Shown here piece by piece: positions 1-34,491 of a stretch of 34,491 nt of DNA. The DNA is taken from positions 1-34,491 of the forward strand of contig CAKZYH010000371.1 of the NCBI GenBank assembly GCA_937884725.1. Direction: 5' to 3'. This DNA is from an uncultured Paracoccaceae bacterium. Lineage in GTDB: Bacteria > Pseudomonadota > Alphaproteobacteria > Rhizobiales > Amorphaceae. The position numbers were made by a program, and so were the translations under genes. Numbering within the stretch: the first letter of the stretch is position 1; every line of letters starts with the position of its first letter. The notes under the pieces are model-generated. The model searched no databases. It was not told the origin of the DNA and saw only the letters and a program-made list of their open reading frames with translations.

Positions 1-395
1 CGCTGGCTGGACTGCACGTCATGCTCGTTGTGGGCGAGCATCATCACGCCGCGCCGGGAGAACATGACGTTGTAGTTCAGCTCCTGCGACAAGCCTTCCC
101 ACAGGTCCACCGAGTGATCGTAGAGGCGCGCGCTTTCATCGTAGAGATAATTGGAGCGGATGATGGTGGTGTTGCGCCCAGTATTGCCGCCACCGAGCCA
201 ACCTTTTTCCACCACCGCGACGTTGGTGATGCCGTGCTGTTCAGCCAGGTAGTAAGCGGCGCCAAGCCCATGGCCGCCTGCCCCGACGATCACCACGTCG
301 TACTCGGCCTTGGGCTGAGCCTCGGGCCACTGCTCGGTCCATTTTTCCAGGCCGAGCGCGTTCTTTAACAGTGCAAACGCCGAGTGCTGCGCCAT
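1..395 (-). CDS. soxB: Sarcosine oxidase beta subunit family (FAD-dependent), N-terminal part, truncated by window edge
   Basis: Minus-strand reading from ATG at 395: [84 protein letters not shown]...; Rossmann FAD motif and [20 protein letters not shown] typical of SoxB. Not in the ORF track because no stop lies in the window. Confidence 0.88.
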
Positions 396-529
396 GCCGT
401 CCCCGCATTGTGAGTAATCGCCCGCAAACGCCCTCTAATCTGCTTCAGAGCCGGTGTAAATTGAAGAAAATGGCATTGGCGCCGCAGTGCCCAAATGCAG
501 CCAAGTGCGGTCAAGGTGAGGGCAAGCCC

Positions 530-1468
530 TTAAAGCGGGTGGCTCTGCTCGCGGAACCGCGCGCCCAACCATTCGGTAAAGGCAACCACCGCAGGCACCT
601 CCGCCCGGTCGGCCGCGACCACGACGTGGTGACACTCTGCCGGCAGCACAGACCCGGTGCCGAAGCGCACCAGTCGGCCATCGCTGAGCGGTCGTGCCAG
701 CATGGAGTGCCACCCCAACACGATGCCCTGCCCATTGACCGCTGCGAAGACGGCGTCGCTGTAGTGGTTGAACGTCAGATAGCCTTGGCGGCGCAGCGGC
801 GGCATGCCGGCCATGGCAAACCATCGCGGCCAACTCAGCCAATGGGCCTCGTCATCGTGTGAGTCGCTTTCGATCAGTGTGACCCGCTCAAGGTCCTGCA
901 TATCGGCGTCTGGGCCGATCTGTTTCAGATAGTCCGGGCTGCACATCGGATAGGCAATTTCGGGCCCAAATGTGTCGACCACTGTCCCGTCCAAGAACGG
1001 ACCACGCCCGTAGCGCACCGCAACAGCGACATCATCGCGGCGAAGATCGAGCGGGGTGTCCTGGGTCACCACGCGAAGACGGATTTGCGGAAAGCGCTCT
1101 CGGAATGCGGGTAAGTTGGGCAAAAGCCAGAAGTGCGAGAACGACAAAGAGACAGAGACCGTCAGCTGGTCAGGTTCCTGCGCCCGGCGGACGCGAGCGA
1201 CCCCATCGCCGATGGTGCCGAAGCCGCTCCGCACTGCGGCCGCCAAAGTTTCGCCTTGAGGTGTCAGCAAAACCCGGCGCGGTTCGCGGCGAAACAGTGT
1301 CACGCCCAGCTCGTCTTCCAGCTGTTTGATCTGCCGGCTGACCGCCGCTTGGGTCACGCAAAGCTCGTCGGCGGCGCGGGTAAAGCCGCCCAGGCGCGCG
1401 GCCGCTTCGAACGCCGCAAGCGCATTCAGAGACGGCAGACGTTGGCGTGATCGGGCCATGGTCGACAC
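530..1468 (-). CDS. LysR-family transcriptional regulator (GcvA-like)
   Basis: 312 aa; N-terminal HTH LPSLNALAAFEAAARLGGFTRAADELCVTQAAVSRQIKQLEDELGVTLFRR. A second start (MARSR) lies at 1459. Confidence 0.93.
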   Translation of the reverse strand: MSTMARSRQRLPSLNALAAFEAAARLGGFTRAADELCVTQAAVSRQIKQLEDELGVTLFRREPRRVLLTPQGETLAAAVRSGFGTIGDGVARVRRAQEPDQLTVSVSLSFSHFWLLPNLPAFRERFPQIRLRVVTQDTPLDLRRDDVAVAVRYGRGPFLDGTVVDTFGPEIAYPMCSPDYLKQIGPDADMQDLERVTLIESDSHDDEAHWLSWPRWFAMAGMPPLRRQGYLTFNHYSDAVFAAVNGQGIVLGWHSMLARPLSDGRLVRFGTGSVLPAECHHVVVAADRAEVPAVVAFTEWLGARFREQSHPL

Positions 1469-1620
1469 TAAGCGCGTGATTTCTCACTGACATAAGCATA
1501 ACTCCAAGTCATCGTCAGCTAAAGTTTTTGTGCCGTTGCTCCACTTCGCGATTCATCCCAATCTCTTGGCTGTCGTCGTGAAGACAGTATTAACAACCCG
1601 AGACTCAGGAGTGCTGCATT

Positions 1621-2907
1621 ATGCAGCAGATGGTGACGCCACTTTCAGCAGTGGAGTTCGCAGGCGATACCATCAGAGATTTGCTTCGGGCAAGGCTGCC
1701 CAACCATGCGTTGCCGGCGGGGCTCTACACGCGCAACGATGTCCTAGACGCCGACCTCGATGTTATTTTCCACCGCAATTGGATCGCAGTGGCGGTGGAA
1801 GCCGACGTTCCGGAGCCCGGTGATGTCTACGCGCTAACCATCGGACGCTCGCCAATCGTGATCGTGCGCGACGATGACGGCGAAGTCCGTGCATTTCACA
1901 ATGTGTGCAGCCACCGCGGCGCAAAGCTGGTCGACGATGGCCGGTCCATTGTTGGTAAGCTTGTGTGCCCCTACCACCAGTGGACCTACGAGCTCACCGG
2001 CGAACTCATTCGCGCGCCCCACATGGGCCAAGATTTCGCCAAGCAGCTCTACCACCTGAAAACCGTTGCGTTGCGCAACGTCTCCGGCGTCATCTTCGTG
2101 TGCCTCTCCGATGATCCGCCGCAGGATATGGACGAGAAGGCGGCCCTCATCGCAGAGCGCCTGGATGAATTTCGCTTAGCTGACACCAAAATCGCCCACG
2201 AGCGCGATATTGTGGAAAACGGCAACTGGAAGCTCACGATGGAAAATAATCGTGAGTGCTACCACTGCGCGTCCAACCACCCAGAACTGTCGATGGCCTT
2301 CTACGCGTCAGACTTCGGCTTTGATCCGGCCGACCAGTCCGAAGAGGAAGCGGCAGAGACCGAAGCACTCGACGTGGTCTACGCCGACCGTATCGCGGAG
2401 TGGGACAGCTGCGGCATGCTCCACGATGCGCTGAATTTCGCGTCCGGGCACGAGACTCACTTCCGCACGCAACGGCTGATCATCGGCGGCAACGGCGAAT
2501 CGCAAACGCCCGATCAGCGGGCCGCAAGCCGCATCCCCCTCGGCATCACCGAGGGCCGCAAGAACGGCGACGTGCACCTGTGGAGCAATAACCTCTGGGC
2601 GCACTTCATGGGCGACCATGCCGTTGTGTTCTTTTGTGTGCCGCTGACACCGGACACAACGCTGGTGCGCACAAAGTGGCTTGTGCACAAGGATGCCGTC
2701 GAAGGTGTCGACTACGATCTTGAGCACCTGACCCACATCTGGATCACCACAAATCAGGAAGATGCCGATTTGGTGGAGCGCACCCACAAAGGCGTGCAGT
2801 CGGCAGGGTACCGCCCCGGCCCATACTCGACCTTCAACGAAACCACCGTGAACGACTTCGTCACCTGGTACGTGGAACGCATGGTCGCGGCCGGACACGC
2901 CGACTGA
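1621..2907 (+). CDS. gbcA: Rieske non-heme iron oxygenase alpha subunit, GbcA/Stc2-like (glycine betaine or stachydrine demethylase type)
   Basis: 428 aa; Rieske motif CSHRGAKLVDDGRSIVGKLVCPYHQW (CxH...CxxH) and mononuclear Fe motif NNRECYHCASNHPE; stop overlaps the next start (TGATG). Confidence 0.85.
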   Translation: MQQMVTPLSAVEFAGDTIRDLLRARLPNHALPAGLYTRNDVLDADLDVIFHRNWIAVAVEADVPEPGDVYALTIGRSPIVIVRDDDGEVRAFHNVCSHRGAKLVDDGRSIVGKLVCPYHQWTYELTGELIRAPHMGQDFAKQLYHLKTVALRNVSGVIFVCLSDDPPQDMDEKAALIAERLDEFRLADTKIAHERDIVENGNWKLTMENNRECYHCASNHPELSMAFYASDFGFDPADQSEEEAAETEALDVVYADRIAEWDSCGMLHDALNFASGHETHFRTQRLIIGGNGESQTPDQRAASRIPLGITEGRKNGDVHLWSNNLWAHFMGDHAVVFFCVPLTPDTTLVRTKWLVHKDAVEGVDYDLEHLTHIWITTNQEDADLVERTHKGVQSAGYRPGPYSTFNETTVNDFVTWYVERMVAAGHAD

Positions 2908-3962
2908 TGACAACTTTTCCCGCGGCAATGGCCGCCAAGCGGGTCGATTGGCCCAGCGACCAGTGGGGCACGCTGCGCTGCCTGCATGCGTGGAACGAAA
3001 CCCGTGATGTCAAAACGTTCCTGCTGGCACCGGACGACGGCAGCCGCATAACCTTCGACCCCGGTCAGTTCATGACGTTTCGCACCGCGCTGGATGGCCG
3101 GCCGGTGGAACGGTGCTACACGCTCTCATCATCTGCTGCGGGCGACCGCGCGGTGGCAATTACCGTAAAAGTGAAGCCCGGCGGCGCGATGTCCGGGCAC
3201 CTGCATAAAGCGCTAGCCCCTGGAGAACGCATCAGCGCGTTTGGGCCTGCAGGCGCCTTTTCGCCGGTGGAGCACCAGGCTGAGAAGTTCGCTCTCATCT
3301 CCGCCGGCAGCGGCATCACGCCGATGCTGTCCATGGTGCGCACCGCAGCCGATCTTGGGCTGCCCCTTGATGCAGACTTTGTGCACGTGGCGCGCACACC
3401 GCGCGACTATGTGGCGGCCGCTGAGCTGCGCGCCCTGAAGCGCCGCCTGCCAGGGCTCAGGCTCCACTTCATCCCAACCCGCCCGTCGGCGAAGAACATC
3501 GGCGGACGCTTGACCGCGGACGCACTCATTGAACTCGTGCCGGATCTGGCAGGCCGTATGGTCATGTGCTGCGGGCCGGAAGGGTTTATGGAATCGGTGA
3601 AGAACGCCGCCTTCGACCACGGCGTCCCGCCCGAATTCTACGCCGAGGAGTCTTTCGATTTCGGCCAAGAAGACGACGCGATCACCGACACCGGCGCTCC
3701 GGTCTGGCGCATCACGTTCGCCAAATCAGGCCGATCCTTCGATTGCCCTGCCGACACCACCATCTTGCGCGCCGCCAAAGCCGCAGGTTTCGCCATCGCC
3801 GCCTCATGCGCGAAGGGGATGTGTGGTACTTGCAAATGCGTCAAGATATCCGGCGATCTCGCCATGACCCACCAAGGCGGCATCCGCCAACGCGAAATCG
3901 ACCGCGGCTTCGTGCTACCCTGCTCCAGCCGACCGCGCGGCGACGTTGTGCTTGACCGCTGA
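2907..3962 (+). CDS. gbcB: Ferredoxin-NAD(P)H reductase component, GbcB-like (FAD/NAD plus C-terminal 2Fe-2S)
   Basis: 351 aa; RCYTLSSS flavin motif, GSGITPMLSM, CCGPEGFM, C-terminal CAKGMCGTCKCVKISGDL...LPCSS plant-type ferredoxin. Confidence 0.85.
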   Translation: MTTFPAAMAAKRVDWPSDQWGTLRCLHAWNETRDVKTFLLAPDDGSRITFDPGQFMTFRTALDGRPVERCYTLSSSAAGDRAVAITVKVKPGGAMSGHLHKALAPGERISAFGPAGAFSPVEHQAEKFALISAGSGITPMLSMVRTAADLGLPLDADFVHVARTPRDYVAAAELRALKRRLPGLRLHFIPTRPSAKNIGGRLTADALIELVPDLAGRMVMCCGPEGFMESVKNAAFDHGVPPEFYAEESFDFGQEDDAITDTGAPVWRITFAKSGRSFDCPADTTILRAAKAAGFAIAASCAKGMCGTCKCVKISGDLAMTHQGGIRQREIDRGFVLPCSSRPRGDVVLDR

Positions 3963-3986
3963 CGCAGGACCGGAAAGCTGACAGCC

Positions 3987-6023
3987 ATGCGTTTTGACCC
4001 CCTCCTTCAGCCCCATCAGCTCAAACACCTCACGCTGCGCAACAGGATGATGTCCACCGCGCACGAGCCCGCCTACACCGAAGGCGGCCTGCCGAAGGAA
4101 CGCTACCGGCTCTACCATGCTGAGAAGGCCAAGGGCGGCATCGGTCTCACCATGATCGGCGGGTCGACCATCGTGGCGCCCGACGCACCGCAGTCGTTCG
4201 GCAACATCGAGATTTGGCGCGACGAGTGCGTGAAGTGGCTCGCCGAACTCGCCGACGATTGCCACGAGCACGGCGCGGCCGTGATGATCCAGCTGACCCA
4301 CATGGGCCGGCGCTCCTACTCAACGCGTGGCGAGTGGTTCCCGCTGATCTCCGCAAGCCATAAGCGCGAAGCCGCCCACAGGTCCTGGCCCAAAGCCATG
4401 GAAGACTGGGACATCCGCCGGACCATCACCGCCTACGCCGACGCGGCAGAAAAGGTGAAAGCCGCCGGCCTCGATGGCTTTGAAATCACCGCCTACGGTC
4501 ACCTCTTCGACCAGTTCCTCTCGCCGCTCACCAACGAGCGGACCGATGAGTATGGCGGCAGCCTCGAAAACCGCATGCGGTTCGGCTTTGAGGTTTTGGA
4601 GGCCGTTCGGGAGCGGGTCGGCCCTGACTACATCGTTGGCCTGCGCATGGTCTGCGATGAGGACGCCGACGGCGGCATCAGTCGCGAAGAGGGCCTCACC
4701 ATAGCCCACACCTTCGCAGCCTCCGGCCTCATCGACTTCATGAACGTCATTCGCGGCCACATCGACACCGAGGCCGGCCTGTCGAAGGTCATCCCCGGCA
4801 TGGGCGCACGCTCCGCCCCGCACCTGGACTTTGCGGGCGAAGTGCGTGCAAAAACTCGCCTCACCACCATGCACGCCGCCCGCATCCAGGATGTGGCAAC
4901 GGCGCGGCACGCGGTGGAAAGCGGCAAGCTCGACCTTGTGGGCATGACTCGCGCCCACATGGCCGACCCTCACATCATCAAGAAAATCATCGAGGGCAAC
5001 GAAGAGCAGATCCGCCCCTGTGTCGGCATGGGCTACTGCATCGATTCGATCTACAACGGCGAGGCGAGCTGCGTGCACAACGCCGCCACCGGCCGCGAAA
5101 AGACGATGCCGCACGTGGTCACCCGCGGCGATGGCGCACCCAAAAAGGTTGTCATCATCGGTGGCGGCCCAGGTGGTTTGGAGGCGGCCCGCGTCGCCGG
5201 CGCACGAGGTCACAGCGTCACTCTGTTTGAGGCGCAGGATGAACCTGGCGGACAAATCCGGCTCGGCGCAGCGCTCAAGCGGCGGCGGGAAATCTCCGGC
5301 ATTACGGACTGGCGCATGTCGGAATGCGAGCGATACGGCGTTGACATCCGCTGCAACGTCTACGCCGAGGCCGACGACGTCCTCGCTGAAGCGCCGGACT
5401 ACGTTGTGGTCGCCACCGGCGGTATGCCGGATTTCAGCTTCCTCAACGGCTCGGGCGAACTCGCCACCTCGTCGTGGGACATCCTGTCGGGTGCCGCGCG
5501 CCCGGCCAAAGACGTCATCTTGTTCGACGACAACGGCCAGCATCCCGGCCTCACTGCGGCAGAATTCATCTGCGGCACTGGATCGAACCTTGAGATCATC
5601 ACGCCTGAGCGCACCCTCGGCCCGGAAGTCGGCGGCACATCCTTCCCGCCCTACTTCAAAGCGTTCGGCGAGAACGACGTGCGCATCACAATCAACCTGA
5701 AGCTGGTCGGCGTCGAGCGGTCTGGAAATCGGCTTCTGACGCACTTTCACGACGAGTACGCCGACCGCATCCTGACGCGCGAGGCTGACCAGGTGGTGGT
5801 GGAAAATGGCACCGTGCCTCTGGAAGACGTCTATTTCGACCTACGCCCGCAATCCAAAAACTTTGGCGAGATCGATCTCGCCGCGGTGATGAATGATCGC
5901 CCGCAGGCGGTGGAGCGAAACGCCAGCGGCGCGTTCACGCTCTGGCGCGTGGGCGATGCCGTGGCGAGCCGGAATATCCACGCCGCCATCTACGACGCCC
6001 TGCGCCTGATGAAACACATCTAG
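3987..6023 (+). CDS. NADH:flavin oxidoreductase/OYE-TMADH family demethylase (DgcA/StcD-like; dimethylglycine or N-methylproline demethylase type)
   Basis: 678 aa; N-terminal OYE barrel (LTNERTDEYGGSLENRMRF), C-terminal FAD/NAD domain (VVIIGGGPGGLEAARVAGARGHSVTLFEA); directly downstream of the gbcAB-like pair. Confidence 0.85.
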   Translation: MRFDPLLQPHQLKHLTLRNRMMSTAHEPAYTEGGLPKERYRLYHAEKAKGGIGLTMIGGSTIVAPDAPQSFGNIEIWRDECVKWLAELADDCHEHGAAVMIQLTHMGRRSYSTRGEWFPLISASHKREAAHRSWPKAMEDWDIRRTITAYADAAEKVKAAGLDGFEITAYGHLFDQFLSPLTNERTDEYGGSLENRMRFGFEVLEAVRERVGPDYIVGLRMVCDEDADGGISREEGLTIAHTFAASGLIDFMNVIRGHIDTEAGLSKVIPGMGARSAPHLDFAGEVRAKTRLTTMHAARIQDVATARHAVESGKLDLVGMTRAHMADPHIIKKIIEGNEEQIRPCVGMGYCIDSIYNGEASCVHNAATGREKTMPHVVTRGDGAPKKVVIIGGGPGGLEAARVAGARGHSVTLFEAQDEPGGQIRLGAALKRRREISGITDWRMSECERYGVDIRCNVYAEADDVLAEAPDYVVVATGGMPDFSFLNGSGELATSSWDILSGAARPAKDVILFDDNGQHPGLTAAEFICGTGSNLEIITPERTLGPEVGGTSFPPYFKAFGENDVRITINLKLVGVERSGNRLLTHFHDEYADRILTREADQVVVENGTVPLEDVYFDLRPQSKNFGEIDLAAVMNDRPQAVERNASGAFTLWRVGDAVASRNIHAAIYDALRLMKHI

Positions 6024-6631
6024 GCGGCGGTCGGCCGGCGGGTGAAGAGAAGCAGCACGCCAAACCCGATCATCCCGGCGCCCGATGCCCGCGTCATCCA
6101 TGTCGTCGCGCGCTGGCCGACTCCGGCGAACAACCGGCCGACAAGCGCGTAAGCCAACATCGCGACCACCTCGAGCGCGAGGAAGATCACGCCCAAAACC
6201 GCATAGCTCGCTGCGTAGTGCTGCGGATCCACAAACTGCGGAAAGAAGGCCGCAAAAATCAGGATCGCTTTGGGATTGCCAGCTGCCACCAGCGCCTCTT
6301 GCCGCGCGGCAGCGAAGAGGGGCCGCCCGTTCGCCTGCAACGCCGATCCGCTTTGGCTGGCGCCCCGCAAAATCCGCACGCCGAGATAAATGAGATAGGC
6401 CGCCCCAACAATCTTCACCGCCCAAAAGAGCTGCGCCGACACTGCCAAAACAACCCCGAGGCCAAGGCCAGCCAGCGCAATCATCGGCACAAAGGTCAAA
6501 AGCCGCCCGGTGCCCGCAGCGAGCGCAAAGGCTGGCCCGCGATGCATTCCGTTGGTCATGGCCAGCAAGTTATTGGGGCCGAACGCAAGGTTCAGCGCAA
6601 AACACGCGGGTATGAAGAGCGCTAAATCCAT
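6020..6631 (-). CDS. LysE/RhtB family amino-acid exporter
   Basis: ORF 6020..6691; likely start MDLALFIPACFALNLAFGPNNLLAMTNG at 6631; typical LysE N-terminus and GNPKAILIFAAFFPQFV. Confidence 0.85.
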   Translation of the reverse strand: MDLALFIPACFALNLAFGPNNLLAMTNGMHRGPAFALAAGTGRLLTFVPMIALAGLGLGVVLAVSAQLFWAVKIVGAAYLIYLGVRILRGASQSGSALQANGRPLFAAARQEALVAAGNPKAILIFAAFFPQFVDPQHYAASYAVLGVIFLALEVVAMLAYALVGRLFAGVGQRATTWMTRASGAGMIGFGVLLLFTRRPTAA

Positions 6632-6734
6632 GGGTCTCGCCTCCGGCAGGCGCACTTTGTGGCAAATGAACGCGCGCCAGAGCAGAGGCATTGGGGCGGG
6701 GCAGCCATCCAGCCCGCGCGCCGCAGCCGCAGGA

Positions 6735-7550
6735 CTACTGCCGCTCTGCCGCCTTCGCGTTGGTCTGCAACAGCCCCTTCAACTCCGCCACATCGTCGCT
6801 GAGTTTGGCGAGCGATGCGTGGACGGATGCTGCCTCATCGGCAAGTGCCACACGGCCTTCCGTCGCCGTCTCCTCCACCTGCTCTTGCATCGCCGAGACC
6901 ACAACGCCGATAAACAGGTTCAGCACCACAAACGTCGACAGAAGAATAAACGGCACGAAGAAAATCCAGGCGTAAGGAAACACCTCCATCACCGGCCGCG
7001 AAATTCCCATCGACCAGGATTCCAACGTCATGATCTGGAACAGCGTGTAAGCGGACGCGCCAAGTGTCCCGAAAAACTCCGGAAATGCCTCTTTAAACAG
7101 CTCAGTCGCCATCACCGATGCCACGTAAAACACGATGCACATCAAAAGGATGATCGACCCCATCCCGGGCAGCGCGGCAATCAACCCAACCACCACCTTA
7201 CGCAGCGATGGCACGACGGAAATCAGCCGCAGCACCCGCAAAATTCGCAAGGCGCGCAGCACCGAGAACGGCCCCGAATCGGGCATCAGCGCGATCCCCA
7301 CGATCGTCAGGTCGAACAGGCTCCAAGGGTCTTTGAAAAAGCGCGCCCGATGCGCGTAAAGGCGCATCGCGATCTCCACCACGAAGACGCCGAGGATCGT
7401 TTTGTCGATGGCAAGGAGCACCGGGCCGATGGCGGCCATCACGCTGGCACTGGTCTCCAGCCCCAACGTGATCGCGTTGATGATGATCAGCGCAGTGATC
7501 GACCATTCCCACGCTTTGGTGGCCAACAGGTGGGCGACCTTCTCGCGCAT
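6735..7550 (-). CDS. Voltage-gated sodium channel, NaChBac/NavAb family
   Basis: 271 aa; S4 VLRALRILRVLRLISVVPSLRKVV, pore MTLESWSMGISRPVMEVFPYAWIFFVPF, S6 and a C-terminal helical/coiled-coil-like tail. Confidence 0.92.
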   Translation of the reverse strand: MREKVAHLLATKAWEWSITALIIINAITLGLETSASVMAAIGPVLLAIDKTILGVFVVEIAMRLYAHRARFFKDPWSLFDLTIVGIALMPDSGPFSVLRALRILRVLRLISVVPSLRKVVVGLIAALPGMGSIILLMCIVFYVASVMATELFKEAFPEFFGTLGASAYTLFQIMTLESWSMGISRPVMEVFPYAWIFFVPFILLSTFVVLNLFIGVVVSAMQEQVEETATEGRVALADEAASVHASLAKLSDDVAELKGLLQTNAKAAERQ

Positions 7551-7633
7551 CGGCGCACTCTCCAGGTTCTAAAAAGCACCCGGGAGATTGGCGCGGCGAC
7601 GACGCCGGGCAAGCGCCGCCGTCGCGCAGTAGC

Positions 7634-8629
7634 CTAAAGGGTCACCACAACCCTGCCCCGCACGCCGCCTTTCAAGATGCTGCGGCCAAGCTCCGGCAGA
7701 TCCTCAAGCGACGCTTCGGCGATCATGTCGTCGAGCTTGGCAAGCGGCAGATCGGTCGCCACCCGATCCCAAGCCGCAAGGCGCGGCTCACGCGGTTGCA
7801 TCACCGAATCGATGCCCAAAATGTTGGCGCCGCGCAGGAGGAACGGGATGACCGTCGCGCCCTCAAGCGCCGCGCCGCCGGCGAGCCCGACCGCCGCCGC
7901 GCTGCCGCCATACTGCAGCAGCGTCATCACATGGGCGAGCATGGCGCCCCCCACGGCATCAACGCAGCCCGCATAAGTCTCCCGGCCCAGCGGGCGTTTG
8001 GGCGCATCGGCAAGATCAGACCGGGGGACGATGGTGCTTGCCCCCAGCGACTTCAAATATGCTTCCTGCTCCGGCCGACCCGTCACGGCCGCAACCTCGT
8101 AGCCAAGGTTGGCCAGGATCGCGACAGCCACCGACCCCACACCGCCGGCAGCGCCGGTGACCAGCACAGGCTTTCCGCCGGGTGCCATGCCGTGCGCCTC
8201 CAGCGCCATCACCGCCAGCATCGACGTGAAGCCAGCTGTGCCAACCGCCATCGCCTGCCGCGCCGACAAACCCTTGGGCAGCGGCACCAGCCAGTCGCCC
8301 TTCACCCGCGCCTTGTCCGCGTAGCCACCCCACCAGACTTCGCCAACGCGCCAACCGGTGAGCACAACCTCGTCGCCCGGCGCGTAACGCGGATCGTCAG
8401 ACGCTTCCACAACACCGGCGAAATCGATGCCCGGAACGTGCGGGTAGTCACGGACCAAGCCGCCGCCCCCCGTCAGGCAAAGCCCGTCTTTATAGTTCAG
8501 CGTTGTGTGGGTGACCTTCACCGTCACCAGTTGATCGCCATCGGCCCCGGCGGGCAGCCGCGCCTCGTCGATGTCTTCCACCGCTGCGGACACCCCGCTG
8601 TCGGTCTTGTTGACGATGATGGCTCTCAT
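7634..8629 (-). CDS. acuI: Acrylyl-CoA reductase (NADPH), MDR family AcuI/YhdH type
   Basis: 331 aa; TTLNYKDGLCLTGGGG, HVPGIDFAGVV, VTGAAGGVGSVAVAILANLGYEVAAVTG, SLGAS.I, GIDSV. Confidence 0.87.
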   Translation of the reverse strand: MRAIIVNKTDSGVSAAVEDIDEARLPAGADGDQLVTVKVTHTTLNYKDGLCLTGGGGLVRDYPHVPGIDFAGVVEASDDPRYAPGDEVVLTGWRVGEVWWGGYADKARVKGDWLVPLPKGLSARQAMAVGTAGFTSMLAVMALEAHGMAPGGKPVLVTGAAGGVGSVAVAILANLGYEVAAVTGRPEQEAYLKSLGASTIVPRSDLADAPKRPLGRETYAGCVDAVGGAMLAHVMTLLQYGGSAAAVGLAGGAALEGATVIPFLLRGANILGIDSVMQPREPRLAAWDRVATDLPLAKLDDMIAEASLEDLPELGRSILKGGVRGRVVVTL

Positions 8630-8632
8630 GGC

Positions 8633-8660
8633 GCGTCCCCGTGCTTTCTTATGGGGACGC
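8633..8660 (-). promoter_or_regulatory. Perfect 8-bp stem-loop covering the acuI Shine-Dalgarno
   Basis: Minus strand GCGTCCCC-ATAAGAAAGCAC-GGGGACGC then GCC-ATG; the SD-like GGGGA lies in the 3' arm. Confidence 0.6.
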
Positions 8661-8684
8661 CCTGCATGGCCTGCGCAGGCGTTG

Positions 8685-9329
8685 TCAACGGTCGGTGTTC
8701 GCCTCGTCCGCCCCGTCGTTCTCGTCCGGCTTGCGGCGACGCGGCAGCACGGACGCTGCCTTAAGCGCCAGATCGTTGATACGCGCGCCCAGAGCCAAGA
8801 GTTGCACGAGCCGGTCGGTCGGCAGGCGGTTCACGTCATCGTACCAACCGGTCAGCAGCTCGATGAGCTTGGTCATCTCCTCGATGCGCTCAAACGCGTA
8901 TGCTTCACCCTCACCGGGCGTATGGTGAAGTTGCAGCTCCCGCAGCTTGGTCAGAGTCGGGTCAATCTCCCGCCGTTTACGCTCCTCCACCAGCGTTCGC
9001 ACGATCACCCAAAGATCGTCCGGCGTGGTGAAGTACTCTCGGCGGTCACCCGGAATATGCTTCAGCCGCACAAGCTTCCACGCCTGAAGTTCCTTCAAGC
9101 CCATCGACACGTTGGAGCGTGAAAAGCCCAGTTGTTCTGAAATCTGCTCGGCGTTCAGCGGCGCTTCGTTAAGGAACAGCAGCGCGTAGATTTGCCCGAC
9201 GGTGCGGTTGATCCCCCACCGCGAGCCCATCTCGCCGAAGTGGAGGACAAACTCTTCATGGAGGGGTGAGAGATTCACGGGCACCTTCACACAAACGAAC
9301 GGCGCCCCAGCATGGCAGGGGCGCCGCAC
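8685..9329 (-). CDS. GbsR/MarR-family transcriptional regulator
   Basis: FGEMGSRWGINRTVGQIYALLFLNEAPLNAEQISEQLGFSRSNVSMGLKELQAWKLVRLKHIPGDRREYF; true start may be a GTG/ATG inside the first ~20 codons. Confidence 0.88.
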   Translation of the reverse strand: MRRPCHAGAPFVCVKVPVNLSPLHEEFVLHFGEMGSRWGINRTVGQIYALLFLNEAPLNAEQISEQLGFSRSNVSMGLKELQAWKLVRLKHIPGDRREYFTTPDDLWVIVRTLVEERKRREIDPTLTKLRELQLHHTPGEGEAYAFERIEEMTKLIELLTGWYDDVNRLPTDRLVQLLALGARINDLALKAASVLPRRRKPDENDGADEANTDR

Positions 9330-9391
9330 GTCTTACAAGCTTCGCGGTGACGCGGCGCAAGAACTCACGCCGCATCGTATCATTGACCGGC

Positions 9392-10393
9392 TTACTGGTA
9401 GCCGATCTCGTCCCAGATTTCCTGAGCACGCGTGGTGTCAGCGAATTCGGCGAGCGAGATGGTGTCGCGCTTAAAGTCGCCAAGCGACTTCACACCGTCA
9501 GACGGCTCAATATCAGCCACCACAGGGAACTCGTCGTTGCCGTCGGCGAGCATCTTCTGGGCCTCGGGAGACACCAGATACTCCACGAACTTCATGGCGT
9601 TTTCGGCATTGGGCGCATTCTTCGCCACAGCAACCGCCGAGATGTTCTGGTGAATACCGCGGTCATCCTGGTTCGGGAACACAACGCCCACCATGTCGGT
9701 GCTGCCGGTTAGGCCTTCCACTTCTTTGCGCAGCGCGCGAGCGAAGTAGTAGTGGTTGGCCACAACGATGTCGCACTCACCGGAGACGATCGCGCGGATC
9801 TGGTCGGTGTCGCCACCTTGCGGGTCGCGGGCGAGGTTGTTCTTCAGGCCCATCGCCCACTCTTTGGCAGCGTCCTCGCCGGCGTGCGCGATGATCGACT
9901 GCAGCAGAGCCAGCATGTAAACGTTGCTGCCCGAACGGGTGCAAACCATGCCTTCATACTGAGGATCGGCAAGCGCCTCGTAGGTCATCGGCGGGTTTTC
10001 GACGTCGTTCTTGTCGTAGAAGATGTTGCGAACGCGGGTCGATACGCCGAGCCACTCGCCGTCTGCATCGATCAGTTCAGCGGGAACTGAGCCCGACACA
10101 ACATCGGATTCCATCGGCGCCAGCAGGCCGAGACGCGCGGCACGGTCGATCCGACCGACGTCGACGGTGAGCAACACGTCTGCCGGGCTCAGCTCACCCT
10201 CGGACTGCATACGCTCGATCAGCTTGTCAGCGCTGTCTTCGATGCGGTTGACCGTGATGCCGGTCTTCTCGGTGAAGTTCGAGTAGATGGCTTCGTCGGT
10301 GTCGTAGTGGCGCGAAGAGAACAGGTTCACTTCGGCGGCAGATGCGATCGAAGTACCAGCCATGAGGCCAGCCAGGATCAACGCAGCGCGCAT
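9392..10393 (-). CDS. Fe(3+)-type ABC transporter substrate-binding protein (FbpA/FutA family)
   Basis: ORF 9392..10426; likely start MRAALILAGLMAGTSIASAAEVNLFSSRHYDTDEAIYSNFTEKTGITVNRIE at 10393 (signal peptide, preceded by GGAGAAG); NLFSSRHYDTD signature. Confidence 0.9.
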   Translation of the reverse strand: MRAALILAGLMAGTSIASAAEVNLFSSRHYDTDEAIYSNFTEKTGITVNRIEDSADKLIERMQSEGELSPADVLLTVDVGRIDRAARLGLLAPMESDVVSGSVPAELIDADGEWLGVSTRVRNIFYDKNDVENPPMTYEALADPQYEGMVCTRSGSNVYMLALLQSIIAHAGEDAAKEWAMGLKNNLARDPQGGDTDQIRAIVSGECDIVVANHYYFARALRKEVEGLTGSTDMVGVVFPNQDDRGIHQNISAVAVAKNAPNAENAMKFVEYLVSPEAQKMLADGNDEFPVVADIEPSDGVKSLGDFKRDTISLAEFADTTRAQEIWDEIGYQ

Positions 10394-10497
10394 TTTGCTT
10401 CTCCATATTTGGGATTTTCCTGGCAAATAATCCCGACAGGAGGCGCGTCAATATACGAGGTGAAGATCAGAACACTTTGAAACTACGCGTACTTTTA

Positions 10498-10512
10498 TTG
10501 GAAATATTCTAA
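10498..10512. promoter_or_regulatory. Candidate ICE/Irr-box-like operator (TTGGAA-ATA-TTCTAA)
   Basis: 11 of 12 arm bases match TTAGAA-N3-TTCTAA; lies in the promoter region of the Fe-type binding protein. Confidence 0.4.
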
Positions 10513-10530
10513 GAATATTACTAATATTCT
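10503..10530. repeat. Overlapping perfect palindromes AATATTCT-A-AGAATATT and AGAATATTA-C-TAATATTCT
   Basis: Three alternating-orientation copies of AGAATATT at 10503-10510, 10512-10519 and 10523-10530. Confidence 0.75.
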
Positions 10531-13500
10531 CGTTCGTAGAACAAGCCGATCGTCTCCTGGTCAGTCAAAGCTTCGGCGCGCACCGTCAGGCCGCGGACAA
10601 TGTCGATGTTCACCGTCACGCCCGACGATCGCTCGCCCGCACGCACACCGAGATAGATGTTGTCCGAAATGTAGGCGCCCGCCTGTGCAGCCGGATTCCC
10701 TTCATCATCGGTGATAATCTCAAGGTCATCTAGCCCGGTGAATGCACGCAGTTGATCGAGCAGACCCGGACCGCCGTCAGAGCCGGCGAGTTCTGCGACG
10801 CCTGCTGCGAGTTCCGCCAGCTGGAACGCAGAAAGCTCGTTGATGCTTCGGCCAAACAGGAGTTGAGCCAACGCTTCGTCCTGCGGTAGCGCGGGAACTG
10901 ATTCCACGGTGATCGTCGGATTGGACGCAAGGCCTTCCACGATAATTCTGACTGTCACGTCAGTGCGGCGTTTTTCAGCGACCAGAAAGAGCTCGGGATC
11001 GAGATCGCCAAACAAGGTCACGCTACCCTCGGTGAACTCGATGCGCTGGCCGATAATCGAAAGCCGACCACGGATTAGCTCAAACCGCCCCACCGGCTGC
11101 ACATCATTAATCGGCCCGCGAATCACAAGTTGGCCACCAACTTCGGCATCAATCCCCCGGCCACGGATAAAGACGCGGGCAGGGGCGCTGATGGTCACGT
11201 CAAGCGTTGGCCCGCCACCCCGGCTCGTGCCTTCGTCGGGTTGTTCGGCGTACGGGCCAGCACGTGCGCGGCGCAGCGTTTCGGCGACGTCCACCGGCAA
11301 ACCCATGTGCTTCAAGTTGATCAGCGTGCCGGCGCCAGCGAGATTATCTGGCACGGTAATTTCGGCGCGTTGGATGTCGATCCGGCCAGAAACGTTCGGC
11401 GCCGACAGGGTACCAGTCACTCGCTGCGTCCCATCGAAGGTCACGGCAACCAGACGGCCATCGGCGTAACGCGTATTGTCAAACCGCACCGTGAGGTCGA
11501 GAGACTGCCCACCGCCGATACCGATGCGTCCGCTCGCTGAAACAATGCCGCCGCCAAGCTCTGCGCGTAAAGAGCGCAGGATCACCGTTTCGCCCGTGAA
11601 CTCCGCTGAGGCCGACCCGTTCTGCAGGACGACGCCGGTGCTCGGATCACGCAGCGTGAACCCACTCGCGCTGGCGGTGCCGCGCACCTGCGGCCGCGAT
11701 AGCGATCCGGTAACGGTCAGGTCCGCGCGCGCATCCCCGCTCACCGCACCGCCCCGCTCGGCCAAAGCGCGGTTCGCAAGGCTCAGCGGCGCGTCGGCCC
11801 GCACTGCAAGACGCAACCCAGCGCCCGATAGTGGTATGCGCCCCGATGCGTTCACCGAAAGACCGGAGCCGGAGGCGTCCGCGCGCGTCAGCGTCACCAC
11901 GTTGCGCGCAAAGTTGCCGTCGGCAGAGACCGACAGCGGACCGACACCGGCGGCCACGATGGGCGCCGCCGACACACCGCTGCCATTCAGCTGAAAGTTC
12001 ACTCGCGGCGAGGACGATGTGCCCGACAAACCGACCCGCCCCGATAAGCTCCCGCGCAACGCCAGCGACGGTGCAAACGCGTCGGCGAGCGACAGCGGCA
12101 TCGAGGTGAGAACCGCCGAAAGGTCCATCGCGTATCCAACACGGCCGGTGGCATCGATCCGTCCGCCAGCAACGCTCGCCGTTGCGTTCGATAAGGTGAC
12201 GGTGCCGGACGCGCAACGTCCCGCCACAGTCGCGCTGATCGGGCCGGCTGACCGCAGCACCGCGGCGGACGCGTTCTGCGTGCGCGCCTCAAACGTAGCC
12301 TCAGGGTCATCGCGCGACCCGGTGACCCGCGCATCCGCGTTAAGCGTGCCCGACAGGCCAAGATCGGCCGAAGCAATGTTGCCCAGACTAAGCGGCAGGT
12401 TCCGCGCCGTGACAGTCAGATCGAGCGCATCCCCCACATTGCCGCTCGCCGAAACCGTCCCGCCGCCCAGCGCAACATCAGCCCTTTGGAGCTCAAACGT
12501 GTCGCCGGCAAAGCTGCCATCGACGCGAACATCAACCGGCGCAATCCCTCGGCTCGACAACTCCGCGGCTGAAAGGCCGCTCACGGTGAGACCCACATCG
12601 CCGGTGAGTTGATCCGTGGTGCCTTGTGCGGTGACCTCGCCGTCGATGGTGCCGCGCAACCCAAGATCTGGCCGGACTAGGTTGGCGACGGTGAGCGATG
12701 CGGCATCGAAGTCTGCGGTGACGTCAATCCGATCACCGATTTCGCCGGCAATCTGCGCCGTCCCTCTCCCCATGGAGAGGAGCGTTTCGGCCAACAAGAA
12801 ATCGCCGTCCTTCGCGACGATGGTGGTCGGCGCTTGGAGCGTGACGCCCTCGCCGTCTTTCGTGATCGACAGCGCCTGCAGGTCGGCGGCAAAGCCATCT
12901 GTCTCCCGGCGCAGCCGCGCCTCAGCGCTCACGCTAGCACCCGCCACATCGCCGCGGGCGGTCAGCTGCGAGACCTCCCCGTCTCGGCGGGCGCGGAGTG
13001 ACAGTGTGCGGACATCAAACCCAGCGACGCTCGCCGCGCGCAGATCCGCCGTACCGTCAGCCAGCGGAACGCTAAACAGATGATCGATGGTCACGTCGAA
13101 CGCGGCAAACCCGATGCTGCTACCGGCAACGGCAATATCGCGCGCCTGCCCCACCGCACTGAGCGTTTGGGCATCGCCGTCAACGCTGAAATTTAGATCA
13201 GCATCGAGCGAACCGGCCGCCTCCAGCAGGGCGAGCGCGGCGAGCGAACCAAGATCCGGCACGCGGGCAGCGATGTCGCCGGTGAGAAGGCCGTCGGTGC
13301 TGGTGAGATCCCCCCGCAGCACCGCGCCCGCAATCTCGGCATCCAGGCCTGACAGCGTGTAGCGGCTCCCGGCAAGGTCGAAGCCCGCCAGCAAACGCGC
13401 CGGCGTGTCATCGACGCGTGCGGTCAGCGATAGATCGCCGGTTAAGCTCAGCTCGGGTTGATCGCGTTGCCAATCGCCATTGAAGGTGAGCGAAAGGTCG

Positions 13501-15428
13501 TCGATGTCCCGAGAGCCGACCGACAGCCGATCGCTGCTGACTGACGCGGAAATGTCGGGTGTCGCCGCCGCACCGGTGGCGCTCAGCTGCACCGTCACTG
13601 CGCCGCTCACCCCCTCGCGCAGATCGCCGACGTTGGCGAGCTGAAGCGCAGCCCGCAAATTGGCCTCGCCCGTGGTGAGGGCGCCGTTGGCGGCCATGCT
13701 GATGCTGTCGCCCGACAGGCGGAAAGCGTCGAACGACACGCCCTCGGCCGAGCGCGCGGCGCGCCCGCCAAGCTGGAGCCGGCCGGCAAGGAGACCATCA
13801 GCCGGCGTTCCTAGCGCCAAATCCTGGGCCGCACCGTCAAACCGCAAATCGAAAAGTCCATCAAAGCCGACGCTGCCGGCAGCATCCAGCGAGATGGTCC
13901 CGGAAAGCGCGCGCCCGGCCAGCGCCGAAAACGCCGAGAGGTTGTCAGCGCGGAGCTGATAACTCCCGTCGAGGCCATCGCCGACGGTCCCGGCAAAGCG
14001 CGTCGCAAAGGTGGTCGTGCGAAGGTCGGCGCGCTCCACGTTCACGGGGTTGCCCGCCGACCAAGAGCCGTTGGCGCGCAGGCTGAACGCGTCACCGATG
14101 GCGTCCGCCACCCCGCTCCCTGATTGCTCCAGCCCGCCGGCATCCCCCTCAATGGTGAACGTCACACGCCGCGCGTTCGGACTGCGCAGCCCTTCCGCCG
14201 CGCCCGAGGCACGCAGCGTCACGCTGTCCGCCACCAGGAAAGGTGTATCGAGACTGCTCACCTCAGCGTCGAACTGGTACGCCTCGCCCAAATCTCCGCC
14301 GAGAGCACCCGTGATCGCGATCCGCCCCACAGTCCCGTCGTCGACCCCGATCAGGGGCGTTGGCGAACCATCGGGCCGGGCAAGGACGGCATTGATGGAC
14401 ACATTCAGCGGGACAAAGTCCGGCGCCAGCTGACCCGAGAGCGAAACATCGGCAGCGCCACTCCTCAAGCTGAAGCGAGTAAGGCTAATGCCGCCGTCGG
14501 CGTCCCGCGCGCCCAGGAATGAGAGCTGCGAGCCACCGTCCACCAGCGGTTGGAAACGCTGCGCAACAAGCGGCCGGAAGTCGCCGGACAAATCACCAGA
14601 GACCTGAAGCGCGCCCTGGTCGTCGTCGACCCGCACAGTCCCGCTGAGCGTGTCCTCGCCGTTGGTGGAGAGCCTCACGTCAGCCGAGAAGTCAGACAGC
14701 GGCCCGTCGCCGGCAATCCGCAGATCGACCGAAGGCCGGCCTTCAATGCTCAGCGCGTTGGCCATCACCCCGTTGGGTGGCTCGGCAATATCGGCATTCA
14801 CCGTCAGTTGCCGGCTCTCGTTATTGAAGGCCGCTTCCAGGCTCAGCGTGCCCGGGCGGTCCTGCCGATCAACGGAGATGGCAGCATCCAGCGCCCCATC
14901 GGACAGGTTCGCGCGCCCTTGAAGCCCCACTTGGAACGCCGGCCCGACCAGTCCCTCTGCCACCGACACCGTGTCGACCGTTAGGTCGTCGATGATGACC
15001 GACACCGGAAGCTCGGGCAGCTGAAACTCGCCGTCGTCCGCTGCATCGGCGTCCGCACTGTCATCCTCCGGCGGTAAGGGGGCCCGCGTGATCGTGATGC
15101 TGTCGGCCACCAGCCGATCCACATCGAGCCGCCCGCGCAACAGCGCGAACCGCGACCACTCCAGCTCCACATCCTCCACCGTCAGCCAAACGCCCTCGCG
15201 GTCGGCGATGGTGAAAGACTGGAAGCGCACATCCGACGACAAGACGCCGTCTATGGCCCCGATGCGGATTTGCCGGTCCGGGGTCGATAGCTGGTTCTCG
15301 ACAAAGCGCACGAAGCGGGATTTATCGGCGTCCTGCGCGCCGGCGAAATTCACCACAAGCCCGACGCTGGCGAGTGCGGCGGCTCCAAACAGCCACTTTC
15401 TGAGCGAAGATCTCACGCCACGGGCCAT
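10521..15428 (-). CDS. tamB: TamB-type translocation and assembly module inner-membrane protein (DUF490)
   Basis: 1635 aa; N-terminal membrane anchor, long repetitive beta-rich body, C-terminal DUF490 block (FELIRGRLSIIGQRIEFTEGSVTLFGDLDPELFLVAEKR...PQDEALAQLLFGRS). Confidence 0.95.
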   Translation of the reverse strand: MARGVRSSLRKWLFGAAALASVGLVVNFAGAQDADKSRFVRFVENQLSTPDRQIRIGAIDGVLSSDVRFQSFTIADREGVWLTVEDVELEWSRFALLRGRLDVDRLVADSITITRAPLPPEDDSADADAADDGEFQLPELPVSVIIDDLTVDTVSVAEGLVGPAFQVGLQGRANLSDGALDAAISVDRQDRPGTLSLEAAFNNESRQLTVNADIAEPPNGVMANALSIEGRPSVDLRIAGDGPLSDFSADVRLSTNGEDTLSGTVRVDDDQGALQVSGDLSGDFRPLVAQRFQPLVDGGSQLSFLGARDADGGISLTRFSLRSGAADVSLSGQLAPDFVPLNVSINAVLARPDGSPTPLIGVDDGTVGRIAITGALGGDLGEAYQFDAEVSSLDTPFLVADSVTLRASGAAEGLRSPNARRVTFTIEGDAGGLEQSGSGVADAIGDAFSLRANGSWSAGNPVNVERADLRTTTFATRFAGTVGDGLDGSYQLRADNLSAFSALAGRALSGTISLDAAGSVGFDGLFDLRFDGAAQDLALGTPADGLLAGRLQLGGRAARSAEGVSFDAFRLSGDSISMAANGALTTGEANLRAALQLANVGDLREGVSGAVTVQLSATGAAATPDISASVSSDRLSVGSRDIDDLSLTFNGDWQRDQPELSLTGDLSLTARVDDTPARLLAGFDLAGSRYTLSGLDAEIAGAVLRGDLTSTDGLLTGDIAARVPDLGSLAALALLEAAGSLDADLNFSVDGDAQTLSAVGQARDIAVAGSSIGFAAFDVTIDHLFSVPLADGTADLRAASVAGFDVRTLSLRARRDGEVSQLTARGDVAGASVSAEARLRRETDGFAADLQALSITKDGEGVTLQAPTTIVAKDGDFLLAETLLSMGRGTAQIAGEIGDRIDVTADFDAASLTVANLVRPDLGLRGTIDGEVTAQGTTDQLTGDVGLTVSGLSAAELSSRGIAPVDVRVDGSFAGDTFELQRADVALGGGTVSASGNVGDALDLTVTARNLPLSLGNIASADLGLSGTLNADARVTGSRDDPEATFEARTQNASAAVLRSAGPISATVAGRCASGTVTLSNATASVAGGRIDATGRVGYAMDLSAVLTSMPLSLADAFAPSLALRGSLSGRVGLSGTSSSPRVNFQLNGSGVSAAPIVAAGVGPLSVSADGNFARNVVTLTRADASGSGLSVNASGRIPLSGAGLRLAVRADAPLSLANRALAERGGAVSGDARADLTVTGSLSRPQVRGTASASGFTLRDPSTGVVLQNGSASAEFTGETVILRSLRAELGGGIVSASGRIGIGGGQSLDLTVRFDNTRYADGRLVAVTFDGTQRVTGTLSAPNVSGRIDIQRAEITVPDNLAGAGTLINLKHMGLPVDVAETLRRARAGPYAEQPDEGTSRGGGPTLDVTISAPARVFIRGRGIDAEVGGQLVIRGPINDVQPVGRFELIRGRLSIIGQRIEFTEGSVTLFGDLDPELFLVAEKRRTDVTVRIIVEGLASNPTITVESVPALPQDEALAQLLFGRSINELSAFQLAELAAGVAELAGSDGGPGLLDQLRAFTGLDDLEIITDDEGNPAAQAGAYISDNIYLGVRAGERSSGVTVNIDIVRGLTVRAEALTDQETIGLFYEREY

Positions 15429-17344
15429 CAGAATGCCTGCCCCAGTCCGAGATAAACCGCAAACTCCGGGTCGCCGCCACGCGGGTTGAGCGGCGTTGCC
15501 ACATCAAGCCGGATAGGTCCAAGACCGGTGATGTAACGCACCCCAATCCCCGCAGCGTACCGCAGTGGCTCGCTGAAGTCAGGGAACTCGTCCTCAAACG
15601 CGTTACCCGCATCGACAAATGGGACGACCTGGATTCTGCGGGTCACGTTCACCCGCGCTTCGGCTGACGTGGTAAACAGCGAACGACCGCCGATGGTGAT
15701 GCCATTGCGGTCCACCGGGCCAACGCTGCGATAGTCGTAGCCACGGATCGACCCGCCGCCACCGGCGAAAAATAGCCGGCTGGCCGGGGTCTCGTTGAGC
15801 GGCATGCCCACGATGCTGCCGAACTCGGCGCGGCCGGCAAGCACCAAGCGATCCTCGATGACGCTATAATAGGTCGAGGCCCTCAACGTGCCCACGACAC
15901 CCACGTTCCCGAACGACGCCTCGTAGAGCGGTTCGGTCCGCGCGGCCACAACGAAACCACGGGTCGCATTCAGCGGATCGTCACGGGTGTCCCAGGTGAT
16001 GCCCGCGGGAAGACTTACGATGAAGAAGTCGCCGTCACCCACAGGCGTCTGGTCGATGGTCACGGCCTCCACCCGCACGCCGCCGTCGATGGTAATCTTC
16101 CGCCCGATCCGATGGGTGAGCGAGGCGGTGCCATTAATCGAACGTGCGCGATAAGTGTCGGGCGCGTCCTGCTCCGCGGCGACCCGCGCCAGAAAGTCGG
16201 TGTAGGGCGTGAAGACGCCGGGCTTTAAGAACGCGGCGGAGAGTTCGTAGTTGTACTCGTCCGGATTGCCCGCGTTGATGCCGCCCATCCTTGCCGTCAG
16301 CCGCAGCTTCTCCGCCCGGCCAAACAGGTTGCGGTGGCGCCAAAAGGCCTCCAGACCAGCGCCGTCCCGGGTGGAGAAGTTGCCGCCACCGCCAAAAACC
16401 CGCCGCTTACGCTCCGACACATTAATCGTGATCGGCAAGGTGCCGTCGGAGCGGACCACATCCCCTTCCACAATGCGAAGGGCGTCAAACACCTCAAGGC
16501 GCTGAAGCTGCTCGCGCGCCCGGTCCAAGTCGTCGGGATCGAATGGTTCACCGGGAGTGATGCCGGCGTAGTAAGCCACAAAGACCGGATCCATGCGGTC
16601 GGCGCCAATGACGCTCGTGCCGCCAAACACGGCCGGCGGGCCAGACGCGGCGGTGATCGACACATCAACCTTGTCTTCAGGATGGCGCGCCGTGGCCATA
16701 CGGTTTGCGATCCGGGCCTTCGGATAGCCCTTTTCACGCCAGCGCTCCACGATGGAGTTTTCCGACTGCAAGATGACGCCGGCTCGTGCCTTGTCGCCGG
16801 GCACCAAGCCCAGTTCTTCGGGCGTACGCGGCAAGGTCTCATCACCCGGCACTTCACCAGCGCGATTATTGATGGTCACGCGGCCAAACTCGTACACTGG
16901 GCCGGGATTAACGGTGATGACGACCTCCACCGGGTCGCTGAACTCAGCATCGATGGGGATGCCGGCCGCCTCCTGCCCGTTCACGGTGATCGAAATCGTC
17001 CCACCGTACCGGCCCTCGCTATAAAGCGCCGCGAGGATTCGCTGATAATCGCCACGCGCCAGAGACAGGAGCGTCGCCGGCGCCACCAACTCGTCATCGT
17101 CAGCTATCACCGTCGACGCGCGGCGCACAAGCTTTGGCGCGGATTCGCTATCGCCTTCAACAATCAACTGTGTGGTGTAGGCGACGGCGTCCGGCGGGGG
17201 CGGCGGTTCTGCCTCGCCACGGCCAAACAACCGAAAGCCAAACAGCTCAAACGCGAGAGCTGGCTGAGGAGCGCAGACACATAGCGCGATGAGCACGCAC
17301 GAGACGGCAGCCATGCCAGAGCGAGGGAGAACACAAACTTTCAC
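15428..17344 (-). CDS. tamA: TamA/BamA-family outer membrane autotransporter assembly protein
   Basis: 638 aa; signal peptide, POTRA region, C-terminal barrel with FFAGGGGSIRGYDYRSVGP and a GIGVRYITGLGPIRLDVATPLN ending; stop/start overlap (TGATG on the minus strand) with tamB. Confidence 0.93.
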   Translation of the reverse strand: MKVCVLPRSGMAAVSCVLIALCVCAPQPALAFELFGFRLFGRGEAEPPPPPDAVAYTTQLIVEGDSESAPKLVRRASTVIADDDELVAPATLLSLARGDYQRILAALYSEGRYGGTISITVNGQEAAGIPIDAEFSDPVEVVITVNPGPVYEFGRVTINNRAGEVPGDETLPRTPEELGLVPGDKARAGVILQSENSIVERWREKGYPKARIANRMATARHPEDKVDVSITAASGPPAVFGGTSVIGADRMDPVFVAYYAGITPGEPFDPDDLDRAREQLQRLEVFDALRIVEGDVVRSDGTLPITINVSERKRRVFGGGGNFSTRDGAGLEAFWRHRNLFGRAEKLRLTARMGGINAGNPDEYNYELSAAFLKPGVFTPYTDFLARVAAEQDAPDTYRARSINGTASLTHRIGRKITIDGGVRVEAVTIDQTPVGDGDFFIVSLPAGITWDTRDDPLNATRGFVVAARTEPLYEASFGNVGVVGTLRASTYYSVIEDRLVLAGRAEFGSIVGMPLNETPASRLFFAGGGGSIRGYDYRSVGPVDRNGITIGGRSLFTTSAEARVNVTRRIQVVPFVDAGNAFEDEFPDFSEPLRYAAGIGVRYITGLGPIRLDVATPLNPRGGDPEFAVYLGLGQAF

Positions 17345-17627
17345 CCCATAGGGAGTGACAAGGCGTTCTCTTCAAATCGCTTCAAAGCTGAGGATTGTCG
17401 GGTCCTGGCAGCTGATTTCCGATCCGCTGTGCCTCTACAGCCACACGCCCAGCGCGAACCAGGGCAACTGTGGTACGGTTTGACGCGGGCGTTGCACGCT
17501 CGCTCACCTGAGGACAGCATCTGCAGACGGCGGCTTGACAGTGTTGTCAGCTGCAATGGTCGCGGCTAACCTCCCGCCGAACCGCGGCGCAGACCGCGAC
17601 TCAACGTCCAAAAAGGGAGGAGTTATC

Positions 17628-18647
17628 ATGGCTCTAAAGACTATCGCGCTCGCGAGTGTTGCCGCCGTCACGCTGGGTGGCGTGGCCAGCGCTCAGGAAT
17701 TCACCCTGCGCATCCAAAACCACCAGTCGCCTGAGTCGTTGGTGGGCAAAAACATCGCTCAGTGGGAAAACGACGTGGAAGTCATGTCCGGCGGCCGCGT
17801 CGAAATTGAGATGTTTTATTCGTCGGCCATCGTGAAATCGGTCGAAACATTCGACGCTGCCATCAACGGGATCGTCGATGCTGATTTCACCAACGGCAAC
17901 TACCAGGTCGGCAAAGACCCCGCCTTCCAGTTCGTGTCCGACATCATGGGCGGGTACGAAACGCCATGGCAAATGTATGCCTGGCTTTATAATGGCGGCG
18001 GCATGGAGCTGACCCAAAAGCTGTATAACAGCTATGGGATGCACCTTCTCGGCTGGCAGGTGCAGGGGATGGAAAGCCTGAACTCCGCCACGCCCATCGA
18101 AGGTCCGGCAGACCTGGTCGACTGGAAGTTCCGCTCACCGCCGGGGCTTGAGACGATGATCTTCGCCAACCTTGGCGCGTCCCCCATCGTGATTGACTTC
18201 ACCGAGGTGTTTACGTCGCTGGAAACAGGCATCATCGACGGCGCCGATGCGTCCAACGTGTCGACCAACAAGTCGCTCGGCATCTACGACCTGGTGAAGC
18301 ACACCACGTATCCCGGCTTCCACTCCATGCCCGCCGACCACATGGCCATCAATCTCGATGTCTGGAACACGCTGCCGGAAGACATCCAGCGGATGATGGA
18401 AGTGGCTGCGCAGAAGGCTTCGTTCCGCACAACGCTCGACTATTCGGTCGGCATCCAAGAAACGGTCAACCTGCTGCAGGGCGACGTCACGTTCCACGAC
18501 TGGTCGGCTGAAGACCGCTCCACCTTCCGCGAGAATGCGCGCAAGGCATGGGCGGACTTTGCAACCACCGACACGTCGAAGGAGCTCGTCGAGTCGCACC
18601 TGGAGTTCATGAACAAGATCGGCCTGGTGACGTCCGGCGCCCAATAA
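17628..18647 (+). CDS. TRAP transporter substrate-binding protein, DctP/FcbT1-like (paralogue 1)
   Basis: ORF 17535..18647; signal-peptide start MALKTIALASVAAVTLGGVASAQEFTLRIQ after GGGAGGAG; DWKFRSPPGLETMIFANLGASPIVIDFTEVFTSLE. Confidence 0.93.
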   Translation: MALKTIALASVAAVTLGGVASAQEFTLRIQNHQSPESLVGKNIAQWENDVEVMSGGRVEIEMFYSSAIVKSVETFDAAINGIVDADFTNGNYQVGKDPAFQFVSDIMGGYETPWQMYAWLYNGGGMELTQKLYNSYGMHLLGWQVQGMESLNSATPIEGPADLVDWKFRSPPGLETMIFANLGASPIVIDFTEVFTSLETGIIDGADASNVSTNKSLGIYDLVKHTTYPGFHSMPADHMAINLDVWNTLPEDIQRMMEVAAQKASFRTTLDYSVGIQETVNLLQGDVTFHDWSAEDRSTFRENARKAWADFATTDTSKELVESHLEFMNKIGLVTSGAQ

Positions 18648-18659
18648 GTTCAGATCAAC

Positions 18660-18694
18660 GGCCTGGCGTGGATAGCGCCAGGCCGCCTTTTCTT
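18660..18694 (+). terminator. Rho-independent terminator after TRAP SBP 1
   Basis: Perfect stem GGCCTGGCG (18660-18668)/CGCCAGGCC (18676-18684) followed by GCCTTTTCTT. Confidence 0.75.
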
Positions 18695-18706
18695 GCGATT
18701 AGCGGT

Positions 18707-19078
18707 CTATCGGCCGTAGAAGAACTCTTCGCGGACAACTTTGCCGTCGGCGACGGTAAAGATCCCCACTTCCTGCATCTTGTGTTCCTTGCCCGACTGC
18801 TTTTCGACGGCAGTCATGCCGAAGATGACCGCAAACCGGTCTTCGCCGTGGATCATGGGATCGGAGACGGTGACGTCCCTCATCTCCATCATGCTGTCCC
18901 ACCACGCGTGCTTGGCCTTCATGGCCTCCATGCCTTTGCTTTCGGCGCTCATGGAAGGGTCCATCGAGTAAGCCTCCACCGAGACGCAATCGGGCGAATA
19001 GTGATTGGCCAGGAGGGCATCCAGTTCGCCGCTACGGTTCATCTCGACCACGGCGTTGGCAATCTCATCGAGTGTCAT
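18707..19078 (-). CDS. NTF2/SnoaL-like small protein
   Basis: ORF 18707..19237; likely start MTLDEIANAVVEMNRSGELDALLANHYSPDCVSVEAYSM at 19078; NTF2-like fold pattern ending VADGKVVREEFFYGR. Confidence 0.72.
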   Translation of the reverse strand: MTLDEIANAVVEMNRSGELDALLANHYSPDCVSVEAYSMDPSMSAESKGMEAMKAKHAWWDSMMEMRDVTVSDPMIHGEDRFAVIFGMTAVEKQSGKEHKMQEVGIFTVADGKVVREEFFYGR

Positions 19079-19124
19079 GGTTCTCTCCCTGTCTTTCCCC
19101 CTTTGGGATGGAAAAACACGAACA

Positions 19125-19143
19125 TTGCAAGAACTTTGTGCAA
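19125..19143. promoter_or_regulatory. Candidate operator, imperfect palindrome TTGCAAGAACTTTGTGCAA in divergent promoter region
   Basis: 14 of 19 positions symmetric (TTGCAnnAAnTTnnTGCAA); a further TTGCA at 19153-19157; between the divergent NTF2-like gene and TRAP SBP 2. Confidence 0.4.
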
Positions 19144-19252
19144 GATCGTGCATTGCAGATCGACCATGCCCTGAAATAAGTTGCGACCAATTCCTCGATA
19201 GCGAGGGGCGCGGCGGGCCTTTGCCGTCGCGGACCAAAACAGGGAGTAGTCT

Positions 19253-20260
19253 ATGATCCGCTCATTATTGCTTGGCGCTTCTGTGGCCGCATTCGCTGCG
19301 ACCGGTGCGCTGGCTCAAGAATTTACCATGCGCATCCAAACGCACCATTCGCCGGAGTCCATCAACGGCCAAGCGATCGCGCAGTTTTATGACGACGTCG
19401 AAGTCATGTCCGGTGGCCGCATCGAGATTGAGGAGTTTTATGCCTCAGCAGTGGTGAAGTCGCCCGAGACGTTCGACGCGACGATCAACGGCATCCTGGA
19501 CGGCGACATGACGTCCGGCGCCTACCAGACCGGTAAAAACACGGCGTTCCAGTTCATCGGCGACCCGATGGGCGGTTACGACACCCCGTGGCAGCTCTAC
19601 GCCTTCCTTTATAATGGCGGTGGCCTCGATAAGGCGCAGGAGCTTTATAACGACCTTGGCATGCAGCTGATCGGTTGGCATATCGCTGCGCCGGAATCCC
19701 TGGCATCCGGCCGTCCTCTGCGCAACGCGGCCGACATGGAAGGTTGGAAGTTCCGCTCGCCCCCGGGCATGCAGACCCAAGTGTTTGCCAACCTTGGCGC
19801 ATCGCCGATCGTGATGGACTTCACCGAAGTGTTTACCTCGCTGGAGTCGGGCATCATCGAGGGCGCCGACATGTCGAACCTTGCGGTCAACAAGTCGGCC
19901 GGTCTCTACGATGTGGTGAAGCACGCCACGTATCCGGGCTTCCACTCCATGCCGGCCGACCACTTCGCCATCCGCAAGGATCTGTGGGACTCGCTGCCGG
20001 AAGACCTCCAGCGCATCATCGACGTCGCGCTTCAGAAAATGGCGTTCCGCCTGACCCTCACCGGCTCCGTCGCCACCGAGGAAGCGGCGAAAGCGCTGGC
20101 TGAGCAGGGCGTGACTGTGCACGATTGGTCGCCGGAAGACCGCGCGTCCTACCGTGAAGCAGCGCTGTCAGCCTGGGATACCTTCGCCGACACCGACGAT
20201 GCCCGCGAGCTGATCTCGATGCACAAAGAGTTCCAGAACCGCATTGGTCTGGTCGAGTAG
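19253..20260 (+). CDS. TRAP transporter substrate-binding protein, DctP/FcbT1-like (paralogue 2)
   Basis: 335 aa; MIRSLLLGASVAAFAATGALAQEFTMRIQTHHSPESINGQ...; strong similarity by eye to paralogues 1 and 3. Confidence 0.93.
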   Translation: MIRSLLLGASVAAFAATGALAQEFTMRIQTHHSPESINGQAIAQFYDDVEVMSGGRIEIEEFYASAVVKSPETFDATINGILDGDMTSGAYQTGKNTAFQFIGDPMGGYDTPWQLYAFLYNGGGLDKAQELYNDLGMQLIGWHIAAPESLASGRPLRNAADMEGWKFRSPPGMQTQVFANLGASPIVMDFTEVFTSLESGIIEGADMSNLAVNKSAGLYDVVKHATYPGFHSMPADHFAIRKDLWDSLPEDLQRIIDVALQKMAFRLTLTGSVATEEAAKALAEQGVTVHDWSPEDRASYREAALSAWDTFADTDDARELISMHKEFQNRIGLVE

Positions 20261-20290
20261 TTGACGGCAGGCGCCCGAAGCGCTTTTGGC

Positions 20291-20311
20291 GGCCCCGTCT
20301 CTCTCGGGGCC
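20291..20311 (+). terminator. GC-rich hairpin after TRAP SBP 2, possible terminator
   Basis: GGCCCCG (20291-20297)/CGGGGCC (20305-20311), 7-nt loop; weak T-tract (GTTGCCGTTT). Confidence 0.45.
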
Positions 20312-20440
20312 GTTGCCGTTTCGGTGCGGCCCCGCTAGGGTCGCGCCAACTCGGTGGGTGACCGCCGAACGACAAACCAGAACGATATCCAACAGCTGGG
20401 GGCCGCTCCGGAAGAGGGCGCCACCTTAGGGAGGTCAGAC

Positions 20441-21451
20441 ATGATCCGCACACTTCTTGCCGGTGCCGCCATTGCGGCGCTTACCACCGGCGCCTTCGCG
20501 CAAGAGTTCACCCTGCGCATCCAAACGCACCTGTCACCCGAATCGGTGTCCGGCAAAAACGCTGCAACGTTCTTTGACGACATCGAAGTGATGTCCGGCG
20601 GCCGGATCGAAATCGAAGAGTTTTACTCCTCGGCGGTGGTGAAGTCGGTCGAAACCTTCGACGCTGCGGTCAACGGCATCCTGGACGGCGACATGACCGG
20701 CGGCGCTTACCAGACCGGTAAGGATCCCGCATTCCAGTTTGTGGGCGACATCATGGGCGGCTACGACACGCCCTGGCAGCTCTACGCCTGGCTTTATAAC
20801 GGCGGCGGCTTCGAAGTCGCGAACGCGCTCTACAACGAATACAACATGCAGCTGATCGGCTGGTGGATCCCGGGCCCCGAGTCGCTGTCCTCATCAGAGC
20901 CGCTGACCGGCCCTGAAGCCATGGTGGACTGGAAGTTCCGCTCCCCTCCGGGCATGCAGACCAAGATTTTCGCCAACATGGGCGCATCGCCCATCGTGAT
21001 GGACTTCACCGAAATCTTCACCGCGCTTGAGTCCGGCATCATCGACGGTGCCGATGCGTCCAACATCTCCACCAACGTGTCGCTCGGCCTCTACGACATC
21101 GTGAAGCACGCCACCTATCCGGGCTTCCACTCCATGCCGGCCGACCACCTCGCCATCAACAAGGACGTCTGGGACTCCATGCCGGAGGACCTGCAGCGGA
21201 TCGTTGAAGTGGCGATGCAGAAGCTGTCATTCCGCACCACGCTCGACTATGAGGTCGACATCCAGCGCGCTGCCAACGCGATGGCGGAAGCTGGCGTGAC
21301 GCTGCACGACTGGTCAGCCGAAGACCGCGGCGCCTTCCGCGACGCTGCCGTGAAAGCGTGGGATGAGTTTGCCACCACGCAGCTTGCCAAGGACCTTGTG
21401 GCCCAACACAAAGAGTTCCTGACGCAAATTGGCCTGTTCGGCCAGCAATAA
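20441..21451 (+). CDS. TRAP transporter substrate-binding protein, DctP/FcbT1-like (paralogue 3)
   Basis: ORF 20354..21451; signal-peptide start MIRTLLAGAAIAALTTGAFAQEFTLRIQTHLSPES at 20441 after a GGGAGG ribosome-binding site. Confidence 0.93.
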   Translation: MIRTLLAGAAIAALTTGAFAQEFTLRIQTHLSPESVSGKNAATFFDDIEVMSGGRIEIEEFYSSAVVKSVETFDAAVNGILDGDMTGGAYQTGKDPAFQFVGDIMGGYDTPWQLYAWLYNGGGFEVANALYNEYNMQLIGWWIPGPESLSSSEPLTGPEAMVDWKFRSPPGMQTKIFANMGASPIVMDFTEIFTALESGIIDGADASNISTNVSLGLYDIVKHATYPGFHSMPADHLAINKDVWDSMPEDLQRIVEVAMQKLSFRTTLDYEVDIQRAANAMAEAGVTLHDWSAEDRGAFRDAAVKAWDEFATTQLAKDLVAQHKEFLTQIGLFGQQ

Positions 21452-21502
21452 GCTTAAAGCACCAAGGCTCGGCCCGCCCATTCGGCGGGCCCACCTCATC
21501 AG

Positions 21503-21528
21503 CCAGTCCCATCGGGGCTGGTTTTTTT
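21503..21528 (+). terminator. Rho-independent terminator between TRAP SBP 3 and convergent tetR
   Basis: CCAGTCCC-ATC-GGGGCTGG (one G-T wobble) followed by TTTTTTT. Confidence 0.8.
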
Positions 21529-21532
21529 GTTG

Positions 21533-22141
21533 TCACGTCACCGGCGCAAAAAGGCGAACAAGGCAGTCGGTGGCGCGTTCGGCGCGTCGCTCGCCAGCCC
21601 CCGCCTCGGGGAGCTCAGCCGACCCAATGATCCTGCGCACTGGATGCTCCGCCAAAAGAACACCCAGAAAGATCTCCGTCGCCTCCTCAGGCGTTTGTGA
21701 ACGCAGATCAACCACGCCACGGTCCGCAGCAGCCTCAACCAACGCGATAAGTTTCGGCGCGATCCGCTCACGGCCCCCCTCAGCCAATGCGCGGCCGAGC
21801 GTTCCACTATCAGCGACGTCCGCCGCGGCCGCTCGGTTCAGGAGAACCACCCTTTCGCTCGTGAGGAGCTCATACAAAAGACTACCCGCCGCCATCAGCG
21901 CAGCAAGCGGATCGCGGCCATCAGCAACAGCGCCGTCCAATTGGCGGGCCAGCGCGTCAGAGTTTCGACGCACCAACGTCGCGAAAAGCCCCGCCTTGTT
22001 GGCGTAGCGCGCATAAAGCGTCTCGTTGGAGACTCGCGCCCGCTTGGCGATCGCTAGCATGGACGCGCCCTTATACCCCCGCTCCGCCAGCACAGCGTAG
22101 GCCGCTTCTTCGATCGCCAGAGTGCGCTGCTCATCGTCCAT
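21533..22141 (-). CDS. TetR/AcrR-family transcriptional regulator
   Basis: ORF 21533..22177; HTH LAIEEAAYAVLAERGYKGASMLAIAKRARVSNETLYARYANKAGLF; start placed at 22141 (MDDEQRT) because the first 12 codons of the longer ORF overlap an operator-like palindrome. Confidence 0.88.
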   Translation of the reverse strand: MDDEQRTLAIEEAAYAVLAERGYKGASMLAIAKRARVSNETLYARYANKAGLFATLVRRNSDALARQLDGAVADGRDPLAALMAAGSLLYELLTSERVVLLNRAAAADVADSGTLGRALAEGGRERIAPKLIALVEAAADRGVVDLRSQTPEEATEIFLGVLLAEHPVRRIIGSAELPEAGAGERRAERATDCLVRLFAPVT

Positions 22142-22161
22142 ATTGCCCACTTGCCTCAACC

Positions 22162-22198
22162 GTACACTTATGTACATAACGTTCGTACAGAAATGTAC
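22162..22198. promoter_or_regulatory. Duplicated TetR-type operator: GTACACTTATGTAC and GTACAGAAATGTAC
   Basis: Two perfect GTACA-N4-TGTAC inverted repeats at 22162-22175 and 22185-22198, centres 23 bp apart, between divergent tetR and the 22213 ORF. Confidence 0.75.
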
Positions 22199-22212
22199 AG
22201 CGGATCTTCACC

Positions 22213-22605
22213 ATGACAAAACCCAGTGATGCGCCGGTCGTAGCCCTCGCCGTCCTCCAGGCCATCTCCCTGTTTGCACTTTTCACTCAGACCGAACCGC
22301 ACCCGCCCGCTGTGGTGGCGCCGTTCGCGATAGGCCCATTCTTGGCGGCTTCACTCGCGGCCTGCGCGGCGGCGATCCTCGCCGAGGATCGCCGTGCTCG
22401 GATCGTCAGCCTCAGCTTCGTCGCGGCGCTGGCGTTGGTCTCGTTCGGCCCACAAAAATACGTTGACCCAAAGATCGGCCAAATCTGGCCGGCGGTGGTC
22501 GCGGGCCAAGTCGCCATCGCGTTCATCGTGTTGCAGTGCGTCAAGCTTTACCGCGAGGGAGCGTCTCGCCCGGATCAGGCAAACGTCGCGCAAGAGGGTT
22601 CGTGA
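22213..22605 (+). CDS. Small hypothetical membrane protein (about 4 hydrophobic segments)
   Basis: 130 aa; VVALAVLQAISLFALF, VAPFAIGPFLAASLAACAAAI, IVSLSFVAALALVSF, WPAVVAGQVAIAFIVLQCVKL; divergent from tetR. Confidence 0.7.
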   Translation: MTKPSDAPVVALAVLQAISLFALFTQTEPHPPAVVAPFAIGPFLAASLAACAAAILAEDRRARIVSLSFVAALALVSFGPQKYVDPKIGQIWPAVVAGQVAIAFIVLQCVKLYREGASRPDQANVAQEGS

Positions 22606-22752
22606 CGTTAAGTCTAACATTTGCATTAAATTTGGGCACCGCATGGGGGATTCCGAAACCAGATCGGTGCTGAGCCCGCATAAAGGCCTTGATCCAACGC
22701 CTTAGTACCGCCAATGTGCAGTCACGCGCACGCTAATTGTGCAGCGCAACAA

Positions 22753-22771
22753 CACTTGGATCATACAAGTG
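22753..22771. promoter_or_regulatory. Candidate operator CACTTG-GATCATA-CAAGTG upstream of dctQ
   Basis: Perfect 6-bp inverted repeat with 7-nt spacer, 42 bp before the dctQ start. Confidence 0.5.
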
Positions 22772-22813
22772 CAAAGACGGGCCCGCCAAAGGCCTGAAGT
22801 TTAGGGAGTCTCT

Positions 22814-23383
22814 ATGGTCGAGACAGAGCCGAAGAGCCCAATCGATTACATCAGCCTCGGCATCAGCCGAATCGGGATGTTCTTGGTCGCGGCGATCGTC
22901 TCGATTATTTTCTACGAAGTGGTCATGCGCTACTTCTTCGAAAAACCTACCCTCTGGGTGAATGAGATGAGCCTCTGGATTGGTGGCTTCATCTACCTGC
23001 TCGCGGCATTGTATGTCTTGCAGCAGCGCGGTCACATCCGCATCACACTGCTCTACGACGTATGTCCGCGTTGGCTTCAACGCGTCTTCGATGTGATTTC
23101 CACCTTACTCATCGTGATCTTTGGCACGATGATTATCCACGGTGGATTCAACGAAGCCGTTGCCAAGTTCAACCGTTGGGAAACCTTCGGCACAGCTTGG
23201 GATCCTCCGATCCCTGCAACAATGAAACCCGCGGTCCTTGTGATCGCGGGTCTCATCGTCGCCCAAGCCATCTCGAACCTCATCCGAGATTGGAATGAAG
23301 TGCCAGTGCCTGAAGGGACAGGCGAAATGGCCGATGAAATTCGAGCTCAGTTCGAACAGAATGCACCAAGCCGGCACGATTAA
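22814..23383 (+). CDS. TRAP transporter small permease (DctQ/FcbT2-like)
   Basis: 189 aa; 4 TM segments, FYEVVMRYFFEKPTLWVNEMSLWIGGFIYLLAALYVLQQRGHIRI. Confidence 0.92.
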   Translation: MVETEPKSPIDYISLGISRIGMFLVAAIVSIIFYEVVMRYFFEKPTLWVNEMSLWIGGFIYLLAALYVLQQRGHIRITLLYDVCPRWLQRVFDVISTLLIVIFGTMIIHGGFNEAVAKFNRWETFGTAWDPPIPATMKPAVLVIAGLIVAQAISNLIRDWNEVPVPEGTGEMADEIRAQFEQNAPSRHD

Positions 23384-23397
23384 CGTGCCGGTCTTTT
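23371..23397 (+). terminator. Intrinsic terminator-like hairpin overlapping the dctQ stop codon
   Basis: CCGGCACG (23371-23378)-ATTAA-CGTGCCGG (23384-23391) followed by TCTTTTTG; TAA stop lies in the loop. Confidence 0.72.
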
Positions 23398-23509
23398 TGT
23401 CTACACCACAGCTTTCACCCCGATGAGTTCCCTCCTGAATGCGCAAGCGGGCGGCCCGCCGGCGCATGTCCGAACCCTTTCCGAACAATAGCCAACGGCA
23501 GCCGCGACG

Positions 23510-25318
23510 ATGCCCACTTTCATGCCCTTCTACCCCTGGCTTGCCTCTTTGTTGGTATCGCTCGCCTGGTTCAGCTACCTGACAGTCAAACGCGACGATA
23601 AGCTCGCGGCGATGTTCATCGCGACAATTCTCGCGCTGCTCATCTTCGTTTTCCCGCCAGCGCTGTCGGAAGGGTTCGACACCCAACCCCTCCGGACTGA
23701 GTTTTGGAACGCGTTCGACGCACTTCCCAAAGTCTCCGGCATGGGAATCGCCCAGCTGTCGGTCGTCCTGCTCATCGGCATCTTTGTGCTTTTGGCCATC
23801 GGCATGCCCCTTGGCTTCGCTTCCGGCTTCCTCGCCGTCATGGTGCTCTACCTGCGCTTCGGTCCAGACGTCCTGTTCCGGCAGTTCGGCACCGGCCCGT
23901 TCTCGGTGCTGTCCCAGCGCATCTACGGGTTGATGACGGACTACGTGATCATCTCGGTCCCGCTGTTCATCTTCATGGCCTCACTGCTAGAGCGCTCCGG
24001 CCTTGCGAAGGACATGTACTCCTCGCTCAATGTGTGGCTGTCGCGGACCCGAGGCGGTATTGCGCTGGTCACGGCCATCATGGCCATCATCATGGCCGCG
24101 ATGTCGGGCATTATCGGTGGTGAGGTCGTGCTCCTCGGCCTGATTGCGCTGCCGCAGATGCTGCGCCTTGGCTACGACCAAAACCTTGCCATCGGTACGG
24201 TCTGCGCCTCCGGCTCGCTGGGCACCATGATCCCGCCCTCCATCGTCCTCATCATCTACGGGCTCGTCACCGAGACATCGATCCAAGCGCTTTTCACGGC
24301 GGCGTTCGTGCCCGGCGCCATCCTGGCGTCCTGCTACCTCATCTACATCGTGGTCCGCACGCAGCTAAACCCGTCCCTCGCCCCGCTCCCTGAGCCCAGT
24401 GACGACGAGATGTACGGTTGGGCAAAACCGGTGCGGTTCCTTGCCTTCTCCATCTCCATCGCCGTGCTTTTGGGTTCTTTCGTGTGCGGCTTCATCCTGC
24501 TGAAAGCCACCATCTTCAACTTCACCGGGCGAGAAGCGGTGATGGTCTATGGCCAGGACGCGTACCTGCGGGTCGGCCAATTCATGGGCGTCCTCGCGAT
24601 CGTCACGGCGGCGATGCTCGCAATCTTCAAACTACACCGCGTTCAGCAGGCCTGGGACATGGGCAAAGGCCTGGCACCGCCGCTCGTCGTGGTGCTCTCG
24701 GTGCTCGGCTCGATCTACGGCGGCATCACCGGCATCACAGAAGCGGCCGGTATCGGCACCGTCGCGGTCTTGTTCTTCATCCTAGTCCGGGGCGAGCTCA
24801 CGTGGACGCTGTTCTACCAGTCGCTCCAACGCACCTTCAAATCCACCGGCACTATTTTGATGGTTACGTTCGGCGCCACCTGCCTTGCGGGCGCATACTC
24901 CATCGCCGGCGGCCCGGCCTACGTCGCCAACCTCATCACCGGTTCCGAACTCACACCGATGGGCATCTTGCTCATCATGATGGCGATCTTCCTGGTGCTC
25001 GGCGCACTGATGGACTGGGTCGGCATCGTGCTTCTAGTGATGCCGGTCTTCCTGCCCATCGTCCTGCAAATCGCTCCCGAGCTTGGGCTCAGCGCATCCG
25101 AGGCGAGGATTTGGTTCGGCATCCTGTTCTGCGTGAACATGCAGGTGTCGTTCTTGTCGCCACCGTTTGGGCCTGCGGCCTTCTATCTGAAATCGGTGGC
25201 CCCACCGCACATCACGCTGCCGGCCATCTTCAAAAGCTTCCTGCCGTTCATCTGCCTGCAGATCTTCGTGCTGATGCTGATCCTGTTCTTCCCAGGCCTG
25301 ACCCTGCTGCTGGTCTAA
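23510..25318 (+). CDS. TRAP transporter large permease (DctM/FcbT3-like, extended form)
   Basis: 602 aa; IFVLLAIGMPLGFASGFLAVMVLY, MAAMSGIIGGEVVLLGLIALPQMLRLGYDQNLAIGTVCASGSLGTMIPPSIVLIIYG, GGITGITEAAGIG. Confidence 0.94.
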   Translation: MPTFMPFYPWLASLLVSLAWFSYLTVKRDDKLAAMFIATILALLIFVFPPALSEGFDTQPLRTEFWNAFDALPKVSGMGIAQLSVVLLIGIFVLLAIGMPLGFASGFLAVMVLYLRFGPDVLFRQFGTGPFSVLSQRIYGLMTDYVIISVPLFIFMASLLERSGLAKDMYSSLNVWLSRTRGGIALVTAIMAIIMAAMSGIIGGEVVLLGLIALPQMLRLGYDQNLAIGTVCASGSLGTMIPPSIVLIIYGLVTETSIQALFTAAFVPGAILASCYLIYIVVRTQLNPSLAPLPEPSDDEMYGWAKPVRFLAFSISIAVLLGSFVCGFILLKATIFNFTGREAVMVYGQDAYLRVGQFMGVLAIVTAAMLAIFKLHRVQQAWDMGKGLAPPLVVVLSVLGSIYGGITGITEAAGIGTVAVLFFILVRGELTWTLFYQSLQRTFKSTGTILMVTFGATCLAGAYSIAGGPAYVANLITGSELTPMGILLIMMAIFLVLGALMDWVGIVLLVMPVFLPIVLQIAPELGLSASEARIWFGILFCVNMQVSFLSPPFGPAAFYLKSVAPPHITLPAIFKSFLPFICLQIFVLMLILFFPGLTLLLV

Positions 25319-25352
25319 AGCCAGCCCGCACGGGCCCCGCCTCAACTAAAAG

Positions 25353-25391
25353 AACCGCCGGATGCCTTCATCCGGCGGTTTTACTTTTTTG
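25353..25391 (+). terminator. Rho-independent terminator after dctM
   Basis: Perfect 12-bp stem AACCGCCGGATG-CCTT-CATCCGGCGGTT followed by TTACTTTTTTG. Confidence 0.85.
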
Positions 25392-25598
25392 TCAGGATCA
25401 CGAAGGCTTCCCTGCGCACAAAGTGGCAGCGCACAAAACACCGCCATGACAAATTATAATAAGATCAAGACGGCGAGGCAGCGCCGATGAGCCAACTGCG
25501 CCATATGTTAAACACCAAGCGGGAAAAGCGGATTGGCAACCGGGTACGCCCGGAAGCGATCTGCCGACCATGACAACGACCAACGAGGAAACACGCCC

Positions 25599-27113
25599 AT
25601 GAGCCAGCTCACCCGCACCGTCCGCCTGTCTGCGGAGGATGACGTGGTTACCGCGCTGGTGCCGTTGGAGGCGGGCGTCGCCATTGATGGTGTCACCACG
25701 GCTGGGCTTGTACCGCGGGGGCACAAGGTTGCGCTCCACGCCATCGCCCAGGGAGAACCGGTGCGCAAATACGGCCAGGTGATCGGCTACGCTTCAGCGG
25801 ACATCCCCGCGGGCGCCCATGTCCACGATCACAACCTGTCGTTCCGCAACACCGACTTCGAATACCGTTTCGGCACCAACCTGAAGCCTGCCCCAGCCCC
25901 CGCGCAGCAAGACACCTTCATGGGCTTCCGCCGCGACAACGGCCGCATGGGCACGCGCAACTACATCGCGCTCATCACCAGCGTGAACTGCTCGGCAACG
26001 GCCGCCCACAAGATCGCCGCCCACTTCACGCCCGATCGGCTGGCGGACTACCCGAACGTCGACGGCGTCGTTGCCTTCGCCCATGGAACCGGCTGCGGTA
26101 TGGCCGGCTCCGGCGACGGTTTTGCCGCCTTGCAGCGCACCATGTGGGGTTATGCCCGCCATCCCAACCACGCGGGCGTCGTTATGGTGGGCCTCGGTTG
26201 CGAGATGAACCAGATCGATTGGTTGCTGGAGGCGTACGGCCTCAAGCAAGGCCCCCTTTTCCAAACCATGAACATTCAAGATGTGGCGGGACTGCGCAAG
26301 ACAATCGATGCCGGCATAGCAAAAGTGGAGGCGATGCTTCCCATCGCCAACAAGGCCAAGCGTGAACCCTGCCCCGTGAGCGCGCTCACCGTTGCGTTGC
26401 AGTGCGGCGGCTCCGACGCGTGGTCCGGCATCACGGCCAACCCCGCCCTTGGCCATGCCTGCGACCTGCTCGCAGGCCAAGGCGGCATCGGCCTCCTCGC
26501 CGAAACACCTGAAATCTATGGCGCTGAACATTTGTTGGCCGAACGGGCCGCGACACCGACGGTGGGCCGCAAGCTCATAGAGCGCGTGCGGTGGTGGGAA
26601 GACTATGTGGCCCGCAACAAGGGGTCCATGGACAACAACCCGTCCCCCGGCAACAAGCGCGGCGGTCTCACCACGATCTTAGAAAAATCCCTCGGCGCCA
26701 CTGCGAAAGGCGGTACCACTCCGCTCACCGGCGTTTACGAGTATGCCGAGGAGGCCAAAACGCCCGGCTTCGGGTTCATGGACTCCCCCGGCTACGATCC
26801 TGCCTCTGTCACCGGCCAGATCGCATCCGGCAGCACCGTCGTCGTCTTCACAACAGGTCGCGGCTCTGCATTTGGCTCTAAGCCATCCCCGACCATCAAA
26901 GTCGCCACAAATTCAGAACTTTACAACAAGATGATCGACGATATGGACGTTAACGCCGGCCCGATCCTCACCGGCGAAGAGGACGTCGAGTCCGTCGGCC
27001 GGCACATCTATCAGCGCATTTTGGAGGTCGCGTCAGGGGCGACCACGAAGTCCGAAGCCCAGGGTTTGGGGGACCATGAGTTCGTCCCCTGGCAAATTGG
27101 TGCGGTCATGTAA
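25599..27113 (+). CDS. UxaA-family hydrolase/dehydratase (altronate/galactarate dehydratase family)
   Basis: ORF 25533..27113; likely start MSQLTRTVRLSAEDDVVTALVPLEAGV (SAF-like domain); FMGFRRDNGRMGTRNYIALITSVNCSAT, HGTGCGM, CGGSDAWSGITANPALG, TTGRGSAFGSKPSPTIKVATN. Confidence 0.88.
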   Translation: MSQLTRTVRLSAEDDVVTALVPLEAGVAIDGVTTAGLVPRGHKVALHAIAQGEPVRKYGQVIGYASADIPAGAHVHDHNLSFRNTDFEYRFGTNLKPAPAPAQQDTFMGFRRDNGRMGTRNYIALITSVNCSATAAHKIAAHFTPDRLADYPNVDGVVAFAHGTGCGMAGSGDGFAALQRTMWGYARHPNHAGVVMVGLGCEMNQIDWLLEAYGLKQGPLFQTMNIQDVAGLRKTIDAGIAKVEAMLPIANKAKREPCPVSALTVALQCGGSDAWSGITANPALGHACDLLAGQGGIGLLAETPEIYGAEHLLAERAATPTVGRKLIERVRWWEDYVARNKGSMDNNPSPGNKRGGLTTILEKSLGATAKGGTTPLTGVYEYAEEAKTPGFGFMDSPGYDPASVTGQIASGSTVVVFTTGRGSAFGSKPSPTIKVATNSELYNKMIDDMDVNAGPILTGEEDVESVGRHIYQRILEVASGATTKSEAQGLGDHEFVPWQIGAVM

Positions 27114-27179
27114 CGCACAATTGCTTGATCGTGCGCTCAAAGGCGCGGAAACTCGTTAACGAAAAGACGAGGAGACGCC

Positions 27180-27491
27180 ATGCCTGCGAAGAAAGACACC
27201 CTCGACATCTACCAAGACAAACGCGGTGAGTGGCGCTGGCGCCGAAAAAGCCCAGACGGCTCGCTCATCGGCGCTGCGTGCGAGGGGTACAAAGATAAGG
27301 CGGACTGCGAGAAGAACGCCAAACGCCCGAAAACCGCGAAAGACAAGTGGGAGTTCTACGAGGACAAGGTCGGTAAGTGGCGCTGGCGCCGCAAGGCCTC
27401 CAACGGCAAAGTCGTTGGTGCCGCGGCATCAGGCTTTCCGAGCAAAGCCGCCGCGGAGGAGAACGCCGGAAAGAACGGCTTCAGCGGGTAA
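27180..27491 (+). CDS. DUF1508 (YegP-like) protein with two tandem repeats
   Basis: 103 aa; DTLDIYQDKRGEWRWRRKSPDGSLIGAACEGYKDKADCEKNAKR and DKWEFYEDKVGKWRWRRKASNGKVVGAAASGFPSKAAAEENAGK. Confidence 0.85.
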   Translation: MPAKKDTLDIYQDKRGEWRWRRKSPDGSLIGAACEGYKDKADCEKNAKRPKTAKDKWEFYEDKVGKWRWRRKASNGKVVGAAASGFPSKAAAEENAGKNGFSG

Positions 27492-27507
27492 GACGCGCAT
27501 CGGCACG

Positions 27508-28470
27508 ATGATATCGACCCGGTTTACCGAACGCTTTGAGCTGGAGGCGCCGATCGCATCCGCGCCCATGGCGTTCGCAGCCGGCGGCGAGCTCGCCGCC
27601 GCAGTCAGCGCTGCGGGCGGCCTCGGCCTTATCGGCGGAGCTTATGGCGATCCGGCGTTTTTGGAGAACGCATTCCGTGCGGCGGGCAACACCGCTGTCG
27701 GCTGCGGCTTCATCACGTGGCGACTGTCCGAGAACCGAGCGCTGCTCACCGCTGCGCTCAGCCATCAGCCATGCGCGATGATGCTCTCCTTCGGCGATCC
27801 CGCGCCCTACCGCGACGAGATCGCCGCCGCTGGCGTGCCGCTGATCTGCCAGGTGCAGACCATGGCCCACGTCGACGACGCCATGACCGCGGGTGCAGAC
27901 GTTATCGTGGCGCAAGGCAGCGAGGCTGGAGGCCATGGTGCGACCCGCGCGACCATGACTCTCGTCCCTGAAGTGCGCGATGCCATCGGTGAGGATGTCA
28001 TTCTGCTCGCCGCGGGCGGGATCGCGGACGGGCGGGGCCTTGCCGCAGCGCTCGCCCTCGGCGCCGATGGCGTCCTGATGGGCTCACGCTTTTGGGCCGC
28101 CCGAGAGGCACTGACTCATCCGCGGCATCAAGCGGTCGCGGTCGAAGCCGACGGCGACGCCACGATCCGACAACGGGCCGCCGACATTGCGCGCGGGTAC
28201 GACTGGCCAAAACCCTTCACCGCACGCGTTCTCAACAATGCGTTCGTCCAGCGCTGGGAAGGCCGCGCTGCCGAGCATGCCGCCGTCGCCGAGGCTGAAC
28301 GCCCCGCCTACGGCGAAGCACTTGCCCGCGGCGATCCGGACGAAGCCGCCGTTTTTGTCGGCGAAGCCACCGGCATCATCCGCGACATCGCCAGCGCTGG
28401 CGAGATCATCGCGCGAACCGTCGCGGAGGCTGAAGCCGTCATCCGCCGGTCCGCCGCCCTGCTGCGCTAG
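27508..28470 (+). CDS. Nitronate monooxygenase / 2-nitropropane dioxygenase-like flavoprotein
   Basis: In-frame start MISTRFTERFELEAPIASAPMAFAAGGELAAAVSAAGGLGLIGGAYG in ORF 27226..28470; ADVIVAQGSEAGGHGATRATMTLVPEV, LLAAGGIADGRGLAAALALGADGVLMGSRF. Confidence 0.88.
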   Translation: MISTRFTERFELEAPIASAPMAFAAGGELAAAVSAAGGLGLIGGAYGDPAFLENAFRAAGNTAVGCGFITWRLSENRALLTAALSHQPCAMMLSFGDPAPYRDEIAAAGVPLICQVQTMAHVDDAMTAGADVIVAQGSEAGGHGATRATMTLVPEVRDAIGEDVILLAAGGIADGRGLAAALALGADGVLMGSRFWAAREALTHPRHQAVAVEADGDATIRQRAADIARGYDWPKPFTARVLNNAFVQRWEGRAAEHAAVAEAERPAYGEALARGDPDEAAVFVGEATGIIRDIASAGEIIARTVAEAEAVIRRSAALLR

Positions 28471-28534
28471 CACTGGCTGCCCCAAAACGCAGCTTTGCGC
28501 TAAACTCACGCCAAACTCACTCGGGGAGGACATC

Positions 28535-29434
28535 ATGCAGGCCCGCACGCGTGTGCTTGAGACACTCACAGAGGCCGACGTCGCGTTCTATAACACCAAC
28601 GGCTACCTGGTGTTGGAGCGCCGCCTTCCGCCAGAAACCATTGCTGAGTGCAAAGCCGAACTCGCCCGCTTCCACGAAGCTGCGCGCGGCATGCGCGAAA
28701 GCGACGATAAACTCGATCTGGAAGACAGCCACACGCCCGATGAGCCACGGGTCCGCCGGGTGAAACTGCCTCACACACAATCGGCGATGATGGCCGATCT
28801 AATGCGCTCCGACCTCATCTTGGCCCCGGTTCGCGACCTTGTCGGCCCCGACATCCGTCTTCACACCTCCAAACTAAACGTCAAATCCGCCCGCTACGGC
28901 GCGCCGGTGGACTGGCACCAGGACTTCGCCTTCTACCCCCACACCAACGACGATCTCCTCGCCGTCGGTGTGATGCTCGATCATGTCGATGATGAGAACG
29001 GCCCGCTCATGGTCTTTCCCGGCAGCCATCGCGGCCCGATCCTGAACCACCATTCGGACGGGGTTTTCGCCGGGACAATCGATCTGCCCGCCGAAGGTTT
29101 GGATCCCGCCCAGGCGACGAAGCTGAAGGCGCCAGCTGGCTCCATCTCCATCCACCACGCCCGCATCATCCACGGCTCCGACACCAACCGCTCACCGCGC
29201 GACCGCGGCGTGATCTTCTACGAGATGATGGCGGCCGACGCCTTCCCGATTCTCGGCTCGATCACCAAAAGCGATTCCCTGGACGAGTATGACACCCGGA
29301 TGCTGTGCGGCTCCCCGACGAAAGAGCCCCGCCTCGCCCCGGTGCCAGTGCGCGTGCCGTACCCGCTGCCGGAGCTAAACCGGTCCATCTACGAAGTGCA
29401 AAAGGCGGCCGGACGCTCAGGCTTCGCGCGCTAG
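28535..29434 (+). CDS. Phytanoyl-CoA dioxygenase (PhyH) family Fe(II)/2OG oxygenase
   Basis: Start after GGGGAGGA; FYNTNGYLVLERRLPPE, DWHQDFAFYPHTNDDLLAVGVMLDHVDDENGPLMVFPGSHRG, ISIHHARIIHGSDTNRS. Confidence 0.88.
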   Translation: MQARTRVLETLTEADVAFYNTNGYLVLERRLPPETIAECKAELARFHEAARGMRESDDKLDLEDSHTPDEPRVRRVKLPHTQSAMMADLMRSDLILAPVRDLVGPDIRLHTSKLNVKSARYGAPVDWHQDFAFYPHTNDDLLAVGVMLDHVDDENGPLMVFPGSHRGPILNHHSDGVFAGTIDLPAEGLDPAQATKLKAPAGSISIHHARIIHGSDTNRSPRDRGVIFYEMMAADAFPILGSITKSDSLDEYDTRMLCGSPTKEPRLAPVPVRVPYPLPELNRSIYEVQKAAGRSGFAR

Positions 29435-29442
29435 TCCCAGCT

Positions 29443-30141
29443 CTAGATCGCCGCCAGCGCCTCAAGCGCCTGCCGATCCTCGATGCAATAATAGCCGGAA
29501 ACGCGCGACACGAGCTCGTCGCGTTTCCACTCGTTGAGCACGCGCGAGACGTTTTCGCGCGCCGCGCCTACCATTGCGGCAAGGTCCGCCTGGCTGATTT
29601 TGTGGTGCACCAGCGTCCGGCCCTGACCCACATCCTTGCCGAACAGTTCGGCCAGTTGAAGCATGGCCTGCGCCACACGGCCGGGCAGCGGCAGCAACGT
29701 GCGCGCGGCAAGCGTCGCGTTCGACGCGCGCAGCCGTTTGCCGACAATCGCCAGCATGTGGCGGTAGACTAGAGGGTTTTCGTCGGCGAACCGAAAAACG
29801 GCACCTTTGTCGAAAAACGCCACGCGGGAGGCTTTCGCCGCCACCACCGCAGCAGACCGCGGCTGACCATCAAACAGAGAGAGTTCGCCGAAAATCGCAC
29901 CCGGGGACAGGATCGCGAGGACCTGTTCGCCATCCTCGGCGCGCAGAAGCACGCGCAGCGAGCCCTCTAACAACGCATAGAACCCGTCGCCAGGATCGCC
30001 AGCCTCGAAAATAGCCGCACCCGCCTTCACAGGGCGGGTGCGCGCGACCTTGATCAGCTCCGCCCCGAGTTCCTCAGGCAGTCCATCGAGGGCGACGCTA
30101 TTAGACAGTACTTGCGGGTTGACGTGCATCGGCATTTCCAA
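29443..30141 (-). CDS. Crp/Fnr-family transcriptional regulator (cyclic nucleotide-binding domain plus HTH)
   Basis: EAGDPGDGFYALLEGSLRVLLRAEDGEQVLAILSPGAIFGELSLFDGQPRSA; HTH HKISQADLAAMVGAARENVSRVLNEWKRDELV. The ORF opens at TTG (30141); ATG starts at 30135/30129. Confidence 0.9.
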   Translation of the reverse strand: MEMPMHVNPQVLSNSVALDGLPEELGAELIKVARTRPVKAGAAIFEAGDPGDGFYALLEGSLRVLLRAEDGEQVLAILSPGAIFGELSLFDGQPRSAAVVAAKASRVAFFDKGAVFRFADENPLVYRHMLAIVGKRLRASNATLAARTLLPLPGRVAQAMLQLAELFGKDVGQGRTLVHHKISQADLAAMVGAARENVSRVLNEWKRDELVSRVSGYYCIEDRQALEALAAI

Positions 30142-30149
30142 ACGGTCGG

Positions 30150-30174
30150 CCGTGCACGCCAGACCCGTGCACGG
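30150..30174. repeat. Perfect 9-bp inverted repeat CCGTGCACG-N7-CGTGCACGG
   Basis: Located in the 5' region of the crp/fnr-like gene, between it and the upstream L,D-transpeptidase stop. Confidence 0.7.
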
Positions 30175-30180
30175 ATGCGG

Positions 30181-30909
30181 TTAGCGGATAACCACTACGG
30201 GTGTCCCAACCTTAACCTTTTCGTACAGCGCGATCACGTCTTCGTTTCGCATTCTGATACAACCAGACGAAACTTCGTGTCCGATAGTCCACGGCATGTT
30301 GGAGCCATGGATCCGGTACAGCGTCGAGCCGAGGTACAACGCGCGCGCACCGAGCGGGTTTTCCGGGCCACCGGGCATGTACGCGGGAAGCTCCGGCTGA
30401 CGCTTGCGCATGGCGGGCGGCGGCGTCCAGCCCGGCCATTCCTTCTTCATGGTGACGTTGTGCCGCCCGGCCCATTGGAAGCCCGGCCGGCCAACGCCCA
30501 CGCCGTAGCGCATCGCCATGCCATTCCCCTCCACGAGGTAGAGGTACTTTGAAGCGGTATCGATGACGATCGTCCCCGCCCGGTACTTGCTGGCGTAGGC
30601 CACCCGCTGCGGCAAAAACTGCGCAGAGATCTGACGGGTCGGCCGCGCCGCCGTTTGGCGCACTGGCTGACGCGCCGGCGCAATGCTTGCCTGCTGATAG
30701 CCGCGCACGGGCACCACGCGGTCGCCGTGCATCCGCAACGTCGACTGTTGGGTCGATCTCGCCTGCGGCGCCCGCCGGGTTTTCGCTTCATTTTGCAGGT
30801 GGTTGAGCCAGGCCGCTCGGTCGGTGCGGAAGGCCTCGGCTTGTTGGGGAAGAAGGATGCTCAGCGCCGCAGCGCCAACGATCAAAAGGGGTCTAATTTC
30901 TGCGAACAT
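30181..30909 (-). CDS. L,D-transpeptidase (YkuD/ErfK family), secreted
   Basis: 242 aa; IVIDTASKYLYLVEGNGMAMRYGVGVGRPGF, catalytic IHGSNMPWTIGHEVSSGCIRMRNEDVIALYE. Confidence 0.93.
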   Translation of the reverse strand: MFAEIRPLLIVGAAALSILLPQQAEAFRTDRAAWLNHLQNEAKTRRAPQARSTQQSTLRMHGDRVVPVRGYQQASIAPARQPVRQTAARPTRQISAQFLPQRVAYASKYRAGTIVIDTASKYLYLVEGNGMAMRYGVGVGRPGFQWAGRHNVTMKKEWPGWTPPPAMRKRQPELPAYMPGGPENPLGARALYLGSTLYRIHGSNMPWTIGHEVSSGCIRMRNEDVIALYEKVKVGTPVVVIR

Positions 30910-31064
30910 TCACACACACTCGCTACGCACATGACAAGAAACACGCGCAGCCGTCTGTGGGGCCGCACCCGCGTACCGTGACGCGGGCTTGGGAAGCAGA
31001 CGATTAACAACGTCAACCTTAACGGCCGCGATTCTGAAAACCGTGCGTTATGGTTACCAGCGGC

Positions 31065-31856
31065 CTAACGTACCGAGTGCGTCGCCACGTTCTCCTGATA
31101 ACCGTCCATCAAAGGTCGCAGCACATCAGGCAGCCGCGCCCGCGCATCGGCAATGACTTTGGGCAGCAGCGGGACAACCTCATCCTCGGTCATGCCCGGT
31201 CGAATGCGCGGATCGTACAGCATGTTGAGGATGAACCAGTCGAACACGAGCAGCGTGTTGACCGACGAATGATCGTTGAAGATGGAGTCCGGCAAGCGCG
31301 GGCTGTCGTTGGCCGGCCCGAGGCTCTGCGCCAATTCCTCCACCACACAGTGCCAGAAGCGTAAAAACCCCTCATCGACCACGAGAAAAATCTTTGCCCG
31401 CTCGATTCCCGACCGACGCGATGACAAGACGGCCGAGCACGTGTTGCGTTCCAAAAAGGCGGTGTCGACGCCGTGCCAAACCTGATCGCGGATGGTCGAA
31501 GCATAGCGCCGCCGCGTGGTGAGATAGACAATCATATCCGCCCGCGCCTTCGAGCTTGTGCGGACAATGGACAGGTTGTCGACCACTCGGCTGAGGTCGG
31601 CGGCAAAGTTGTACACCCTGTCGGCGTACGCATCGCCCGGAGCCGGCGTTGAGACGTAAAGGCGGACCGGCCCGACAAACTTCTTCACCGTACGGTTTTC
31701 CGCCCGCAAATCGCCCGTCTCAGCGCCGAACACTGTGTCCACAAAGCCTTCGATCAGCTCAGCGTCATCGTACGGCGTGAGCCCCATGGCGGCCGGTGGA
31801 AACGCCAGCGCCGGCGCCGCCAACAGCCAGACCAGGAGGGCGCCAATCAAAGGCAT
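31065..31856 (-). CDS. DUF2927 domain-containing exported protein
   Basis: 263 aa; signal peptide; VKKFVGPVRLYVS...CVVEELAQSLGPANDSPRLPDSIFNDHS...LNMLYDPRIRPGMTEDE. Confidence 0.82.
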   Translation of the reverse strand: MPLIGALLVWLLAAPALAFPPAAMGLTPYDDAELIEGFVDTVFGAETGDLRAENRTVKKFVGPVRLYVSTPAPGDAYADRVYNFAADLSRVVDNLSIVRTSSKARADMIVYLTTRRRYASTIRDQVWHGVDTAFLERNTCSAVLSSRRSGIERAKIFLVVDEGFLRFWHCVVEELAQSLGPANDSPRLPDSIFNDHSSVNTLLVFDWFILNMLYDPRIRPGMTEDEVVPLLPKVIADARARLPDVLRPLMDGYQENVATHSVR

Positions 31857-32614
31857 GCGGTGATGCCCCCGTCCACGAATATGGTCGTGCCGTTGACAAA
31901 GCTCGATGCGGGCGAGGCCAGGAAAATGGCAGCACCTTGCAGCTCAGGCAGTTGCCCCCACCGCCCCTGCGGCGTGCGTTTGGCAAGCCAACCGCTAAAT
32001 GTCTCGTCCGCCACCAGCGCCGCGTTCAGCGGGGTGTCGAAATACCCAGGCGCGACGGCGTTCACGTTCAGCCCATGCGGCGCCCAGTCGGTCGCCATGC
32101 CTTTGGTGAGGTTCGTCACCGCGCCCTTAGACGCCGTGTAGGGGGCAATACCCGGCCGCGCCAACGCGCTCTGCACGGAGGCAATGTTAATGATCTTGCC
32201 TTCGCCCCGGCCGATCATGTGCCGCGCCACCGCCTGGCCAACGTTGAACACGCTGGTCACGTTGGTCGCGATCAGCCGCTCAAACGCTTCAGAAGGAAAA
32301 TCCTGTAGCGGCGCCCGGTGCTGCATCCCGGCGTTGTTCACCAAAACATGGATGGGGCCGCTCTCGGCCTCGAACCGGTCCACCGCAGCTTGGGTCGCGG
32401 CATGATCAACAACGTCGAAACCAAGCGTCTCGACCTGCGCCCCCGTCGCCGATAATGCCTCAGCCGCCGCGGCCAGCTTATCGGCGCTGCGCCCGTTCAA
32501 GACGATCTTCGCGCCAGCGGCCGCCATCCCTTCCGCGAGCGTATATCCAATCCCCTGACTGGATCCGGTGATGAGGGCGGTTCGCCCCTCTAAAGAAAAC
32601 ATCTGTGCGCTCAC
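31847..32614 (-). CDS. Short-chain dehydrogenase/reductase (SDR; gluconate 5-dehydrogenase-like)
   Basis: 255 aa; ALITGSSQGIGYTLAEGMAAAGAKIVLNGR, VLVNNAGMQHRAPL, YTASKGAV, VNAVAPGYFDTPLN, FVDGGIT. Confidence 0.92.
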   Translation of the reverse strand: MSAQMFSLEGRTALITGSSQGIGYTLAEGMAAAGAKIVLNGRSADKLAAAAEALSATGAQVETLGFDVVDHAATQAAVDRFEAESGPIHVLVNNAGMQHRAPLQDFPSEAFERLIATNVTSVFNVGQAVARHMIGRGEGKIINIASVQSALARPGIAPYTASKGAVTNLTKGMATDWAPHGLNVNAVAPGYFDTPLNAALVADETFSGWLAKRTPQGRWGQLPELQGAAIFLASPASSFVNGTTIFVDGGITACL

Positions 32615-32671
32615 CGCAGCCCTCTTTGATCATCGCTTGGGATGCGCAACCATTGTTTCACATCACGGCTT

Positions 32672-32690
32672 GTTAAGTCTCCCACTTAAC
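32672..32690. promoter_or_regulatory. Candidate operator GTTAAG-TCTCCCA-CTTAAC upstream of the SDR gene
   Basis: Perfect 6-bp inverted repeat with 7-nt spacer, about 58 bp upstream of the SDR start. Confidence 0.4.
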
Positions 32691-32792
32691 GCGCTCGCGG
32701 CCCTCTTACAGCTTTGCGAAAACAACATCTCTGTGGGCGATCCGCTCCAGCATGGATTAGCAAGGTGAACCGACGCCCCAAAACGCCCCCAG

Positions 32793-33086
32793 TTAGCCGC
32801 GCTCCAACACGGCAGGCACCTTGTTCAGGCCGTAAAGGCCCTTCAAGAGCTTCGCGTTGCGCACCGGCTTGCGCGCCACGGACAAGCCCTTGGCAATGCG
32901 CGGAAACGCCGTCAAAAGGTCCCGCTCCACCTCATCTAGGCGGGCAGCGCTGGTGAAGCTCACCACTCCTGAGCTGACTTTAACGTCCGACCATCCCTTC
33001 GACAGACCTTGCTGAACCGCAAAATCCTGAACGTCCCACACGGCTTTCGCGATGCGCGGATCAATAGTGACCTGATATCGATACAT
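32793..33086 (-). CDS. Hypothetical small protein
   Basis: 97 aa with its own start and intergenic flanks; no family recognised with confidence. Confidence 0.55.
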   Translation of the reverse strand: MYRYQVTIDPRIAKAVWDVQDFAVQQGLSKGWSDVKVSSGVVSFTSAARLDEVERDLLTAFPRIAKGLSVARKPVRNAKLLKGLYGLNKVPAVLERG

Positions 33087-33211
33087 GACGTTGCACCTCG
33101 TCTATTGCTGTTACGAGGACAACGCGCGAGCCGGCGATCTGAACCGAAGAAGCGAAACAGATTTCTCCGATAACAGACATATGAAACCAAGGGCTTAGAG
33201 CACTTTGGGCT

Positions 33212-34435
33212 CTAGAGAGTGTTCTTGTAGAACTCGCCACCCTTCATGATGACCGACAACATCTCATCGGGCTTGGTCAGCACCGAGATGTCCGCCAGCG
33301 GATCACCTTCCACCACCAAAAGGTCACCCCGCGCGCCCTCGGCGATCACACCAAAGTCGCCATCCGCCATAAAGGCTTCGGCGGCGTTGCAGGTGGCGGC
33401 ACGGACGAGATCAGCGTTGGTGACCACCTCGCTGCGCAACGTGAATTCGTTGAGCTGGTGGCGGTGCATATTGCCAAGAAGATCAGTGCCATAGACCTGC
33501 GTGACACCAGCGCGCACGCCCATGTCGACCGCGCGAATACCCGCCTCGATCACGTCATCGAGCTTGGCCAGCATCGCGTGCGACAGGCCGTTGGCGAGCC
33601 CCTCATCCTTCAGCGCCTGATACGTTGAGAGCGTCGGAACCATGTAGGTGCCACGCTCACGCATCAGCTTCGCCGTCGCATCATCGATGCGGTTGCAGTG
33701 CTCGACCGTGCGCACCCCAAGCTCAGCGCAGCGGGACACCGAGCGCGCGGTGTACGCGTGGGCCATCACATAAAGGTTCGCCATCTGCGCTTCTTCCACG
33801 CACGCCGCGATCTCCTCCCTGGAGAACTGGTCGCTGTCGATGCGATCGGTCGGTGACGATACCCCGCCGGACGCCATGATTTTGATGTGATGCGCGCCGC
33901 GACGGATCTCTTCCCGGCAAGCGCGGCGAACCTCGGGTACCCCATCGCAAATCACGCCAAGGCTCGCGTGGATCATGGTGTTTTGTTCGAAAATATCGCC
34001 AGGCGAGCGCATATCCCCGTGACCGCCGGTCTGAGACAGGGCATGGCCGCAGAACAATACCCGAGGCCCCGCCACATGCCCCTCGTCCACCGCGCGGGCA
34101 ATGCCGTAGTCGGCGCCACCGGCATCGCGCACCGTGGTGAAGCCGCGCATCAGCATCTCGTTCATGATCTTTGACGCGCGCGACATCACGTAAAAGGGCG
34201 AGGAGCGGATAAGGTCCGGAAAGCCGGCCGTGATTGCGATGACGTGGACATGGCCGTCGCAAAGCCCCGGCATCAAAACCTTGCCGCCAAGGTCGATGCG
34301 CCGGTCCGCGCTGCCGGACAGCGCACCGCTCGACACCTCAGCAATCCGTCCGCCCTCAACACGCACCGAACCGTGCGAGTACGAGCCGGCCTTTGTGTCG
34401 AGGATTTTTGCATTTTCGAAGATGGTCGAGGTCAT
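33212..34435 (-). CDS. Amidohydrolase-family metal-dependent hydrolase (Xaa-Pro dipeptidase / imidazolonepropionase-like)
   Basis: ORF 33212..34477; likely start MTSTIFENAKILDTKAGSYSHGSV at 34435; GKVLMPGLCDGHVHV, GGHGDMRSPG, HIKIMASGGVSSP, MAHAYTARSV..VRTVEHCN, YGTDLLGNMHRHQLNEF, ATCNAAEAF. Confidence 0.9.
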   Translation of the reverse strand: MTSTIFENAKILDTKAGSYSHGSVRVEGGRIAEVSSGALSGSADRRIDLGGKVLMPGLCDGHVHVIAITAGFPDLIRSSPFYVMSRASKIMNEMLMRGFTTVRDAGGADYGIARAVDEGHVAGPRVLFCGHALSQTGGHGDMRSPGDIFEQNTMIHASLGVICDGVPEVRRACREEIRRGAHHIKIMASGGVSSPTDRIDSDQFSREEIAACVEEAQMANLYVMAHAYTARSVSRCAELGVRTVEHCNRIDDATAKLMRERGTYMVPTLSTYQALKDEGLANGLSHAMLAKLDDVIEAGIRAVDMGVRAGVTQVYGTDLLGNMHRHQLNEFTLRSEVVTNADLVRAATCNAAEAFMADGDFGVIAEGARGDLLVVEGDPLADISVLTKPDEMLSVIMKGGEFYKNTL

Positions 34436-34491
34436 CGGGGCTTCCGTCGTCAGCGCAGCATCATGGTCGGCAGCCACAGCGACAATGCCGG

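Follow-up and report, generated by a model that had tools for sequence, protein, structure and literature searches.

Does a single DctQ-DctM pair serve all of the DctP-type receptors encoded 5' of it in this window, by which we mean the whole 34,491-nt stretch of DNA that was analysed, and if so, do these receptors bring it different ligands? We addressed the question from the layout of the locus, from the numbers of receptor (SBP) and membrane-component (QM) genes in related genomes, from the phylogeny of the receptors and from their predicted ligand site.

Organisation of the locus

Three full-length DctP-type TRAP receptors lie in tandem 5' of one dctQ-dctM pair, as the first-pass annotation had read them: SBP1 (17628..18647), SBP2 (19253..20260) and SBP3 (20441..21451), all on the forward strand and scoring 142, 148 and 147 bits, respectively, against PF03480, for which the Pfam cut-off is 23.4 bits. 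The identical blocks that had been quoted are all present as written, and the proteins are 62% (SBP1/SBP2), 68% (SBP1/SBP3) and 69% (SBP2/SBP3) identical. Each of the three has an RBS-like purine run 5' of its ATG, and their N-termini look signal-like when the translations are read by eye. The membrane component consists of the small subunit DctQ (22814..23383, +; PF04290, 91.5 bits) and the large subunit DctM (23510..25318, +; 602 aa; PF06808, 226 bits). Additional QM genes were sought in the neighbouring DNA, as the first-pass annotation had advised, and no second QM set was found within the window.

The SBP and QM genes do not have the appearance of one transcription unit. Intrinsic-terminator-like hairpins follow SBP1 (18659..18685, +; strong, with an 11-bp stem and a T-rich tail) and SBP3 (21501..21523, +), and between the latter and dctQM, in the order already described, stands the gene for a TetR-family regulator with an AefR-like C-terminal domain (21536..22177, -), which was not found at the equivalent place in the six relatives considered below. 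A galactarate/altronate-dehydratase family enzyme with SAF and GD_AH domains is encoded 3' of the QM (25602..27113, +); the same family is also found 3' of the related QM in many relatives, including G006 (84%).

Three smaller features, on which the first-pass annotation had been silent, are the hairpin after SBP1, a SnoaL-like gene and a small ORF. The SnoaL-like gene (18710..19156, -; PF20409) is divergent from SBP2 and separates SBP1 from SBP2 on the opposite strand; in G006 a homologue (48%) lies divergent to the gene of the SBP3 type. The small hydrophobic ORF (22213..22605, +), divergent from tetR, has no Pfam or NCBIfam match and is absent from the clusters of the six relatives.

Receptors and membrane components in Acuticoccus

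The nearest named genus to the window's genome is Acuticoccus, and seven Acuticoccus genomes (the window's genome and G002-G007) encode the DctM subfamily, each in exactly one copy. SBPs of the clade number 3, 3, 4, 2, 2, 2 and 3 in these genomes, in that order, giving 19 in total; one SBP per QM pair, which is customary though not strictly defining for TRAP systems, thus gives way to two to four in all seven. The relatives that lack the QM (G001, G008, and G009) also lack any SBP of the clade. While all three components and the P-Q-M gene order found in related genomes are those of a DctPQM system, each component scoring well above its Pfam cut-off, the present system differs in that its one QM has two to four receptors, some of them unlinked, instead of a single one.

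An SBP of the SBP3 type adjoins the QM in 7/7 Acuticoccus genomes. The SBP1 (S1) type is present also in Acuticoccus mangrovi B2012 (G002), which has three tandem SBPs and the QM in its own assembly and whose receptors are of the S1, S3 and D types; S1 orthologues stand alone in G005 and G006, as do SBP2 (S2) orthologues in G003 and G007. No DctQ or DctM of any subfamily was found within ~8 kb of the five standalone SBPs (two in G003 and one each in G005, G006, and G007) with 52 DctM and 24 DctQ queries, the contig-end side in G005 covering ~4 kb only. A chance arrangement and an assembly duplicate or chimera were rejected, given copies that are 62-69% identical and the similar three-SBP cluster of A. 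mangrovi, and sliding nucleotide identity among the three SBPs revealed no near-identical tract of the kind expected from recent gene conversion.

As a control, 19 other genomes of the order were searched, and 23/23 SBPs found there adjoin a QM. Four of these, in four genomes, had seemed surplus or unpaired, but each had its own QM pair, and we therefore reject surplus SBPs as the usual state of the subfamily in the order. Because a single QM accompanies two to four SBPs in Acuticoccus, with standalone orthologues, whereas the receptors of the order are QM-paired, the gene counts describe a genus-level expansion in which only the receptors have multiplied around one membrane component. The earlier suggestion that three receptors may share one membrane component thereby gains strong comparative support, in the form of one QM against two to four SBPs in seven genomes.

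The 19 Acuticoccus SBPs form one clade (100/100), within which the S1 (100/100), S2 (100/97), and D groups are each well supported, and they arose by lineage-specific duplication of the SBP found with the QM in ~75 other genomes; SBP3 is most likely the original partner of the DctQM. Since members of both the S2 and the D group occur on either side of the DctM tree's main split, these duplications are old and have been kept, the paralogues having diverged before the radiation of the genus. Within the receptor groups NG86 dN/dS is roughly 0.1-0.4, a range to be read with synonymous sites that may be near saturation, and all frames are intact, which indicates purifying selection and led us to reject the reading of the copies as pseudogenes.

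Ligand site of the receptors

The AlphaFold model of SBP3 (pLDDT 91.8) has the two-lobe fold of TRAP SBP structures. The closest solved relative is 4PE3 from Rhodobacter sphaeroides (TM 0.87-0.92, 2.0 A), and TM is ~0.79 against TTHA0766 (2ZZV) and TakP (2HZK/2HZL), cation-dependent receptors for 2-oxo and 2-hydroxy acids; the window's SBPs are only 21-32% identical to these three proteins. Five TakP contacts, Y100, Q156, R177, E214, and E240, correspond to Y90, E147, R167, D205, and S231, and all five are invariant across the Acuticoccus SBPs. The carboxylate-binding arginine, R167, was aligned with TakP Arg177 through 7UG8 and is the same in all Acuticoccus rows. The Arg and Tyr of TakP and TTHA0766 are conserved, as are acidic residues at two cation-site positions, whereas the TakP cation ligands Gln/Glu/Glu are replaced by an invariant Glu/Asp/Ser (Gln156 to Glu147, Glu214 to Asp205, and Glu240 to Ser231) and the sixth contact, Trp215, by Ala, Met or His at position 206.

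The earlier proposal of different ligand pockets finds partial support at this position: residue 206 varies among the three receptors (Ala, Met, and Ala or His), being fixed as Ala in S1 and as Met in S2, but the three do not differ at any of the other five mapped contacts. The segment whose differences had been thought to fit ligand divergence indeed matches the ligand/cation loop of TakP in the alignment (Glu214-Trp215 with Asp205-Ala206), although near the contacts there is no significant concentration of paralogue-specific changes (P 0.05-0.44). In all, 22 positions are fixed within but differ between S1, S2, and S3, among them the loop sites 29, 31, 85, 87, 142, 145, 210, and 211. Five invariant contacts and a variable sixth suggest that the receptors recognise a common carboxylate-plus-cation head group, and ligands with different tails on it are plausible. 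The genes linked to the QM in other genomes encode sugar-acid enzymes, which points to sugar acids as probably the ligand class.

A candidate multi-receptor importer and its alternatives

Based on these observations, we believe that the locus is best explained as a multi-receptor TRAP importer, one DctQM served by several DctP receptors, with a probability of about 0.6. We propose that the DctP originally partnering the DctQM, of the SBP3 lineage, was duplicated in the Acuticoccus ancestor to give about four receptor lineages, the membrane part staying single copy throughout. Each periplasmic receptor would bind a 2-hydroxy- or 2-oxo-carboxylate, probably a sugar acid, through the same arginine and cation site, the receptors differing in the part that meets the ligand's tail. 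Once loaded, the receptor would close, dock on the common DctQM and pass on its cargo, which would be imported by a Na+-driven step. What we infer is docking of every receptor on the one QM, a difference between their ligands and the chemical class to which the ligands belong, and the full form of the proposal, in which one DctQM accepts four diverged receptor lineages, some encoded far off and each for a different sugar acid, is put forward more tentatively, at slightly less than even odds.

Exchange of receptors that are 62-69% identical on one QM is not guaranteed, because sialic acid receptors from more distant species are nonfunctional with HiSiaQM, while SiaP of Aggregatibacter does function with H. 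influenzae SiaQM (PMC10942642). TRAP receptor/membrane pairs are described as usually unique; P. aeruginosa with a disrupted IctPQM SBP nevertheless still grows on itaconate, which the authors credit to DctP (PMC12599236).

All three receptors might instead feed the QM with the same sugar acid, and dosage, range of affinity or separate regulation would then explain why all were retained. The identity of five of the six mapped contacts fits this, and the hairpins after SBP1 and SBP3 and the opposite-strand gene between SBP1 and SBP2 would permit separate regulation; however, S2 has Met and S1 has Ala at position 206, where TakP contacts its ligand directly, a total of 22 group-specific positions are fixed among S1, S2, and S3, and the divergence of the paralogues predates the genus radiation, so that we consider a common ligand unlikely, if the most credible of the alternatives. 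We give much less credence to the idea that SBP1 and SBP2 have left the QM and act in trans with another TRAP QM of the genome. Other QM sets that might pair with individual SBPs were looked for, as the first-pass annotation had proposed, and the genome does hold ~30 other DctQ genes and, on contig C290, a QM set without a DctP match of its own. In three control genomes, moreover, clade SBPs stand beside a QM whose DctM scores closer to the DctM of another system of the window's genome (C490-type), and pairings can therefore change over evolution. Yet identity to the nearest other QM reaches only 34% (DctQ) to ~46% (DctM), the C490-type system has its own SBP, and G004 and G005, both of which hold extra SBPs, yielded no SBP of the C490 type. 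A second DctM at E<=1e-60 was not found in the window's genome, nor was any further QM of this subfamily, in an assembly of 552 contigs that is ~90% complete and from which such a set could be missing. Equally improbable, in our judgement, is a role for the surplus receptors in sensing, chemotaxis or ligand buffering in place of transport. A part in signalling has been suggested for orphan binding proteins of the related TTT class (PMC5812351), and no TRAP membrane gene is linked to the standalone orthologues, but the neighbours of the standalone copies inspected included no recognisable gene for a sensor kinase or chemoreceptor, in annotation that was not exhaustive, and extra SBPs were restricted to genomes that have the QM.

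The multi-receptor importer has partial parallels. In P. aeruginosa, as here, evidence suggests that a second, similar SBP can feed one TRAP QM, but the second SBP there comes with its own complete system (IctPQM and DctP; PMC12599236), whereas no QM was found for the extra receptors of Acuticoccus. The Bug/TctC orphan receptors of Bordetella likewise outnumber their membrane components, and many are unlinked; they belong to another protein family (TTT), whose receptors number in the dozens and for the most part have no membrane genes in their vicinity (PMC5812351). Those ABC importers that use several SBPs, to which PMC12599236 refers, are the same in principle, several receptors serving one membrane complex, but are ATP-driven, have unrelated membrane proteins and are not members of the family. 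The papers that our literature search covered contained no description of Acuticoccus with TRAP or of tandem DctP genes on one QM. Imperfect TRAP pairing has been hinted at recently; here receptors alone have expanded, in one genus, around a single QM.

If the receptors do form an exchangeable set, this would be the TRAP counterpart of the multi-receptor ABC importers, and counts of QM sets may underestimate the substrates that a TRAP-rich bacterium can import. Receptors multiplied around a single membrane pair are natural variants kept by evolution: the residues common to all should include the docking surface and those that differ should include ligand specificity, and Acuticoccus is therefore well suited to testing whether a TRAP pump can take cargo from several receptors. 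Independent expansions are few, with one in Acuticoccus and perhaps a second, of two SBPs, in Thalassobaculum.

Receptors and membrane genes of the window

Three full-length DctP-family receptors, SBP1 (17628-18647), SBP2 (19253-20260) and SBP3 (20441-21451), precede a single membrane pair (QM), DctQ (22814-23383) and then DctM (23510-25318), confirming the arrangement described in the first-pass annotation. The receptors are pairwise 62-69% identical and contain exact matches to the shared motifs it quoted. Downstream of DctM lies a galactarate/altronate-dehydratase family gene. A terminator-like hairpin separates SBP3 from DctQ, followed by an opposite-strand TetR gene and a small ORF, hydrophobic and outside known families (together 21536-22605); these two genes, found in the window and in 0/6 relatives, look like an inserted regulator-target pair. 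Between SBP1 and SBP2, on the minus strand and opposite to the receptors, is a SnoaL-like gene (18710-19156). Such a gene stands divergent to SBP2 here and to an SBP3-type receptor in the relative G006 (L160, 8919-9290, plus strand); the two are 48% identical and form a conserved divergent pair with the receptor.

The source genome (4.4 Mb, 552 contigs, ~90% complete, the window being contig C371) has Acuticoccus mangrovi, one of the same-genus genomes compared (G002), as its closest named relative (DctM 75% identity). It contains 38 DctP, 31 DctQ and 49 DctM matches or pieces. Other QM sets might have paired with individual receptors, but no second copy of the window DctM was found in this genome at E<=1e-60, and the next-best DctQ is only 34% identical. 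Elsewhere, contig C290 carries a DctQ-DctM pair (10229-11930) lacking a nearby DctP match of its own, while its other QM pair has one.

Receptor numbers and a proposed shared importer

Among ten genomes of the family, window's included, the window-type DctM occurs in seven, each time in single copy. Receptors of the window clade occur in the very same seven (window 3, G002 3, G003 4, G004 2, G005 2, G006 2, G007 3), and none was found in the three genomes without this QM. Fourteen lie inside the QM cluster and five are remote; within ~8 kb of the latter (a shorter stretch in G005 on the side cut off by the contig end), 52 DctM and 24 DctQ queries detected neither DctQ nor DctM, whatever the subfamily. 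The remote copies of receptor group S1, one each in G005 and G006, have a neighbourhood in common, with genes for an ABC transporter, a Crp-like protein and a metallo-beta-lactamase-fold protein (L161, 3007-8502; L163, 8119-13278).

In loci from ~80 genomes, a few on short contigs that stop before the SBP, QM normally accompanies a single receptor of the clade, the exceptions being A. mangrovi and a pair of Thalassobaculaceae loci that hold two. In 19 whole genomes of the order carrying QM, searched for unlinked copies, 23/23 clade receptors adjoin a QM by position, so receptors without an adjoining QM were seen only in Acuticoccus. Four control receptors (G088, G125, G272, G179) at first seemed to be extra copies or to lack a partner, but each proved to have its own QM pair adjacent. 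In Thalassobaculum litoreum, two closely similar SBPs stand in tandem ahead of this kind of QM, apparently through a separate duplication, and a related MAG has a second copy that seems to be broken across frames (loci L071, ~6922-9345, and L092, ~7007-9160).

On this comparative evidence, several receptors feeding one DctQM, as first suggested for the window, is the best-supported reading; docking and ligands stay conjectural. Cognate SBP-membrane interactions are 'usually unique' according to a 2025 study, which also suggests that Pseudomonas aeruginosa DctP feeds IctQM (PMC12599236). Reconstituted Haemophilus influenzae SiaQM works with Aggregatibacter SiaP and not with that of P. profundum (PMC10942642). 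The TTT family is well known for orphan receptors (PMC5812351). A search of mostly open-access literature turned up no account of a TRAP QM whose own receptors have multiplied.

Receptor lineages and ligand pocket

In a maximum-likelihood tree of 96 SBPs, all 19 Acuticoccus receptors form one clade (support 100/100). Group S3 has one short-branched member per genome, always adjoining QM, its monophyly not being settled by the tree. S1 comprises window, G002, G005 and G006 (100/100); S2, window, G003 and G007 (100/97), with the divergent fourth SBP of G003 grouping alongside (91/90); and D, absent from the window, G002, G003, G004 and G007 (100/100). In the DctM tree the genus divides into two branches, G002/G005/G006 and G003/G004/G007, and the window belongs to neither. 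Since S2 and D both span that split, their duplications are older, and copies would have been lost or relocated afterwards; alternatively, lateral transfer within the genus may account for their distribution. Within-group dN/dS of ~0.1-0.4 (NG86) indicates that each lineage is maintained.

In TakP the ligand is bound by Tyr100 and Arg177 and by a cation, which Gln156, Glu214, Glu240 and the Trp215 main chain coordinate; Trp215 also touches the ligand directly (PMC1839085). Transferred via 7UG8, with spacing equal to TakP's, these map to Y90, R167, E147, D205, S231 and residue 206 (SBP3 numbering). The variable segment proposed to reflect ligand divergence is this contact loop, and residue 206 differs (S1 has Ala, S2 has Met and S3 either Ala or His); the other five positions are identical in all Acuticoccus rows and conserved in 95% or more of the outgroup. 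A permutation test of whether paralogue-fixed changes gather around the mapped contacts yielded P values of 0.05-0.44, depending on the distance chosen, so divergence of the pockets is suggestive only. The SBP3 AlphaFold model (pLDDT 91.8) has among its best solved matches 4PE3, the TTHA0766-lactate complex, a ketoacid receptor and TakP.

Likely substrates

Sugar-acid catabolism accounts for most of the genes that recur near window-type QM in relatives: tartronate-semialdehyde-reductase-like (35 loci), galactarate/altronate-dehydratase family (28), IlvD/EDD family (20), talarate/galactarate-dehydratase-like enolase-superfamily and didehydro-deoxyrhamnonate-hydrolase-like enzymes (17 each) and idonate-dehydrogenase-like (8). 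Because most of these enzymes score under NCBIfam equivalog cut-offs, we infer the substrates as a class, probably sugar acids, rather than any single compound.
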